This document shows positions 1 to 64,000 of a stretch of DNA of 64,000 nt, one piece after another. The notes under the pieces were generated by a model. That model saw only the letters and a list, made by a program, of their open reading frames with translations. It was not told where the DNA came from and did no database searches. The position numbers and the translations under genes were made by a program. Position 1 is the stretch's first letter. Each line of letters starts with the position of its first letter. The DNA comes from Nitrospira sp. (GTDB lineage: Bacteria > Nitrospirota > Nitrospiria > Nitrospirales > Nitrospiraceae): assembly GCA_030444405.1 (NCBI GenBank), contig JARFPM010000003.1, positions 1 through 64,000 on the forward strand, given 5' to 3'.

Positions 1-43
1 GACCGGGTACTATGCAGGACGAGCAGAGATTGGAGGCAATACA

Positions 44-955
44 GTGGCAGCCATCCCTCATCAACACATGCGCCGTATCGGCATACTCGTCTGCATGGTT
101 GTGTGCGGACTCCTGATCGCCCACTCCATCAATGCCTTTGTCGCCGAAGCGTTGTATGTGATCCCCTCGCATCCGGTGGGTTCCGGGAACGAGCGATCGA
201 CGGGAACCTCGATGCGTGCCTCCTATTCGCCGACCCAGGCAACGGAGGATGTGCGTTCCAGTGGCCTCTTCCTCCTCCCCCCTGCCCCTCAGGGTGGACT
301 CACGAACTCTGATGGGAGAGGACCCTCCGGCGCCCCGGTTCGCGCTTCGCTTGGCTTGGCGGCCAGGATTCGCTTGATCGGCGTCGTGCTTGGCGATCAA
401 CGCGGCGTGTTTGCGATCGTCGAGGAACTGGCCTCCAAACAACAGATGTTGTATCACGTCCATGACCAGGTTCTCGACCTGGGAGAGGTGAGCGAGATCC
501 GGCGGAACGGCATTCTGGTCCGCCAAGGCAATCTGGAGGAATTATTAGAGCTGGCACTGTTGGATCACCCAGCGATTCCCGGCGGTTCCTCTGGTACCGT
601 GCCCTCAGCCGTCCAGGCGCAGACAGGGGGCGTTCCTTTACGAAAAGTCATCGACCGCCGTGAGGTGGAGCAGGCTATGAGCGATCTGCCGAAACTCTTA
701 TCCCAAGCCAGAGCCGCGCCTCATACGGTGAACGGAGCCATCAACGGGTTTCGCCTGGACTACATCGCCCCGACCAGTTTTTACGAAAAAATCGGAGTAC
801 AGACAGGAGATGTGTTGCAGCGCGTCAACGGAGTCGACATTCGCGATCCTGGTACTATGTTGAATTTACTGCAACAACTGAAGAATGAGCAGATCGTCAA
901 GCTCGATGTGCTCCGGAACAATCAGCGATCAACGATCACGTACGAGCTGCGCTAA
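44..955 (+). CDS. gspC: T2SS inner-membrane protein GspC
   Basis: GspC links the inner-membrane platform of the type II secretion system to the outer-membrane secretin. The 303-residue protein has one N-terminal membrane segment (about residues 12-32), a Pro/Ser-rich linker, a homology-region-like part (about 100-165) and a C-terminal PDZ-like domain (about 220-300) with the pattern 'GVQTGDVLQRVNGVDI'. The start is GTG, chosen because GGAGG lies about 7 bases upstream and the membrane segment follows directly. It opens the visible T2SS cluster, but the usual next gene, gspD, is absent; gspE follows after a 282-base gap. The assignment rests on domain order and neighbours. Confidence 0.9.
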   Translation: MAAIPHQHMRRIGILVCMVVCGLLIAHSINAFVAEALYVIPSHPVGSGNERSTGTSMRASYSPTQATEDVRSSGLFLLPPAPQGGLTNSDGRGPSGAPVRASLGLAARIRLIGVVLGDQRGVFAIVEELASKQQMLYHVHDQVLDLGEVSEIRRNGILVRQGNLEELLELALLDHPAIPGGSSGTVPSAVQAQTGGVPLRKVIDRREVEQAMSDLPKLLSQARAAPHTVNGAINGFRLDYIAPTSFYEKIGVQTGDVLQRVNGVDIRDPGTMLNLLQQLKNEQIVKLDVLRNNQRSTITYELR

Positions 956-1058
956 GCCAGAGGTCGGCGCGGTATTCGATTCTATGATCCCCCTGCCGTT
1001 CTGAGCTTTGACGATTGTCCAACCTACTCACCTGCTCCATTGATGGATGAATCGGCCT

Positions 1059-1103
1059 CAGCCTGCTAGAGCCATCCGAGACGGAGGAGTCTCGTGTAGG
1101 CTG
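1059..1103. promoter_or_regulatory. Nested hairpin between gspC and gspE with GGAGGA loop
   Basis: A perfect 6-bp inverted repeat, CGAGAC (1077-1082) and GTCTCG (1089-1094), encloses the loop GGAGGA. An outer arm CAGCCT (1059-1064) pairs with AGGCTG (1098-1103). A GGA in a hairpin loop is the form of a CsrA/RsmA site, and csrA is encoded in this window. An attenuator or processing hairpin for the gspE transcript is equally possible. The rest of 956-1237 holds no gene that I can recognise. Confidence 0.4.
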
Positions 1104-1237
1104 TAACGCCCGATGCGGATTTCATATAAGGAATTCGAGGTGTTCTTGCCAGGCTGTCGGAAGGGAGAGTATCTTTACGACGGAGATGGAAGTGTACTCG
1201 AGAGACGACCTATTATGGATGGTGCTCGTCTCTATTC

Positions 1238-3013
1238 ATGAGAGGTCAGGGCAAATTGTCCGAACGACTCGACAACGACCAGTCCAATCCTAGTCCTAGT
1301 GTTCGTCGCCCTCTGTTGGGACAAATTCTCGGAGAAAAGTTCAATCTCTTGGATGCAAAACTTGAGGAGGCTTTGGCCTACCAGCAGGAGAAAGGCGGCC
1401 TGCTGGGAGAGGTCCTGTTGCACTTGCGCTTACTACGGGAAGAGCAATTGCTGGAGGCTCTCGCTCAGCAATTTGACATGTCCTGGATGCCCCATCTCGA
1501 TACCACCCATGTGGACCACGAGTTGATCAAGAAGGTACCCATCGCGTTTTGTCGACGATACCATGTCTTGCCGCTTCGATACGAGGAAGGGGCTATTCTG
1601 ACTGCATCGACCGATCCTCTGGAAACCGTCGCGCTTGACGATCTTCGCTTGCTGTTGGGCAAACCGATCAAACCAGTGTTGACCACCAGCGTCATGCTGC
1701 TGGCCTGCTTGAACCAAGCCTACGACAAAATCGCCAACCCGGCCGGCGCGGAACAGGTGATGGAAGACATCGCAGCAAACCAGAGTCTCGATCAGCTCGC
1801 ACATGAACTCGATGAGCCACAAGACTTGCTGGATGCTACCGATGAAGCTCCGATCATTCGATTGGTCAACTCGGTGCTGTTTCAGGCGGTTCGGCAACGG
1901 GCCAGCGACATCCACTTCGAATCGTTCGAGCGGGGACTGGTGGTCCGGTATCGTATCGACGGCGTGCTCTATCCGGTCCTCACGCCGCCCAAACATTTGC
2001 AAGCCAGTATTATCGCACGATTGAAAATCATGGCCGGCCTCAACATTGCCGAGAAGCGTTTACCGCAAGACGGCCGGTTCGCCATTCGAACATCTGGGAA
2101 AGACGTCGATCTTCGGGTCTCCGTGTTACCCACCTCACATGGCGAGCGGGTCGTGTTGCGGTTGCTGGAGAAAGAAAATCGGCTCCTGAATCTCTCGGAA
2201 ATGGGCTTCTCGAAAGAGCGACTCGCCGTGATTCATCAGCTGATCCAACTGGCTCACGGGATTATTCTGGTCACCGGCCCAACGGGAAGCGGCAAAACCA
2301 CGACTCTGTATGCCGCATTGAGCCATATCAATGCGCCGGATAAAAACATCATCACCGTCGAAGATCCCGTGGAATACCAGCTACTCGGCATTGGACAGAT
2401 GCAAGTGAACCCAAAAATCAATTTGTCGTTTGCCGCCGGACTGCGCTCGATTCTCCGGCAAGACCCTGACGTCATCATGATCGGCGAGATTCGCGACCGA
2501 GAAACGGCGGAGATCGCCATTCACGCCTCTCTCACCGGACATCTGGTATTTTCTACCCTGCATACGAACGACGCGGCGAGCGCCGCCACCCGTCTGATCG
2601 ATATGGGAATCGAGCCTTTTCTGGTGGCTTCATCCGTCGTCGCCGTCCTGGCCCAACGGCTGCTCAGAAGAATCTGTCCGGACTGCAAGCGTCCCTATCG
2701 CCCGAGCGAGGAAGAACTCAGTCGCTTGGACGTCGCGCCTGGTTCCAACGTGACGCTCTATCGAGGAGCGGGGTGTGCCGCCTGTTCCCAGACCGGCTAT
2801 CGCGGGCGCACCGGTATTTTTGAGCTCATGGTGCTCAACGACGAAATCCGGCGGCTCATCGGAAGCAAAGCCGACTCGACCGCCATCAAACAAGCAGCGA
2901 TCACCAACGGCATGGTGACGTTGAAACAGGAGGGTGCCGAACGAGTCCTCCAAGGCCAGACCACGCTGGAAGAAGTCATGCGGATCACTCAACAGGAAAT
3001 CGACGTCGAATAA
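1238..3013 (+). CDS. gspE: T2SS ATPase GspE
   Basis: This is the cytoplasmic hexameric ATPase that drives pseudopilus assembly. In its 591 residues an N-terminal MshEN-type domain (about 20-170) is followed by the secretion ATPase domain. Walker A GPTGSGKTT is at about 347, the Walker B/Asp-box region reads 'DPDVIMIGEIRD', and a zinc-binding CPDC (about 479) and CAAC (about 513) pair is complete. All catalytic motifs look intact. It lies 282 bases after gspC and 97 bases before gspF. The ribosome binding site is weak, so the exact start is less certain than the identity. Confidence 0.96.
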   Translation: MRGQGKLSERLDNDQSNPSPSVRRPLLGQILGEKFNLLDAKLEEALAYQQEKGGLLGEVLLHLRLLREEQLLEALAQQFDMSWMPHLDTTHVDHELIKKVPIAFCRRYHVLPLRYEEGAILTASTDPLETVALDDLRLLLGKPIKPVLTTSVMLLACLNQAYDKIANPAGAEQVMEDIAANQSLDQLAHELDEPQDLLDATDEAPIIRLVNSVLFQAVRQRASDIHFESFERGLVVRYRIDGVLYPVLTPPKHLQASIIARLKIMAGLNIAEKRLPQDGRFAIRTSGKDVDLRVSVLPTSHGERVVLRLLEKENRLLNLSEMGFSKERLAVIHQLIQLAHGIILVTGPTGSGKTTTLYAALSHINAPDKNIITVEDPVEYQLLGIGQMQVNPKINLSFAAGLRSILRQDPDVIMIGEIRDRETAEIAIHASLTGHLVFSTLHTNDAASAATRLIDMGIEPFLVASSVVAVLAQRLLRRICPDCKRPYRPSEEELSRLDVAPGSNVTLYRGAGCAACSQTGYRGRTGIFELMVLNDEIRRLIGSKADSTAIKQAAITNGMVTLKQEGAERVLQGQTTLEEVMRITQQEIDVE

Positions 3014-3110
3014 TGTGGCACCGATGCGCTGACCGCTTGCCCCACGCGATTCGATCGTGGACTGTCCGGCGCCGGTCGGCCAAGTCTGATGCGTCCGGAG
3101 TCTGCTGAAC

Positions 3111-4349
3111 ATGCCGGTCTATCAATACCAGGGCTACCGGAGCGACGGTGGAACCGCGACCGGGATCATCGATGCGGAGAACGTCAAAGTCGCCCGACTC
3201 AAACTGAGGAAAGAGGGCGTCTATCCCACCGATGTCGTCGAGCAGGGCCAGGCCCCGAGTCGATCGCAAGAAACAACCCGCAGCCGCGCCGAGCGATCCA
3301 TCGGCCGATCGGCCACCCTCACCTCAACCGACCTGGCTCTCATGACCAGGCAGTTTGCGACACTGCTCGTGGCTGGGCTTCCGTTGGTCGAAGCCCTCGG
3401 CGTCTTGGTGGACCAAGCCGAGAAGAAACCCATCAAGGCACTCCTGGCCGATATTCGGGAACAAATCCGGGGGGGGAAAGCATTGAGTGCCGTCTTGGAG
3501 ACATACGAAAAGGATTTTTCTCCGATCTATGTTCACATGGTACGGGCCGGCGAGGCCAGTGGAGCGTTGGATCAGATTCTGTTCCGACTCACAGAGTTCT
3601 TGGAGAAACAACTGGCCCTGAGGAACAGGGTCACTAATGCAATGCTCTACCCCATCATCATGCTCGCGATCGGGTCGGCGATCCTCTTTTTCCTCATTAC
3701 GTTTGTTGTCCCTAAGATTACGCTCGTGTTCGCGCAACAGAAACAAGCATTGCCATGGCCGACGGTCGCCTTGATGTCGATCAGCCAGTTCTTTGCCGAC
3801 TACTGGATGGTGTTGGCCGGGCTCGTGCTCGGAAGTCTCTACGTGATCCGTCGATTCATCCGGACCGGAGCCGGTCGCATGATGGCGGACCGAATGATCC
3901 TGAAACTTCCATTGATCGGAGACGTCGCACGGATGGTGTCGATTTCACGACTCACCAGCACCCTGGCCACGATGTTGGCCAGCGGGGTTCAACTGCTCGA
4001 CGCGATGGATGTCTCGAAGCGCGTCATGAACAATCAGGTGCTTGAAGAAACGGTCGAAGCGGCACGGCAGAACATCCGCGAGGGCGAGACGATCGCCGAT
4101 CCTTTAAAACGGAGCGGCGAATTTCCGGCCCTGGTCACCCACATGATCGCCGTCGGTGAAAAGAGCGGTGAAATGGAGGAGATGTTGCGCCGGGTGAGCC
4201 AAATCTACGACGGCGAAGTGGAACGGGTCATCGCCCGCTTGACCTCGCTCATGGAGCCCATCATGATTCTTGCTATGGGCACCATCGTCCTCTTTATCGT
4301 CGTCGCGATTCTCTTGCCCATCTTTGAAATGGGTCAGATGATTCGATAA
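3111..4349 (+). CDS. gspF: T2SS inner-membrane platform protein GspF
   Basis: GspF is the polytopic platform protein that meets GspE and the GspL/M complex. The 412-residue protein has two repeated cytoplasmic T2SSF domains, with 'MTRQFATLLVAGLPLVEAL' in the first and 'LTSTLATMLASGVQLLDAM' in the second. Membrane segments lie at about 180-205, 225-245 and at the C-terminus (about 385-405). Length and topology match the family. It sits between gspE and gspG in the usual order. Confidence 0.96.
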   Translation: MPVYQYQGYRSDGGTATGIIDAENVKVARLKLRKEGVYPTDVVEQGQAPSRSQETTRSRAERSIGRSATLTSTDLALMTRQFATLLVAGLPLVEALGVLVDQAEKKPIKALLADIREQIRGGKALSAVLETYEKDFSPIYVHMVRAGEASGALDQILFRLTEFLEKQLALRNRVTNAMLYPIIMLAIGSAILFFLITFVVPKITLVFAQQKQALPWPTVALMSISQFFADYWMVLAGLVLGSLYVIRRFIRTGAGRMMADRMILKLPLIGDVARMVSISRLTSTLATMLASGVQLLDAMDVSKRVMNNQVLEETVEAARQNIREGETIADPLKRSGEFPALVTHMIAVGEKSGEMEEMLRRVSQIYDGEVERVIARLTSLMEPIMILAMGTIVLFIVVAILLPIFEMGQMIR

Positions 4350-4404
4350 ATCAGTCGATACACCGCGTAGGAGCCGACACATTGAACGAGACAAAGGGGG
4401 ACTG

Positions 4405-4944
4405 ATGATGACTGATTCGGACAACCGGAACAAGCAGACGATGCCGGCCGGCGAACGGACCTTCTTTCACCGCACCGTCGCGTGCCTTGTACAGCGAGCT
4501 TCTGGACATTCCGCCGGCTTTACATTCATCGAGATCATGGTCGTCGTGGCCATCTTGGCCATTCTCGCGGCCCTGGTCGTCCCACGCATCATGGGCAGGA
4601 CGGATGATGCCAAACGCACGGCGGCCAAAGTCCAGATTCGAAATATCGAGGGGGCGCTGCAACTCTACAAACTCGATAACGGCGTCTATCCCACGACGGA
4701 ACAGGGCCTCAAGGCGCTCATCGAAAAGCCCTCCGTCGGCGTCATCCCGAAGAAATGGAAAATCGGAGGGTACCTCCCGAAGCTTCCTGAAGATCCCTGG
4801 GGCAATCCGTATAAGTATCTCAGCCCGGTCCAAAAAGGAGATTACAAAGTGGAGTATGAAATTACCTCCCTTGGGACGGACGGCGAGGTCGGCGGTGAAG
4901 GGGTGAACGCCGATATCACCAATTGGAACCTCGACAAAGAATAG
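4405..4944 (+). CDS. gspG: Major pseudopilin GspG
   Basis: This is the major pseudopilin of the T2SS piston. The prepilin peptidase site is AG|FTFIEIM with the conserved +5 Glu, followed by a hydrophobic helix. The C-terminal half holds the GspG signature 'YKLDNGVYPTTEQGLKALIEKP' region and 'DPWGNPYKYLSP'. The leader before the cleavage site is unusually long (about 37 residues). A strong site (AAAGGGGGA) precedes ATGATG at 4405/4408, so the long leader appears genuine, although internal starts near the cleavage site cannot be excluded. Its 3' end is close to or overlaps the next gene. Confidence 0.95.
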   Translation: MMTDSDNRNKQTMPAGERTFFHRTVACLVQRASGHSAGFTFIEIMVVVAILAILAALVVPRIMGRTDDAKRTAAKVQIRNIEGALQLYKLDNGVYPTTEQGLKALIEKPSVGVIPKKWKIGGYLPKLPEDPWGNPYKYLSPVQKGDYKVEYEITSLGTDGEVGGEGVNADITNWNLDKE

Positions 4945-4958
4945 GAAGTCAATGGTCA

Positions 4959-5642
4959 ATGGTCACCGGCTACCGGACATCGGGCATCGGGCATTCGGGT
5001 CAAGCGCGATGGACGTCCCCCCCCCACGCCTTGCGCCTTAGCCCTTATCCCTTACCCTCTTCAGCAGGCTTCACCATCCTGGAAATGCTGATCGTCCTGT
5101 TTCTCCTGACCGTGGTCGTGGTGGTCGTCCTCCCGCGGATCAGTCTCGAGGAGGACCTGAGCTCCACTGGACGGAAGCTCGTCGGTGTCCTTCGAACCTT
5201 TCAGGGACTGGCGGCCACAAGCCAACAACCCCTGAAGCTCTACCTTGATTTGGATCAGGGAACCTACTGGATGATGTTGGTGGAGGGCAAGGAAGAACGG
5301 CTCCCGCTTGATCCCGGCTGGAAGACACCTCGTTCGCTGCCTGAATCGATTCGATTCACGGAAATATCCGTCGGACAAGACAAACATCTTTCCGGACGAG
5401 TCGATGTATCCTTCTTTGCCAACGGGCGGATCGAGCCGGTCACGATGTACCTGATGGATGCGAAGAATAATCTCTTGGGGCTGGCGGTCGATTCTTTGAC
5501 GGGAGGAATTCGAGTGAGTGACGAACGACTTGATCCTCCTCCAAACCGTTTCATTCCCGACCGCGTAAAAATTCTGTTGAAAGCCACCACACAGGCAGGA
5601 GCAGGAGCGCCGACGAGAGGATTGTTCCCGACTCAACAGTAG
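4959..5642 (+). CDS. gspH: Minor pseudopilin GspH
   Basis: This is a minor pseudopilin with the processing site AG|FTILEM and a long hydrophobic helix. I chose ATG 4959 because AGGAAG lies upstream; the frame is open back to a start at 4923 inside gspG. The predicted leader of about 37 residues is encoded by low-complexity DNA (repeated 'ggtcaatggtc', 'catcgggcatcggg' and C/T-rich stretches) that looks more like spacer than gene. The true start is therefore uncertain. Position between gspG and gspI supports GspH. Confidence 0.85.
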   Translation: MVTGYRTSGIGHSGQARWTSPPHALRLSPYPLPSSAGFTILEMLIVLFLLTVVVVVVLPRISLEEDLSSTGRKLVGVLRTFQGLAATSQQPLKLYLDLDQGTYWMMLVEGKEERLPLDPGWKTPRSLPESIRFTEISVGQDKHLSGRVDVSFFANGRIEPVTMYLMDAKNNLLGLAVDSLTGGIRVSDERLDPPPNRFIPDRVKILLKATTQAGAGAPTRGLFPTQQ

Positions 5643-5648
5643 ATCGCG

Positions 5649-6086
5649 ATGGACCGAGATAGACACCGAACCAAGTCCGATGAAGGCGGATTCACGTTGC
5701 TCGAAGTGCTGCTGGCTATCGCCTTGCTGGCCATCGCACTCCCGATCCTCCTTGGCCTCAGAAATTTCGACCTAGAGCTCCAGGAGAGAGCGTCCGAACT
5801 GACCGCCGCCACGCTGTTGGCCCAAGAGAAACTCCTGGAAACCGAGCTCTCAGGGCAGTATGCCATCGGGGAAAGCACCGGAGATTTTCCGAGCGTCCCG
5901 CTTGGAGCACAAGCCACCATGCAGGCGGTCCCGAGAGCGGTCGGATACAAATGGAAGCGTACGATCGCACCCACCCCGCTGGAGCTGATTCGAGAGATTC
6001 GGATCAAGGTATCGTGGCTGCGGGGAGAACTGGAAGAAGCGGTAGAGGTCAGCACCTATGTCTTCGCCGGCCGTCTCACTTTCTAG
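5649..6086 (+). CDS. gspI: Minor pseudopilin GspI
   Basis: GspI forms the pseudopilus tip complex with GspJ and GspK. The 145-residue protein has a short 14-residue leader and the cleavage site GG|FTLLEVL, then the typical hydrophobic helix and 'ASELTAATLLAQEKLLE', which is characteristic of the family. It starts 6 bases after gspH and overlaps gspJ by 29 bases, so translation is probably coupled. Confidence 0.94.
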   Translation: MDRDRHRTKSDEGGFTLLEVLLAIALLAIALPILLGLRNFDLELQERASELTAATLLAQEKLLETELSGQYAIGESTGDFPSVPLGAQATMQAVPRAVGYKWKRTIAPTPLELIREIRIKVSWLRGELEEAVEVSTYVFAGRLTF

Positions 6087-6681
6087 ATCCGAAGCGGGCT
6101 TCACGCTCGTCGAGGTCTTGGTCGCCGTGGCCTTGCTGGGCATGATCGGCGCCATGGTCTTTGGGTCGCTCGTCATGACGACGAACGCCGTGGAAGCCGG
6201 ACGAGAGCATGCGGCGAAGGAACAAGCGATCAGAAGAATCTTGCGTCTCATGGCCGAGGAAATTTCCCTCAGCAAACGCAATACCATGTACCCTTGGGTG
6301 GGAACGAACGGGACACAAGACGGGCAACCGGCCGACATCCTGGCTTTCCTCGCGATGAGTCAAGAATTAAGCACGTCGGCCGCCAAGGAAAGCGAGACCG
6401 TTCGCGTAGTCTACACGCGTGAACGTGATCGGCTGATTCGGTTCGTCCGCAGGAATCTCTATACGCTGACCGATACCAATGAGTCGTTGGATCAGATGGA
6501 ACTGGCCGATCGTGTCCAGGCCTTCAACATCAGATACTACGACGATCAAAACCGGATCTGGATCGACGAATGGCCGGCCGTCCCCAAGATCCCCAAGGCC
6601 TTATTGATTGAAGTGACGTTTCAATACCCCGACGCCGCCCCATGGACGGTGCGGGAATGGGTGACGATCGGCACATCATGA
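6058..6681 (+). CDS. gspJ: Minor pseudopilin GspJ
   Basis: The 207-residue minor pseudopilin has a 14-residue leader and the site AG|FTLVEVLVA, then a globular domain with 'RDRLIRFVRRNLY' and a C-terminal 'LLIEVTFQYPDA'. The start lies inside gspI with GAGG about 9 bases upstream. The stop shares ATGA with the gspN start. It is expected to join GspI and GspK at the pseudopilus tip. Confidence 0.93.
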   Translation: MSSPAVSLSRSEAGFTLVEVLVAVALLGMIGAMVFGSLVMTTNAVEAGREHAAKEQAIRRILRLMAEEISLSKRNTMYPWVGTNGTQDGQPADILAFLAMSQELSTSAAKESETVRVVYTRERDRLIRFVRRNLYTLTDTNESLDQMELADRVQAFNIRYYDDQNRIWIDEWPAVPKIPKALLIEVTFQYPDAAPWTVREWVTIGTS

Positions 6682-7562
6682 CCATCAAATGGCCTGAGGC
6701 ATGGCGAGGGATCCTGGCTTGGACGGTGGCGGGAGTCACCATCTTGGTGTTGTGCCTGCTGGCCACCTTTCCGTACGGCATGCTCCAGGCGCGGGTGGTT
6801 GCGGAACTCACGCGAGCCACCGGCATGGAAGTCCGGGTCGCCGATTGGACCGTGGGGTTCCCGTTAGGCCTTGAATGGCGGAACGTCACCTTATCGCAAC
6901 CGAACTGGACCCCTATTCAACTAGCGGTGCTGCAGGCCAAGCTCGGAGTCATGAAAGCATTGGGCGGCACGCTTGGACTCGATGTCATCGCGAAAGTGAA
7001 CGATGCCGCTTCGCCCACTGGTCTCGCCAAAGGCACCGTCACCGCATCATCTCTTTCCTTGGCAGGACCCCTCACGATCAAGGGGCAGGTTCAACAAGTG
7101 GACCTTTCCAAAATTCTCCGCCGCTACGTCACGCACGGCACGCTCAGCGGAGATTTCTCCCACCGAGTCGAATCCGGCCAGACAACCCTCGCCACGATGA
7201 AGGGCGAAGGAATGTGGACGGCCGAAGCGACGGATCTGGTGATCGATCAGATTCGCCTCGGAAACGGACGGACCCTGTCGCTCACATTCACCAAGATATC
7301 GGCGGGACTCGCATGCCGAGATCTCCGCTGCGACGTGACGCAGATGAAGGGCGACGGCATCGATGGCTCATTCTCGGGCGAAGGACACATCACCCTCCAG
7401 CAACCGATGCAACAGAGCCAGTTGAACCTCACGGTGACAGTCATCCCCGGCCCTGGATTTGCTTCAAAATCCGGAACATTGGGCCTTCCCTCGCCCCCTC
7501 CGGGAACGCCCATGACCGTCAAGATCGTTGGAACCTTGGCACAGCCTAGGATTGCATTGTAA
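6678..7562 (+). CDS. gspN: T2SS protein GspN
   Basis: GspN is an accessory, inner-membrane-anchored component found in some T2SS clusters. I used ATG 6678, which overlaps the gspJ stop as ATGA; a longer frame begins at 6642. The 294-residue protein has one N-terminal membrane segment (about residues 12-35), then a periplasmic beta-rich part resembling AsmA/GspN proteins ('GLEWRNVTLSQP', 'TVTASSLSLAGPLTIKG'). Its position between gspJ and gspL fits the GspN order seen in non-enterobacterial systems. Confidence 0.82.
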   Translation: MTIKWPEAWRGILAWTVAGVTILVLCLLATFPYGMLQARVVAELTRATGMEVRVADWTVGFPLGLEWRNVTLSQPNWTPIQLAVLQAKLGVMKALGGTLGLDVIAKVNDAASPTGLAKGTVTASSLSLAGPLTIKGQVQQVDLSKILRRYVTHGTLSGDFSHRVESGQTTLATMKGEGMWTAEATDLVIDQIRLGNGRTLSLTFTKISAGLACRDLRCDVTQMKGDGIDGSFSGEGHITLQQPMQQSQLNLTVTVIPGPGFASKSGTLGLPSPPPGTPMTVKIVGTLAQPRIAL

Positions 7563-7682
7563 AGTACGGGGTGAGAGGTCTGGTTGGAGCTTCATGCTGC
7601 AAGTTTCAGTTTATTCTGATGCCATTCACGCGCACGTGAACCCAGAAACGGGAAACACGAAACACCTACGGAAGCCGGATTC

Positions 7683-9266
7683 ATGGCCATCGTAAACGAA
7701 TGTGTCGGGCTGGACATCGGACAGACGGGCTTGAAGGCCGTGCGTTTCCGGCGCCGCCTGAGCGGGCGCGAAACGATCGACTACTTCCAACATCCCATGC
7801 CGTTTTCCCGCCCCGAGGATCTCGAGCCGGCGCGACGTGTGAAATCGCTGCGTGGATTCCTCTGGCAAAATGGGCTCTATGCCACAGACCGGTTGGTGAC
7901 TGCGATCCCTTGCCAAGACCTGTTCGTCAGAACCCTCTCCTTTCCCTTCAAGGATTCGAACAAGCTCGCCCAGGTCGTCCCCTTTGAGGTCGAGAATCTC
8001 GTCCCGATGTCGCTCGAAGACCTTGCAGTCGGAAGCCTGGTGTTGCCACCAGGACACACGGCGGAAGGCACGATCCGCGAAAGCAAGGGTTCGGAGGTCC
8101 TCGTCACAGCCGCGCCGAGGGACAAGATCGCGGAACATCTCCAGTTTCTGGCCCAAGCCGATGTGGAACCCTCGGCGATCAATGTCGACGCAATGGCCCT
8201 CTTCTCCGTGACTCAATATCTGCAGGCAGAAGGGGCGGCCGTCCCGCAAGACCTGGCCATCATCGACATCGGGGCATCGAAGACGACACTTTGCCTTGTG
8301 CAGGGAGGACGTCCCCTCGTCCTCCGAACGATTCTCTGGGGCGGCAACCATCTGACGCATGCCTTGGCCGTCCGGCACGCTTGTAGTTTCGCCGACGCAG
8401 AACGTCGGAAGCGCACGATGGCCGTGGATCAAGTGAACGGTCTGTTGGAGCCGATCCTGAAAGAACTCCGCATCACCTTGCAGGCCCATCTGGGAAACGA
8501 GCACAGCCGCTTGACCCACTGTTGGGTATGCGGAGGGGGAGCAAAACTACAAGAAGTCGGCGGCTATGTCTCCCGACAATTGGGACTCTATCCGGTCGGA
8601 CCTCGGCAGGGATTCGGCGCCGATACCCCCCGAGCGTTCTCCATTGCATTCGGCCTGGCGATTCACCCCAAGATCATCCGACCGCGATGGCGATTCAAGT
8701 CGACACCCATGGAGCTCGCGCTCGATCTCAAAGGTGTCACCGACGCAGCTTCACCTGACAGCGCCACGACCAAACAAGACCGTCGCCTGGCCATCGCCGC
8801 TGGTCTGGTCATTGCCTTCCTGGCGATCGTGGATTTCTCGATTCACTTTATGCTGCACGACCAGCGGGTCGCTCGGCTTAAAACGGCGCTGCACAGCCAG
8901 TACGAGCAATTCTTTGGACCGGGTGCCGCTCCAGGAGAAGAGCTCGATCAAGCCCAGTACCGCATCGGAGTCCTGGACAAAGCACTCGGTGTCATCGATA
9001 CCGCGGAGGGCAAAGTACTGCACACCCTCTCGACGTTCGTGAAACAACTCCCGCCTGGAACGACGGTCAAGGTGCGCGAGCTGACCGTAGACGGAGCGGC
9101 CATCCTCATGGAAGGTGAGACGACCTCCTTCGACGCTGTGGAGCGACTCAAGCAAACCTTCGCCTCGAGCCCCCAATTGAAAGATGTCGCCGTGACGGAA
9201 ACTCGCGTGGGCGCAGGTCCCAACCAAGTTGTGTTTCGAATCACCGTCACGGTGGAGAAGTCATGA
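7683..9266 (+). CDS. gspL: T2SS assembly protein GspL (PilM/PilN-like fusion)
   Basis: GspL couples the GspE ATPase to the periplasmic part of the machine. At 527 residues it is longer than classical GspL (about 400). The N-terminal part (about 1-360) has the actin-like PilM/GspL fold, with 'VGLDIGQTGLKAVRF' and 'LAIIDIGASKTTLCLV'. A membrane helix follows (about 367-390), then a PilN/GspL-like periplasmic domain with 'ELTVDGAAILMEGETTSF'. It therefore looks like a PilM-PilN-type fusion. The preceding 120 bases are low-complexity ('gaaacgggaaacacgaaac'). It overlaps gspM by 4 bases. Confidence 0.88.
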   Translation: MAIVNECVGLDIGQTGLKAVRFRRRLSGRETIDYFQHPMPFSRPEDLEPARRVKSLRGFLWQNGLYATDRLVTAIPCQDLFVRTLSFPFKDSNKLAQVVPFEVENLVPMSLEDLAVGSLVLPPGHTAEGTIRESKGSEVLVTAAPRDKIAEHLQFLAQADVEPSAINVDAMALFSVTQYLQAEGAAVPQDLAIIDIGASKTTLCLVQGGRPLVLRTILWGGNHLTHALAVRHACSFADAERRKRTMAVDQVNGLLEPILKELRITLQAHLGNEHSRLTHCWVCGGGAKLQEVGGYVSRQLGLYPVGPRQGFGADTPRAFSIAFGLAIHPKIIRPRWRFKSTPMELALDLKGVTDAASPDSATTKQDRRLAIAAGLVIAFLAIVDFSIHFMLHDQRVARLKTALHSQYEQFFGPGAAPGEELDQAQYRIGVLDKALGVIDTAEGKVLHTLSTFVKQLPPGTTVKVRELTVDGAAILMEGETTSFDAVERLKQTFASSPQLKDVAVTETRVGAGPNQVVFRITVTVEKS

Positions 9267-9811
9267 CACAGAGCTTCCGGGAACGATGGCGCCAGATGTC
9301 GCAGCGTGAGCGTACCCTCGTCCTGGCAGGTGGAATCGTGATTGGACTCAGCCTTCTCTTTGTCCTGATCGTCGACCCCCTGCTGGACATTCTTGATCGC
9401 CTCGAGCGCCAGGAGGTTCGGAAGCAGAAAGACCTGGCCGAACTGGCGGTGCTCGGCCAAGCATATCTCGCCAAACGGGACCGCTTGGCCATGACCGAAA
9501 GCCGCATGCCGGGAGCCGACAGCCATTTCTCCCTGCTGACGTTCATGGAGGAAGCGGCTACCACCGCCCATGTACGCGAGCGCATCACCAGCATGCAGCC
9601 ACAAGTACAATCGCTGGCGCAAGGCTACGAGGAAACGGCCGTCGATCTCCGTTTGGACGGCATTCAATTGCCGGACTTGTTGGCATTACTCGTGGCCATC
9701 GATCAAGCCCCGTATGATCTTCACGTTCGCCACCTGCAGATCCGCCCGAAATTCGATAATCCGGTCAATATCGACGCGACCGTTCGGGTATTGAGTTATG
9801 CCAAAAGCTGA
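9263..9811 (+). CDS. gspM: T2SS assembly protein GspM
   Basis: GspM partners GspL in the inner membrane. The 182-residue protein has a short cytoplasmic N-terminus, one membrane helix (about residues 20-38), a coiled-coil stretch and a small ferredoxin-like domain. A 4-base ATGA overlap with gspL and a 14-base overlap with gspK indicate translational coupling. Sequence conservation in this family is low, so the call rests largely on topology and position. Confidence 0.85.
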   Translation: MTQSFRERWRQMSQRERTLVLAGGIVIGLSLLFVLIVDPLLDILDRLERQEVRKQKDLAELAVLGQAYLAKRDRLAMTESRMPGADSHFSLLTFMEEAATTAHVRERITSMQPQVQSLAQGYEETAVDLRLDGIQLPDLLALLVAIDQAPYDLHVRHLQIRPKFDNPVNIDATVRVLSYAKS

Positions 9812-10742
9812 CGAACGAGGCGTCGCGCTGCTCTTGGCGCTTTTGGTACTGACGATCCTCACAGCTCTTATCCTTGAGTTCGATGCGGAAGCACGCCGGG
9901 AATATCGAGCCGCCGCCGCCTTTCGGGATGACTATAAGACGGGGATGCTGACCCGAGCCGCCGTGCAGGCTGCGCGAGCCGTGCTGCAGCAGGATCTCTT
10001 GCGTGAAAGGATGACGGGTCAGAAATACGATGGGCCGACCGATATCTGGGCCATGCCGATCAAGAATTACGCGATCGGGGACGGGTTCCTGACCGCTCAG
10101 ATCCAAGATGAGACGGGGAAATTCAACCTGAACGACCTCGCGTCGACTTCGGGAGGCGACATTGAACAGAAGAAGAGGATCCTTCGAGCCAAGCGATTGT
10201 TCGAATTGCTCAGGGTCAGCCCAAACCTGGTCGATGCCCTCATCGATTGGATGGATCAGGACGAAGTGCCTCAGCCGGCCGGTGCCGAGAGCCTCTACTA
10301 CCAATCGCTGAGGCCTCCCTATCGGTCCGCGAATAGTCCGTTACCTGGACTGGGAGATCTCCGGCTCATCAAGGGCTTCACGACGGAGATCATCGAGCGG
10401 ATCTCCCCTTACGTGACGGTCTTCCCGCAAGAGGGGGGAGCGCCGATGAACATCAACACCGCTGATCCCATCGTCCTCCAAAGTCTGGATCCGAGCGTCA
10501 CCCAAACCGTCGCGATGGAGATTGTCCAAGGACGCCCCTACAAGACGAAAGTGGAACTCGATCGAGTCGGGAGCTTTCAAGAGATCGGTCGGACACTGAG
10601 AAGCGACTATGATATCAAATCGGACTATTTCTCCGCGCGCCTCGCCGTCACCGTGAATGAAACGACCAAAACCGCATTGGCCATCCTGAAGCGAGATGCC
10701 GGCAAGAACGAGAGTACCGTCGAATACCTGCGGATTCTCTAG
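9798..10742 (+). CDS. gspK: Pseudopilin-tip protein GspK
   Basis: GspK caps the pseudopilus tip. The 314-residue protein begins with a short prepilin-like leader and hydrophobic helix ('ERGVALLLALLVLTILTAL'). The large alpha domain has the family pattern 'ETGKFNLNDL' and 'ALIDWMDQDEVPQPAGAES', followed by helix-hairpin-helix-like repeats and 'INTADPIVLQSL'. It is the last visible T2SS gene; the next genes converge from the other strand. Confidence 0.94.
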   Translation: MPKADERGVALLLALLVLTILTALILEFDAEARREYRAAAAFRDDYKTGMLTRAAVQAARAVLQQDLLRERMTGQKYDGPTDIWAMPIKNYAIGDGFLTAQIQDETGKFNLNDLASTSGGDIEQKKRILRAKRLFELLRVSPNLVDALIDWMDQDEVPQPAGAESLYYQSLRPPYRSANSPLPGLGDLRLIKGFTTEIIERISPYVTVFPQEGGAPMNINTADPIVLQSLDPSVTQTVAMEIVQGRPYKTKVELDRVGSFQEIGRTLRSDYDIKSDYFSARLAVTVNETTKTALAILKRDAGKNESTVEYLRIL

Positions 10743-10779
10743 CAGGCTTTGCCGAACCGCACCATCCTCTTCACGTCAC

Positions 10780-11679
10780 TCAGCCACGTGGAACCGTGAT
10801 CGTCACCTCATTGCCCCGCTCGTTGTACATCAAGCAGGGGAAGAACGATCGGGCCAAGAAAATTCCACGCCCGTTCGCGTCTTCCGATTCGCAGACCTCT
10901 TGGGATCGCATGAGCAAGCTCCGCCACTTGAAGCCCTTGCCCTCATCGGTGATACGGTACACCAGATTGTTGGCATCCTTGTCGTGAAGCACATGCAAGA
11001 TCACCCGACGATTCCTCAGCCGAGCTTGAGCGAGTCGGTGAGCGAGCAGTTGCTCATAGTGGCCTTCCATCAGGGCCTGTTGTTTCTCCTGGTATTGGAT
11101 CTCGAGATTCCCATGTTCAATGGCGTTAAAGAGCAGCTCTTGCAGGGCTCCGCGAAGGTGCAAACGTCGAACAGGAGACAGGGTCGAGGCCGTCGTCTTG
11201 ATGAGCCAGGAGATCATCCCTGGGATATGGGTCGGGTCGGAATCGACGATCAGTCGATATTCCGATCGGCAGAGTCCCGGAATATCCGCAAGGTCTCCGG
11301 GCAGGAGATTCCGGGCGCGCTGCAATGCATGCGCTAGCTCTTCATCGGTCACGGGCTTGTGCAGATAGTCGGCGGCTCCGATCCGAAGCGCTTGGACGAT
11401 CATCGGTTCGGGCGCATCCTTCGCCATGACGATCACAGGACAGAGTTCATGCCGAGCCTTCAACTCTTTGAGCAAGGTCAGGCCCGTTGCCTCAGGAAGA
11501 AACAAATCGGTGATCACAATGTCCGGTGCCGCCATGTCGATCGTGGTCAAGGCGGTGGTCGGATCGGACGCCGCAACGACCGAAAACCCTCTGCCCTGCA
11601 ACTGTTCGGCAATGCGCGCCTGGGTGTCTGGACAGGGATCGATGACCAGGAGATGATCGGACGTCGTGAGCGTATTCAT
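10780..11679 (-). CDS. Receiver domain fused to RsbW-like anti-sigma kinase
   Basis: The 299-residue protein joins a CheY-like receiver (about 1-120, phosphoacceptor Asp in 'VITDLFLPEATG', Lys in 'DYLHKPV') to an RsbW/SpoIIAB-type ATPase. The N box reads 'ELLFNAIEHGN', with 'DEGKGF' and 'GRGIFLA' following. It probably binds or phosphorylates a STAS protein under control of receiver phosphorylation. ATG 11679 overlaps the Hpt stop as ATGA; a spurious extension to 11835 was dropped. It is last in the partner-switching operon. Its output target is not known from the sequence. Confidence 0.87.
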   Translation of the reverse strand: MNTLTTSDHLLVIDPCPDTQARIAEQLQGRGFSVVAASDPTTALTTIDMAAPDIVITDLFLPEATGLTLLKELKARHELCPVIVMAKDAPEPMIVQALRIGAADYLHKPVTDEELAHALQRARNLLPGDLADIPGLCRSEYRLIVDSDPTHIPGMISWLIKTTASTLSPVRRLHLRGALQELLFNAIEHGNLEIQYQEKQQALMEGHYEQLLAHRLAQARLRNRRVILHVLHDKDANNLVYRITDEGKGFKWRSLLMRSQEVCESEDANGRGIFLARSFFPCLMYNERGNEVTITVPRG

Positions 11680-12035
11680 GCGGCCATCCCTTTGTTGCGC
11701 ACCTGATGGAGTGCGACGAGAAGACGTTGGACTTCCCGATCCAACGCGGCATAGAGCCGCTCCCCATGCGCCAGATCGTCTACTTTCGCCGATTCTTCCA
11801 ATTCTTTGCAGGCTTGAAGGGCGGCCGTGGCACAAAACTGTAATATAGCGCCCTTCAACCGGTGGCTCGATCTCGCCACGCCAGCTGCATTCCCGGCATC
11901 CAAAGCCGCCTGAGCATCCGCCAAGTCCTTCGGACCATGCTCCATAAACAATTCGATCATCATCTGGAACGTCTCTGGGTCATCATCGACACGGGCGAGC
12001 GCCTCATCCAGGCTGAAGATTGCGTCTTGGTCCAT
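11676..12035 (-). CDS. Hpt phosphotransfer protein
   Basis: This stand-alone histidine phosphotransfer domain of about 119 residues has the conserved 'ARSSHRLKGAILQF', with His followed by Lys-Gly. It should pass phosphate between a hybrid kinase and the receiver proteins on either side. The start at 12035 is preceded by TAGGAGTGG; a GTG at 12062 that overlaps the upstream stop is an alternative. It lies between a receiver-PP2C gene and a receiver-HATPase gene, which suggests it serves both. Confidence 0.87.
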   Translation of the reverse strand: MDQDAIFSLDEALARVDDDPETFQMMIELFMEHGPKDLADAQAALDAGNAAGVARSSHRLKGAILQFCATAALQACKELEESAKVDDLAHGERLYAALDREVQRLLVALHQVRNKGMAA

Positions 12036-12058
12036 GGGGTCCACTCCTATCGAAGCGG

Positions 12059-13267
12059 TCACACGGCTATTTCTAGACCCATTACCGCCACATCATCGGG
12101 AAACTGTTCGTGCCCCTGCCATCGAATCGCCTCTGCGACGGTCCCTGCCACCACCTCGGTCAAAGGTCGTTCACCGAACCGGCGAATCGTCTCATCCAAG
12201 CGCGCTTGCCCCCAGAGTTCGCCGGTCGGATCCGGCACCTCGTAGAGACCGTCGCTGAACAGGTACAAACGGTCACCCGGGGTGATAGGAAGCTCTACTG
12301 TGACGTAGGTTGTGAAGCTATCGAATCCAAGCGGTAAATTCGGTTGGGCCATCCAACAGACTGCACCGGATCGGCGGTGAAGCAGCGCTCCGCTGTGCCC
12401 GGCCGTCGCGTAGGACAGGGTATGGCATCGAAGATCAAGACTCGCGAAGACGATCGTGAAGTAATGTCCATTTTCCGTGAGAGGGAATTGCTTATTCGCT
12501 TCCGTCAGGATGGCCCCGGGGTCATTCGAGCCGACATGACGCAGCAAACTGTCTCTGCGAAGAAAGGTGGCAAATGAGGATGATCGCAACGCCGCCGAAA
12601 CACCATGGCCCGAGGCATCCAGCAGATACAGCCCCAAGAAGTCGTCGCTCCACGGAACGATGTTGAAGAGATCGCCGCCCAAGGCGAGTGAAGGCCGATA
12701 GGTGCGAACCATCTGCACACCGGGGACGACCGGCCCCGAGGCCGGGAGCAGCGTTTCGACGTAGCGCGCGGCGGACTGGAGCTCCCGTTCGAGCGCCTCC
12801 TGTTTCTGGCGGATCTCCTCACTGGCATCCTTCAACCTTCTGACCAACGTCGCCGCACGCATCCCGGCCTGCACGCGAGCCGAAATTTCGTACTTGCTGG
12901 CAGCCTTGCTCAGAAAGTCATCGGCGCCGCGGGCCAGGCCTTCGGCGATCTGCTCCGGCTGATCGTGACTCGTCATCATCAAGATCTGACTCGTCTGGAG
13001 TTCAGGATCGTGCCGAACCTGTTCGCAGAAAGACGGCCCGTCCAGTTCCGGCATCATCCAATCCAGGATGGTCAGATTGGGCCGCTCACGCCGAAGCGCC
13101 TCCAGCCCGGCTTTTCCGTCGCCGGCCTGGATCACCCGATAGCCGAGCCGTTTCAGTCGAGCCGCCAAGGCCAGCCGTGCCGTGGGCTCGTCGTCTACGA
13201 CCAGGATGGTAGGCACACCGTCTTCGGCGGCATTGCAGGAGGTTGTCACTGCGGCTGGAGTCGGCAT
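12059..13267 (-). CDS. Receiver-controlled PP2C (RsbU/SpoIIE-like) phosphatase
   Basis: The 402-residue protein has an N-terminal receiver (Asp in 'LTILDWMMPELDG'), a short coiled coil (about 145-175) and a PP2C-type SpoIIE domain. Metal and catalytic motifs are present: 'LGGDLFNI', 'DASGHGVSAAL', 'LYLFSDGLYE' and 'PDDVAVMGL'. It should dephosphorylate a phospho-STAS protein when the receiver is phosphorylated. The two STAS genes immediately upstream are the obvious substrates. The neighbouring Hpt protein could deliver the phosphate. Confidence 0.9.
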   Translation of the reverse strand: MPTPAAVTTSCNAAEDGVPTILVVDDEPTARLALAARLKRLGYRVIQAGDGKAGLEALRRERPNLTILDWMMPELDGPSFCEQVRHDPELQTSQILMMTSHDQPEQIAEGLARGADDFLSKAASKYEISARVQAGMRAATLVRRLKDASEEIRQKQEALERELQSAARYVETLLPASGPVVPGVQMVRTYRPSLALGGDLFNIVPWSDDFLGLYLLDASGHGVSAALRSSSFATFLRRDSLLRHVGSNDPGAILTEANKQFPLTENGHYFTIVFASLDLRCHTLSYATAGHSGALLHRRSGAVCWMAQPNLPLGFDSFTTYVTVELPITPGDRLYLFSDGLYEVPDPTGELWGQARLDETIRRFGERPLTEVVAGTVAEAIRWQGHEQFPDDVAVMGLEIAV

Positions 13268-13344
13268 CGTATGAGACTCGATGAGAGAAACCGTCGGCGT
13301 ATCAATCGGCTAGTGCACGCCCTGTCCGATCGCTCAGCAGCCTG

Positions 13345-13695
13345 CTAGGCAGCACGCTGCTGTTCGGCCAAGGCATCCTGCTCATTGTCATAGACCGGAA
13401 TCAGTTTCTGAATGTTGGCCAGGCTCATGATTTCCCGCACGTAACTTTGGGGCCTTAACATGCTCACTTTTCCTTGGCTCAACTTGAAGTTCTGGGACAC
13501 GAGCGCCAGCATGCCGAGTCCGGAACTGTCCACAAATCGGACGTCGGCCATGTTCAAAATCAGGTGCCGACAGCCCTTTTGGCGAATCGTCTCCACGGCC
13601 GTTTTGAATTGTTCACGATTCGCGTAGGTGAGATCTCCAGTCATCTCAAGAATCACACCATTCGGGACGGGACGTTCTTTCGTATGCATCGGCAT
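13345..13695 (-). CDS. STAS-domain anti-anti-sigma factor-like protein, with DSSGLG
   Basis: This single STAS domain of 116 residues carries 'FVDSSGLGMLALVSQ', matching the phosphorylatable Ser site of SpoIIAA/RsbV. ATG 13695 follows a perfect AAGGAGGT; the in-frame ATG at 13710 lacks one. It is the likely switching substrate of the kinase and phosphatase encoded downstream. The stop codon lies in CTAGCAGGCTG, also seen at the gspK stop. Confidence 0.9.
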   Translation of the reverse strand: MPMHTKERPVPNGVILEMTGDLTYANREQFKTAVETIRQKGCRHLILNMADVRFVDSSGLGMLALVSQNFKLSQGKVSMLRPQSYVREIMSLANIQKLIPVYDNEQDALAEQQRAA

Positions 13696-13740
13696 GAGTA
13701 CCTCCTTCATTCAGACCAGTCGAGATCGGCTTCCCATCAC

Positions 13741-14079
13741 TCACGCGGCCCGACCTTCAGCCGCTGCTTCCTCTGTCGGAAACACTGCGATCATCTTATC
13801 GATATTAGCCATCTCCAAGACCTGCTTCACGGTGCCCTGCGGACCCACAAGGCTGATCCTCCGCTCCTCCACCGAGAGCTGTTGGGACGTCAAGGCCAGG
13901 AGACCCAGTGCGGCGCTGTCCATATACGTCGCCTCGTGCAGATCGACGATGAGATGCCGGCTGCCAGACGCGCGAAACGCCGTGACCGCAGAAGAAAAGT
14001 CTTTGCGGTTGCGATGGGTGAAGACATCGTCGACACGGATCACGGTTGCGTCGCGCCAGGCCCGTTGGGTGATTGGCAT
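13741..14079 (-). CDS. STAS-domain protein with altered phosphosite (DSAALG)
   Basis: This second single STAS domain (112 residues) is related to its neighbour. The motif reads 'YMDSAALGLLALTSQ', so the second Ser of DSSGLG, which is the phosphoacceptor in SpoIIAA, is Ala. It may act as a non-switchable binding partner. ATG 14079 is preceded by GGGAGG; the open frame continuing to 14343 overlaps motB and was not used. It heads the STAS/phosphatase/Hpt operon and has a weak sigma-28-like box upstream. Confidence 0.87.
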   Translation of the reverse strand: MPITQRAWRDATVIRVDDVFTHRNRKDFSSAVTAFRASGSRHLIVDLHEATYMDSAALGLLALTSQQLSVEERRISLVGPQGTVKQVLEMANIDKMIAVFPTEEAAAEGRAA

Positions 14080-14141
14080 AGAGCCTCCCAGATCGAGCAA
14101 AAGGTCAATTGGTGATATTGGTAAGAATTGACTCACTAGTA

Positions 14142-14169
14142 CTGTCGGTTGGTATTCGTCAGGACTTGA
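14142..14169 (-). promoter_or_regulatory. Weak sigma-28-like promoter for the STAS operon
   Basis: On the minus strand TCAAGTCC (14162-14169), 12 bases, then ACCGACAG (14142-14149). The -35 half is identical to that of fliC and the spacing fits the other copies, but the -10 half departs from RCCGATAR at two positions. It lies 63 bases before the STAS start at 14079. It should be regarded as a candidate only. Confidence 0.4.
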
Positions 14170-14203
14170 GGTCTGAATGGTCGGGAAGCAACACGTCCAA
14201 GAC

Positions 14204-15043
14204 CTACGGTGTAGGGACTCGATCGACACCGGACAATTCCGGAACCACCTGCGCGGAGCTCGACGGCAAATCCTCCGTCGGCTGCTGGGTGGGATCCGCG
14301 ACATTTTCTGTCTGGACCATGGGGAAGGATGGAGCATTTTCAAGAATGATGACTTCTACCCGTCGGTTCTTGGCTCTTTGTTCCGGGTCTAGATTGGCCG
14401 TCACAGGCCTGGTATCGGCATGTCCCACTGCCGCCAGATGATCTGCCGGTACCCCGTAGAGCTCCGACAGCACCCGCACAACCATCACCGCCCGAGCAGC
14501 AGATAACTCCCAATTGGAAGGAAATTGCGCGGTTCTAATCGGAACATTATCTGTATGTCCCTCAACCCTGGTATGTCGGTTTAATTCGACAATGGCCGTA
14601 CTAAGACCCTCAAGGAACGTCAGCGCTTCGGGACGCACGGCTGCCTCTCCGCTATTGAACAGCAATTGATCGGGGATGGTGATCACGATATCGCCATTCA
14701 CCTTTTCCGTGACCCGTACCATCGCCAATTGGGGCGCCGCCTTGCTGCCTTTCACCAGATTCCTTAGCTTTCGAACCACGATTTCCTTGCTTCCCAGAGC
14801 ATCTGGTGCCGTCAACGCTGGTTTGCTGGTATTGAGCGTAAAGGCCGAGGGCGAGGATGGCGGACTCACGACAGGATTGAGCGCGGCCTTGATCGATTCG
14901 CTGACGGTTCTGTACTTTCCAGCGTTGACCGAGGAGATCGAATACATCACGACAAAGAACGCAAACAGCAACGTAATAAAGTCGGCGTATGAGACCAGCC
15001 ACCGCTCGTGGTTTTCGTGTTCCTCGTGTTTGTGCTTCGCCAT
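14204..15043 (-). CDS. motB: Flagellar motor stator protein MotB
   Basis: MotB anchors the stator to peptidoglycan and carries the proton-binding Asp. The 279-residue protein has a single membrane helix with Asp at about 21 ('SYADFITLLFAFFVVMYSIS'), a plug/linker region and an OmpA-like domain (about 120-245) with 'VEGHTDNVPI' and 'NRRVEVIIL'. The last 35 residues are Pro/Ser-rich and probably disordered. It follows motA after 90 bases. Confidence 0.96.
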   Translation of the reverse strand: MAKHKHEEHENHERWLVSYADFITLLFAFFVVMYSISSVNAGKYRTVSESIKAALNPVVSPPSSPSAFTLNTSKPALTAPDALGSKEIVVRKLRNLVKGSKAAPQLAMVRVTEKVNGDIVITIPDQLLFNSGEAAVRPEALTFLEGLSTAIVELNRHTRVEGHTDNVPIRTAQFPSNWELSAARAVMVVRVLSELYGVPADHLAAVGHADTRPVTANLDPEQRAKNRRVEVIILENAPSFPMVQTENVADPTQQPTEDLPSSSAQVVPELSGVDRVPTP

Positions 15044-15133
15044 GATTCAGTCAGTCGATACGCGTCATTCGTCAACCGTGAATGCGGGCATATGCCTGCC
15101 CCTCGGGTTGACCTTTGCTGTTCGATGATGCTG

Positions 15134-15904
15134 CTACTTATTCGTCCCCTTCGTCCGCTCGCTGTGGGGAAGGACGCCCTCCAACTTTTCCTGTAGCAAC
15201 CGTGGATTCTCACCTTGAGCCAGTCCCACAAGCCCCATGATGATAAGATTGCGGAAAGCGGCTTCCTCCTTGACCTTCATTTTGACTTTGTTGGCCAAGG
15301 GTAAGAAGAAAAGGTTGGCTGCCCCAACGCCATAGACCGTGGCGACAAACGCCACTGCAATACCGCTTCCCAGCTTTGAGGGATCAGCCAAATTTTCCAT
15401 CACATGAATCAGCCCGAGCACTGCACCAAGAATACCGACCGTCGGCGCATACCCACCGGCCGCTTCCCAGACCTTGGCCACTATCACTCCTTGCTCTTCA
15501 TGGTGTTCGACTTCGATCTCGAGAATCTCATGCACGGCTCTTGGTTCGGTTCCATCGACAATGAGCTGAATCCCCTTCTTCATGAAGGGATCTCTAATGT
15601 CTTTGAGCTTGCTCTCCAGTGCCAGCAACCCTTGTTTGCGGGAAATATTTGCCAGATCCAATATGAGTTTGATCGTCCCCTTATTGTCGATGTGAGATCC
15701 TGAGATCGCAATGGACAACGCGCCGAACGCCTTGATAACCACGGACAGCGGATTCTGTATACATATGGCGCCGAACGTACCACCCATCACGATGATAAAA
15801 GCCGTCAGCTGGAGGATTGAACCCAGATGCCCGCCTTCGAGCGCTTGACCTCCAGCGATGGAGCCTAATGCGATGACCACTCCGAGAATTGTTGCAATAT
15901 CCAT
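15134..15904 (-). CDS. motA: Flagellar motor stator protein MotA
   Basis: MotA (256 residues) is the four-helix stator subunit. Membrane helices lie at about 2-20, 30-50, 150-170 and 180-200. The cytoplasmic loop has conserved charged residues, and the 'GGYAPTVGILGAVLGLIHVM' segment forms the torque and ion pathway. It is of the PomA/MotA short type. GAGG lies 11 bases before the ATG, just after the stop of the decayed cheZ, so it was probably once coupled to cheZ. Confidence 0.96.
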   Translation of the reverse strand: MDIATILGVVIALGSIAGGQALEGGHLGSILQLTAFIIVMGGTFGAICIQNPLSVVIKAFGALSIAISGSHIDNKGTIKLILDLANISRKQGLLALESKLKDIRDPFMKKGIQLIVDGTEPRAVHEILEIEVEHHEEQGVIVAKVWEAAGGYAPTVGILGAVLGLIHVMENLADPSKLGSGIAVAFVATVYGVGAANLFFLPLANKVKMKVKEEAAFRNLIIMGLVGLAQGENPRLLQEKLEGVLPHSERTKGTNK

Positions 15905-15916
15905 TATGCGAGCGCC

Positions 15917-16240
15917 TCATTTAAACCCAAACTGAGCCAGGATATCGTCGGCGACCTTCTCCTTCATGGCCCTCGTTTTCAATTCCTCGAGCTGTTTCAA
16001 TAGGTGCCCGGCTGTGCCCGCATCACTTGCCGCTTCGCAGCTCTCCTGAAGGCCGAACACCACAACGAGTTCCATCAGCTCTCCTTGCACTTCGTCCAGA
16101 ATGGCGACGAGTTTCTACACCCGCTGAGCCACCAGGTCTTGAAAGGATAGGCGGTCATGATCTCCGTCAGGTGCTTGCCGCCTGCGCCATCATGGCATTC
16201 ATGTTTTCCATTGACGCAACGGATCCGCGTGTCGGTGAGT
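15917..16240 (-). pseudogene. cheZ: Decayed cheZ (CheY-P phosphatase) remnant
   Basis: Reading left from about 16220, the minus strand encodes CheZ-like pieces in different frames: 'MENMNAMMAQAAST', then 'LTEIMTAY', then 'SFQDLVAQRV'. An in-frame TAG follows (16115-16117), then 'KLVAILDEVQGELMELVVVFGLQ'. The end is 'VADDILAQFGFK' with TGA at 15917-15919. FQDL(T)GQR is the conserved CheZ core, and a VDDLLxxLGF-like tail is the CheY-binding helix. At least two frameshifts and one stop argue for a true pseudogene, although assembly error is possible. The right-hand boundary is approximate. Confidence 0.72.
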
Positions 16241-16257
16241 GCTCAGTCCGTTGTCAC

Positions 16258-16285
16258 CTATCGGCATGTTCGCTTGACAACCTGA
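16258..16285 (-). promoter_or_regulatory. Sigma-28-like promoter for the cheZ-remnant/motA/motB operon
   Basis: The minus strand reads TCAGGTTG (16278-16285), 12 bases, GCCGATAG (16258-16265). The -10 differs from GCCGATAA at one position and the -35 matches TCAAGTTC at six of eight. The spacing equals that of the flgM and HD-GYP boxes. It lies just upstream of the cheZ remnant, so motA and motB may still be transcribed from it through the dead gene. Confidence 0.55.
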
Positions 16286-16361
16286 GCCAGAAGAGCGCAA
16301 CCAGGGTTCGCTGTCACGAGTTTGGAAGGAGATGATCGACTCGCGTGGAGAAAGACTCGTA

Positions 16362-16432
16362 CTCGCACTGACGGCGTCAGAAGGGTAACGCCAACCGCCC
16401 ATATCCTGAACACCTTCTGAGTCGAGTGCGAG
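16362..16432. repeat. Long interrupted inverted repeat
   Basis: CTCGCACT (16362-16369) and TCAGAAGG (16377-16384) pair with CCTTCTGA (16413-16420) and AGTGCGAG (16425-16432). This gives two 8-bp perfect stems separated by a small internal loop, with a loop of about 28 bases. It sits between the HTH gene's 3' end and the motA-side promoter and has no clear U-tract. It could be a bidirectional terminator or the trace of a small mobile element. No gene is recognised in 16286-16476. Confidence 0.55.
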
Positions 16433-16476
16433 AACAAATAGCCGTTGTTCCGACAAACCTGGCAGCAACTTACACG

Positions 16477-16821
16477 TCACGAGGCTTGCCTGGACCGACC
16501 ATGGATCCATTCATGGATATCACGGCGAAGGAACCGCCAGTGCTTTCCAATCTTTGAGGCCGGCAGTTCACCGACTCGGGCGAGCTTATAGACCGTGGAT
16601 TTCGGTACCCGGAGAAACTGAGCCACCTCCATCACGGTTAGAATTTCCCCCTCCCGCACGGTGGCCTCCTCGGCCTGGATCGCCGTTGCTGTAGAGACTT
16701 CATTATTCATAACGACTGAGGTATCGGCGTGGCGGTTCAAAAACTTAAGTACCCGATAGAAGCGGATCTCGGCCTGCGATCTTAGTTTCTTATCCATTCC
16801 ACTCGGATGGATGATCTCCAT
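16477..16821 (-). CDS. Excisionase-family helix-turn-helix protein
   Basis: The 114-residue protein ends in a MerR/excisionase-type HTH_17 domain (about 58-108): 'LTVMEVAQFLRVPKSTVYKLARVGELPASKIGKHWRF' in outline. This is the usual small DNA-binding module of BldC/Xis-like regulators. The N-terminal 55 residues are not recognised. It is transcribed away from a MinD-like ATPase gene with a 68-base shared upstream region. No integrase is nearby, so a regulatory role is more likely than phage excision. Confidence 0.78.
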   Translation of the reverse strand: MEIIHPSGMDKKLRSQAEIRFYRVLKFLNRHADTSVVMNNEVSTATAIQAEEATVREGEILTVMEVAQFLRVPKSTVYKLARVGELPASKIGKHWRFLRRDIHEWIHGRSRQAS

Positions 16822-16889
16822 TCATGTTTCTCCGCGACAGACCGACAAAGGATGTACTACTGAGCCCAAACCAATAGGAACTGAACTCA

Positions 16890-17789
16890 ATGGCACGCGT
16901 AATCACGGTGGCGTCGGGAAAAGGTGGGGTCGGGAAAAGTGTGGTTTCTGCCAACTTGGCTCTCGTCTTGGCCGGGAAAGGGAAGCAGGTAGTGCTCGCA
17001 GACCTCGACGTCGGCGGCGCCGATGCACATGTGCTGGTCGGCCTCCTCAACCCACAGCTCACCCTGACTGACTTCCTTAACCATCGAATCGAGCACCTGG
17101 ATGATCTGGCTCAACGTCTCCCCATTCATCCGAACTTGCGGATTATTCCCGGCACCGGCGACACATTAGCAACGGCCAACATGGCCTATTCACAGAAGAA
17201 GCGCTTGATCAGGAATTTCCAGGATATCCGCGCGGACGTGATCGTCGTCGATATCGGAGCAGGAGCGAGCTATCATACACTCGATTTTTTCCTGATGGCC
17301 GACCACCACGTTGCGGTCGCAACCCCGGACCCGACCTCCGTGCTGGATCTCTACCGGTTCATCAAGTTAGCGGCGATTCGTCGTGTCTTGTCGATGTTTG
17401 TTATGCGGGATGTCATGGCGGAGGGGCTTGCGAATCGGGACTACGGCAGTGTGGAAGAAGTGTTGGACGTCGCAGGCAAGACGGATGAGTCCGGTCGAAC
17501 GATCGCTGAATCCACCCTGCGAGCTTTTCAACCGTCCCTTGTACTCAATCGTGTTTCCGGACGAGCCCGGGTAAACGTGCTTCAGCTCAAAAAGCTGCTC
17601 AAAGAGTATGTCGGCGGTGACTTAACGTTGTTAGGTAAAATTCCCGAAGACCCAGCGATGGAACAAGCGGTGCGCGCGTATGTCCCGGTGGTTCAGCACG
17701 CTCCTTCTTCCCCTGCCGCCGCCGCGCTGGTGAAGACGGGAGAGACGCTGCTACAGCTTCTCACGATCCCTCCTGCCCAAGCGGCCTAG
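16890..17789 (+). CDS. MinD/ParA-family P-loop ATPase
   Basis: The 299-residue protein has a deviant Walker A motif SGKGGVGKS (about 9-17), 'LADLDVGGADAHVL' and a switch region 'VIVVDIGAGASYHTLDF'. It resembles FlhG/MinD but is distinct from the flhG encoded at 60225-61118. An insertion (about 180-215, 'MAEGLANRDYGSVEEVLDVAGK') is not typical of MinD. It lies alone on the plus strand among motility genes, so a role in positioning motility or secretion machinery is plausible but unproven. Confidence 0.82.
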   Translation: MARVITVASGKGGVGKSVVSANLALVLAGKGKQVVLADLDVGGADAHVLVGLLNPQLTLTDFLNHRIEHLDDLAQRLPIHPNLRIIPGTGDTLATANMAYSQKKRLIRNFQDIRADVIVVDIGAGASYHTLDFFLMADHHVAVATPDPTSVLDLYRFIKLAAIRRVLSMFVMRDVMAEGLANRDYGSVEEVLDVAGKTDESGRTIAESTLRAFQPSLVLNRVSGRARVNVLQLKKLLKEYVGGDLTLLGKIPEDPAMEQAVRAYVPVVQHAPSSPAAAALVKTGETLLQLLTIPPAQAA

Positions 17790-17815
17790 CCGCCATCTTC
17801 AGCAACGTCCGGTTC

Positions 17816-18421
17816 TTACAGAGCGGAAGTTCGGCGGGCTCTCAATCGTTCGGCTTGCGTATGAAGAATGTGGCGGATCAGGTGTTCCTGATCGTCGGCC
17901 TTGAGGTCGACGAATTCGGTGGCAATCTCAAACCCTTGCCCATCTGCCTGAGGGACTGAACGAATCACTTTTGCCAGGGCCTGAATGAGAAGGAAGGGCG
18001 GAAGAATCAGCTTGATCGCGAGCTGATCACCGGCGGCGAGTTCCCGAGGGGAGACGAATCCCACTCCTCCCCCGCTCAGATTGACATCCGTCGGCCGTGC
18101 CATGGTGACACTCGACGGTTGGCTGATTGCCAAAGAATTGAGGATGACTTCAAGCAAGTAATCGACTTTCATGATCCAGGGAAGCACCGGTGAGCCGATC
18201 AATGAGTCTCCTGTGCGCGCGAGCAGATCCGCGGTCGGCTTCATGACTGCTGCGGAAATCATCTCCGGAGTGGTGCTGGTCGCTTCGACAGGAACGACGG
18301 TGCCTGTCTCAGCCAGCACACGATATTCCATCAGCACCCGGTCGTCGATTCTGATCCATTCTCGCCGTTCATCGGCGGAATTCTTGGATGATGCGGAAGG
18401 TGTCGTAACTGGAAACGCCAT
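17816..18421 (-). CDS. PilZ-domain protein
   Basis: The 201-residue protein carries both c-di-GMP-binding elements of PilZ: RxxxR ('RREWIRIDD', about 19-25) and NxSxxG ('DVNLSGGGVGF', about 113-122). The elements are unusually far apart, with an insertion of about 85 residues between them ('PTADLLARTGDSLIGSPVL'). It is probably a cytoplasmic c-di-GMP receptor. It lies 19 bases downstream of a degenerate GGDEF gene on the same strand, so the two may act together. Confidence 0.83.
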   Translation of the reverse strand: MAFPVTTPSASSKNSADERREWIRIDDRVLMEYRVLAETGTVVPVEATSTTPEMISAAVMKPTADLLARTGDSLIGSPVLPWIMKVDYLLEVILNSLAISQPSSVTMARPTDVNLSGGGVGFVSPRELAAGDQLAIKLILPPFLLIQALAKVIRSVPQADGQGFEIATEFVDLKADDQEHLIRHILHTQAERLRARRTSAL

Positions 18422-18440
18422 ATTCAGGCCACTTTCGACG

Positions 18441-19595
18441 TCATGCGGCGTAACTCAGTGCCACAGCGCATGCTATTCCCGGCGGTTTCGGGACATGAAG
18501 GACCACGCGGTTCCGTCCTTGGGCTTTCGCATCATTCAAAGCGGCATCACCGATCATCATCCACTCCGCTACGGAAGCCACGGTGGTATCCCGAAACGCG
18601 GCCAAGCCCATACTTGCCGTGGTACGGACCTGCCCGGCCTCGAACGCAAAGGGGTGTCGTTCGATGCGATCTCGCAACCTCTCCGCAAGGGCACAAGCCT
18701 GCTGCCTATCTGTATGTGGCAGCACGACCGCGAATGTGTTGCCTCTGTATCGTCCGACGATATCGCTCTGGCGCACCGTCGCCCCTATTAGATCCGCTGT
18801 CGTCTTGAGCACGTGATCCCCGGTCGTGTGGCCGAGACGGTCGTTGACGGTCTTGAAGAAATCCAAGTCCAGCAGCAACAGACAGGCCGGCACACCGTAG
18901 CGAAGCCCGACGCTCAACTCCCCCGCCAGCGCGCTATCGAATGCCTGTGTATTGAGCATCTCCGTGAGTGGGTCGCGAATGGCGATATCCCGCGCTCGCT
19001 GATGTGTCTCGGCATGGCGCAGGGCGAGCGATAGAGAGGCACTGACTGTCTCGAGCACTTCTCGTTCGCGTTGGGTAAAGCGAACTGGATCTTTCGGCTG
19101 AACAAGAAGAAGGCCGGTCTCTTCTGGCCCGAGAGCAAGAGACACCTCATGTCCGAGGGAGGAATCCAGTTCTTGCAGGGACTGTTGCGACGCCGAAGGT
19201 GGAACGAGACGAAGATGCCGCGAACGCACGACCCGCGGAGGAGAACTCGATTCAGTTCGGTGAGAAGGGAATTGGCCGAGTCTGCGGAGCAGATACCGGC
19301 GCATACGCGCCTCCCGTTCCCGATTCTGAGGGTCCGACCAGATCCATACTCGGTTGCGATGTGATCTCGCGATCCCGACCATGACGGTATCGACCAGTGC
19401 AGGCAATCCCTTCGTCAGAGTCCTGATGATCCCTTCTTCGTCAGGTGAGCACGCGAGAGCATCGGTGAGACGATGCAGCGCGGTAAGCCTTTGGCGGTAG
19501 TCTTGCAGCTCGCCTCGAGCCTGCGCCAACTCCTGCGTGATCCGAGACAACTCATCGGATAGCAAGTTCGTGTCCGAGGGTGTCTGCCTGGCCAT
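18441..19595 (-). CDS. GAF plus degenerate GGDEF protein with intact I-site
   Basis: The 384-residue protein has a short coiled coil (about 10-45), a GAF-like domain (about 50-205) and a GGDEF fold beginning 'DPLTEMLN'. It keeps 'DLDFFKTVNDRLGHTTGD', but the active-site loop GGDEF is replaced by RGNTF (about 285), so cyclase activity is unlikely. The inhibitory-site RxxD is intact as RQSD, exactly five residues before the loop. It is probably a c-di-GMP receptor rather than an enzyme. It is transcribed with fliT/fliS upstream and PilZ downstream. Confidence 0.85.
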   Translation of the reverse strand: MARQTPSDTNLLSDELSRITQELAQARGELQDYRQRLTALHRLTDALACSPDEEGIIRTLTKGLPALVDTVMVGIARSHRNRVWIWSDPQNREREARMRRYLLRRLGQFPSHRTESSSPPRVVRSRHLRLVPPSASQQSLQELDSSLGHEVSLALGPEETGLLLVQPKDPVRFTQREREVLETVSASLSLALRHAETHQRARDIAIRDPLTEMLNTQAFDSALAGELSVGLRYGVPACLLLLDLDFFKTVNDRLGHTTGDHVLKTTADLIGATVRQSDIVGRYRGNTFAVVLPHTDRQQACALAERLRDRIERHPFAFEAGQVRTTASMGLAAFRDTTVASVAEWMMIGDAALNDAKAQGRNRVVLHVPKPPGIACAVALSYAA

Positions 19596-19614
19596 CGCTC
19601 GTTCCTGCCCCCTG

Positions 19615-19941
19615 CTACGCCTTCATGGATACGGTCACAGGGGCCGAAGGCTGTACCCCTAGTCGCTGCTGGAGGTCTTGAAGTCGCTGCCTGATCGCCG
19701 TCGACTCACCTAAAAGAGACACCAACACGGCTTGCACGGTATGCACACGATCGCGGATCTGTTCATCGAGCTTCAGGAGCTCATCAGCTTTAGGGACCAG
19801 CGCCTGTTCGGTTGCCAACAGAGCACCTCGATCCTGATAACACTGAATGACGATATCCCACCGTCCTGCCTGAGCCGCCTCAACCGCAGCCTTCGTAAGC
19901 CGGACGATGTCAGCCTGGCAATTTTCCCGCGTGGAGTTCAT
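19615..19941 (-). CDS. fliT: FliT-like flagellar chaperone
   Basis: This small, largely helical protein of 108 residues follows fliS with a 4-base ATGA overlap. Position and helical pattern ('AAVEAAQAGRWDIVIQCYQDR', 'LDEQIRDRVHTVQAVLVSLL') match FliT, the chaperone of the FliD cap. Sequence conservation in this family is low, so position carries much of the weight. A longer frame to 19989 inside fliS was rejected. Confidence 0.68.
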   Translation of the reverse strand: MNSTRENCQADIVRLTKAAVEAAQAGRWDIVIQCYQDRGALLATEQALVPKADELLKLDEQIRDRVHTVQAVLVSLLGESTAIRQRLQDLQQRLGVQPSAPVTVSMKA

Positions 19942-20333
19942 CGTACACCTGCCATACGAGTCTGCTGCTGAGCCGCCACTTCGCGCCACGCTTCACGCAA
20001 CGTCGTGAGACAGCGGAGCGGACCATCAAGTCGCTGCTCATTGTTCCGGGCATTCGCCTCAACCAGTTCCATCAGCATATAGTCGTACAATCTTCGGAGA
20101 GAACGCGCGATCTCACCACCTTGCTCAAGATCGAGCACGCTATTGAGTTCACCAATGATTGCGATAGCCCGCCCCAGGTGCCGAGCTTTCTCCCGGATAT
20201 TGTTCGCTTGAATCTCCCGTTTGGCGATCTCAATCGACTGGATCGCGCCGTCGTACATGAGAACGACCAGCTGGATTCCGGAAGAGGTGACGACCTGAGT
20301 CTGTTCATATTGACGCGCGTACTGTGTGATCAT
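19938..20333 (-). CDS. fliS: Flagellin export chaperone FliS
   Basis: FliS binds the C-terminus of flagellin and prevents early polymerisation. The 131-residue helical protein has typical features: the N-terminal 'YARQYEQTQVVTSSG', 'LVVLMYDGAIQSIEIAK' and the C-terminal 'LYDYMLMELVEANARNN'. It lies 18 bases after fliD and overlaps fliT. In FliW/CsrA systems FliS also influences how much free flagellin is available to FliW. Confidence 0.95.
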   Translation of the reverse strand: MITQYARQYEQTQVVTSSGIQLVVLMYDGAIQSIEIAKREIQANNIREKARHLGRAIAIIGELNSVLDLEQGGEIARSLRRLYDYMLMELVEANARNNEQRLDGPLRCLTTLREAWREVAAQQQTRMAGVR

Positions 20334-20351
20334 GGGGCGAGTGCCTCGTTC

Positions 20352-21752
20352 TTATTGTTGCTTCTGTGTTGATTGAGCCTGGAGAAAACCGCTTTGCCCC
20401 TGGAGCTGTCGCAAGAGTCCATCCAGCGCGGCAAACTGACGCTTCAGACGCTCTTCGTACCGACTGAGGCTGTCTTCTTGCCGAGCGATATCGTCTCCCA
20501 CCCGTGAAATCTCACTCGTCAAACCATTCTTCCGCAGCGTGAGGGGCCCACCAGTCACATCGTTCAACGCGTCGACAGCCGAGACCAAGGACTGAGCAAG
20601 GCCAGTCGTTGCTCCCTGATTGCTGAACAGCGCCTTTACCCCGCTATAGCTGGTGCTCAAGGCAGTGCCCAGCGGCCCATCATCGACCGTGATCGTTCCA
20701 TCCCGTTCAGTCTTGAATCCTATTTGCCCAACATTGGTATAGACCGTACCCCCACCGACCGTCGTGGACAACGCGCTCCGGATACGTGACAACACCGTCT
20801 TGGCCGATGATTCATTGAAGAACACTCCTCCCTGCTTGGTTGTCACGTCATACGTGCTCCGTTCATTAACAAACTTCACCACCTCGTTATACGCCGTCGC
20901 CAGTGCCTTGATATTTGTCTTCACTGCAGCCTGATCCTGAGTCACGCTGACTTGGACGGTTCCTGTTCCTGTAGTCTTCGTCAGCGCAAGCACGACACCC
21001 GGAATCGCATCGGAAACTGTATTAGAACTTCGTTCAATCGTCAGAGGGTTCAACGCTTGATCACCGACCTGGATCTGCGCGTTCTGAGCCGCTGCGAGTG
21101 TATCAACTCCCCCTGTTCCGCTGCCGTTCAAGAGATCCAAATCAGTCCCGTCACTGACGATCGTGACGGCATCGGCACTACCTGTGCTATTTGAGGAGAG
21201 GGCCAAGCGATACGAGGGGGCCACCTCCGTACCCGTATTGATCAACGAAGCGGTGACTCCGGCCCCGAGGTTATTGATCTGATCACGCAAATCGGTCAAC
21301 GTGCCCGTCGACCCAAGGGAGACGGTTTGGTTGGCTCCGGAGCCAACCTTGAACGTGAATGTGGCGGACCCGCCACTGACGATGTCAGCCGTCGCAGAGG
21401 AAACCGCTTTGGCAGACTTGCTGACGATCTGATGAGACTGTGCCAGTTGAACGACTCGGATGCTGTACGTTCCCGGTGTGGCCGAGGATGAGGCTGAGAC
21501 GGAAAACACCGTTGCGTCCGAGACAGAAGCCGTCGTCTTGTCAAACGACGCTGAGAGTCTGAGCGCCTGGGCGGCGCTCTGCAGGGCCGCCACTTTCGTG
21601 CTCAAGGTGGTGAGATCCGTAAACTTGGTGTTGAGTTCGGCCTTCTTCTTGGTCAGTCGATCAACTGGCACATGTGCCACCTTGACCAGTTGATCGACCA
21701 CCTGCCCAAAATCTAGCCCGTTGCCGAGTCCCCCAAAACTTATGGTCGGCAT
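20352..21752 (-). CDS. fliD: Flagellar filament cap protein FliD
   Basis: FliD (466 residues) caps the filament and folds incoming flagellin. The N-terminus 'FGGLGNGLDFGQVVDQLVKV' and C-terminal coiled coil ('DDIARQEDSLSRYEERLKRQFAALDGLL' region) are the conserved interaction ends. The middle contains 'SATPGTYSIRVVQLAQSHQ'. Length and domain order are normal. It lies in a fliC-flaG-fliD-fliS-fliT block with short gaps. Confidence 0.95.
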   Translation of the reverse strand: MPTISFGGLGNGLDFGQVVDQLVKVAHVPVDRLTKKKAELNTKFTDLTTLSTKVAALQSAAQALRLSASFDKTTASVSDATVFSVSASSSATPGTYSIRVVQLAQSHQIVSKSAKAVSSATADIVSGGSATFTFKVGSGANQTVSLGSTGTLTDLRDQINNLGAGVTASLINTGTEVAPSYRLALSSNSTGSADAVTIVSDGTDLDLLNGSGTGGVDTLAAAQNAQIQVGDQALNPLTIERSSNTVSDAIPGVVLALTKTTGTGTVQVSVTQDQAAVKTNIKALATAYNEVVKFVNERSTYDVTTKQGGVFFNESSAKTVLSRIRSALSTTVGGGTVYTNVGQIGFKTERDGTITVDDGPLGTALSTSYSGVKALFSNQGATTGLAQSLVSAVDALNDVTGGPLTLRKNGLTSEISRVGDDIARQEDSLSRYEERLKRQFAALDGLLRQLQGQSGFLQAQSTQKQQ

Positions 21753-21773
21753 GCCACGTCCATGTGTACCAGG

Positions 21774-22133
21774 TTAGACATGTTCCCCGAACAGCAGCCC
21801 CTTCGATCCCAACAGATTCTTGGCGAGGTCAATCACTTCCTGAGGAGGGATCTGTCGAATCACTTCCCCGGAGTCCCCTTTCAGGATCTTCACGATGACC
21901 CGCTTCAAATCTTGGTCCACCTCTATTTGCAAATGTGAATCCGATTGCTGCAACGCTTCCCTTACTTTACCCACGGCTTGCTCAAGCGCTACCCGGTTCG
22001 ACGGCGACGCGACGGTAACGTCGGTGCCACGGGTATGCTCCACCACACGCTCATTCCTCGAATGAGCGTCGGCTTGACTCGTGCGACTGGCAGCGGCCGG
22101 GAGATCCACCTTCGATGTTACATTGGTGATCAT
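21774..22133 (-). CDS. flaG: FlaG family protein
   Basis: This 119-residue protein has the FlaG core in its C-terminal half: 'LQIEVDQDLKRVIVKILKGDSGEVIRQIPPQEVIDLA'. FlaG proteins influence filament length in several bacteria. A GGGGG-type site precedes the ATG. It lies between the fliC hairpin and fliD, the usual place. Confidence 0.92.
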   Translation of the reverse strand: MITNVTSKVDLPAAASRTSQADAHSRNERVVEHTRGTDVTVASPSNRVALEQAVGKVREALQQSDSHLQIEVDQDLKRVIVKILKGDSGEVIRQIPPQEVIDLAKNLLGSKGLLFGEHV

Positions 22134-22163
22134 AACTACCCCCTTTAGTGACTCCGTTCACCA

Positions 22164-22189
22164 GGCCCTCTCCTGTTTAGGAGAGGGCC
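22164..22189 (-). terminator. Strong hairpin directly after fliC
   Basis: GGCCCTCTCCT (22164-22174) and AGGAGAGGGCC (22179-22189) form a perfect 11-bp stem with a 4-base loop, about 20 bases past the fliC stop. There is no U-tract, so it may stabilise fliC mRNA or terminate only partly, allowing read-through into flaG and fliD. Confidence 0.65.
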
Positions 22190-22209
22190 GGTGGACGAAG
22201 TGCCGCCTC

Positions 22210-23037
22210 TTATCCTCGGAGTAAGGCCAACGCTTGTTGCGGCAGAGTATTGGCTTGCGCCAGGGTTGCAATACCTGCCTGCACCAAGATCTGATTCTTC
22301 GTGAATATGGACGTCTCAAGAGCGATGTCCGCGTCGCGGATCCGAGATTCTGCAGCCGTGAGGTTCTCACTCGTGACCTGCAGATTGGCAATGGTTGCCT
22401 CGAACCGGTTCTGAATCGACCCGTATTCGGCTCTGGCACTCGCGACGGCGCTGATCGCATTATCGATATTCGCCAAAGCACTGCTGGCATTCGCGGAGGT
22501 TGAGACGTTCACACTGGCCAGGCCTAACGAAGTCGTGGTGATGTCGTTGAGATTCAGGCTTAGTGTGTTCCCCGTGCCGCTGCGGAACCCGATCGCGATC
22601 GAGAAGCTGATGGACGAACCACTCGTCAGCGCTTGGCCGTTGAATTCGGTGACCTGCGCGATGCGGTCGATTTCTGAACGCAGAGCCACGAACTCCAGAT
22701 CGATGTAGGACCGTTCGGTATTACCCACCGTGCCGCTGGCGGACTGCGAGGACAGCTCTCGAAGACGAGCCAGCAACGACCCGATCGTCGCGGCTGCACC
22801 GTCGGCAATCTGCGTCAAGCTGATGCCGTCCGATGCGTTTCGCGTCGCCTGGTTGATGCTGCGAATCTGCGCCCGCAAGGACTCGGAGAGTCCGAGACCG
22901 GCAGCATCATCCGCCGCACGCGTCACCCGAAGACCGGATGACAGCCGTTCAACCGATCGATTCAGGTTCAGGGTATTGACCGAGAGGTTGCGCTGAGCCG
23001 CGATGGATGCAGGATTGTTGTTAACAATAAGAGCCAT
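22210..23037 (-). CDS. fliC: Flagellin
   Basis: The filament subunit has 275 residues. It contains the conserved N-terminal D0/D1 ('IVNNNPASIAAQRNLSVN', 'RLSSGLRVTRAADDAAGL') and C-terminal D1/D0 ('NQILVQAGIATLAQANTLPQQALALL'). There is almost no variable central domain, only a Ser/Thr-rich stretch (about 140-190) that could carry O-glycans. It is the only flagellin in the window. Its own sigma-28 promoter lies about 100 bases upstream, and the leader has CsrA-like sites. A strong AAGGAGG precedes the ATG. Confidence 0.97.
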   Translation of the reverse strand: MALIVNNNPASIAAQRNLSVNTLNLNRSVERLSSGLRVTRAADDAAGLGLSESLRAQIRSINQATRNASDGISLTQIADGAAATIGSLLARLRELSSQSASGTVGNTERSYIDLEFVALRSEIDRIAQVTEFNGQALTSGSSISFSIAIGFRSGTGNTLSLNLNDITTTSLGLASVNVSTSANASSALANIDNAISAVASARAEYGSIQNRFEATIANLQVTSENLTAAESRIRDADIALETSIFTKNQILVQAGIATLAQANTLPQQALALLRG

Positions 23038-23040
23038 TGC

Positions 23041-23094
23041 TCTTCCTCCTTGAAACTAGAACACCATCCGTTTCTGCGCTTCCGACATCCGTGC
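23041..23094 (-). promoter_or_regulatory. fliC leader with three CsrA-like GGA motifs
   Basis: In the fliC 5' leader the minus strand reads GCACGGATGT (23085-23094), close to the CsrA consensus ACARGGAUGU. The motif falls in the loop of a GCTTC/GAAGC hairpin. An alternative stem, TTCTGC/GCAGAA, would also enclose it. A second motif, AACGGATGGT, is at 23063-23072, and CAAGGAGGAAGA overlaps the ribosome binding site at 23041-23052. CsrA and FliW are encoded at 47278-48016. Repression of fliC translation as in Bacillus hag is therefore likely, but this is inference. Confidence 0.55.
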
Positions 23095-23135
23095 AGAAGC
23101 CGTATTCCCTTACGCCTATTCCTGGCGTGCCTGTC

Positions 23136-23162
23136 TTATCGGCCAATCCTGGTGGGACTTGA
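23136..23162 (-). promoter_or_regulatory. Sigma-28 (FliA) promoter of fliC
   Basis: The minus strand has TCAAGTCC (23155-23162), an 11-base spacer, and a perfect GCCGATAA (23136-23143). This is the classic flagellar sigma-28 -10 box at the classic distance. The predicted start gives a leader of about 90 bases before the fliC ATG. Confidence 0.85.
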
Positions 23163-23229
23163 GTCTCTGAAGGAATTTGCAAGGATCATGGCCACCTTGC
23201 CACAACGGGGAGGAATGAGCATCGTCCTC

Positions 23230-23757
23230 TCAGGCGGAAAGTCTAGGCAAGATTTCGTATTCGAGCAGATCAGCCATGCATACGGTATCTCGGGCATGCC
23301 TCGCTTCCACTAACTTTTCCATCCACTCTGCGATGATTCGCGCAGGGGATTCCGTTCCCGGTTGTTTCGGACCGTTCCCGATGATCTCGACAACATCCGC
23401 CACCTTACCCAGCCAGAGATCGAGTGGAGCCAGGTCCTGTCCGCCCATTCGAAGCTGATGAGCCAACGCAGTGCCTTCCTCAACGACGAAGCCACGGTAC
23501 CGGTCAATAGTCCCCTGGGCGGAATCAATAATCTCCTGTTGTGTACTCGAGGATGCAACTAGCTCGTGATAATTGACGGACGACTCCTGAAGCAGTTGCG
23601 GATCAATATCCCGGTCGGTAATCCGACGATCATCGAGCATCATCGTCGTCACAATTCGCGATCTGGCATGTGCTCGTTCGCTTAGGTCGGCCAAGATATC
23701 CCCGAGCGTCGCGGTGCTCGCGGATTGCCATTGTTCGTTATCTAGTCTGACGTTCAT
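23230..23757 (-). CDS. Conserved hypothetical protein of the flagellin region
   Basis: I do not recognise this 175-residue protein. The N-terminal part has 'TLGDILADLSERAHARSRIVTTMMLDDRRITDRDI'; the C-terminal part is helical. There is no signal peptide or membrane segment. It lies between the glycosyltransferase block (27 bases upstream) and the fliC promoter, and so probably belongs to the flagellin-modification operon. A role tied to flagellin glycosylation or export is a guess from location only. Confidence 0.7.
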   Translation of the reverse strand: MNVRLDNEQWQSASTATLGDILADLSERAHARSRIVTTMMLDDRRITDRDIDPQLLQESSVNYHELVASSSTQQEIIDSAQGTIDRYRGFVVEEGTALAHQLRMGGQDLAPLDLWLGKVADVVEIIGNGPKQPGTESPARIIAEWMEKLVEARHARDTVCMADLLEYEILPRLSA

Positions 23758-23784
23758 ATGCTGTCTCCCTCTGCATCAACCAGC

Positions 23785-25461
23785 TCACGCTAGTTGCTTG
23801 TCCAACCCGCACCCGACCACGCCTCGCTTAAAACCAGGATTGCCACCCGCCTCATCAGCGTTTGAACGAAACATCATCCGATCGATCTCTACGACGCGCG
23901 CCAACCACTTTCGATACGCGCTGGCCTGATGATGGGCAAGCCGATCCAATCCCTGGACATTGTCATTGTGCAACTGCCGAAAGAACGCGGCCGTAACAGG
24001 CGCCGTTGCCGCAGTACTCATGCCAATCTGCAGTAATCGCTCCTGTTCCGCTCTCTGCTCGTTCTGTATTCTTTTCAGTTCAGAAAGATGTACAGAGGCT
24101 CGGCTGGCCAGATGTGCAACCTCGTCGGCTCTTCGGCAGGCCGCCTTCAGAAGAGGGAGCAGACGTCGCATCTGTTCCTTCGCCTCCTGTGCGTCAGGGG
24201 GAGATCCCTCTGGGAAGGGGAGGTTGCTCCGGAGTCCTGTATGCGCTTCATACCAGTAGCGACGCCAGAAGGCAGCATACCACGCAGTCATGGACGACTC
24301 CGTTCCCACCTTCAATCGAAACGTGCCCAATCCATCCTCATCCACTCCGGACTCATAGAGACATGTCCCGAACACCTGTGATGGGCACGCCCCGGTGTTC
24401 AAGACATGGAGCATTAGATCCGCCACAAGGTCCGGCACAATACGGTCTTTGCAAGCATGGTGGGCACAGATCTGATCGAACCCACAGGGAGCACAATCCA
24501 GCTCGGGCTGGATTACCCAATGGCCTCGGCCATAGGGTCCAGTTTCTTGGAAATCGACATGCCCCACAGAAAGATCAATGACCGGGGTACCAGTGGCCAC
24601 GGCGAGATGCATGGGGCCGGTATCGTTGCTCAACAAGACACGACATTCTGCCAATAGAGCAGCGAGCTGGGGTACGGATGTGCGGCCGGTCATATTCTTA
24701 ACCTGGTTCTGTCCTCCTGCCTCTCGGTAGACCCGCAACACTTCGGCAATGGTACCTTCCTCCTCGGCACTGCCGATGAAGGCGATACCGCCTTGCCATT
24801 GCTTACTGAATCGCGCCAATGCCAACCCAAACAGATGCGGTCTCCAGGCCTTCATGACGTCACTGGCCCCAGCCTGAACCGCAATCCAGTTGGGCTGCCC
24901 GGCCAGAACTTGGCGTGCCCACGCCCGCTCCTCGGTCGGTATCACGAGTTGCAGCGGAGTAAACGCTCCAGGGCCGCTCCCACCCAGGGCATACACGTCG
25001 ACGAGATTGAATCGATTGAACCGGCGGAACTGATGAAAGTCGCAGAAATAGGCCATCCAGGGATTATCGACGACCATGCCACCATCCCAGGCACTTCGTG
25101 CCCCACGAACGTCGGGAGCGCCAATGAAGCCGGCCAACAGCGCACTCGGCTGATTGAATGTCAAATTGATGACACGATCATACTGTCGCTCCAGCAGCGG
25201 TTTTACCCATGTCGCCACATCTTGATAGAGCGCAACCACATCCTTTGCTGCAGCCCGGCTCTCATCGATCAACGCGTGAAAATCGAAGGCAATTACATCG
25301 CGTAAGCTGTTCAGTAGATCTGCAACCGGTGCGAACCGTCGGTCCACAACAAGATCTACAGCAGCTCCCGGCCATTCTTCTTGAAGTCGGTTTAGCAGTG
25401 CGCCCATCTGCACGAGATCGCCCATCCGGGTAATGTTGAGGATCAGGACCTGTCGCGTCAT
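23785..25461 (-). CDS. Glycosyltransferase family 9-like protein with C-terminal helical extension
   Basis: The 558-residue protein resembles ADP-heptose:LPS heptosyltransferases (GT9). It starts 'QVLILNITRMGDLVQMGALL', and the C-lobe has 'LLSNDTGPMHLAVATGTPVIDL' and 'FQETGPYGRGHWVIQP'. A Cys/His cluster, 'CAPCGFDQICAHHACKD', follows. Residues about 390-558 are a helical extension outside the GT9 fold. It overlaps the upstream glycosyltransferase gene by 4 bases. Beside fliC and the HddA/HddC homologues, heptose transfer to flagellin is a reasonable inference. Confidence 0.85.
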   Translation of the reverse strand: MTRQVLILNITRMGDLVQMGALLNRLQEEWPGAAVDLVVDRRFAPVADLLNSLRDVIAFDFHALIDESRAAAKDVVALYQDVATWVKPLLERQYDRVINLTFNQPSALLAGFIGAPDVRGARSAWDGGMVVDNPWMAYFCDFHQFRRFNRFNLVDVYALGGSGPGAFTPLQLVIPTEERAWARQVLAGQPNWIAVQAGASDVMKAWRPHLFGLALARFSKQWQGGIAFIGSAEEEGTIAEVLRVYREAGGQNQVKNMTGRTSVPQLAALLAECRVLLSNDTGPMHLAVATGTPVIDLSVGHVDFQETGPYGRGHWVIQPELDCAPCGFDQICAHHACKDRIVPDLVADLMLHVLNTGACPSQVFGTCLYESGVDEDGLGTFRLKVGTESSMTAWYAAFWRRYWYEAHTGLRSNLPFPEGSPPDAQEAKEQMRRLLPLLKAACRRADEVAHLASRASVHLSELKRIQNEQRAEQERLLQIGMSTAATAPVTAAFFRQLHNDNVQGLDRLAHHQASAYRKWLARVVEIDRMMFRSNADEAGGNPGFKRGVVGCGLDKQLA

Positions 25462-27275
25462 ATCAGATCCTTTTTTTCCGCCCGATAACTGTCGAGCATC
25501 AGCACCAATAACTCCTCTCGAGCAAGCTGGCGACCCGGCGCTCGTGCTCGGATATCAGCGGCAAGGTCCTTCAGCTCAACTCGTTGCCCTGGCGGAAATC
25601 GGCTCAGTAGCGGCACAAGCTCGGGTACCGTTGCAGCCCGTTCTTTTAGTTGCACCGTGGACCGTTCCCCGCGCAAGATCGAGCCAATTCTATCGGGCTG
25701 ATTCAGTCCGACCGCGACCAGAAGCTCTTGGAGACGGTGTCGATAGGTATGGTCTCGCAGCACACGGCGTCGCGAGGCCTCGGCATGCTCACGCCGACCT
25801 GCCGTATCCGTGAGCCACGTCCGAATCAACTGCCGCACATCTTCAGTCCGTCGAAAACACACGACTTCCTCAGGCGTAAAGAGATCGGGAAGCAGTGTCC
25901 TCTCGTCGACCAGCTGGAACGCCCCACAAGCGGCGAGTTCAAATGTTCGAGGATTGACAAAATCCGGCTGAGCATCTAACCCTATGCCGGAAGACGAATG
26001 CAGATTGAGGTTCACCTTGGTGGCGTTAAAGACCCTGACGCAAGTGTCGGTATCAATGCGGGCTCCGTTCCGTTGGAGGACGCTAGAGAGGTTGGCGGCC
26101 CCGTCCCATTCATTTCCCCATAGCTTAAACGTCCACTCATTCGACACCCACCGAGGCAATAGAGCCCTCCGGTTGGAATAACCGGCTCCCACAAACGCGA
26201 CGTCGCCTCCAAATTCCTGTTGCTCGGCAGCCGTGAGCGTCATGGGACGATGGACGGTAAGATCTGCCGCCATGGGAAGATAGTGAACCTGAGCCGCCCC
26301 GGCCCGCTTCAACGCATCGAGACATTCCCCTTGCTGAATGACGAACCAATAATCGTACCCCGCCGCCATTTGCCGCCAATACGTCAGATGTCGATAGTTT
26401 TCCATAAACCACATGGCCGTGAGAAACTTCTTCTTACGTAGATGCTGCAAGACCGCCAGTGTCAACGGAGCTTGGGCAATGGCCAGAACCAGATCCGGTG
26501 GATCCTCCGCCATATGCGCCATCGTGCTCAGGCTCAGCACATCGGCAAATCGGCTTTGGAGCGTCAGTCGATGTCGCTCCTCGCGAAATGATCCGAAGGC
26601 CTCATAGCTGACCTGATGAACATTGTGATTGAGCCAGCTGACCCGATGACCCAGCTCGTTCAAGGCCGAAACGACGTAGTGAGCAATCGGAAGCGATCCC
26701 CCATAGATCGGGCCGACCACTGCAACATGCAGGCGGCCTCCTACCTTACTGGCCATGATTCGACGGAGGCTGGTCTCAAGTCGCTGATGTTCCTCAACAT
26801 GCAATCGTGCCGCCGGTCCGTATGTAAAGAATCTCAGTGGTGTCGATTGTGACGCCAACTGCTCTGCCATTTCCTCCGGTGTACCAGTTATCCATTGAAT
26901 GGTATTGAGCCAAGATCCGAGCGGCCTAGCTCCAGCTGCATCCTTGAAAACCGACACATCGGGCACAACGACTGCTAGGCGTGAATCGGGAGGCTTGACG
27001 AGAGCCAGCGCCTCCACGTGATAGAGCAGCCCGACCCCGAGAACAACGCCCAACTCCCCTTCCTTCCATTCGCGTACTTGTTGCTCGGCCCAGGATTGCG
27101 CTTCTTTTCGGGGGTCGTAGGCACTGTGGACCCATTGCCCTTGGCAAGTAGCCGAAGGAGAGCCTTCGCGTGAAGGGACAATCGCAAGGACACCACCACG
27201 ACTGTCCTTCACGGCACCAACGAAGGTCTGAAATGTCTGACGAAGACTCTCTAAATTCTGGTTCAGATACTCCAC
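25458..27275 (-). CDS. CgeB-like glycosyltransferase
   Basis: The 605-residue protein resembles CgeB/Glyco_trans_1_2-type GT-B enzymes. The middle part contains 'VAVVGPIYGGSLPIAHYVVSALNELGH', and the C-lobe has 'TKVNLNLHSSSGIGLDAQPDFVNPRTFE' and 'ACGAFQLVDERTLLPDLF', typical of the family. The N-terminal 170 residues are less clear. It is coupled to the neighbouring GT9 genes (a 4-base overlap on one side, 12 bases on the other). Acceptor and donor are unknown; flagellin is likely from context. Confidence 0.83.
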   Translation of the reverse strand: MEYLNQNLESLRQTFQTFVGAVKDSRGGVLAIVPSREGSPSATCQGQWVHSAYDPRKEAQSWAEQQVREWKEGELGVVLGVGLLYHVEALALVKPPDSRLAVVVPDVSVFKDAAGARPLGSWLNTIQWITGTPEEMAEQLASQSTPLRFFTYGPAARLHVEEHQRLETSLRRIMASKVGGRLHVAVVGPIYGGSLPIAHYVVSALNELGHRVSWLNHNVHQVSYEAFGSFREERHRLTLQSRFADVLSLSTMAHMAEDPPDLVLAIAQAPLTLAVLQHLRKKKFLTAMWFMENYRHLTYWRQMAAGYDYWFVIQQGECLDALKRAGAAQVHYLPMAADLTVHRPMTLTAAEQQEFGGDVAFVGAGYSNRRALLPRWVSNEWTFKLWGNEWDGAANLSSVLQRNGARIDTDTCVRVFNATKVNLNLHSSSGIGLDAQPDFVNPRTFELAACGAFQLVDERTLLPDLFTPEEVVCFRRTEDVRQLIRTWLTDTAGRREHAEASRRRVLRDHTYRHRLQELLVAVGLNQPDRIGSILRGERSTVQLKERAATVPELVPLLSRFPPGQRVELKDLAADIRARAPGRQLAREELLVLMLDSYRAEKKDLI

Positions 27276-27287
27276 CGAACCCCCTCA

Positions 27288-28472
27288 TTACACCAGAGAC
27301 GGATGCAATTCATGCCAGACCGCCTCCCGTTGAAATGGCGCAATTGGTTCCTGTCCTGCCTGAACATAGTAGGCACCCCACCGGTCCCGATGACTCGTCA
27401 ACAGCGACCAGTCGGTAACCGAAGCGGTCGCCTGATGAGACAATAGAGCAATCGTCTCATCGATCGGCCATCGATGCGGGGTGATCAATCGTGCTTCTTC
27501 ACCCCCTGTTTCCGCTGCTTGCCACACCCAATGGTTCTGTCCATAGGGCCCCGTTTCATGAACCCGGGCTCTGGCAAAGTACCAGCCGATCACCTGCGTC
27601 CCCACGGCCGCCGCAAGATGAAGCGGACCGGTATCGGAGCCAATGACAACCTGAGAGCGGGTGAGTACAACGGCTAATTGGGTCAGTGACAGACGGCCAG
27701 TGGTATCCCAGACTCGACCCAGGAGGGAGGGAGGAAGCGCTGTCTGAATCGAGTGGGCTCGCTCTTCTTCTTGTTCACTTCCTACCAAGACGATGCGACT
27801 TCGTTGGAGACTATTCAGACAGTCTGTGATCAAGCGAGCCCAGATCGTTACTGGAACCAGTCGTTCCTGATCTCCTGCACCCACGAGCAGTCCGACCCAG
27901 GGCCCATCAGATTGCCCGATCGGATCGAGATCGAGTGGAAGCGATGCAAAGGGCACTTGCATTGGCATCATGTGTTTGGGTGGAGAGACACCGCACATCC
28001 CGCAAAATGCATCGGCCAAGTGAATGCGGTTCTCCCCTCTGTCACTTGCTACGGCTCTCACATAGGTCGCCCAGGGTGATAATTTCTGCTCGAGCGGGCC
28101 ACCGGTGATTGTTCCGATGCTTTCCCGTGCAAGGAGTGCGCCGGCCAAGATCGCGCGAGGATGCTGGTTGAGCACAAACGCGTAGTCATAGGGCTCTTTC
28201 GCGATCGCACGAAGATCGGCATCGGCTTCAACGACATGTTCGGGCCGGAACTCCTTCTCGGCCAGGAGCGCCCGCCGATTCCAGGCGGCTCCATCCCATT
28301 TCACGACCGTAGAAATTCCGGGGAGTACCCGTCCGATGCCTTCCAAGTGAGCCGGACACAGAAGGTCCACGATCCAGTCCGCATGAGCTTCCTTCAGGGC
28401 GGTAATTGCCGGGATTGTCTGAACGAGATCGCCCAGTCTGGCCAATTGGATCAGAAGCGCGCGCTGCGTCAT
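27288..28472 (-). CDS. Glycosyltransferase family 9 (heptosyltransferase-like)
   Basis: The 394-residue GT9 protein starts 'ALLIQLARLGDLVQTIPAIT', with C-lobe 'VVIGSDTGPLHLAAAVGTQVIGWYF' and 'HETGPYGQNHWVWQ'. I used ATG 28472, which follows the upstream stop by 4 bases; the frame runs to 28676 inside the upstream gene without support. It is similar in plan to the GT9 gene at 23785-25461, so the pair may be an old duplication. Confidence 0.88.
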   Translation of the reverse strand: MTQRALLIQLARLGDLVQTIPAITALKEAHADWIVDLLCPAHLEGIGRVLPGISTVVKWDGAAWNRRALLAEKEFRPEHVVEADADLRAIAKEPYDYAFVLNQHPRAILAGALLARESIGTITGGPLEQKLSPWATYVRAVASDRGENRIHLADAFCGMCGVSPPKHMMPMQVPFASLPLDLDPIGQSDGPWVGLLVGAGDQERLVPVTIWARLITDCLNSLQRSRIVLVGSEQEEERAHSIQTALPPSLLGRVWDTTGRLSLTQLAVVLTRSQVVIGSDTGPLHLAAAVGTQVIGWYFARARVHETGPYGQNHWVWQAAETGGEEARLITPHRWPIDETIALLSHQATASVTDWSLLTSHRDRWGAYYVQAGQEPIAPFQREAVWHELHPSLV

Positions 28473-28476
28473 CTGA

Positions 28477-31400
28477 CTATGAAGAAGCGGCTTCGATGGC
28501 AAGCACCGCTTCTCTCCCTGTAATCGCCTGGCCAAGTTGATCCAGCCCGTCATAAGACGGTGCAAGCTTCCGGATCTCATCATATTCTCGGTGAGCCGCT
28601 TCAACCTGCTCGCTTCGCAACAAAACGCTCGCGAAGGCAAACCGTATAGCGAGATCGCCCGGATTTCTCGACACATAGGTACGCAACCGTTCTCCTAACT
28701 CTTGCCAACGATTTTGTGCTGTGCCGGCACGGAGCAACCAATGGATCGCCTCAGCATCATCAGGATGATCAGCCAGCACTTGTAGAAACCGCTCCCAGGC
28801 TCCCTGTGGATAGGCTCTTCCCATTGCGGCCATGCCCATTCCCATGAGGCACTTCTTGCGATCAGCTCCTTCCCGCATCGCCGAACCAAAGGCAATCTCT
28901 GCTTGCTCATACTGTTCCCGCTGCATATAAAGAATGCCTTTGAGCAGTAGTCCCTCCGCATGATCTGGTGATGCACCTAGTAGGATTCGTAGATGTTCCT
29001 CTGCCCCCGGCAGGTTCTTTTGTTCCAGGAACATGCGGATCAGTTCGAGCCGCTCAGCCGGTGCATCCACCAAGGCCACATATCGTGCGAGGAACTGCGC
29101 TCGATAGACCAGCTCTTCCAACCGCTGGGCCACCATCGCCCCCCAGGACAGGACATACGGGTCATTCGGCCAGTCCTCGGCCAAGGCTAATTCGCGCCGC
29201 ACGGCTGACCAGTCCTTTTTCAACGCGGCAGTTTGCGCCGCCGCGACATGTGCCCAGGAGGCGCGGTCCTTAATATCGCCGATCAACTGGATATCGCCGC
29301 CAAGCTGTCCGTTACGGTAGGCACGCTTCAGCTTATAGCCATCTACATGGAAATGCCGATCTTCGTCGCCTGCCCACCATTGCGCTCCCCATCGCTCCAA
29401 GAAGCGGGTGGCGTTAATGTCTTCATGTGATTTCCTCCCACGGGTTTGGCTTTCGAGGTGAACGACGATGCTTCGGGGTTGATACACGACCATGTAACCG
29501 CGCTCCCGTACTTTCAAGCAAAGATCCGCATCTTCGAACCCGTTCACGTACTCTTCGTCGAAACCTCCCACTTCCTCGAACAAAGACCGCCGGATCAGCA
29601 GACAGGCTGCCGTGACGATCTGGAACTCACGCCGTTGGTTCACGGCCGGATGGCTGTGGGCAAAGGATTTGTAGATATGGTAGGGCAAAAAGTGCTGACA
29701 GTCCCGAACGACGCCGGCATGTTGAATCGTGCCATCAGGATACAAGAGCTTGCTGCCCACAATGCCCACCTCTAGATGAGCATCTACTTCAGAGACCAGC
29801 GAGGAAAGCCAGCCAAGCTGTGGAATCGTATCGTTGTTCAGGAACACCAGGTATTTGCCGCGCGCCGCACGTGCTCCTTGGTTGCAGGCCTTGGCGAACC
29901 CCAAATTCTCCTTATTGAGAATGAGCTGCACATCTCCGCCTAACGTGGGCAAAAACTCCTGAGTGCCGTCAGTTGAGCCGTTGTCGACGATAATTACCTC
30001 AAACGAGGTATTGGTGGTGTTGGAGGCTAGTGCTGTCAGACATTGCCTGGTCAGTTCAACCCTGTTCCACGTCGGAATGATGATGGAACAAGTGAAGGAC
30101 TTTGGAGATATCTGCGCATAAAGTTTTTCGAGGTGACGCTGCTGGGCCTCCCGTATGCCGGCAATAAGTTCTGCGTAGGGTGCATACTTGCGATAGATGA
30201 GCTCCGTCGTGCGCTTATAGGTATCTCTTGTTCCGCTTGTCATGGACGTGCCGTCACTTCGCCAGGTAAACTCGGCCGTCGTCACTGGCAGATGCTTGAA
30301 CGGAAACCGGGTCGCCATCCTGATCCAGAGATCCCAATCCTCATGGGCAAAAAGCGACTCGTCGAAGTGGCCCACCTCCTCCAAACACTGCCGCGCGTGC
30401 ATAACACACAACACAGGGAAGTAGTTGCTGACCAGAAGGTCGGCCGGACTGAAGTCGTATGAATACGGAACATCGCGCCCGGTCTCGACATACATGCCGT
30501 CGCTCTGCCGTTCATACACTCGCGTGGCGTCGGTGTACGCGACGCGGCATTCGTGGCGATCTAAATAGCCGACAAGCGTTTCCAGATGATTCGGAAGATA
30601 CCGATCGTCATCATCCAGATAGGCGATATAGGTACCCTTCGCCGCACGGAGTCCGCTGTTGCGGGCTGCAGCCAAGCCGCGGTTCCGATCGTGAGAGATA
30701 GTCGTGATACGGTGTCGATCGACACAGGCGGCGATGACGAACCCAACCTCGCAGCCTGCGTCGTTGACGACAATGATCTCGAAGTCCTGAAACGTTTGGG
30801 CGGCTAGGCTCTCAAGAGCCATCCGAAGGCGATCGGGGCGGTTGTACGTCGGGACGATGACGGACACCTTCGGTGTGCGCGTAAATGGAACAGGAATAGA
30901 AAGCGGAGCGGCGGTCCGCTGACAGACCCACACTTGATAGATAGGGAGCAGGTTCATGGAGCGCAAGTCAGCGGGAGTAGGAGCTGGGACGAACCGAAGA
31001 TTCGGCACTTCGACATGGACACGCTCGAGCCCCAGTTCCGAGAATCCCTGCGATGCGAACAGTGCACGCAATTGATCTTCGGTCACCCAGTCTTCCACCG
31101 GCTGATTCGGCGGTGCGATCGTCTTCCACTGTTCCCACATTTCTCCTCGTGGTGTCGTAAGAATGAGATAGCCGTCGGGCTTGAGCAGTTGAGCCAATTG
31201 GGCAAGGAAGGTTTCTTTTTGTCCGTGCGGCACATGCTCAATGACTTCCGAAGTGAGGACGACATCATAGGGCTGAAAGTCTGGCCGCCTTAAGATGCTC
31301 TCTGCCGTCCCTGCGTCGAAACGGAGGTGTGGAAACAGCTTGCGTGCCCATTCGATGACCCCAGCGACCGGCTCAATGCCCTCACATGTGCCGTATGCCG

Positions 31401-32811
31401 TGGCAAGATTGGTGAGCCAGCCTCGACCGCACCCGACATCCAACATTCTGAGCTGCTTGTTCGGCTCCTGTTGCCCTACGCGGCGCAAGATGTACTCCAA
31501 AAAGGCTGCGATCTTGCTCCACCGCGCTGCCTCATCTGCATTTGGATAGGGGGTGGACCAGTGCGGTGCCTTGACGAACAAGTTGACGTAGAAATTATCG
31601 CTGCCCATCGATTCCTCACGCATAAGACCCTTATCCCCCAAGATGTTACCTACGGCACATGCACCGGTTGGTTGCTCTGTGGCGACGGGACGAATGCCAT
31701 AGTCCGGTTCCTTTCCGGACTCAATCCATTCAAGCACCTGCTGCATGCGCCGTTCTGCCGTGTGATAGGTGAGAAGCTTGCGCTGTCCGCTAGCCCCAAT
31801 CGCATCAGCACGTTTCGGATCCGAGAAAACGTATTCGATTCGTTCCGCGAGGTCCTGCGGCGAATGAGCCGGGAAGAGCACGATCTCGCGGTCATTCTGA
31901 AACAGTGCATTCGTCTTCGGACGATCTGGAATCTCCCAGGAAATCACAGGACGCCCAACTGCCATGGCTTCAAAAACCCGACCACCAAAACAGCGTGTGA
32001 GTCCCGGAAGATTGACAATGGCACCACAGTTTGACAGTCCGTTGAGCCACTCACGAAACTCAGCTTGGCGGACCGTCCTGAGCGCCTCCACATATCTCCC
32101 CAGATCTTGCTCAACCACCAGCGGCTGTTGGAGCAATCGAGCGCGGACCGACGATTGCACCACATCAAACTGTTGCTGATTGGGCGTGAGTCGAGCTGGG
32201 GACTGGGCAAACAGCATCCTCTCGCGAAGGATTGGATGGTTGAGCCAAAGAGCACGATGTCCGTATGGCACTCCGTGAAAGACTGCACGTCTATCGACGA
32301 GCGGGAGCCCTTGCTGTAGGACAAATCGGCGAGGGACAAAACTGGGCCACCATAAGATAGGTTTCCGCCTGTATGCCTTCAGCTCAGAAGCGTCGCGCTC
32401 ATCGCAGACCAACGCATGCGTCAGATATTCGAGCTGTTGCGCAAACACTTGCTCCCGCTGGCGGAGTTCAGGAGCCCAAGCATAGTCCTCCGTCTCATAC
32501 CGTAGAGACTCCATGACAAATCCGATGCGAACCGGGGCTAACTCTCTCACCCATTCTAAAATCTGATGATCAAGTGGTGTATGCACAAGCCATATCCACA
32601 CCTGATCAAATCGTCGGCCCGCCAGAAACCGACGTGCGTGATACAGCCATGATGCTGGTGTCGATGGCGGCGCGTTAGGACCGATCGGGACCGTGAGACA
32701 GCTCAAACCGTGAGCGGCTAATCCTTCAGCAACCGCAAAACTCGCCCCATAAGTCCAGGGTCTCGCCGTTTTCCAAGTTGGAAATTCGAGTTGAAGCAGT
32801 AGCGCTTTCAT
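28477..32811 (-). CDS. Multidomain glycosyltransferase/methyltransferase (GT-MT-GT2-GT2-TPR)
   Basis: This 1444-residue cytoplasmic protein appears to be an assembly-line enzyme. Residues about 1-370 form a CgeB-like GT-B domain ('CFGGRVFEAMAVGRPVISWE'). Residues 450-600 form a class I SAM methyltransferase ('MLDVGCGRGWLT', 'TSEVIEHVPHG'). Residues 648-850 form a GT2 domain ('VIVPTYNRPDRL', 'YLDDDDRYLP'), and 905-1120 a second GT2 ('IIPTWNRVELTRQC', 'LNNDTIPQLGW', 'GFEDADLCLKVRERGY'). Residues 1195-1430 are TPR-like repeats that may grip flagellin. All visible catalytic motifs look intact. Its start overlaps the stop of an amber-interrupted ORF. Confidence 0.9.
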   Translation of the reverse strand: MKALLLQLEFPTWKTARPWTYGASFAVAEGLAAHGLSCLTVPIGPNAPPSTPASWLYHARRFLAGRRFDQVWIWLVHTPLDHQILEWVRELAPVRIGFVMESLRYETEDYAWAPELRQREQVFAQQLEYLTHALVCDERDASELKAYRRKPILWWPSFVPRRFVLQQGLPLVDRRAVFHGVPYGHRALWLNHPILRERMLFAQSPARLTPNQQQFDVVQSSVRARLLQQPLVVEQDLGRYVEALRTVRQAEFREWLNGLSNCGAIVNLPGLTRCFGGRVFEAMAVGRPVISWEIPDRPKTNALFQNDREIVLFPAHSPQDLAERIEYVFSDPKRADAIGASGQRKLLTYHTAERRMQQVLEWIESGKEPDYGIRPVATEQPTGACAVGNILGDKGLMREESMGSDNFYVNLFVKAPHWSTPYPNADEAARWSKIAAFLEYILRRVGQQEPNKQLRMLDVGCGRGWLTNLATAYGTCEGIEPVAGVIEWARKLFPHLRFDAGTAESILRRPDFQPYDVVLTSEVIEHVPHGQKETFLAQLAQLLKPDGYLILTTPRGEMWEQWKTIAPPNQPVEDWVTEDQLRALFASQGFSELGLERVHVEVPNLRFVPAPTPADLRSMNLLPIYQVWVCQRTAAPLSIPVPFTRTPKVSVIVPTYNRPDRLRMALESLAAQTFQDFEIIVVNDAGCEVGFVIAACVDRHRITTISHDRNRGLAAARNSGLRAAKGTYIAYLDDDDRYLPNHLETLVGYLDRHECRVAYTDATRVYERQSDGMYVETGRDVPYSYDFSPADLLVSNYFPVLCVMHARQCLEEVGHFDESLFAHEDWDLWIRMATRFPFKHLPVTTAEFTWRSDGTSMTSGTRDTYKRTTELIYRKYAPYAELIAGIREAQQRHLEKLYAQISPKSFTCSIIIPTWNRVELTRQCLTALASNTTNTSFEVIIVDNGSTDGTQEFLPTLGGDVQLILNKENLGFAKACNQGARAARGKYLVFLNNDTIPQLGWLSSLVSEVDAHLEVGIVGSKLLYPDGTIQHAGVVRDCQHFLPYHIYKSFAHSHPAVNQRREFQIVTAACLLIRRSLFEEVGGFDEEYVNGFEDADLCLKVRERGYMVVYQPRSIVVHLESQTRGRKSHEDINATRFLERWGAQWWAGDEDRHFHVDGYKLKRAYRNGQLGGDIQLIGDIKDRASWAHVAAAQTAALKKDWSAVRRELALAEDWPNDPYVLSWGAMVAQRLEELVYRAQFLARYVALVDAPAERLELIRMFLEQKNLPGAEEHLRILLGASPDHAEGLLLKGILYMQREQYEQAEIAFGSAMREGADRKKCLMGMGMAAMGRAYPQGAWERFLQVLADHPDDAEAIHWLLRAGTAQNRWQELGERLRTYVSRNPGDLAIRFAFASVLLRSEQVEAAHREYDEIRKLAPSYDGLDQLGQAITGREAVLAIEAASS

Positions 32812-33023
32812 CGATATCCTATAACCTGATCACAGAGTTCTGACTCATAGATTTTCTTCCGAGCTGTTCCCGTAAAACACGGCGGCCATAACCTACCGGC
32901 TGGTTCTCGTGGCTTCAGTATCACAACCCGCGGATCCACGTCCGATAGATAAGCCATGCAGCGGAAATGCACTCCAAAGTCCTACACGCCGGTCCGGGCC
33001 GGATAGAGCAACAGAACTTTCAT
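32808..33023 (-). pseudogene. Amber-interrupted small ORF coupled at both ends
   Basis: The ATG at 33023 overlaps the radical SAM stop (ATGA), and the frame's final TGA (32810-32808) overlaps the ATG of the multidomain glycosyltransferase. The 71-codon frame begins 'MKVLLLYPARTGV', is broken by TAG at 32982-32984 (codon 14), and continues open to 'IGYR'. The start resembles glycosyltransferase or B12-binding N-termini. It may be the stub of a deleted gene, an amber-inactivated gene or a read-through ORF. Apart from this frame, the 32812-33019 gap holds nothing recognisable. Confidence 0.45.
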
Positions 33024-34603
33024 GTCGCTCCTCGCGTGAGGGTCAATGGAATCACCGAGTGTTCTGGCGATGCAGGCGGCAACCGCATCGTTGTTTGCTC
33101 CGATCGGGTGACGCACCTGGACAGCCGCTGTTGAGTCATCCTATTGATGTGCGCGACCGTTCCCTCTCCAAATCGTTCACGCATCATGAGCTGATATCGG
33201 GGGTTGGAAAAATACGTCCGAAACGCGGCGTCCCTGAACCGCAACACATCGGCCGACGTGAGATGTCTTGTCGGCAACGGGAAGCTGTCTGCCGCGTGTT
33301 GCGAGTACCCAGACCAACGATCCGGCAGGGGCCAGCCTTCCTTCAAAGCCTGACGATACAGGGTGGACCCCGGATAGGCCATGGTGCAATACAAGTTGGC
33401 ATACTCTGTGTTGAGGTCCTGCGCGAGCGCCAGAGTCGACTGCATACTGGTCAGATCGTCATCCGGAAGGCCGAACATATAGTTCGCCGCAACATAGGTT
33501 CCTGCCTTTCGGACCCGTTCGACCGTGGTGAAGATGTCGCCTTGCCCATACCCCTTCTCGACCGCATCACGAACCCGCTCATTGGCTGCTTCTATACCGA
33601 ACGCCAACCACTTGATTCCCGCTCGTCTCATGATATCTGCCGTATCTTCACGCACCGTATCCACCCTGGCGTAGGCCCAGATGTTCAGATCGTACCGTCT
33701 GTCAATCAAACCGTGGCAGATTGCAAGAACATGCTTGCGATTGAGGACGAACATCTCGTCCGCAAACTTAAAATTGCGAATTCCGTAAGTCGTCACCAAC
33801 CGGTCGATTTCCGCCAGAACCTTCTGCGGACTCCAATACCGATAGCTATTGAGGCCTTCCCTCATGTTGAGAGCCCGTTCTCCTCGTTTGAACGGAGCCT
33901 GAATGCAGCAGAAGGAGCAATGAAAGGGGCACCCGAGTGTCGTGTAAATAGCGGCGTAGGGCTGTCGAAGATCAAGATTTTCAAAGCAATGCCAGTTATG
34001 GGCCCGATAGCGGCGCATGGGAAGCAGATCCCAGGCGATGCCAGAAATGTCCGTATCCAAAGACTCGACTAATGGAGCAGGCGCGGACCGACTCACCCTA
34101 TCTCCATCCCAGTACCATAGGTCTCGGACCCGTCGAAGATCAGGTTGCGCACTGTCGCGCAACGTCTCGATCAGCTCGACCACCGTGATCGGTCCTTCCC
34201 CGCCGCAGACATAATCCGCTTCTTCTTCCCGCAGTGTTCGCTCAGGAAGTGCGGCGACATGCCCTCCCACGAGAAGAATGGTCATCGACGGGTCGACGTT
34301 TTTGATGGCTGAGCAAGTAGCGCTGGCCCCCGGCATCACGTGAGTTGAAGCGGACGGATTGTGGCCGTATACGACGATCGCTACCAAGATAGGCTTCATG
34401 GATTGGATACGGACGGCCACGTCTTCCGGAGATAAATCTTCAGCATTGGCGTCAATGAGCGCAACGGAATACCCTTTGTTGCGGACGTAGGTTGCAATCA
34501 GTCCCGCCCACACCGGCGGCTCGATCGCCGCCAAATCCTCACTAAGTCCCTGATACGCAAGGGCCCGATGACCAGGATTAACGATGACGAGGTCTAACTT
34601 CAT
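33020..34603 (-). CDS. B12-binding-domain radical SAM protein
   Basis: The 527-residue protein has an N-terminal cobalamin-binding-like domain (about 1-145, 'PILVAIVVYGHNPSAST', 'LLVGGHVAALPERTL') and a radical SAM domain with the cluster motif CxxxCxxC (C225, C229, C232 in 'CPFHCSFC'). 'FGIEAANERVRDAVEKGYG' and 'NYMFGLPDDD' follow. Such class B enzymes usually methylate unactivated carbons. It lies 10 bases after the E1-like beta gene in a sugar-nucleotide operon, so modification of the sugar is plausible. Confidence 0.87.
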   Translation of the reverse strand: MKLDLVIVNPGHRALAYQGLSEDLAAIEPPVWAGLIATYVRNKGYSVALIDANAEDLSPEDVAVRIQSMKPILVAIVVYGHNPSASTHVMPGASATCSAIKNVDPSMTILLVGGHVAALPERTLREEEADYVCGGEGPITVVELIETLRDSAQPDLRRVRDLWYWDGDRVSRSAPAPLVESLDTDISGIAWDLLPMRRYRAHNWHCFENLDLRQPYAAIYTTLGCPFHCSFCCIQAPFKRGERALNMREGLNSYRYWSPQKVLAEIDRLVTTYGIRNFKFADEMFVLNRKHVLAICHGLIDRRYDLNIWAYARVDTVREDTADIMRRAGIKWLAFGIEAANERVRDAVEKGYGQGDIFTTVERVRKAGTYVAANYMFGLPDDDLTSMQSTLALAQDLNTEYANLYCTMAYPGSTLYRQALKEGWPLPDRWSGYSQHAADSFPLPTRHLTSADVLRFRDAAFRTYFSNPRYQLMMRERFGEGTVAHINRMTQQRLSRCVTRSEQTTMRLPPASPEHSVIPLTLTRGAT

Positions 34604-34613
34604 GCCGTCCTTT

Positions 34614-35654
34614 TCAAAAGGGGCCCTTGAACCGCTCTTCGTAGCTGTAAAAAGATTCTTGGCTCAGGTCGATTGAATCCAGATCTAGCAACCGCTCCAC
34701 CGCTCGGATGATCTGCACGGCTGATGGGTAAAATAGATTTTCCAACGGTCGGGTCGTGGGACACGGTACGGGCGCAAACCCAATCCGTTCGATCGGTTTT
34801 TTAAAGAGGCCGAAACAACGATGGGCGAGGCGCGCAGCCAGCTCCGCTGAGAACCCGGCATAGAGCCAATCGTAATCGGCGATAATACACCGACCGGTCT
34901 TCGCCACAGAGGACACGACTGGTGTCTCGTCTAAGGGAGCAACGGTCCGGATGTCGATCACTTCTAGGCGAACCCCGTGCCGGGCAAGAACGTCCGCAGC
35001 CTTCATAGCCTCGATCGTCATCCAAGACGTACAGGCGACTGTCACCTCGGTTCCCTGTCGAACCATAACAGGCCCCGGCAAGGGGGGAAGATACTGCTCA
35101 TCCACACTGCCTTCGATGTCATAAAGCCAGCGGTGTTCGAGGAGAATGACAGGATTGTCGTCACGGATGGCTGCGCGCAGCATGCTGTACGCATCCTGCG
35201 GCGACGTCGGAAGGCTGACCTTGATGCCGGGGAAATGTCCGAAGAGGCCGTGCATCGACTTACTGTGTTGCGCACCCTGTCCCCATCCTCGACCAATCAC
35301 TGCCCGGATGACCAAAGGCATGCGTAAGGCCCCGCCACTCATGTATCGCAGCGACGACATGACGTTGGCGATCTGATTCATGCCAAGGAGCAGAAAATCC
35401 GCTCGGATGTGCACATGCACAGGCCGCAGTCCCGAGAGAGCTGCGCCTATTGCCACACCGGTCATGGCGTCTTCTGACAGCGGAGTGCCGAAACACCGGT
35501 CCGACCCGAACTTTTCGACGAGTCCCTTGGTGCTGCCGAATATGCGCTTGTGGTCCGGCACATCCAGCCCGAAGACAAATACCGTCGGGTCTGCGTCCAT
35601 TTCTTTCGCCGCAGCGAATGCCAAGGCTTCACGATATGTCATGGTTTCCGTCAT
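34614..35654 (-). CDS. Pyruvate-dehydrogenase-E1-beta-like (transketolase-type) subunit
   Basis: The 346-residue protein matches the beta subunit of alpha2beta2 TPP-dependent E1 enzymes (PdhB/AcoB type): 'FGTPLSEDAMTGVAIGAALSGLRPVH', 'GGALRMPLVIRAVIGRGWGQGAQHS' and 'VIDIRTVAPLD'. ATG 35654 overlaps the alpha-subunit stop as ATGA. No lipoyl E2 or E3 gene is nearby, so a normal dehydrogenase complex is unlikely. E1-like pairs in antibiotic-sugar clusters add a two-carbon unit to a ketosugar, which is the favoured role here. Confidence 0.87.
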   Translation of the reverse strand: MTETMTYREALAFAAAKEMDADPTVFVFGLDVPDHKRIFGSTKGLVEKFGSDRCFGTPLSEDAMTGVAIGAALSGLRPVHVHIRADFLLLGMNQIANVMSSLRYMSGGALRMPLVIRAVIGRGWGQGAQHSKSMHGLFGHFPGIKVSLPTSPQDAYSMLRAAIRDDNPVILLEHRWLYDIEGSVDEQYLPPLPGPVMVRQGTEVTVACTSWMTIEAMKAADVLARHGVRLEVIDIRTVAPLDETPVVSSVAKTGRCIIADYDWLYAGFSAELAARLAHRCFGLFKKPIERIGFAPVPCPTTRPLENLFYPSAVQIIRAVERLLDLDSIDLSQESFYSYEERFKGPF

Positions 35655-36610
35655 ACCCACAGATCCTCGTACAATGCTTCTGCCGGTGGATAATCGGCAC
35701 TACGCGCTCGGGCGATGCTGCCGCGAATTTGATCATCCACCTCGACATCGATGGCGCGCAATTCGGCTGGGTGATAGCCCAGACTGAGGAGATGGGAGGA
35801 AAAACGGATCAGCGGGTCGCGCTCACGCCGCTCCTGATCGCTCGGAGCCTGTCGATATCCCACAGAAAAGTCTTCACCAATGCCGACATGCTCGAGAAAG
35901 CGGAAATAGCTAACATGGAGAAGGCCCGGCTGCTTGCCAGCTTCCATATCACGGTAAAGTGCGCGAGTCGCTTCAATGATCGCCGAGAGATCGCTGCCAT
36001 CGGCCGTCGCCGTACAACAGCGGAACCCTCGCACGGCGTGCGTGATGGAAGAAAAACCACGCCGGTCAGCTGCCGGAGCATGAATGGCAAGCCCATTGTC
36101 TTCGCAGACAAAGAGCAGGTTCAGACTCCGCTGACAGGCAAAGTTGAGGCTTTCCCAAAACACGCCCTCTTCCGCCGCGCCGTCGCCAAAAAACACCGCG
36201 ACCGGCTGACGCAAATGGCGGTATGCTTGAGCTAATGCCGCTCCTACCGCTAAGGGGATAGTGGTAGCAACCACCGCCGACGTTGCCAGAAGCCCGCGAC
36301 TGGGCTCACAGAGATGCATGGAGCCAGCCTTACCGCGACCCATTCCCACTTCTTTCCCATGCAGTTCTGCAAAGAATCGATCCGTATCCTCCGTAAGCGC
36401 CAGATACAGCGCATGGTTTCGATATGTCCCGAACATTGGCGAACCTTCGGGCAAGACATGGCACACACCGACAGGAATGGCCTCTTGTCCGATGCTCAAG
36501 TGGACGGGAGTTTTCATGTCGTCGTCGCCATAATGCAGGCGGATTGCTTCTTCCGCACGGCGGATGAGCGTGAGTGTGCGGTAGAGCCGTAAACCTTCGC
36601 CTTTGTTCAA
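35651..36610 (-). CDS. Pyruvate-dehydrogenase-E1-alpha-like TPP enzyme subunit
   Basis: The 319-residue alpha subunit has the TPP/Mg motif GDG (142-144) to Asn (172): 'FGDGAAEEGVFWESLNFA...LLFVCEDN'. It also has 'PVHLSIGQEAIPVG', 'GTYRNHALYLA' and 'GKAGSMHL', all standard for the family. The start is TTG at 36610, chosen for the AAGGAGTG upstream. It is translated with the beta subunit and lies 16 bases after hddC. It is unusual for a sugar operon; the product and keto donor are unknown. Confidence 0.87.
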   Translation of the reverse strand: MNKGEGLRLYRTLTLIRRAEEAIRLHYGDDDMKTPVHLSIGQEAIPVGVCHVLPEGSPMFGTYRNHALYLALTEDTDRFFAELHGKEVGMGRGKAGSMHLCEPSRGLLATSAVVATTIPLAVGAALAQAYRHLRQPVAVFFGDGAAEEGVFWESLNFACQRSLNLLFVCEDNGLAIHAPAADRRGFSSITHAVRGFRCCTATADGSDLSAIIEATRALYRDMEAGKQPGLLHVSYFRFLEHVGIGEDFSVGYRQAPSDQERRERDPLIRFSSHLLSLGYHPAELRAIDVEVDDQIRGSIARARSADYPPAEALYEDLWV

Positions 36611-36626
36611 CGTGTCACTCCTTCGC

Positions 36627-37352
36627 TCAATGGTTTGGGAACACGGCAGTCAGACTCTGGAATCGTGCCAGCCGTTCCGGGGTGCCGATATCGTACAGCG
36701 GCGCATCGCTGAGAAATCCGAACACTCCGCGAGGCAGCAGCGCCGGCAGCAAATTCGTCTCGATGGACGACGGCCGGTGATCCGGAATCTCCGTCAGCAC
36801 AGTCCGCCTGAACACGTACAAGCCGGCGTTATGGTATTTCTCCCACGCGCCCGGTCGCTTCTCCGCAAAGGCTGTGACTTTGGCGCGGGAATCGAGCGTC
36901 ACCATGCCCACATCGTCCCGGGCGTCGGCCGAGGCCAGCGCGACCGACGCCCATCCTTGCTTGGCGGCATGAAATCCCAGTAGCTCGTTCGGATCGACGT
37001 CGATCAGGGAATCGCCGTTGACAACCATGAACGGATCACTCCGGATCAGCCCGGCCGCATGCTTGACCGCTCCAGCCGTGCCCATCGGCGACGATTCACG
37101 CGAGATCACCAGCTCATACGGATGCCGGAAACCGGCATATCGCTCGTCGATGCAGTCGCCCAGATGGCCGGTACACAGAATGATGCGCGCGATGCCGTGA
37201 TGCCCGAAGTGTTCGAGAATGAAATCGAGAAAGGGGCGGCCGTCGATCATGGCCAGCGATTTCGGACGGTCGCTCACCACCGAGCGCAGCCTGGTGCCGA
37301 GCCCCCCGCAAAGAACGACGAGATCGCAGCCGGCGGCGCACATCCTGGTCAT
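36627..37352 (-). CDS. hddC: HddC-like sugar-1-phosphate nucleotidyltransferase
   Basis: The 241-residue nucleotidyltransferase has 'VVLCGGLGTRLRSVVSDRPKSLAMI' (signature loop with Arg and Lys), 'MVVNGDSLIDV' and 'NAGLYVFRR'. It best fits D-glycero-D-manno-heptose-1-phosphate guanylyltransferase (HddC), which gives GDP-heptose. It overlaps the HddA-like kinase gene by 4 bases; this pairing is typical of GDP-heptose pathways. Substrate is inferred from the pairing, so another sugar phosphate is possible. Confidence 0.8.
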   Translation of the reverse strand: MTRMCAAGCDLVVLCGGLGTRLRSVVSDRPKSLAMIDGRPFLDFILEHFGHHGIARIILCTGHLGDCIDERYAGFRHPYELVISRESSPMGTAGAVKHAAGLIRSDPFMVVNGDSLIDVDPNELLGFHAAKQGWASVALASADARDDVGMVTLDSRAKVTAFAEKRPGAWEKYHNAGLYVFRRTVLTEIPDHRPSSIETNLLPALLPRGVFGFLSDAPLYDIGTPERLARFQSLTAVFPNH

Positions 37353-38419
37353 GCCGCTTTCTCCATCGGCATCGCATTTCGGCCGGCGGCCGGCGCCTGC
37401 TCATCAGCCCATCCGAAGTCCCGCACGATCGGCATCTCCTGCTGATAGAACACGATCTGGCTGCCCAGCCCTTCGAAACGAAACGGGACCTGGAGAAGGC
37501 CGGGCAACGACGCTTTGATTTGGACATGGGTCTCCGGTTTGGCAAATAGAAGCATGAACCCGCCGCCGCCAGCTCCCAGCAGCTTACCGCCGAGAGCCCC
37601 GCATCTACGCGCTGTGTCATAGATGTCGTCGATCATCGGCGTCGTGATCTTCGACGTGAGGCTGCGTTTGACCATCCAGGCCTCGTGCAAGAGCTCTCCA
37701 AATTCGCCGAGGTTCCGGTCGCCCGTCAGAATGGACACACCTTCCTGCACCATCTGCAGCATGGCGAAGAGCTCGACGCGCCGCTGCTTCGTTTTTTCGA
37801 TTTGTTCTTTCGCGATTTCCGAGGCCGTGCGGGAAAATCCGGTGAAGTACAGCAGCAGATGATCCTGAAAATCGGCCAGCCGCTCGGGCTTCATCACGAT
37901 CGGGATGTACCCGATGTCGCCGCTCGGAGAAAACTTGGCACAGCACAACCCGCCGTGGGCGGCCAAGACCTGATCTTGGCAGCCGACGGACTCCTGCAAT
38001 ATGTTCTGCTCGATGTGAATCGCGTCCCGGGCCAGTTCCGCCTTGCTCGCCATGGTGTGCCGCAAGGCGTGCACGGAATGCAGCAGGCCGACGGTGAACG
38101 AAGAACTCGACCCCAGTCCCGTGCGCGCGGGCAAATCGCCGTCATGATGAATTTCAAGCCCCTCGGTCACATTTAGATACTGCAAGACGCCCCGGACGGC
38201 CGGATGTTCGATCTCGTCGTTGGATTTCGCCTGCTCGATACGCGAATAGGCAATGCGCGTGCGGTGCTCGAAAAACGGCGGCAGGTACCGGCAGCTAATG
38301 TAGCAGTACTTGTCGATCGTCGTGGCCAGCACGGCGCCGCCGTGCTCTTTGAACCAGACAGGATAGTCCGTGCCTCCCCCGAAGAAGGAGATGCGGAACG
38401 GAGTGCGGCTGATGATCAT
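37349..38419 (-). CDS. hddA: GHMP kinase, HddA-like
   Basis: The 356-residue GHMP kinase has the ATP loop 'RTGLGSSSSFTVGLL', an N-terminal 'ISRTPFRISFFGGGTDYP' and a C-terminal 'GGKLLGAGGGGFMLLF'. These match D-glycero-alpha-D-manno-heptose-7-phosphate kinase (HddA). gmhA and gmhB homologues, needed to complete a GDP-heptose route, are not in the window and would have to lie elsewhere. Confidence 0.86.
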   Translation of the reverse strand: MIISRTPFRISFFGGGTDYPVWFKEHGGAVLATTIDKYCYISCRYLPPFFEHRTRIAYSRIEQAKSNDEIEHPAVRGVLQYLNVTEGLEIHHDGDLPARTGLGSSSSFTVGLLHSVHALRHTMASKAELARDAIHIEQNILQESVGCQDQVLAAHGGLCCAKFSPSGDIGYIPIVMKPERLADFQDHLLLYFTGFSRTASEIAKEQIEKTKQRRVELFAMLQMVQEGVSILTGDRNLGEFGELLHEAWMVKRSLTSKITTPMIDDIYDTARRCGALGGKLLGAGGGGFMLLFAKPETHVQIKASLPGLLQVPFRFEGLGSQIVFYQQEMPIVRDFGWADEQAPAAGRNAMPMEKAA

Positions 38420-38452
38420 CGTGCCGCTCCCTCGGTTGGTCTGCTCCCCCCC

Positions 38453-39412
38453 CTACACATTGCCGTATCCTGTCCCGTTGACGATGGTGTAGCATTTGAT
38501 CAATTCGCGGACGCCGCGCTCCAGCGACCAGTCCGGTCGAAATCCTGTTGAAAGAATCCGTTCGTTGGACACAATGTAGTCGCGCTTGTCGGGGTCTTCT
38601 CCGATAGGTGCCTCACAAAACACGAACTGGGGCAGAATGCGCTGGATTTCCCGACACAGCTCCACCTTGGACAAGTTTGCGTCCTCCAGTCCGACGTTGT
38701 AGGGGCGATTCTTCATGGTCTCGAAGTGATCGATCGCGTGGAGGAATGCCTTGACCACATCCCGGATATGGATGTAATTCCGCTTGTACTGGCCTTCAAA
38801 CACGGTAACCGCGCGGTCGTGGACGGCCCGCCACACGAAGTCGTTGACCAGCAGGTCCATGCGCATTCTCGGCGACGCGCCGAATACTGTAGCCAGCCGG
38901 AGCGTGATCGCATTGCCCCGGTCCAGCACGACCCGCTCTGCTTTGACTTTCGTTTCCCCATACAGGCTGATGGGACGCAAGGGGGAATCTTCGGTGCAGG
39001 GAATTCCCGGCTGACCGATGCCGTAGCCGCTGTTGGTGACGGGGAAGATGATCCGCTGATTCTTCGACGAAAGCTTCGTCAGCAGTTGAACGGCTTCGAA
39101 GTTGATCGTATAGGCTCCGACCCGGTCGCGATTGCACAGCGGCGCCCCCACCAGCGCGGCAAGCGGGATCACGATGTCGGCATCTCGCAACAGATCCACC
39201 ACGACTCCCTCATCCCGGCAATCGCCCCGCACAACCTGAAACGAGACTTCCGGGCAGCAATCCAAGAGACTGTTCTGCCGGTACATGAAATTGTCGAGCA
39301 CGGTCACCCGATATCCGCGGTCCAACAGCTGCCGGCACAGAACCGCGCCGATGTAGCCGGCTCCTCCTGTTACAAGCACATGGGCAGTCGCCTTGGTGTT
39401 GGTTTTGCTCAT
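38453..39412 (-). CDS. NAD-dependent epimerase/dehydratase (extended SDR)
   Basis: The 319-residue sugar-nucleotide SDR has 'VLVTGGAGYIGAVLC' (NAD-binding) and catalytic 'TNSGYG...SLYGETKVKAERV' (YxxxK). A strong AAGGAGCCGGAG precedes the ATG. It may act as epimerase, dehydratase or reductase on the GDP-sugar; the sequence does not settle which. It lies between the Fcl-like gene and hddA with 25-35-base gaps. Confidence 0.87.
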   Translation of the reverse strand: MSKTNTKATAHVLVTGGAGYIGAVLCRQLLDRGYRVTVLDNFMYRQNSLLDCCPEVSFQVVRGDCRDEGVVVDLLRDADIVIPLAALVGAPLCNRDRVGAYTINFEAVQLLTKLSSKNQRIIFPVTNSGYGIGQPGIPCTEDSPLRPISLYGETKVKAERVVLDRGNAITLRLATVFGASPRMRMDLLVNDFVWRAVHDRAVTVFEGQYKRNYIHIRDVVKAFLHAIDHFETMKNRPYNVGLEDANLSKVELCREIQRILPQFVFCEAPIGEDPDKRDYIVSNERILSTGFRPDWSLERGVRELIKCYTIVNGTGYGNV

Positions 39413-39439
39413 GATCGCTCCGGCTCCTTATGAATGGCG

Positions 39440-40381
39440 TCACAAGGACGCATCGCCGCACGAAACCGTTTCCTCCGCTAGATGCTGTGTGCGGAACCAA
39501 CGGACGGTAGCCTCAATCCCCACCTGCAACGGCGTGAACCAGTACGCGGGAAACCGCCGGATTAAGGTCTCGCTCTGTAGCCGTTTGACGAGCACGCCTT
39601 CCGGCTGGCTGCGGTCGAAGAGGATTGGCCCTTCGTAGCCCATGGCCTGCGCGATGGTCTCCGCCAATGTTCGAATGGTCACGCCTGCATCCGGCGCGAC
39701 GATGGTCGTCTCCGGCGGCAGATCGACAGCGACCGCTTCGAGCGCGAGGCGCGCAACATCGTCGACGAACACAAACTGCCGGACCGCCAGTCCGCTCCCC
39801 CACACGACATACGGCGTGCCCTTGGTATGCGCCTCCCAGCATCGGCGGATGAGGGATCCGACGACGTGGCCGCGCTCAGGATCGAAGGAATCGTGAGGCC
39901 CGTACATGGTGACGGGCGTGAGTGTCGTCCAGCACAACCCCTCCTCCCGCGCCGCCAGGCGCACATGGAGATCCAAGAGGCGTTTGGCAGAACCGTAGCC
40001 AGCGTTGCCACCATAGGGAAGCTCAGACTGAAGGTCTTTCTCGGTCGTCGCGCGGTCAGGGAATAACGGGAAGGCGCAGCTCGACAGCATCGCCACCAGC
40101 TTCGGCACGCGCAGAGTGCGAGCCGCTCCAAGTACCGCGGTGTTGAGCAACGCGTTGTCTTCCAAGAATTGATTGTTGTGCGTTGCGTTGGCCTTGACGC
40201 CGCCAACCAGGCCAGCCAGATGCAGAATTTGCGCAGGGCGTATCTGCTCGAACAAGCGGCGGACGACGGACCGTTCGCGCAGGTCGCCGTCCACACGGGA
40301 GAGAAACACGGCGTCGGGACGGATCCGGCGGATGGCCGATCCGAGCAAGCCCGTTCCTCCTGTCACCAGCAGCGGCCCCAT
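39440..40381 (-). CDS. GDP-fucose-synthase-like (Fcl/ColC-type) SDR
   Basis: The 313-residue SDR begins 'LLVTGGTGLLGSAIRR' and has 'GGVKANATHNNQFLEDN', 'SSCAFP' and 'AGYGSAKRLLD' (YxxxK), the pattern of GDP-L-fucose synthase and GDP-colitose synthase (ColC). ATG 40381 shares TAATG with the upstream stop and has GGAGG upstream; the frame to 40465 was trimmed. Next to a ColD-like gene this suggests a ColD-ColC-like step in which a 3-deoxy-4-keto sugar is epimerised and reduced. Confidence 0.85.
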   Translation of the reverse strand: MGPLLVTGGTGLLGSAIRRIRPDAVFLSRVDGDLRERSVVRRLFEQIRPAQILHLAGLVGGVKANATHNNQFLEDNALLNTAVLGAARTLRVPKLVAMLSSCAFPLFPDRATTEKDLQSELPYGGNAGYGSAKRLLDLHVRLAAREEGLCWTTLTPVTMYGPHDSFDPERGHVVGSLIRRCWEAHTKGTPYVVWGSGLAVRQFVFVDDVARLALEAVAVDLPPETTIVAPDAGVTIRTLAETIAQAMGYEGPILFDRSQPEGVLVKRLQSETLIRRFPAYWFTPLQVGIEATVRWFRTQHLAEETVSCGDASL

Positions 40382-41577
40382 TATGCCGCCTCCAATACGA
40401 CGCGAGAAATGATGTCGATGTCCTCGACGGTCAAGGCCGCGTGATTCGGTAGGAAGAATCCGCAATGATGGATGCGGTCCGCTACGGGGAAACTGGCCGC
40501 ACCGTACCGGTTCACCCAGAACGGATGCAGCCCCAAGTTTCCGGCGGAGAAAATTCTCGTTTCAATCCCACGACCCGCCAAGGCCTTGACGATCCGCCGG
40601 CGCTGGTGTGGGGAATCGGCCAGGAGGCCCACTGAAATGCTCGCAACTTGGCTGCCGCACGGCGGACGTTGGACATAGAAGTTCGTCGCCAGCCGGTCGA
40701 GATACCGCGCATGGTTGGCCCGGCGCTGCTCCGTCATCCAATCCAGCTTCTCCAGCTGCCCGATGCCGAGAAAGGCGTTCAAGTCCGTGGAGCGGAGGTT
40801 GAAGCCAGGTTCGTAAAAGACAAACGGTGAATGAAAATCGTCGATGCCGTACTGCACCACCAGCTCACCATGCGTCGCTCGGTCCAAATCTTTGCTCCAC
40901 CCGTGGCTCCGAAGCATCAGCAGCAGGTTGTTCAATCCTTTGTCGTTCGTGGACACCATTCCGCCTTCGATCGTCGACATTTGATGGCCGAAGTAAAAAG
41001 AAAAACTGCCGATGTCACCAAACGAACCGACCTTCCGGCCCTCGTAGCTAGCGCCGATCGCGGCGCACGCATCTTCCAGCAGAATAAACCCGTACCGATC
41101 TCTCAATGCCAGCAACTCCCGCATCTTATGAGGAACACCCAAGACCTGAACAAGCATGACTGTCTGAGCGTCATGTTGTTTCAGCAGTGTTTCAAGATGG
41201 TTCAGGTCAAGACCGAACGTCTCAGGGTCGGCCTCACACATGATGGGCTCAAATCCGAATTGAATGGCCGGTGCAATCGATGTGACCCATCCAACGCTGG
41301 GAACGATTACTTTCTTATTGCGCAACCGTCCGGAGACGAGCAGCGCGTAGTACATCAAGAGATTGGCCGACGATCCGGAATTGCAGAAAACAGAGTAGGA
41401 GCGAGATAACCAGCTTGACCAACGCGACTCAAAGTCACGCGTGACGCCCCCCTTGGTCAGTCGGGGATACGTGCGAAGCCAGTCGATCAATCGGTCAATA
41501 TCGTGGCGGTCGATCGTATCGTAGGCGAGACACCACCGAGGATTTAGCTCATGCTGCGTTGCACCAAGACCATCCAT
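40381..41577 (-). CDS. ColD/RfbH-like PLP-dependent sugar 3-dehydratase (Lys replaced by His)
   Basis: The 398-residue protein belongs to the DegT/DnrJ/EryC1 (aspartate aminotransferase-fold) family. The Schiff-base Lys of ordinary aminotransferases is His198 in 'SFYFGHQMSTIEGG', while Asp169 ('LLEDACAAIGA') is kept. This substitution is the hallmark of ColD and RfbH (E1), which remove the C3 hydroxyl of 4-keto-6-deoxy sugars. It is first in the sugar operon, with GAGGAAG before the ATG. A near-miss sigma-54 box lies about 55 bases upstream. The sequence does not name the sugar nucleotide. Confidence 0.86.
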   Translation of the reverse strand: MDGLGATQHELNPRWCLAYDTIDRHDIDRLIDWLRTYPRLTKGGVTRDFESRWSSWLSRSYSVFCNSGSSANLLMYYALLVSGRLRNKKVIVPSVGWVTSIAPAIQFGFEPIMCEADPETFGLDLNHLETLLKQHDAQTVMLVQVLGVPHKMRELLALRDRYGFILLEDACAAIGASYEGRKVGSFGDIGSFSFYFGHQMSTIEGGMVSTNDKGLNNLLLMLRSHGWSKDLDRATHGELVVQYGIDDFHSPFVFYEPGFNLRSTDLNAFLGIGQLEKLDWMTEQRRANHARYLDRLATNFYVQRPPCGSQVASISVGLLADSPHQRRRIVKALAGRGIETRIFSAGNLGLHPFWVNRYGAASFPVADRIHHCGFFLPNHAALTVEDIDIISRVVLEAA

Positions 41578-41764
41578 GGTCTTCGCTTCCTCCTCAGTCT
41601 AACTTCAGTGTTCAGACCGGAAGAGCAACTTCAAGATATGTGCCATTGGCGCCACCAGATTATCCCCCTAGACGAGGGCTTCTCGGCGTTGCCTCGAATA
41701 ATTGGGCAGAATTTGCCGGTCAGCGCGGAACGAAAGTCCTAACGAAAATCGTGGAGGTCGGTTG

Positions 41765-42484
41765 TCAGAACGACAGCTCAGTGTTCGACTTCTGTGTCCA
41801 TTGCTCGATCGCCTGTCGTACGGATCCGCCCCACCCTCGATATTCGATGTACTCGAGTTCGTTGAATCGAAACTCGATACCAATCATCTCACTACCTTCC
41901 CGCATGTCGGCATTCTTCACGATCCCCGTCAGGTTAGTGATATGTCCCAACCCGGGAAGTTCGAACTCTAGGCGGACGGTTACTCCCGCGCGCAGCCAGG
42001 CTGGCCTTCGTACAAGCACCACACTGCACCCTCCCTCGCTGAGGTCTTTTAGCAAGCCACCGAAGTAATTGTTTGTAGGCAGTGCGGACTCGGACACGTT
42101 GCCGCAATCCGCTCGCATCAGCAAGATCGGCTCATTGGCCGATACTCGAAGATGTTTTCGCAGATGCATTTCTTCCACCGCCTTTGGATAGGCGACAAAA
42201 AGCAACGGCACTGGCGAGGTAATGAGATCACGCAATTCACTGCGATAACCGACCAGCTTGCCGTCATGGAGATAACTGACGGTGCAAGGAGTGCCTCCGG
42301 CAATCAGCTGATCATGGCCGAGTTGAAGCGGCCATTCGCAGACAAGCCATGCGTGGTCCTTCCAGCCGAGAAGCGTCGTGCCGTACATGACCTTCTGCTG
42401 ATCAAGCGTAAGGGATATTTTCAGAGGAAGTCCGACCGACAAAAATGATGCCGCGGGTGGAACTGACACGACGATCTCGTTCAT
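41765..42484 (-). CDS. PilZ flagellar-brake-like (YcgR-like) protein
   Basis: The 239-residue protein has an N-terminal YcgR/PilZN-like beta domain (about 1-105) and a C-terminal PilZ domain with RxxxR ('RKHLR') and DxSxxG ('DLSEGGC'). YcgR-like proteins bind c-di-GMP and slow the motor. ATG 42484 has GGAG 8 bases upstream; the frame to 42517 lacks a good site. A sigma-28-like promoter is 50-77 bases upstream, divergent from that of the HD-GYP gene. Confidence 0.87.
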   Translation of the reverse strand: MNEIVVSVPPAASFLSVGLPLKISLTLDQQKVMYGTTLLGWKDHAWLVCEWPLQLGHDQLIAGGTPCTVSYLHDGKLVGYRSELRDLITSPVPLLFVAYPKAVEEMHLRKHLRVSANEPILLMRADCGNVSESALPTNNYFGGLLKDLSEGGCSVVLVRRPAWLRAGVTVRLEFELPGLGHITNLTGIVKNADMREGSEMIGIEFRFNELEYIEYRGWGGSVRQAIEQWTQKSNTELSF

Positions 42485-42533
42485 ACCCATCGCTCCAGAA
42501 TAATCACCCGACATCAACCGACTCTGATGATCC

Positions 42534-42561
42534 CTATCGGAATGTCACGGATAGATCTTGA
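42534..42561 (-). promoter_or_regulatory. Sigma-28-like promoter of the PilZ gene
   Basis: The minus strand reads TCAAGATC (42554-42561), 12 bases, TCCGATAG (42534-42541). Both halves lie close to the fliC/flgM consensus, and the spacing is identical to that of the flgM and HD-GYP promoters. It points toward the YcgR-like gene. Confidence 0.6.
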
Positions 42562-42631
42562 GGGTGAACAGACAGGCTGTAAAACAGCTGTTCGGAACTG
42601 ATTTCAACGCATCACAATTCACAAGCAATGA

Positions 42632-42659
42632 TCAAGTTCGGAGCATGCTTCGCCGATAA
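42632..42659 (+). promoter_or_regulatory. Sigma-28-like promoter of the HD-GYP/kinase operon
   Basis: The plus strand reads TCAAGTTC (42632-42639), 12 bases, and a perfect GCCGATAA (42652-42659). The predicted start gives a leader of about 60 bases to the HD-GYP ATG at 42729. The -35 half is identical to that of the flgM box. Confidence 0.7.
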
Positions 42660-42728
42660 CACCCCTGGAATCTCTCTTCTGTTGGTATGTCCGACCGGAG
42701 CCCCCTCAGACCAGGAGTTCAGAAACTT

Positions 42729-43988
42729 ATGGCGACAAAACGCATCGCGATCGAGCAGCTCGTTCCCGGCATGTTCATCATAGAGATGGACGTCCCATGG
42801 TACCGAACCCCATTCCTCTCTCATAAACGGCTGATCAAGGACCTGCAGACCATCCAACTCATGAAGCAGCATGGGATCAGGATGGTGACCATCGATACCA
42901 GCAAAGGGTGCGACCTCCCGTCGGAGCCTTCGACGAATGCGCAGCACGCTGCAAGCCAACGCTCTACCAACCAGGATGCCCCCGCCCCTCCGGATCAAAA
43001 GGCCGGACGTACGCCTGAGATGAAAGCTGACGATCATTCCGTCACCGTAATCTACGCACAGGCTCAAGAAGCGGTTGAACGCATCTTCGAGGATCTTGAA
43101 CGGGGGATTTCACCTTCTCTTGAACCGACCAAGGCCATCGTGTCGAACGTGTTGGCACAGGTTCTCATCGACCGTGCCGGGATGGTCACCCAGATCGCCA
43201 TTCAGAAAATTAAGCAGTTCGACCGCTCCCTGACAGCTCATGCGCTGGACACCTGCATCTTGTCGCTCGTGGTGGCCATTGAGAGCGAATTGGATCAACC
43301 GACGCAAGAAAAGGTCGGCATGGGCGCGTTGCTGCATGACGCGGGGTATGTCCGCCTTCCACGCAATCTCGTTCGTAAACGGGAGGAATGCAGCGGACAA
43401 GATAAGACCCTTCTCGAACAGCATTGCAAGCTCGGCGTCACACTCCTCTCCGAGCATCCCGGTATGCACGAGGATGTCTTACGCATCGTCAGGGAGCATC
43501 ATGAGCGGGCCGATGGAAGCGGGTTTCCAGCCGGCCTAGGCAACGATCATATTTCACGCCTCGCGCAGATCGTCGGCATCGTCGATTTTTATGACGGCAT
43601 GGTTAGTCGACGCGGCGCACGTCCGGCTATGATTCCACACGACGCCGTTCGGCAACTCTTCTTAGCCGGGGAACGAGGGCATTTCGAAAAATCTCTCGTG
43701 GAACTCATGATTCGGAGCATCGGAGTCTACCCGGTCGGGAGCCTCGTCAGGCTCAATACGGGCGAACAAGCGGTCGTTGTCGGAGTCAACCCTCAGCAAC
43801 GACTCAAACCCCTTGTAAAAATCACGACCGACCCACAAGGAGGCTCCTATGCGACGCCGATCGAGGTGGACCTGGCTATACCATCCCTCGACCACACAGT
43901 CCGAACGGTGCTGCGTGTCCTAGACCCGGCCCAAGAACGGGTCAACATCGGCATACACCTGGACCAAGCCCTCTCACGAGCTGCATGA
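42729..43988 (+). CDS. HD-GYP c-di-GMP phosphodiesterase with DUF3391
   Basis: The 419-residue protein has an N-terminal DUF3391 domain ('IEQLVPGMFIIEMDVPWYRTPFLSHKRLI') and an HD-GYP domain. Metal and catalytic motifs are kept: 'LTAHALDTC', 'LLHDAGYVRLP', 'REHHERADGSGFPAGL' and 'FYDGM'. It should hydrolyse c-di-GMP. ATG 42729 fits the DUF3391 start and has AGGAG upstream; a start at 42687 is possible. It shares ATGA with the following hybrid kinase gene. Confidence 0.88.
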   Translation: MATKRIAIEQLVPGMFIIEMDVPWYRTPFLSHKRLIKDLQTIQLMKQHGIRMVTIDTSKGCDLPSEPSTNAQHAASQRSTNQDAPAPPDQKAGRTPEMKADDHSVTVIYAQAQEAVERIFEDLERGISPSLEPTKAIVSNVLAQVLIDRAGMVTQIAIQKIKQFDRSLTAHALDTCILSLVVAIESELDQPTQEKVGMGALLHDAGYVRLPRNLVRKREECSGQDKTLLEQHCKLGVTLLSEHPGMHEDVLRIVREHHERADGSGFPAGLGNDHISRLAQIVGIVDFYDGMVSRRGARPAMIPHDAVRQLFLAGERGHFEKSLVELMIRSIGVYPVGSLVRLNTGEQAVVVGVNPQQRLKPLVKITTDPQGGSYATPIEVDLAIPSLDHTVRTVLRVLDPAQERVNIGIHLDQALSRAA

Positions 43989-46876
43989 TGAAACCGTCTG
44001 GACGGAAACGCAAACGCGACCGACGTCGACTTGTAGCCTTGCTTCCTACAGCCCCCATGGACCTCGATCTTCTCGAAGGACTTCCGCTGGCCACCGTCAT
44101 CCTCGACACTGACCTCACCGTATTGGCCGTTAACCGAGAAAGCCATCGGTTGCTTGGACCAGGGTTTCCTTCCTCCACCGTTCGATCCTTTCCATCCCTG
44201 TGGTCGATGCTCACCCAGTCCGACACAACCACCATTACAGCGCAACTGAACGGAGTGTTGAAAAGTCGCCGTCCGACTGCCGTGACGCAACATCTTCTCT
44301 TGCGGAAGGCAATCAACCCCGTTCCAGTGGAGTGGACTTGCGTGCCCAGTACGTACAATGGAAAGACCGTTCTGGTTATCAGCATTCGAGACTTGTCCCA
44401 TGAACTGGAATTGGAGCAGGATCGCGACCGATTGGCCGCGATCGCTGAGGAAAGTCCGTTACCGATGATCGAACTGGACCGGCATATGAGTCTGCTGTAT
44501 GCCAATCCAGCGATGATCTCCCTGCTCTCTCGATTCGGATACAGCCCCGAAGGATTTCCGAGTGTCGCCCCGCACAGCCTTCCGGACATCGTGCGACGCT
44601 GTCTCGCCACAGGCTATGTGCTGCATGATGAGGCAGTTGTGCTCCCAGAGGCCAGTTTTTCATGGACCTTCTGCCCGGTTCTCACTCATGGCATCGTGCG
44701 AGGCTATGCCACCGACATGACGAGCGTCCATAAGACGGAGCAGGCACTCCAACTATCCGCCGACCAACTTCGCCAGAGCAACCGCCGCCTGGACCAAGCT
44801 CTGGACGAGGCGAAGGAATCGGCACGCGTCAAGACGGCATTTCTAGCGACCGTCAGCCATGAACTCCGTACCCCCATGAACGGGGTGATCGGTATGACGA
44901 GCCTGCTGATGGAGACGTCCTTGACGCCTGAACAACAGTCCTACGCGGAGACCATTCGGCAATGCGGCGAAGCGCTGCTGCAGCTGATCAACGACGTGCT
45001 CGAATGCACCAAGATCGAGGCAGGGAAACTGGAACTGGAGTGCCTCGACTTCAATCTCAGAACCACTGTCGAGCAGGTGTTGGCACAATTCGCCGAACGG
45101 GCGGAGACGAAAGGACTGGAACTGACCGGACTTGTCCATGCCTCGGTCCCGACGGGACTTAAAGGCGACCCAGGCCGCCTGCGTCAGATCCTCAGCAATC
45201 TGGTCGCCAACGCGGTGAAGTTTACCGAAAAGGGCGAAGTGACCCTACAGGCCTACCTCGATGAAGACCTGCCGAACACCGCAGTCATCCGCTTCGAGGT
45301 CACGGACACCGGCATCGGAATCAATCCGAATACGCAAGCCAAACTGTTCCGTCCGTTCGTGCAGGCGGACAGCTCCACGACGAGAAAATACGGCGGTACC
45401 GGTCTTGGCCTTTCCATTTCCAAGCAACTCGTGGAATTGATGGGTGGACGGATTGGAGTGCGCAGCACCGAGGGACAGGGCACCACCTTCTGGTGCACCG
45501 CACGTCTCCGGAAACAGGCCGATTCCCCCCGCGCGATTCTTCCGACCGGGGATCTCACTGGAAAGCGTGTATTGATCGTCGACGACAACGAATCAAATCG
45601 TTTGATCCTCCACCATCTGGTATCAGGCTGGGGGATGGTGGACGACCTCGCGGAGGATGCCGAATCGGCTTTACACCGCATCGCGGAGGCGAAGCAGCGG
45701 GGATTGCCGTACGATCTCGCAATCTTGGACGTCATCATGCCGGGAAAGGATGGGCTACAGCTCGCGCGAGAGCTGCAAAGTCACCCGGCGGAATCCGGGA
45801 TTCGCCTCGTTGTGATGACCTCGATGCTGCAACGGGGCCATGCGGAACAAGCCCGTCAGGCCGGCGCGATGGGCTACCTGCCCAAACCCGTCCGCCATGA
45901 CGAATTACGCGACTGCCTACGGACCGTTCTCGGTATGCCCGAGAGCCAAGAGCCACAGGCGGCTCAAACACTCTCAGTCGTCCCTCAACTCGTCACCAGG
46001 CATACGGTCGCGGAGAATGTGCAGCATCGGCGCATTTTGATCGTAGAAGACAACATCGTCAACCAGAAGCTCGCCGTACGGATGGTCGAAAAACTGGGCT
46101 ATAAACCGGACGTCGTTGAAAACGGCAAAGAGGCGCTGACTGCGCTCGCCAAGGGAGACTATGCCGCCATCCTGATGGATTGTCAGATGCCCGTCATGGA
46201 TGGATTTGAGACAACCCGGTGCATTCGGGAACGTGAAGCGTCGGTAGCATCGCGTGACTCGCCCGATGGAAGCGCGAACCGTTCAGACACGGCTCCACAA
46301 TCGACTCCGCACATCCCGATTATTGCGGTCACCGCCAATGCGATGCAGGGCGATCGCGAGCGCTGCTTGGCAACCGGGATGGACGATTATCTCGCCAAAC
46401 CGATTAAGCTAGACGAACTGCGGAGCACCCTGGCACGTTGGGCATCGGCACCGCCCGATATGGTGGTCCCCAGTAAGCAGAAACCAATTCCCATCACGGC
46501 CGACCCGACTCGAGGAATCTTTGATCCCGCCAAAATGTACCAGAACATCGGCGGCGACAGTGAGTTGTTCGCTCAACTCGTCTGCCTGTTTCTCGATCGT
46601 CACCAAACCATGCTCACCGACATTAGAACGGCGCTGGCCGATGCCGATTCGATCGCCGTCGAGCGGATGGCCCACACCTTCAAAGGCACCGCCGGAAATC
46701 TTTGCGCCTCTGAGGTCGCACTCACCGCCGGTCGTCTCGAAGCAGTCGGCCGCCTCAACGCGCTTCACGACGCTCCTCCCGTCTACGCGCAGCTCGAACT
46801 CGAAGTCGCACGACTCGTCCGTTTGCTTGAATCCTACCGTAAAGGATACCAGCCCATCACCCAGGCAGCTGCCTGA
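43985..46876 (+). CDS. Hybrid histidine kinase with two receivers and an Hpt domain
   Basis: The 963-residue soluble kinase is BarA/ArcB-like in layout. Two PAS-like regions lie at about 18-125 and 155-255, then HisKA (His292 in 'FLATVSHELRTPMNG') and HATPase ('NLVANAVKFTEKG', 'DTGIGI', 'GGTGLGLSISKQLVELMGG'). The first receiver has 'LAILDVIMPGKDG' and the second 'AAILMDCQMPVMDG'. The C-terminal Hpt has 'MAHTFKGTAGN'. No membrane segments are seen, so the signal is probably cytoplasmic. It might feed the Hpt/receiver module at 10780-13267. The stop overlaps a 14-bp palindrome (46862-46875). Confidence 0.92.
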   Translation: MMKPSGRKRKRDRRRLVALLPTAPMDLDLLEGLPLATVILDTDLTVLAVNRESHRLLGPGFPSSTVRSFPSLWSMLTQSDTTTITAQLNGVLKSRRPTAVTQHLLLRKAINPVPVEWTCVPSTYNGKTVLVISIRDLSHELELEQDRDRLAAIAEESPLPMIELDRHMSLLYANPAMISLLSRFGYSPEGFPSVAPHSLPDIVRRCLATGYVLHDEAVVLPEASFSWTFCPVLTHGIVRGYATDMTSVHKTEQALQLSADQLRQSNRRLDQALDEAKESARVKTAFLATVSHELRTPMNGVIGMTSLLMETSLTPEQQSYAETIRQCGEALLQLINDVLECTKIEAGKLELECLDFNLRTTVEQVLAQFAERAETKGLELTGLVHASVPTGLKGDPGRLRQILSNLVANAVKFTEKGEVTLQAYLDEDLPNTAVIRFEVTDTGIGINPNTQAKLFRPFVQADSSTTRKYGGTGLGLSISKQLVELMGGRIGVRSTEGQGTTFWCTARLRKQADSPRAILPTGDLTGKRVLIVDDNESNRLILHHLVSGWGMVDDLAEDAESALHRIAEAKQRGLPYDLAILDVIMPGKDGLQLARELQSHPAESGIRLVVMTSMLQRGHAEQARQAGAMGYLPKPVRHDELRDCLRTVLGMPESQEPQAAQTLSVVPQLVTRHTVAENVQHRRILIVEDNIVNQKLAVRMVEKLGYKPDVVENGKEALTALAKGDYAAILMDCQMPVMDGFETTRCIREREASVASRDSPDGSANRSDTAPQSTPHIPIIAVTANAMQGDRERCLATGMDDYLAKPIKLDELRSTLARWASAPPDMVVPSKQKPIPITADPTRGIFDPAKMYQNIGGDSELFAQLVCLFLDRHQTMLTDIRTALADADSIAVERMAHTFKGTAGNLCASEVALTAGRLEAVGRLNALHDAPPVYAQLELEVARLVRLLESYRKGYQPITQAAA

Positions 46877-47277
46877 CTCACACCGTCAGTGTTTTGTGTG
46901 AATTCCGTCACCAACCATTCAAGCGTCATGCTCTCGGCAATCCCATCGTGGAGTAATTGAACGTATTTCCTCTTAAGGCATTGAGATGAGGATCCTGATA
47001 TGCCCGAAACCGCGCGCATACTCACTTGATGATCTCTAGATTGCGGACGACGAGTCAATAATGAGGTCTTGAGAACGAAACTGCACGAAGGTCTAGCTTC
47101 GGTGTAACGTCGGATCTTCCGTGCGCTTTCGATGGTGTCATTAAGGTAGAAAGCAACACTACTCAGGGATAGACGAACCTTTTCTGAACGGAGTATGTTG
47201 AGGAAGGAGTCTGTCGCTCAACATAGCAGAATGCACTCGCGCAGGTGAGAAATCAGAGCAGTTCGAGCTTTGATTGA
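46877..47277. other. Intergenic region between the hybrid kinase and fliW
   Basis: This 401-base convergent gap holds a small hairpin (46873-46877 with 46885-46889) followed by TTTT, which could end the kinase transcript. The perfect inverted repeat at 47194-47225 may end the fliW transcript. A minus-strand open frame (46834-47058, 74 codons) contains 'KRKYVQLLHDGIAESMTLEWLVTEF', which looks protein-like. It has no clear start signals and overlaps the kinase gene, so I do not annotate it. The rest shows no recognisable feature. Confidence 0.5.
47194..47225 (-). terminator. Perfect inverted repeat downstream of fliW
   Basis: TATGTTGAG (47194-47202) and CTCAACATA (47217-47225) form a perfect 9-bp stem with a 14-base loop, about 53 bases past the fliW stop. 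There is no strong U-tract, so termination is not certain. Confidence 0.5.
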
Positions 47278-47760
47278 CTAGACCTTACAATCGGCAATAA
47301 GGCCGGCCTCCGGCGTCTCGGACATCGCAGGACCTGAGACGGGAAACAACGGGTGCCGGGTGGGAAACTCTTCCGAGAGCACCAACTGCTTCCCGATTTT
47401 GGCCTTGTGGCTGATGACCAGCGGTCCTCGCAAGTTGGCGGTAATCCGACCAGGATCATCCGATGGAATGGTCAAGATCACAACCAACGACAAGTCTTCT
47501 TGCTCCCCAGCTCTGATTTCAGCCAAGGCATCGGCAGGAACATCGATCTGATAGCCTGGATGAAACAGGGCTGGATCCAGAATCACAAATGCCAGCGCCG
47601 GTTCTTCAACGGATTGAAGCCACTTGAAGGGAGCCTCGGTGTCATGGTCCAGAATGACATACCGTTGCTGCTCAGGGAAACCGAGCAGTCCCGAAGGAAA
47701 CGTCAAGACGCTTTCGTCGCGGACTTCGAATAATCCAAAACGAGTCGATGTACACTTCAC
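47278..47760 (-). CDS. fliW: Flagellar assembly factor FliW (CsrA antagonist)
   Basis: FliW binds CsrA and free flagellin, and so couples flagellin translation to secretion. The 160-residue protein has 'TSTRFGLFEV', 'LTFPSGLLGFPEQQRYVIL' and 'SLVVILTIPSDDPGRITANLRGPLVIS', all family hallmarks. I chose GTG 47760 (GAGG upstream), which gives the normal N-terminus; an in-frame TTG at 47781 overlaps csrA. It follows csrA by 10 bases, the classic order. Confidence 0.95.
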   Translation of the reverse strand: MKCTSTRFGLFEVRDESVLTFPSGLLGFPEQQRYVILDHDTEAPFKWLQSVEEPALAFVILDPALFHPGYQIDVPADALAEIRAGEQEDLSLVVILTIPSDDPGRITANLRGPLVISHKAKIGKQLVLSEEFPTRHPLFPVSGPAMSETPEAGLIADCKV

Positions 47761-47770
47761 GATGCTGTCC

Positions 47771-48016
47771 TCACGAAGCAATCCGGGATTTTGCAGGGAT
47801 CAAACGGCGCAATGCGTCGATGGGTACTACATCGGTCTTCGCAGCCAACCGGTTCTCTTCTTGAATCCTCGCATAGACCTCTTCCCGATGGACCGCAACC
47901 GCCGGCGGCGCCTCGATTCCGAGGCGGACTTGACCGCTTTTCAACCCAAGGACAACCACACGGATGTCGGGACCGATCGTGACACTTTCTCCACGTCGAC
48001 GGGTCAGTACCAGCAT
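47771..48016 (-). CDS. csrA: Carbon storage regulator CsrA
   Basis: This 81-residue RNA-binding translational regulator has the conserved core '[15 protein letters not shown]', '[31 protein letters not shown]', including the C-terminal RNA-binding Arg ('VRLGIEAP'). The tail after the core is slightly longer than in E. coli CsrA, as is common for FliW-linked CsrA. AAGGAA precedes the ATG. Probable targets include the fliC leader. Confidence 0.97.
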
Positions 48017-48086
48017 GTCAGTTCCTTAGCCGAACGAGGTCACACAGAACTATCGGCCATCAACCGCGTAAACTTGAGGTGCGATT

Positions 48087-49856
48087 TCAACGCAGATGTT
48101 TCAGGAGGGAGTTATCGAACAGCCGACCGAGCGTTTCGCCTGCTGCTTGAATGGCATATTCTTGCAAGGTGAGATCCGAGATGGTTCTGGCCAGGTCGAT
48201 ATCCTCATATGAAGAGAGCGTGTTGGTGGCCAGCACTTTGGTTTCTTCCAACGCAAAGGAAGTGGATTCCAAGCGGTTCGCCAAGGCGCCGATGGTGCCC
48301 TGCGCGGAGGTGACCTGGCTGAGGGCACGATCCAAGTCGCCCAAGCTCTCAACGATCCCGGCTTTGTGGTTTCCTCGTAATGCCGCCAGCAGATGTTGCA
48401 CCGCATCGAACAGATTCACAGAAGGACCGCTGAAGACTTGTTCACCTGGGACGTTCGTGGGAATAACTTCCCCGTCTGCGACTTCGACCTCATGGCTCCC
48501 GGAATCCCCGGCATATCTGGTATGGCTCACGATATGAAACAGGTCCCCAGAGGCTGGTGTTGAAGAGCCGTTGGTGATGCGCAGTTGAATTCCGTCAAAG
48601 ACGATCGGACCGCCTGACGTATATGGCTGATTGGCGAGTACCGTCTTCGGAGCAATTGCGACAGCAAATCGATCTCCGGTGGCGGGCCCTCCCTGTTGCC
48701 CATTTGCAAGGACGACGCGGAGACCATCGAATTCGATGGCACCGCCCGACACGTAGGAGTTCCCGGTCGAAATGGTGGTTCCCGTAGTCGTGTTCAGGAC
48801 GGAATACTGGGATGCTGAAGTGAACTGTATTTCATACGTGTCGAGAGTAATTCGCTGAGGATCAACGATGCCAGCATCGGCTCTGCCCAAGCGACCCGCA
48901 TTGGCAGAATTGGCGGTGACCGTAACCGGCGCTGAAATATTGACGATGTCGAAAGATCCAGACCCTGTAAACCTTACGGCATAATTATCAAAAGAGGCCG
49001 CACTCGTGTTCACGATTTCCCCTTGCGAGACCAACGCTCCTCCACTGTTCGCTGCTGCCGCATCCGTCGTCACTGTTGTCACAAAAGTCGCGGTACCGAC
49101 CCCGGCACTACCGCCATTGAACCCCAGCAGAGTGCGAGCCGAACCGCCCACCACTTCTACCTTCGAAGTCGGCCCTTCAGAATTGGAGGAGACGGCAAGG
49201 CGACCCTCTGCATAGGTGACAGAAACGCTTTTCCCCGCTGCAACTAAAGTTGAATCCGCATTGATGCGACTCTGCACTCGCGCGGCTAATTCGGGACCGC
49301 CAAGAGTCTCGGTGCCGCCGGTCAAGTCTATCGTGCCCGACGTCACACCGTCGATCTTGACCGTCAAGGTATCTGCGACGGCGTTGGTCACTGTAACAGG
49401 CGTAGCCAGCGCCAATCCCGTAGCGAACCCGTGGCGGCTCGTACCTCCGAACACCGGTTGATTCTCATCAAACTCGGTGTTTCCTAGTTGGAGCAAATGT
49501 TGGAGCAACTCCTTGATTTCATGTCCGCCGATGGCCCGCTCTGCCGCGCCATTGGTATCGGACGCATACTGAACCGCCAGCTGTCTGATACGAGAGAGCG
49601 CCGCGGTCGTACCTTGGAGAGAAGTATCAGCCAGTTCGACTCGCGTGGTGGCGACGGCGACATTGCGAAGATGCTGTTCAAGTTTTACCAATGTCGTCTT
49701 TTCTCCGACGATCCGATGGAAACGGCTGGGATCGTCAGAGGGTTGTAAGACCTGTTTACCGGTGGAGAGATGTTCTTGCAACCGCAGGGCCCTGGATCGA
49801 GCCCGCTGATAGTTATTGACAAGAAAGCCGAACACCTGTTGCTCGGTTACTCGCAT
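48087..49856 (-). CDS. flgL: Enlarged hook-filament junction protein FlgL
   Basis: FlgL joins hook and filament. The flagellin-like ends are conserved: N-terminal 'RVTEQQVFGFLVNNYQRARSRALRL' and C-terminal 'LARTISDLTLQEYAIQAAGETLGRLFDNSLLKHL'. At 589 residues it is much longer than usual (about 300-420). The extra middle contains a domain (about 153-243) shared with FlgK and an internal duplication ('YVSGGAIEFDGLRVVLANG' and 'YTSGGPIVFDGIQLRITNG'). It lies 16 bases after flgK. Confidence 0.93.
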   Translation of the reverse strand: MRVTEQQVFGFLVNNYQRARSRALRLQEHLSTGKQVLQPSDDPSRFHRIVGEKTTLVKLEQHLRNVAVATTRVELADTSLQGTTAALSRIRQLAVQYASDTNGAAERAIGGHEIKELLQHLLQLGNTEFDENQPVFGGTSRHGFATGLALATPVTVTNAVADTLTVKIDGVTSGTIDLTGGTETLGGPELAARVQSRINADSTLVAAGKSVSVTYAEGRLAVSSNSEGPTSKVEVVGGSARTLLGFNGGSAGVGTATFVTTVTTDAAAANSGGALVSQGEIVNTSAASFDNYAVRFTGSGSFDIVNISAPVTVTANSANAGRLGRADAGIVDPQRITLDTYEIQFTSASQYSVLNTTTGTTISTGNSYVSGGAIEFDGLRVVLANGQQGGPATGDRFAVAIAPKTVLANQPYTSGGPIVFDGIQLRITNGSSTPASGDLFHIVSHTRYAGDSGSHEVEVADGEVIPTNVPGEQVFSGPSVNLFDAVQHLLAALRGNHKAGIVESLGDLDRALSQVTSAQGTIGALANRLESTSFALEETKVLATNTLSSYEDIDLARTISDLTLQEYAIQAAGETLGRLFDNSLLKHLR

Positions 49857-49872
49857 AGCCGTGTTACTCTCC

Positions 49873-51897
49873 CTATCGTTTGAGCGAGATCAAGGTCGAC
49901 ATCAATTCATCGGCAGCGACAATCATGCGCGACGCGGCCTCAAATGCCCGTTGATACTTGAGAAGATTGACCAGTTCCTCATCAAGCGAGACACCCGACA
50001 CTTGCGCACGGAAGTTCTGTAATTGCTCATGACGAATTTCCTCCCCATCAAGGCGCTGACTCGCCACCTGTGAGGCCACTCCGAGGTCGGTCGCGGTTTT
50101 ACGGTAGGCGTCGATGAGCGTGGCATTGTGGAGGCCGGTGAGAGTTTTTGACTGGAGCGCGACTAGCGCCAATCCGTTCTGATTGTTCCCAGGAACACCC
50201 GCACGCGTCGATGATAGCGCAAGCTTGGATGGGTCTGACTGCGCAACGGTCACATCGCGAGCGGCATTCTCCCGCGAGTTGACGCTCAGGACATCGTTGG
50301 CGGCAGGTGCCCCACTAACGGTCACCGCAATTCCATCGATGTGGAACGTTTGAGGACCGCTATAGGTGCCGGACGCCGTGGTGCTCGTTCCTGCCGACAA
50401 CCCAAGGCTTGCCCTGGCCGTTCCACCGGTCACGTCCACGGAACTCGTACCCCCGACTGAATTCGACTGCAACAGCAATCGATTCGTCGTGCTGTCGAAC
50501 ATCACCGTCACCCGTCGGCCGGCCGCCGCAAGCGTCGAATCAGCGTTGACTTTGCTCTGGAGTTCCGACGCCATCGCCGCACCGGAGGTATACGGCCGTC
50601 CCGGTGATACAGCACCGTTCAGAGTAATGGTTCCCGACGTCGTTCCGTCCACTGTCACAACCAAGGTATCGTTCGCTCCTGTAACGATGTTCAACGGTGC
50701 ATCGACTGTTGGAGGAACGATGGCGCTTCCTGTGTAATTGCCGTTGATACCGATCCCAGTGGTTGCATCGACGATCGCGTAACTATTACCCCCACTGAAC
50801 CTGATCTCATAGTCATGAAAGGTCAAAAGACTCGGCGCAGTCACTGCTCCATTGCCGATTGATCCGGTTCCAACATTCGTGGAGGGCGCTTTTGTTGTGA
50901 CTGATAACCCGGAAAAGAAGTCCTGCCCGGTTGACCCGTCGAGACCATACCCCACGCGATGAATTTGGTTGACCTCATTCAAGAGAGATCCGGCCAATGC
51001 ATCGATTCCTTGCTGAACCGAAGGAATCGTTCCGTCTCGCACATCAATGAGTCCACGCAGCCTCCCGCCGGCGATCAAGTTGTTAATGACGCTCGGCTGA
51101 GTTCCTCCGATATCGTATCCGATATCCAAGAGACCCTGGTTGTCAGAGGATTCCACCCCGACCAGATTCCGCGTCGTTTCTTGATCAACCAAGACAAGCC
51201 CGCGGGCCGTGAACACTGAAACAGTGCCGTCAGGTCGATCGAGAGTCGACACCTCGATCCTCGTGGCTAACTCATTGACGGCCAAGTCGCGCTGATCTCG
51301 AAGATCATTGGCGTTCTGACCGCTGACCTCGGCGGATTTAATCTGGGTATTAAACTCGGCGATCTTTCTCGTCAGGCTGTTGATCTCACGAATGTTTACA
51401 CCGATTTGCACGTCGACGGCACGACGAGTACCTGTCAAATCTGCGTTGATTTGATGAAAGGTACCAGCCAGCGTCGAGGCCTTTGCCAACACAACCGAAC
51501 GCGGTGTGACCTGAGAAGGCGTCGTAGAAGCATCCTGCAGAGCCCTAAAAAACTCATTCAGTTGTCCCGCCAAACCTTGCCCGCGAGCATCCCCGAAAAG
51601 ACTCTCCAATCTCCGCAGATCATCCCTCGTAACGGTGAATTGACCCAGACCTTCCTGAGACTTTGTCAGCTCACGGTTCAAAAATACGTCCACTGCCCGC
51701 CGGATTTGCTCAATTCTGACGCCGGTGCCGACTTGCCCGGGGAGGCCGTCAACAGGCCGTTCTTCTGTTAGGATGACTTCCTGTCGGGAAAAACCCGGCG
51801 TGTTGACGTTGCTGATGTTGTGGCCGGTAACCGTCAATGCCTGTTGAGCGGTGAAAAGAGCGGACTTCGCGACATCGAGTAAGGCGTTCAGTCCCAT
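49873..51897 (-). CDS. flgK: Hook-associated protein FlgK with extra repeat domain
   Basis: FlgK (674 residues) is the first hook-filament junction protein. The N-terminus has 'LDVAKSALFTAQQALTVTGHNISNVNTPGFSRQEV' and the C-terminus 'VSLDEELVNLLKYQRAFEAASRMIVAADELM'. A region at about 400-500 ('DTLVVTVDGTTSGTITLNGA', 'LQSKVNADSTLAAAGRRVTV', 'SVDVTGGTARASLGL') is clearly homologous to one in FlgL. The repeat-rich middle explains its size. It follows flgN by 6 bases. Confidence 0.95.
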   Translation of the reverse strand: MGLNALLDVAKSALFTAQQALTVTGHNISNVNTPGFSRQEVILTEERPVDGLPGQVGTGVRIEQIRRAVDVFLNRELTKSQEGLGQFTVTRDDLRRLESLFGDARGQGLAGQLNEFFRALQDASTTPSQVTPRSVVLAKASTLAGTFHQINADLTGTRRAVDVQIGVNIREINSLTRKIAEFNTQIKSAEVSGQNANDLRDQRDLAVNELATRIEVSTLDRPDGTVSVFTARGLVLVDQETTRNLVGVESSDNQGLLDIGYDIGGTQPSVINNLIAGGRLRGLIDVRDGTIPSVQQGIDALAGSLLNEVNQIHRVGYGLDGSTGQDFFSGLSVTTKAPSTNVGTGSIGNGAVTAPSLLTFHDYEIRFSGGNSYAIVDATTGIGINGNYTGSAIVPPTVDAPLNIVTGANDTLVVTVDGTTSGTITLNGAVSPGRPYTSGAAMASELQSKVNADSTLAAAGRRVTVMFDSTTNRLLLQSNSVGGTSSVDVTGGTARASLGLSAGTSTTASGTYSGPQTFHIDGIAVTVSGAPAANDVLSVNSRENAARDVTVAQSDPSKLALSSTRAGVPGNNQNGLALVALQSKTLTGLHNATLIDAYRKTATDLGVASQVASQRLDGEEIRHEQLQNFRAQVSGVSLDEELVNLLKYQRAFEAASRMIVAADELMSTLISLKR

Positions 51898-51903
51898 CGA
51901 TCT

Positions 51904-52428
51904 TCACCCCTGCCGCCTGATCAACGCAGCCGGCATACCGCTATCGCTTCGAGCACCCGATACTGTATAGAGGTCATCCCCTGGAGATGGTTGGCGGTGA
52001 GCCTCCATTGCCCGAATGAGAAACGATTGAATATTCTTAATCAGTAACTGATTGACCGCGATCTCGTGCTTCACCGCCCGGACCTGATCCGCAAGTCGCT
52101 CATACTGTTGCAGAATTAGTCCCATCTGTGGGCTTTGAGTCCGGCGTAGAATTTCTGTCAGCGTTCGTCCGGCTTCCGGTACGTGACAGGCAACTGCCAG
52201 GCGATCCAGGACCTCATCCAGCTCTTCCTTCAGACTGCGAAGGCACTCAAGAATCGACATTCTGGATTGATTGAGTGAAACGAACTTCTGGATCTCCATG
52301 CCTTTGATGGCTTCTCGCTCTTGAACGATGTTTTGTGCGAGGAGGTCACACTGAACGGATTCGCGGGTGAGGATATCGGTCAACTCATCAAGAGAGATCG
52401 AGGCATTCACAATCGGCAACCTGCCCAT
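51904..52428 (-). CDS. flgN: FlgN-like export chaperone
   Basis: The 174-residue helical protein resembles FlgN, the chaperone of FlgK and FlgL. It has long helices ('VQCDLLAQNIVQEREAIKG', 'LRSLKEELDEVLDRLAV') and lies directly upstream of flgK. The C-terminus has 'DLYTVSGARSDSGMP', like the disordered FlgN tail. Family conservation is low, so position is important. Confidence 0.82.
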   Translation of the reverse strand: MGRLPIVNASISLDELTDILTRESVQCDLLAQNIVQEREAIKGMEIQKFVSLNQSRMSILECLRSLKEELDEVLDRLAVACHVPEAGRTLTEILRRTQSPQMGLILQQYERLADQVRAVKHEIAVNQLLIKNIQSFLIRAMEAHRQPSPGDDLYTVSGARSDSGMPAALIRRQG

Positions 52429-52486
52429 CCATGGGCCAGATCGGAGGCCCGTTCGTTGCTGTCGCGCCTACAAAGGTCGAAGATGT

Positions 52487-52792
52487 TCAGAGTACGGTGT
52501 CGGTCAGAACCTGCTTAATGATGGCATCTCCAACCGCACGGCCACTGACATCATACGTGCCGCTGTCAAGAGCGCGCCTGATGCGCTCCATATGTTCAGT
52601 TCGCCCGGGATCCGGCTGATTGGCCAGTTCCCGAATCCGTTGAAGTTCCTTCGCTTGGGCGGAAATCTGAACCTCATCCTTACCTACCTTGGTCCGGGCA
52701 GCCGCTTGTCGATTCCCTGAACTCTCGGTTTCCTGGACCCCAAGCAACAGCTTTGCGAGATGATCCACCTTCCCATGACCTGAAATCTGCAT
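52487..52792 (-). CDS. flgM: Anti-sigma-28 factor FlgM
   Basis: FlgM (101 residues) sequesters FliA until the hook is complete. The C-terminal half has the sigma-binding pattern 'VQISAQAKELQRIRELANQPDPGRTEHMERIRRALDSGTYDVSGRAVGDAII'. ATG 52792 is preceded by AAGGAGCGG; the frame to 52828 was trimmed. A sigma-28 promoter sits inside the end of flgJ, consistent with FliA autoregulation. Confidence 0.92.
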   Translation of the reverse strand: MQISGHGKVDHLAKLLLGVQETESSGNRQAAARTKVGKDEVQISAQAKELQRIRELANQPDPGRTEHMERIRRALDSGTYDVSGRAVGDAIIKQVLTDTVL

Positions 52793-52869
52793 GTTACCGC
52801 TCCTTCTCCGGCTCTCTGCTCCCAGCAACTATTCTGAGAGGAGGATGGACTTTACCCCGGTCGAGCTTC

Positions 52870-52897
52870 TTATCGGTTTCTATCCTGAAGAACTTGA
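52870..52897 (-). promoter_or_regulatory. Sigma-28-like promoter of flgM
   Basis: The minus strand reads TCAAGTTC (52890-52897), 12 bases, ACCGATAA (52870-52877). The -35 half and spacing are identical to the HD-GYP promoter, and the -10 differs from GCCGATAA at one base. It overlaps the 3' end of flgJ and lies about 80 bases before the flgM ATG. It probably gives late transcription of flgM-flgN-flgK-flgL-csrA-fliW. Confidence 0.72.
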
Positions 52898-53269
52898 GTG
52901 TTCCGGGAGCGAAGATGAGAAATATTGCTGCGCATACTCCTGGACCATCTTGGCTATGCCTATTCCCCCAGATTCTGCCGCCCGCATCCCGATTTCCTCA
53001 TCATAAAAGGAGTAAAAATAAGCCCCTTGCTTATTCGCGAGGGCGCCTTCTGGAACCGTTTCTCTCATAACCTTCAGTAAATACGAGATAAAATAGGCCT
53101 CAAACTGCCGCCCCACTTCAACCATCTGTTGACGTGCCTCGGCAGCGTTCTGCGATTTTGAGGGATTCACGTGAGGGCCAAGATGACCAGAGCGTGTGGC
53201 CAATCCATCGTCTATGTATAATGGTGAACCTAACTGGGAATAACTTCCATGCTGTTCTATATTACTCAT
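52880..53269 (-). CDS. flgJ: FlgJ-type rod-capping protein without muramidase domain
   Basis: This 129-residue protein corresponds to the N-terminal rod-binding domain of FlgJ: 'VGRQFEAYFISYLLKVMRETVPEGAL', 'SFYDEEIGMRAAESGGIGIAKMVQ'. The C-terminal muramidase domain of enteric FlgJ is missing, as in many other phyla. The ATG at 53269 has only a weak site; a TTG at 53278 is in frame. It lies 17 bases after flgI. Confidence 0.88.
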   Translation of the reverse strand: MSNIEQHGSYSQLGSPLYIDDGLATRSGHLGPHVNPSKSQNAAEARQQMVEVGRQFEAYFISYLLKVMRETVPEGALANKQGAYFYSFYDEEIGMRAAESGGIGIAKMVQEYAQQYFSSSLPEHSSSSG

Positions 53270-53286
53270 AGATATCAATAGCCTAT

Positions 53287-54426
53287 CTAAATTATTTCAA
53301 GATTAGCCTGAAGGGCTCCAGCTGACTTAAGCGCTGAAAGTATTGCCACCAGGTCCCGCGGCGTTACTCCCACTGCATTGAGAGCCCGCACAACCTCCCC
53401 TAAGGTCACTGTTTCATCCACCACCATGAGCCGCGATTCCTGCTCCTTTACCTCGGTCTGCACATCCGGCGTGACGGTGGTCTGTCCCGCGGAAGATCCG
53501 ATGAGCGGCGCCACTGGCTGCGATACGTTCAGCGTGTTTTTCACCGAGATCGTGAGATTACCGTGAGAGATCGCGCATGTGGAAATTCGTACATGTTCTC
53601 CCAACACCACTGTTCCAGTCCGCTCATTGACGACGACCTTGGCCACAGAATCGACGGCCACATCCAGCCCTTCGATCGAGGCGACGTATTCGACGACTCG
53701 GCCATGGAACGCTGGTGGAATTGTCGCTCTAACATAGCCGGCGTTGACGGCTACAGCGCTTCCTTTCCCAAACGCACTCTCAATCGCTTCGGCTGTCCGG
53801 ATGGAGGTGGTGAAATCAGGCTGCCGAAGAAGAACGGAAACGGTTTCCCAGGAATCGATATCGACAAGAAGTTCCTTTTCGATGATGGCCCCGCCAGGAA
53901 CCGTACCGGCCGCCTGATGATTCTTGGCCACCGTCGCTCCTCCGGCTCCTCCTGTCCCGCCGAGAAAACCACCAATCGAGACCGGTCCCTGCGCAACGGC
54001 GAACACTTGCTGATTGGCTGCTTTCAAAGGCGTGAGCAAGAGCGTGCCACCTTGCAGACTCTTGGCATTGGCCATCGACGATACAACCGCATCCAGAGTC
54101 ATACCAGGCTTCGAGAACGGAGGAAGTTTTGCCGTCACCATCACTGAAGCGATGTTTCTAGTCAGTAACTGGATGGGATCGATCACCAGATTCACGCCCA
54201 TCTTGTTCAGCATAGACATCATCGCCTGAATCGTGAATTGTCCGCCGATCACTCGATCGCCGGTGCTGTCCAGCCCCACCACCAACCCGTAGCCGATGAG
54301 TTGGTTTTCACGCACGCCCTCGATCGCACCGATATCTTTGATCCTCACGGCATCGGCAGTCAAAGGAGAGAGGAAGATGATGGTCAATGCCAGTGTACAA
54401 ATCAGCCCTAACGATTTTGGCACCAT
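53287..54426 (-). CDS. flgI: Flagellar P-ring protein FlgI
   Basis: FlgI (379 residues) forms the periplasmic P ring. A Sec signal peptide (about 1-27, 'LGLICTLALTIIFLSPLTADA') precedes 'VRIKDIGAIEGVRENQLIGYGLVVGLDSTGD', the family hallmark, and 'PDVQTEVKEQESRLMVVDETVTLGEVVRALNAVGVTPRDL' near the end. ATG 54426 gives a proper signal peptide and has GAGG upstream; 54444 is an alternative. Confidence 0.96.
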   Translation of the reverse strand: MVPKSLGLICTLALTIIFLSPLTADAVRIKDIGAIEGVRENQLIGYGLVVGLDSTGDRVIGGQFTIQAMMSMLNKMGVNLVIDPIQLLTRNIASVMVTAKLPPFSKPGMTLDAVVSSMANAKSLQGGTLLLTPLKAANQQVFAVAQGPVSIGGFLGGTGGAGGATVAKNHQAAGTVPGGAIIEKELLVDIDSWETVSVLLRQPDFTTSIRTAEAIESAFGKGSAVAVNAGYVRATIPPAFHGRVVEYVASIEGLDVAVDSVAKVVVNERTGTVVLGEHVRISTCAISHGNLTISVKNTLNVSQPVAPLIGSSAGQTTVTPDVQTEVKEQESRLMVVDETVTLGEVVRALNAVGVTPRDLVAILSALKSAGALQANLEII

Positions 54427-54448
54427 GCGCTGTTTGCCCTCCATTGAG

Positions 54449-54715
54449 CTACGAACGCTTCAAACTCGAGGACTGTGCTTTTCGGCCGAGTATGATACGT
54501 GACAGCCATCCCTGTTCTGACGCCGCCTCTTTGGGAACCGCACGCTGCGGATCATCGATCGATTGTAATCGTGTCCGACTCGGAGCAAGAGGAGGCAAGG
54601 AGTCAGCCCGCCGGACGACGCCGCTCCTGACCATCATCTGCAACGAGTGTAGATTCACCACGCGTCGCCGGGGGAGCATTTTCCTTGTCGTCTTGTGTCT
54701 CATCGGAGCCAGCAT
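54449..54715 (-). CDS. Possible small protein between flgH and flgI
   Basis: ATG 54715 has a GGAGG site at ideal spacing (54722-54726), begins 15 bases after the flgH stop, and the frame encodes 88 residues ending 23 bases before flgI. The protein is basic at both ends ('MLAPMRHKTTRKMLPRRR', 'RIILGRKAQSSSLKRS') and has no domain I recognise. A GTG-started frame in the same stretch codes for 40 residues ('SHAGSDETQDDKENAPP') and is an alternative. The strong site favours real translation, but function is unknown. Confidence 0.45.
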   Translation of the reverse strand: MLAPMRHKTTRKMLPRRRVVNLHSLQMMVRSGVVRRADSLPPLAPSRTRLQSIDDPQRAVPKEAASEQGWLSRIILGRKAQSSSLKRS

Positions 54716-54729
54716 GGGACACCTCCACA

Positions 54730-55533
54730 TCAGAAGGGGTAGATCCAATCGAGAATTCGGATAAACCATCCTGGTCGCTGCACATCGTCTAGCACGCCCA
54801 GGCCGGAATATTCTATTTTGGCATCTGCAATGGCAGTCGAGGGGACAGTATTCTTCGTATCGACGTCTACTCGACGCACGATCCCACCGATAGCCATCAG
54901 CTGTTTTTCACTGTTGACGGTAACTTCGCGCCGCCCTTCGATACGAAGGTCCCCGTTCGGCAGCACTTCGGTCACAATCGTGGAGATCGTACCCGTCAGC
55001 GTACCTTCACGGTTGGTCGAGCCCTTTCCGTCGAATTTGTTACTAGCACTCCCGTCAATCGCCATTCCACGGCGAGCTTCATCACTGAATCTGATTCCTG
55101 GTATTCCGATATAACCCATAGCTGTTCCGGCAAGGAAGTTCTTAATCGTTGATTGACGCTGGACAGCCGTATCGGCCGACTTCGACCCTTTATGGTTTTC
55201 AACGATCTTGACCGTTAGAATATCGCCGACACGCATGGCGCGGAGGTCTTCATAGAGATAGGACCGCCCATTTTCTTCCTGCCACAGTGACCCTATGGTT
55301 TTCGGCGGAGGCAAAGGGGAGACGGCGACTTTGCTCGAAACATTCGGCGGAGTCGAACATGCCTGAAGAAGCAGCACGACAGCGGTATAGAACCCGATTG
55401 ACGTTCGTAGAAGGATCCGGCCAACGTGCCTGAGTCTGAACGGGCGTTTCTCGTAGGCCTTTGCCCGAACCAACTCCTCACTCTTTTCGGAGCCGATGCT
55501 ATCAATAGCTGAAATTGTCCGTATAGTGCTCAC
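54730..55533 (-). CDS. flgH: Flagellar L-ring lipoprotein FlgH
   Basis: FlgH forms the outer-membrane L ring. The 267-residue protein has a lipobox 'LLLQAC' (Cys at about 59), then 'GSLWQEENGRSYLYEDLRAMRVGDILTVKI' and 'GNLRIEG'-like 'GDLRIEGRREVTVNSEKQLMAIGGIVRR'. The stretch before the signal peptide is unusually long (about 35 residues). GTG 55533 is the only reasonable start, with GAGG 12 bases upstream. Confidence 0.93.
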   Translation of the reverse strand: MSTIRTISAIDSIGSEKSEELVRAKAYEKRPFRLRHVGRILLRTSIGFYTAVVLLLQACSTPPNVSSKVAVSPLPPPKTIGSLWQEENGRSYLYEDLRAMRVGDILTVKIVENHKGSKSADTAVQRQSTIKNFLAGTAMGYIGIPGIRFSDEARRGMAIDGSASNKFDGKGSTNREGTLTGTISTIVTEVLPNGDLRIEGRREVTVNSEKQLMAIGGIVRRVDVDTKNTVPSTAIADAKIEYSGLGVLDDVQRPGWFIRILDWIYPF

Positions 55534-55604
55534 GCCAGAATATCCTCACGATGCCCAAAAAGGCCGTCCAGCAATGCCGCAGCAAGCGAAGAGGCGAGGC
55601 GTGC

Positions 55605-55659
55605 GCTTCGGTACGTTGAGCCTCTGACCGAGGCGAGAACGCCGCTGGCCGACGTTCTC
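55605..55659. repeat. Tandem hairpins between flgA and flgH
   Basis: In the 135-base gap, GCTTCGGT (55605-55612) pairs with ACCGAGGC (55627-55634, one G-T pair). GAGAACG (55635-55641) pairs with CGTTCTC (55653-55659). The two stem-loops abut exactly. The GC-rich, paired layout resembles a dispersed intergenic element, but no second copy is evident in this window. Confidence 0.5.
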
Positions 55660-55668
55660 AGCATCGTG

Positions 55669-56469
55669 CTAGAACTCCACCTCAACAAGACTCGGAGCAA
55701 CCACTTTGGCTCTCAGCTCCCTGCCGGAATCCAGATTCGCGACCATGACGGTCTGTCCGATTTGCCCGCTCGACTTCGTCACGCCATAGGCCCGAATCGA
55801 CAGTCCTCCGCGCCGCGCTTCGATGAGGACTCGATCGCCCTTTTTGATCACCAACGGAAGCTTCACGAATGCGGGCCGCAGCGGAGTATCGGGCGGAAGA
55901 GGCCGTGACGCACTCTTTCCTATGACCTCCCCTTGATCTGTAATGAAGGGATGGTTCACCTGGTGAACCCGCATTCCGACAGCCTTGATATCTCCCGCAT
56001 CGATCAGTTCGTCCGCCTTAAGAAAGCGGTTAGCGACGACCGCATCGATCATTGCCGCAATATCGGCCACAACCTGGATGGTCTTCCGAGGTTTCCCGTT
56101 GACCATCGCCTCCACGTGAAAGGCGCGCCGTCCTAGGCCCTCTTCCGTGGGGTTGGGGATGACCTGCAACTCCACCGTCCCACCGGGAATCGTCACTGGA
56201 TCAACGGGTTCCAGGACCGTTACATGCACTGTCTTGACCGTGCGTCTCCACTCGCTCTCCAGATGTTTCTGAATGGCCTTTCTCATCAGATCTGGATTGA
56301 CCTCGCTGACAACCGGTCGCTCCACAACGGTGTCGGCCGCCCGGTGAATCGGACTTCGGGATACCGGTGAGGTCGCGCGAGATTCGCCACTGGGCCCCGC
56401 AATTGCCGCCGTCACGCCGAAGAGTCCGGATGAAAGGAGCATGATCAGGATCGTCAGGAATCCGGACAT
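55669..56469 (-). CDS. flgA: P-ring assembly chaperone FlgA
   Basis: FlgA (266 residues) is a periplasmic chaperone for FlgI. It has a signal peptide (about 1-24) and a C-terminal SAF domain: 'VVANRFLKADELIDAGDIKAVGMRV' and 'LVIKKGDRVLIEARRGGLSIRAYGVTKSSGQIGQTVMVANLDSGRELRAKVV'. AAGGAG precedes the ATG, 10 bases after flgG. Confidence 0.94.
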   Translation of the reverse strand: MSGFLTILIMLLSSGLFGVTAAIAGPSGESRATSPVSRSPIHRAADTVVERPVVSEVNPDLMRKAIQKHLESEWRRTVKTVHVTVLEPVDPVTIPGGTVELQVIPNPTEEGLGRRAFHVEAMVNGKPRKTIQVVADIAAMIDAVVANRFLKADELIDAGDIKAVGMRVHQVNHPFITDQGEVIGKSASRPLPPDTPLRPAFVKLPLVIKKGDRVLIEARRGGLSIRAYGVTKSSGQIGQTVMVANLDSGRELRAKVVAPSLVEVEF

Positions 56470-56479
56470 GAGGTGCTCC

Positions 56480-57271
56480 TTATCGTCTGAGATTATTGGC
56501 GATGGCCATCATTTCATCTGAGGCCTGAATCGTCTTGGAGTTAATCTCGTAACTTCGCTGAGCGATGATCATGTTCACCATTTCTTCGGCAAGATTGACA
56601 TTCGAGCTCTCCAAGAATCCTTGCTGGATCGTGCCGAATCCGGTCGTGAATCCGCCTGTCCCCTGCGTCGGAGGTCCTGACGCGAAGCTGTCAATAAAGA
56701 GATTGTTCCCCATCGCGACCAAGCCGGAAGGATTGTCGAACCGTGTGAGTTGAATCTGGCCGACCTGTGAGGCTTGAGTGACTCCGGGAAGCAAGACCGA
56801 GACCGTGCCGTCTTGACCGATATCCACTTTGAGCGCGCCGGAAGGAATCGTGATGACCGGATTCAGAAGATCGCCGTCCCCCGTCACGAGGTTGCCCACA
56901 TTGTCACGTTTGAATGACCCGTTTCTGGTGTACATGATGGTTCCGTCTGGACGAGACACTTGGAAGAATCCGGAACCGTCGATCGCCAGATCCAGCTCGT
57001 TGTTTGTTTGACGCATATTGCCTTGCAACCATTCTTTCGCCACCGTGGTTGTCCGCACCCCGGCTCCGACCTGGATGCCGACGGGGAATATCCCGACGTT
57101 GGACGCGTTCGTACCGGGGAGTCGGTGAATCTGATAGAGCAAATCTGCAAATTCAGCGCGGCTGCGCTTGAAAGAATTGGTGTTGACGTTGGCAAGGTTA
57201 TGCGCGATTGTGTCGACATTGATCTGCTGAGCCGTCATTCCGGTCGCCGCTGTCCACATAGCCCGAATCAT
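56480..57271 (-). CDS. flgG: Distal rod protein FlgG
   Basis: FlgG (263 residues) builds the distal rod. The ends are typical: 'MIRAMWTAATGMTAQQINVDTIAHNLANVNTNSFKR' and 'LAEEMVNMIIAQRSYEINSKTIQASDEMM'. The middle has 'DLAIDGSGFFQVSRPDGTIMYTRNGSF'. AGGAG precedes the ATG. A 125-base AT-rich, low-complexity gap with a small hairpin (AGTGTT/AACACT) separates it from flgF; no gene is seen there. Confidence 0.97.
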   Translation of the reverse strand: MIRAMWTAATGMTAQQINVDTIAHNLANVNTNSFKRSRAEFADLLYQIHRLPGTNASNVGIFPVGIQVGAGVRTTTVAKEWLQGNMRQTNNELDLAIDGSGFFQVSRPDGTIMYTRNGSFKRDNVGNLVTGDGDLLNPVITIPSGALKVDIGQDGTVSVLLPGVTQASQVGQIQLTRFDNPSGLVAMGNNLFIDSFASGPPTQGTGGFTTGFGTIQQGFLESSNVNLAEEMVNMIIAQRSYEINSKTIQASDEMMAIANNLRR

Positions 57272-57396
57272 AGGATATCTCCTGTGTTGCTCATGGGCAC
57301 ATGAAGAGTTTTTGGTCTTGAGTTGTTAGTGTTGAGTTCAAACCTAACACTCCAAATTCAAAACTCACAGTTCACAACCTTGATGTTCTCCTGCTC

Positions 57397-58167
57397 TTAT
57401 GCCACCCGTCCTACGTCTTGAATCGCGACTTCCGCCATTCGGTCCAGAGTCTGAATCAGCTTTTGCGTCGACTCATAACTGCGCATCCCTTGAATCATCT
57501 TCACCATCTCACCGATGGAATCGACGTTGGATTCTTCGATATGTCCGACTTGGATCTGCGGATTCTTGGCGATTTTGCCTTTGTCAGAGAAAAGAAGCCC
57601 ATCCGATGATTTCTGCGGCATGTCGCCTTCCGGAAATTCCATGATTTTGATTGTCGCCACAGGTCTGTCATCAACTTTGATGTCTCCCTGTGTCGTAATG
57701 TCCAATTTGCCGGGAGGGATCTTGATCTCACCCTTCGTCCCCATCACGGGATAGCCGAGTCCGGTCACCAACCGACGTTGATTATCCAGCGACAGCATGC
57801 CGTTGCGGGTGTACCGAAGCCCTTGAGGCATCTGTACCTCAAGAAACCCTCGCCCTTGAATGGCGATGTCCAACGGATTGCCGGTCAGTCGGATACGACC
57901 CGGCTCAAATGTGGTCTTGATCTGGTGCGGTGCGACAAAAGCGCGCTCAGTTGGTCCAAACGGCCTGGCCATGATCTGTTGGGCCAATCCCACGGTTCGG
58001 CCTCCGGTGGGAACAACCGCTTGGTATCGCGGAAATACGGCTTTGAAGGCCTGCTCGTCCTGCTTGAAACCCGCGGTATTCACGTTGGCCATGTTGTTCG
58101 CGAAGACCTGCATCCGCCGTTCATGGGCCAGTGCTCCGGACAAGATCGGATAGATACCTCGATTCAT
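57397..58167 (-). CDS. flgF: Proximal rod protein FlgF
   Basis: FlgF (256 residues) is a proximal rod subunit: 'GIYPILSGALAHERRMQVFANNMANVNTAGFKQDEQAF', 'LDIAIQGRGFLEVQMPQGLRYTRNG' and 'EMVKMIQGMRSYESTQKLIQTLDRM'. AAAGGAG precedes the ATG. It heads the flgF-flgG-flgA-flgH-flgI-flgJ block and lies just downstream of a near-perfect sigma-54 promoter. Confidence 0.94.
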   Translation of the reverse strand: MNRGIYPILSGALAHERRMQVFANNMANVNTAGFKQDEQAFKAVFPRYQAVVPTGGRTVGLAQQIMARPFGPTERAFVAPHQIKTTFEPGRIRLTGNPLDIAIQGRGFLEVQMPQGLRYTRNGMLSLDNQRRLVTGLGYPVMGTKGEIKIPPGKLDITTQGDIKVDDRPVATIKIMEFPEGDMPQKSSDGLLFSDKGKIAKNPQIQVGHIEESNVDSIGEMVKMIQGMRSYESTQKLIQTLDRMAEVAIQDVGRVA

Positions 58168-58200
58168 ACCGCCGACTCCTTTTGCTGTTGAGAGAGGGAC

Positions 58201-58217
58201 AGCAACCCTTGTGCCAG
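58201..58217 (-). promoter_or_regulatory. Sigma-54 (RpoN) promoter of the flgF operon
   Basis: The minus strand reads CTGGCACAAGGGTTGCT, which matches YTGGCACRN4TTGCW at every consensus position, with GG (-24) and GC (-12) at the correct distance. The predicted start lies about 23 bases before the flgF ATG. It implies RpoN and an enhancer-binding regulator outside this window. The rest of 58168-58367 shows no gene. Confidence 0.82.
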
Positions 58218-58367
58218 GCTCGTTCCGAGCCGAGATTGCTTTGTACAGGATTCGAACTCAGCCAAATGCAGGTATGAACCAACATTCGAGGCGAAGCAAC
58301 AGGTCGGCGTTTGATCGACCCGCCATGGCGCGAGGGTGGATTCTACCTACTGAGGTGAAAAATATTC

Positions 58368-59258
58368 CTAGCGGTGACTGGTGAGGGAAGCCTGATGTCG
58401 ACTGGGAATCGACGAGAGGATATTTGCCTCGTGTCGTGTCGACCATGACTGTGGAGCATCCAGGATCAGCGTGTTTCCCTCTTGGCTTGGCCAACCCTTT
58501 TCCAAGACTTCCGCAGCAGCGTCGAGGAGTGATTCGGCTGTAGCGCCATGTTGCGGCCCCACGATTCCCCCGATCCGGCAGGAAATCAGCAATTCCTGGC
58601 CCTCGATCAACAGTGGGAGTGCTATGGCATTCTGGATTTTTTCGGCGATCAATCGGGCCTCGTCCGGTGATTCAAGATTGTCGGCGATCACGGCGAAGGT
58701 GTATTCGTCCAAGCGCGCCACCACGTCGTGAGGTCGCAATGCGCTCTTGATGCGGGCAGCTTGGACTCGCACGACCAGCGTCATACTTGGTGCGGCTGGG
58801 GACGTCGACAGCGGGCAGAATTGTTCCAAGGCGCACACCAGGACAGCGACGTTCCGCATGGTACTCTCGGCTCTACTCAATGCTTGCCCGAGCAAGACAA
58901 GATAGAGTCGCCTCGTAGGCAGGCCGGTGACGCTGTCATACGCCGAGATCGAACTCCCCTGCTTGCGCCGTGCGAGGTCCGGACCACATGGCCAACACAA
59001 GAGTCCCGCCACCCCGAATCCGGCAGCGATGAATAGACCCATCCATCCGACGACAAGCCGTACGGAGAAGACTTCGGCCATGCTCGCAGCACCGGCCGGT
59101 ATCGCCTCCACCCACATCATGCTTGCGCCGCAAACCGTTGCTGAGGCACACCACCATGCAAGAGATCGATGTCGCGATCGCGAGAACCCGTGGTGTGATA
59201 CCTTCAAGTACATTGTCTTGATTGCTGATGGAGGGCCTGACTTGAATTCGGAATACAC
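58368..59258 (-). CDS. Membrane-anchored degenerate GGDEF protein with intact I-site
   Basis: The 296-residue protein has two membrane segments (about 33-55 and 65-88) and a GGDEF fold beginning 'YDSVTGLPTRRLY'. The active-site loop reads DEYTF (about 184) instead of GGDEF, so cyclase activity is unlikely. The I-site RxxD is kept as RPHD exactly five residues upstream. It is probably a c-di-GMP sensor at the membrane. The start is uncertain: GTG 59258 or ATG 59213, neither with a good ribosome binding site. A sigma-28-like box lies about 85-155 bases upstream. Confidence 0.78.
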   Translation of the reverse strand: MYSEFKSGPPSAIKTMYLKVSHHGFSRSRHRSLAWWCASATVCGASMMWVEAIPAGAASMAEVFSVRLVVGWMGLFIAAGFGVAGLLCWPCGPDLARRKQGSSISAYDSVTGLPTRRLYLVLLGQALSRAESTMRNVAVLVCALEQFCPLSTSPAAPSMTLVVRVQAARIKSALRPHDVVARLDEYTFAVIADNLESPDEARLIAEKIQNAIALPLLIEGQELLISCRIGGIVGPQHGATAESLLDAAAEVLEKGWPSQEGNTLILDAPQSWSTRHEANILSSIPSRHQASLTSHR

Positions 59259-59341
59259 CGGGACTCGGTCAACAATCCCACCTGATGCGATGGATTCACA
59301 CTCGATCCACTAGGCACTCGTCGAAGATCACGTCCGGAGAG

Positions 59342-59369
59342 GTATCGGTTTCTCTGACTCAGAACTGAA
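59342..59369 (-). promoter_or_regulatory. Weak sigma-28-like promoter of the membrane GGDEF gene
   Basis: The minus strand reads TTCAGTTC (59362-59369), 12 bases, ACCGATAC (59342-59349). Spacing matches the flgM box, with six of eight positions in each half. It lies in the fliA-GGDEF gap and would link this receptor to FliA. The match is weaker than at fliC. Confidence 0.45.
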
Positions 59370-59449
59370 GGCGGGCAATCGCAACACATCCCGCATTGCA
59401 CCACAACGAATACCAATGAGCAGCCGACTCAGTCGGTTGGCCAACTCGA

Positions 59450-60211
59450 TCAATTCGGTCTTTGCAAGTGTGCCTTGAGCCGGATGATGGCCTTGGTATG
59501 GATTTGGCAGACCCGCGACTCAGTGACTTTCAGCACCTCTCCGATTTCCTTCATCGTGAGCTCCTCGTAGTAATACAACGTCAGGACGAGCCGTTCTTTT
59601 TCCGGCAACATTTGAATAGCCTCGGCGATCAATTCACGTTCCCGCTCATTGACCAATGAAGAAAGGGGATCAGGCGTGTGCGTATCGGCCAACATCTTCA
59701 CCACTTTGTGCCCGTCCGGTTCATGAAGGCTCAAATCGTCTACACTGATCATCACCGCCCCTCTGGCCCGCGTAATGAAATCATCCAGCTCTTCAAGAGA
59801 CATCTTCAGTTCTGCCGCTACCTCTTCATCCTGCGCCGGTCGACCGAGTCGACTCATGAGCGCCGTGTGAGTCTTTTGGAGCAGACCGATCCGTTCATGG
59901 ACCGATCGTGGGATCCAATCCATCGAACGAATCTCATCGAGCATGGCTCCACGGATTCTGAACTCCGCATACGTCTTGAACTTCGCTTCTCGTGTCGGAT
60001 CATACTTGTCCATGGCATCCATGAGTCCGATGGTGCCGACCGAAATCAGATCCTCTGCGTCCAAGTACGCCGGGAGGCGGAAGGCCAGCCGGTGAGCCAT
60101 CGCGCGAATGACATGGGCAAACTCCTTGATAAGTTGTTCGCGTCTGACTCCCTGGGCCGAAAAGGATTTCCGCTCATGTGGTGAGGCTATCTTGCTCATG
60201 GAGCTTCCCAT
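59450..60211 (-). CDS. fliA: Flagellar sigma factor FliA (sigma-28)
   Basis: FliA (253 residues) is the RNA polymerase sigma factor for late flagellar genes. Region 2 has 'YLDAEDLISVGTIGLMDAMDKYDPTREAKFKTYAEFRIRGAMLDEIRSMDWIPRSV'. Region 4 has 'LTLYYYEELTMKEIGEVLKVTESRVCQIHTKAI'. It lies 13 bases after flhG. A second in-frame ATG at 60199, with GGGAA upstream, may be the true start. Confidence 0.96.
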   Translation of the reverse strand: MGSSMSKIASPHERKSFSAQGVRREQLIKEFAHVIRAMAHRLAFRLPAYLDAEDLISVGTIGLMDAMDKYDPTREAKFKTYAEFRIRGAMLDEIRSMDWIPRSVHERIGLLQKTHTALMSRLGRPAQDEEVAAELKMSLEELDDFITRARGAVMISVDDLSLHEPDGHKVVKMLADTHTPDPLSSLVNERERELIAEAIQMLPEKERLVLTLYYYEELTMKEIGEVLKVTESRVCQIHTKAIIRLKAHLQRPN

Positions 60212-60224
60212 ATACGATCGTTTT

Positions 60225-61118
60225 TCAGTTGCCGGCCGGCGTCACTGCTCGTTGCCAGATGAGCTGTACGGAACTTTTTGGGAAACCTGGCCTCGGCCAC
60301 TGGAGTATCTGTAGCGCTAACCGCTTGAATGCTTGGGCCGCCGGTGCATCCGGAAACAACTCAGAGAGCGCTTTCTGCTGCATGACCGCCAAATGCACAT
60401 AGTCGTCATAAGGAATAGCCCCGACCAATTCCACGGCCACATGAAGAAAATGATCCACCGCCACATCCAGCTTACCGAACACCTCAGCGGCTTCACGGGG
60501 ACTCTTGGCCTGATTCACCAGCACTTTGAAACGGCGTTCCCGATACTGGCGAGCCAAGACCTTGATCAGGGCATAGGCATCCGTGAGCGATGTCGGCTCC
60601 GGGGAGACGACGATCATCGTCTCATCTGCCGCACTGGCAAAAAACGTGACGTTCGGCGAGATTCCGGCACCGGTATCGATCAACAGCACGTCCATCGCTG
60701 AGGTGAGCTGTGCCAGCTGCTCCTGGATCATCAACTGTTGGGCTTCCGTCAGTGCCGTGAGACGTGGTACACCGGAACTAGCCGGAAGCACATGAATACC
60801 CGCAGGCCCTTTGAGCACGATTTCGTCGAGAGTATGTGTGCCCACCAATACGTCTTCGATCGTATGCCGTGGAACCAGCCCCAGAAGGACATCGAGATTG
60901 CCTAAGCCGAGATCGGCATCCAAGATCAGCACCCGCTTTCCCAACCTCGTGAGTGCTACGGCAAGATTCGCGACCACATTGGACTTCCCTACGCCTCCCT
61001 TGCCGCTGGAAACCGCTATGACCTGAGTGGACGAGCCACCTCCCTGACTCAGATCCTCCGACACAAGAACAGACCTTCTTGTTCCGAACGACATAGCACG
61101 ACCTCCGAGATTATCCAT
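60225..61118 (-). CDS. flhG: Flagellar-number regulator FlhG (MinD-like ATPase)
   Basis: FlhG (297 residues) regulates flagellar number with FlhF. It has 'VIAVSSGKGGVGKSNVVANLAVAL' (deviant Walker A), 'ILDADLGLGNLDVLLGL' and 'VLLIDTGAGISPNVTFF'. ATG 61118 overlaps the flhF stop by 8 bases and has AGGAAG upstream; the frame to 61199 lies inside flhF. The N-terminus lacks an obvious DQAxxLR activator helix seen in many FlhG proteins. Confidence 0.93.
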   Translation of the reverse strand: MDNLGGRAMSFGTRRSVLVSEDLSQGGGSSTQVIAVSSGKGGVGKSNVVANLAVALTRLGKRVLILDADLGLGNLDVLLGLVPRHTIEDVLVGTHTLDEIVLKGPAGIHVLPASSGVPRLTALTEAQQLMIQEQLAQLTSAMDVLLIDTGAGISPNVTFFASAADETMIVVSPEPTSLTDAYALIKVLARQYRERRFKVLVNQAKSPREAAEVFGKLDVAVDHFLHVAVELVGAIPYDDYVHLAVMQQKALSELFPDAPAAQAFKRLALQILQWPRPGFPKSSVQLIWQRAVTPAGN

Positions 61119-62445
61119 GGTGACTTCCTGCTCCCATGCATGCAGGAGCTGCTTCTGATGATTGGACCGACCGATTGACAAGCATCTGAGAAGGGGCACA
61201 GCGTTCCGCAGTCAGAAACGTGGCCAACCGTTCCGATGAAGCGACTTCGATATCTCCGGGGACTCGCCGTCCGATACTCCAATAAGAAAGCGGCACATCG
61301 GTTTGATGCGCCACTTCAAAGATGGCGCCGAACGATTCCGTTTCGTCGAGCTTGGTGAACAGAAGACGCAGCTGCGGCAGATCACTGAGGCGTCTCGTGA
61401 TCCGACAGAGCTCCTGCTCCCTGGTGGTAGCCTGAAGGACCAGATGGGTCGTAACGGCCTCCTTCGGTAGAAGCCGCTGCAGTTCTTGGGCCAATGCCAA
61501 GTCACGTGGTCCGATCCCAGGCATATCGATCAGCACGAGGTCTACCTGCGTATGGCGACGGAGCCCTTCATGGACCTGTCGAGCCGACAAGGCACAAGCG
61601 AACGGCACTCCCACGACCTTGGCATACCGACGCAGTTGCTCAACCGCAGTTTCTCGATACGTATCAAAGGTAATGAGGGCGACAGATCTTCGCTGTTCGA
61701 GACGATAATGTGAAGCCAGCTTGGCTACGGCGGCGGTCTTCCCGGCTCCGCTGGGTCCGATCAAGAGGCCGATGGAGGGATATCCCTTCCCATTCGGAAG
61801 CGGCTCGCTCGTTCGCACACGCTTCGCGATTTCACGCTGTAGCGCGCACCGCAGCGACTTATCGTCGCGGGGACCGTCCGCTTGTTCAGCCTTGCGGGCT
61901 TCCTTCAAGAGCAAGTCCACGGTGGAAGGATTCATTCCCTGTTCGATGAGCGAGTGGCGCAGCAACACAGGCATGGGCGACGGCTGACTTCCGATCGATC
62001 GGCTGTCCACACGCGACAGATCTTCCAATAAGCGTCCCAATTCATTCATCACAGTATGCAGATGCGGAAGGCGCTTCGGCTTCACATGCACAAAAGATGG
62101 CTTCAACGAGGCAGACCGCTTACCGACGGTCGGTGTCGTCGTCTCGCAATTCGGCTTCAGCATCCCTTGGAGTGTCTGTTGAAAGGTCTGCGCGGAATCC
62201 GATCCGGCATCAGACGGTTTGACAGGAGAAGCGTGTTGCACTTTCTTTCCACCCTGAGGGGACCGTTGTACATCCTGATCGGATGCGGCCATAACTTCCA
62301 GGACCGGTCGATTGAAGGCTTGCAAGATTCGCCCTCCCTCACGCACTTCTTTCGCCGATAAAATGATGGCGTCCGGCCCCAGTTCTTCCTTGATGTCACG
62401 CATGGCATCCTGCATGGTGAGCGCGTGAAATGTTTTGACCTTCAT
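61111..62445 (-). CDS. flhF: SRP-like GTPase FlhF
   Basis: FlhF (444 residues) sets flagellar position. It has an N-terminal B-like region ('KTFHALTMQDAMRDIKEELGPDAIILSAKEV'), a variable linker and the NG GTPase domain: G1 'GPSGAGKTA', 'TFDTYRETAVEQLRRYAKVVGVP' and G4 'FTKLDE'. The G3 element reads 'LIDMPGIG' where most relatives have DTAGR, which might weaken hydrolysis. It lies 8 bases after flhA. Confidence 0.94.
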   Translation of the reverse strand: MKVKTFHALTMQDAMRDIKEELGPDAIILSAKEVREGGRILQAFNRPVLEVMAASDQDVQRSPQGGKKVQHASPVKPSDAGSDSAQTFQQTLQGMLKPNCETTTPTVGKRSASLKPSFVHVKPKRLPHLHTVMNELGRLLEDLSRVDSRSIGSQPSPMPVLLRHSLIEQGMNPSTVDLLLKEARKAEQADGPRDDKSLRCALQREIAKRVRTSEPLPNGKGYPSIGLLIGPSGAGKTAAVAKLASHYRLEQRRSVALITFDTYRETAVEQLRRYAKVVGVPFACALSARQVHEGLRRHTQVDLVLIDMPGIGPRDLALAQELQRLLPKEAVTTHLVLQATTREQELCRITRRLSDLPQLRLLFTKLDETESFGAIFEVAHQTDVPLSYWSIGRRVPGDIEVASSERLATFLTAERCAPSQMLVNRSVQSSEAAPACMGAGSHHG

Positions 62446-62453
62446 GGCTTACC

Positions 62454-64000
62454 TTAAGATGGCTGCGCCAACTCCAAGTCGATCCGCACTGTATCCAACG
62501 ACTGCAGACGGACGAAGGAATCCACTTCATTCAGTCCCATGACGGGAACGGCATGCAACACACGATCACTGTGTCGACGGAGATGGCGGCGAACAACCTG
62601 TGAACAGAGTACGATCGGCTGCTGACCACGAGCCGCAACCCGTTCGGCGGCTTGTTTGAGACTGGTTAACAGTTTGTGCGAGAGTGTGGGATCAAGGTTC
62701 AACGTAGCCCCAGGCGGCAATGCCGCCGCTTGTTCCGCTAACGACCGATCCAGTCGGGGGTCCAAGGTAATGACCTGCAGACTGCCGTCAGGCGCTTGAT
62801 ACTGCTTGGTGATGGTCCTGGACAACGCCTGCCTTGCATACTCCGTGAGGACTTCAGCATCTTTGGTGTTTGCGGCCTGATCAGAAATGGCTTCCAGGAT
62901 CGACCGTAGGTCTCGAATTGGAATGCCCTCCTTGAGCAAGTTTCCGAGCACCCTGACGACTGTTCCGAGTGGCAACATCGTCGGAATGAGCTCTTCCACC
63001 AGCTTCGGATGCGATTTTCCGACTTCGTCCAAGAGTGCTTGAACTTCCTGCCGTCCCAACAATTCATGGCCATGGCGCTTGATCAACTCTGAAAGATGTG
63101 TTGCGATTGCCGAACTCGCGTCAACTACTGTATACCCGGCCATTTGAGCCTGTTCCCTGGCATCTTCTTGGACCCAGAGTGCCGGCAACCCGAATGCAGG
63201 CTCCTTGGTCGCGATCCCCTGCACCAAACCCCGCTGGCCGGTGCCTGGATCAATCGCCAACAAGTGTCCCGGCAAGACGTCGGCCTTGGCCACTTCCACT
63301 CCCTTCAGAATGATGGCGTATTCGTTCGGGCGCAGCTGAAGATTGTCGCGTATGTGAATGGGAGGCACGACAAATCCCATCGCTTCTGCAAATTGTCGCC
63401 GGAGCGCTTTAATCCGATCGAGAAGCGCGGTGCCTTGCGTTCCCTCGACGAGTCCTATCAAGCCATACCCAACTTGTACTTCCATGAGATCGAGCGGGGT
63501 CACTCGGGTCAGACCTTCCTCGGCCTTCGGGGTGATGGGAGTGGGTGTCGGGGCTGCTTGAACCTGTTCCTGCTGATGAAGGTGATAGGCGATCCAGGCG
63601 ATGGCGCTCCCTAACGCTAGGAATGCCACATGCGGAAGCCCCGGCACCATGCCAAGCGCGAGAAGAATGCCCGCAGCAATGCCCACCGGTTTGGAGGACA
63701 TCAACAGCTGTCGAGTCATCTCGCCTCCCAAATCCGTTTCCGAGGCTGCGCGGGTCACAACGATACCGGCGGCGGTCGAAACGATCAGGGCGGGAATCTG
63801 CGCCACCAACCCCTCACCGATCGTCAGCACGGTATAGGTTTGAGCCGCGAGTGCCGGACTCATGCCCTGTTGCAGGATACCGATCGCCAATCCACCGATG
63901 ATGTTGACGAGTATGATAATGACGGCCGCAATGGCATCTCCCCGAACAAACTTGCTGGCTCCGTCCATCGCACCGTAAAAGTCCGCCTCTTCCGCAATTT
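62454..64000 (-). CDS. flhA: Flagellar export gate protein FlhA (3' part, runs off the window)
   Basis: The coding frame continues unbroken past the window edge, so the N-terminal part of this roughly 690-residue protein is missing. The visible part begins with the conserved 'ADFYGAMDGASKFVRGDAIA' loop, has further membrane helices, and ends with the cytoplasmic domain ('VDASSAIATHLSELIKRHGHELLGRQEVQALLDEV', 'SLAEQAAALPPG'). It forms the gate of the flagellar type III export apparatus. Confidence 0.97.
   Translation of the reverse strand, partial: IAEEADFYGAMDGASKFVRGDAIAAVIIILVNIIGGLAIGILQQGMSPALAAQTYTVLTIGEGLVAQIPALIVSTAAGIVVTRAASETDLGGEMTRQLLMSSKPVGIAAGILLALGMVPGLPHVAFLALGSAIAWIAYHLHQQEQVQAAPTPTPITPKAEEGLTRVTPLDLMEVQVGYGLIGLVEGTQGTALLDRIKALRRQFAEAMGFVVPPIHIRDNLQLRPNEYAIILKGVEVAKADVLPGHLLAIDPGTGQRGLVQGIATKEPAFGLPALWVQEDAREQAQMAGYTVVDASSAIATHLSELIKRHGHELLGRQEVQALLDEVGKSHPKLVEELIPTMLPLGTVVRVLGNLLKEGIPIRDLRSILEAISDQAANTKDAEVLTEYARQALSRTITKQYQAPDGSLQVITLDPRLDRSLAEQAAALPPGATLNLDPTLSHKLLTSLKQAAERVAARGQQPIVLCSQVVRRHLRRHSDRVLHAVPVMGLNEVDSFVRLQSLDTVRIDLELAQPS

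Follow-up and report, generated by a model that had tools for sequence, protein, structure and literature searches.

Positions 15917-16190 on the minus strand of the window (the whole 64,000-nucleotide stretch of Nitrospira sp. DNA analysed here) are confirmed, by their sequence, as a cheZ pseudogene and not a working gene. Very probably, this fragment is the decaying end of cheZ in a flagellated Nitrospira lineage that has lost its flagellar chemotaxis pathway completely, step by step. The kinase, the adaptor, the receptors, CheY, and CheZ appear to have been lost, and an apparently complete flagellum was kept. Features of the locus are listed in Table 1.

Table 1. Features of the cheZ-motAB locus, with positions counted from the first letter of the window.
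Feature	Position	Strand	Remark
STAS - STAS - REC/SpoIIE phosphatase - Hpt - REC/HATPase module, retained	10780..14079	-	follows cheB in chemotaxis-positive relatives
motB-STAS junction	14080..14203	-	in relatives, site of about 13 kb that includes cheA, cheW, MCP, cheR, cheD, cheB
motB, intact	14204..15043	-
motA, intact	15134..15904	-	dN/dS 0.03-0.06 versus relatives
cheZ pseudogene, C-terminal half	15917..16190	-	frameshifts near 16178 and near 16150; in-frame TAG 16117-16115
Deletion junction	16191..16258	-	about 0.77 kb of the relatives' sequence gone: whole cheY and first ~100 cheZ codons
FliA(sigma28)-like promoter, TCAGGT...GCCGATA	16285..16259	-	kept upstream of cheY in relatives
HTH_17 (excisionase-like) gene	16477..16821	-	precedes cheY in relatives
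MinD/ParA-like ATPase	16890..17789	+	conserved divergent neighbour

When the window was searched by tblastn with an intact Nitrospira CheZ, residues 115-191 of the query matched positions 16150-15920 with 79% identity over 77 residues (E 1.9e-33), and the in-frame TAG falls within this stretch. The CheZ hallmarks noticed by the sequence-only reading are therefore backed by an alignment of 77 codons, well beyond what short motifs or chance would give. A second short match at 16176-16138 lies in a different frame, which places a frameshift near 16150, and alignment to relatives reveals the other; both the frameshifts and the stop suspected earlier are thus present. At the DNA level, the relic is 82-87% identical to the closest intact cheZ orthologues over about 270 bases, and it occupies the position beside motA that intact cheZ has in relatives. 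It is orthologous to the C-terminal half of CheZ (PF04344, the CheY~P phosphatase), with the SFQDLVAQ motif and the ADDILAQFGFK tail; unlike a functional CheZ, it has no start, its N-terminal half is deleted, and two frameshifts and a stop interrupt what remains. Since the first ~100 codons are gone, the relic is unable to encode CheZ. No full-length CheZ ORF spanning both halves of the profile was found in the genome, only residues 115-191 with their stop. The relic ends as a coupled gene would, its stop codon (15919-15917) lying 12 bases ahead of the motA ATG. The earlier reading had extended the decaying gene to 16240; its part up to 16190 is cheZ, but homology begins at about that point and 16191-16240 is therefore flank and deletion junction. 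The dN/dS of the cheZ tail is about 0.10, as in intact genes, which points either to recent decay at this locus or to a new cheYZ copy brought in by recombination.

In relatives, the gene order is ParA / HTH gene - cheY - cheZ - motA - motB, with cheY and cheZ intact. The promoter, between which and motA the sequence-only reading had placed the decayed gene, is conserved at eleven related loci (L104, L105, L108, L112, L114, L119, L122, L128, L134, L147, and L157); in the window it survives upstream of the cheZ relic and motAB. Its spacing to cheZ is about 845 bases in relatives versus about 72 here, and therefore about 0.77 kb was lost, a larger event than the lesions within cheZ. The motA gene evolves under purifying selection. 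A second sigma28-like element (TTAAGT...GCCGATA) is found at 16748-16722, at the start of the HTH gene, and this gene therefore probably starts with an ATG at about 16710 instead of at 16821. The genes of flagellin, FliD, and MotB (20352-23037; 14204-15043) are much closer to those of Bin45, a relative discussed below, than to those of G007, G038, and G012; for the ParA and PilZ genes, by contrast, G007 is the closer. These split affinities indicate a mosaic locus, suggesting recombination.

The second difference from the Nitrospira flagellar chemotaxis locus (cheY-cheZ-motA-motB ... cheA-cheW-MCP-cheR-cheD-cheB) lies downstream of motB. In the relative G038, motB is followed by about 13 kb of chemotaxis genes, namely a response regulator, CheA, CheW, MCP, CheR, CheD, and CheB (the last three named from sequence motifs and position), and then by the STAS-STAS-SpoIIE phosphatase module, whereas in the window motB is followed by the STAS module directly. 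Thus ParA, the HTH gene, motA, motB, and the STAS-SpoIIE module are shared neighbours, but the window lacks cheY, half of cheZ, and everything from cheA to cheB. The gap at this locus lies inside one contig, and relocation of the block to another contig was ruled out by searches for CheW and MCP. The genome is a 99.6% complete MAG in 170 contigs, in which a missing gene could fall in a gap; within it no second cheZ or other CheZ family match, no CheC/FliY (PF04509), no CheX (PF13690), and no orthologous CheY (best response regulator 34%) were found. CheW domains are confined to one cluster on contig C58, which holds a CheA-REC hybrid with three Hpt domains, three CheW, two response regulators, and the sole MCP of the genome; there is no second CheA/CheW set and no MCP elsewhere. 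Neither at the locus nor on the examined parts of contigs C90 and C58 were cheR, cheB, or cheD found. The CheA-REC hybrid cluster also occurs in three Nitrospira genomes that lack FliM (G002, G021, and G036), and it is therefore probably not a flagellar system. In another genome, G019, the MCP of this cluster has an in-frame TAA inside the matched stretch (C12:207244-207783).

The flagellar genes are whole: FlgE/F/G/H/I/K/L, FlhA/B/F, FliA/D/G/I/M/R, flagellin, MotA, and MotB. Together they cover the stator, the switch (FliM and FliG), export, rod, hook, rings, filament, cap, and FliA, and on this gene content the flagellum is apparently complete. The CheY-binding peptide of FliM, KILSQDEIDALL, is retained. 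The genome therefore combines intact flagellar and stator genes with the absence, in a 99.6% complete MAG, of any flagellar CheA, CheW, MCP, CheY, and CheZ.

Among 60 genomes of the genus, this one included, CheZ is present in 49. The remaining genomes have no FliM, apart from the present genome, Bin45 (G013), and G055, all three of which also lack flagellar CheA/CheW; cheZ is never lost alone in this sample. In relatives with the pathway, genes for a flagellar CheA of about 720-760 aa and for CheW lie downstream of motB. Two genomes, Bin45 (locus L157) and Bin59 (G083, locus L103), resemble the present one in that motAB is present, flagellar CheA and CheW are absent, and the motB-STAS junction is similar. 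The junction of the present genome matches that of Bin45 better than shuffled sequences do (z 9.5 overall), with z values of 4.6 (against Bin45) and 3.2 for the STAS-side half. This likeness favours one ancestral deletion of the block, passed on by descent or by recombination. The lesions in cheZ, in contrast, differ among all three genomes and therefore arose separately: in Bin45 unrelated sequence interrupts the link between cheZ and motA, and in Bin59 cheZ is reduced to its last ~25 codons. Both Bin59 (L103:9287-9664) and Bin45 (L157:6678-7052) have an intact cheY with dN/dS of about 0.03-0.065, and both lack flagellar CheA and CheZ. The three genomes do not group in a tree of parA, motA, and motB and group only in part in a tree of the hybrid cluster; since the two trees conflict, pieces of the locus may have been moved by recombination, which leaves the order of the losses uncertain.

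Further losses are seen in other members of the genus. In Nitrospira RBC048 and RBC_NOB1 (L150 and L152; Nitrospira defluvii-like), cheY, cheZ, and the block were lost independently; the former has an apparent cheB tail ahead of STAS, and in the latter the HTH gene lies directly against motA and no trace of cheYZ can be seen. G055 was considered as a third flagellum without steering and rejected, because the region examined (C2:450000-489999; L098-L099) lacks motA, motB, fliC, fliD, and cheYZ, whereas the genome retains several MCPs, CheR, CheD, and CheB as well as a complete FliM, a different kind of decay. Its CheW and CheA domains occur solely in the hybrid cluster, leaving orphan receptors without a kinase.

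The reading of the fragment as a remnant of a dismantled pathway has to be weighed against four others. An intact cheYZ hidden by a sequencing error, a collapse, or mis-assembly is very unlikely, even though the MAG is in 170 contigs and the exact deletion is known from a single genome: the deletion, two frameshifts, and a stop all indicate a dead gene, the partners CheA, CheW, MCP, and CheY are missing genome-wide, and in two further MAGs the block is likewise missing and cheZ is broken. The sequence-only reading had raised altered chemotactic adaptation or else another phosphatase (CheC/CheX/FliY). Loss of CheZ alone, with replacement by another CheY~P phosphatase, accords with general expectation and with the kept FliM peptide; with neither such a phosphatase nor an orthologous CheY or flagellar CheA in the genome, it is extremely improbable. 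Rather, cheZ appears to be decaying because the pathway is gone, and since no CheY~P pathway remains, there is no adaptation left to alter.

Continued switching of the motor, with cheYZ redundant and a response regulator from either the CheA-REC hybrid cluster or the STAS/SpoIIE module beside motB in control, is also unlikely, though less so. The FliM CheY-binding motif is intact both here and in Bin45, and the retention of cheY at low dN/dS in Bin45 and Bin59 despite the absence of flagellar CheA points the same way; the presence of the hybrid cluster in genomes without FliM argues that it probably serves something else, and conservation of FliM may reflect just a recent loss. We likewise doubt that the peptide was kept after loss of CheA because a non-chemotaxis signalling module took over flagellar control. 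Finally, the frame stays open past the TAG, its last 52 codons have an ATG preceded by AAGGAG (a possible ribosome-binding site), and it stops close ahead of motA, so that this end might persist as a small protein or serve motA as a translated leader. CheY, its partner, has been lost, however, and in Bin45 and Bin59 the corresponding end is cut off from motA or is down to its last codons, all of which makes such a role most improbable.

For the dismantled pathway, a history can be proposed from what is observed, namely the lesions, the absent genes, the integrity of the flagellar genes, and the similar junction in Bin45 and Bin59. The block of cheA, cheW, MCP, cheR, cheD, and cheB between motB and the STAS module may have been lost initially. 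Without CheA, no CheY~P would be formed and CheZ would be left without a substrate; cheZ would thus be free to decay, and may have been broken separately in each lineage. In the present genome, one further deletion would then have removed cheY together with half of cheZ, so that the sigma28-like promoter came to drive motAB. The simplest order, therefore, would be kinase block, then cheZ, then cheY. The flagellum would be expected to turn in its default direction, giving unbiased swimming instead of altered adaptation.

It appears that the dismantling of a chemotaxis pathway has been caught part-way in a globally important nitrifier, with the kinase block missing in three genomes and cheY lost in one and kept in two. 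For annotators, chemotaxis should not be assumed from the presence of a flagellum in a Nitrospira genome, and genomes of this kind may represent natural strains for asking what an unsteered flagellum is for. No report of the loss of steering alone in Nitrospira was found in the literature searched. Brucella is described (PMC12213604) as a flagellate that has flagellar genes and lacks chemotaxis genes, and this combination is shared with the present genome; Brucella, however, is an intracellular pathogen, whereas this is an environmental nitrifier in which the relics can still be seen and FliM has an intact CheY-binding site. Within the genus, flagellar loss has been reported, and Nitrospira japonica NJ1 is without flagella (PMC5767232). 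The loss of motility functions is common to both cases, but N. japonica NJ1 lost the flagellum itself, whereas here just the steering is gone.
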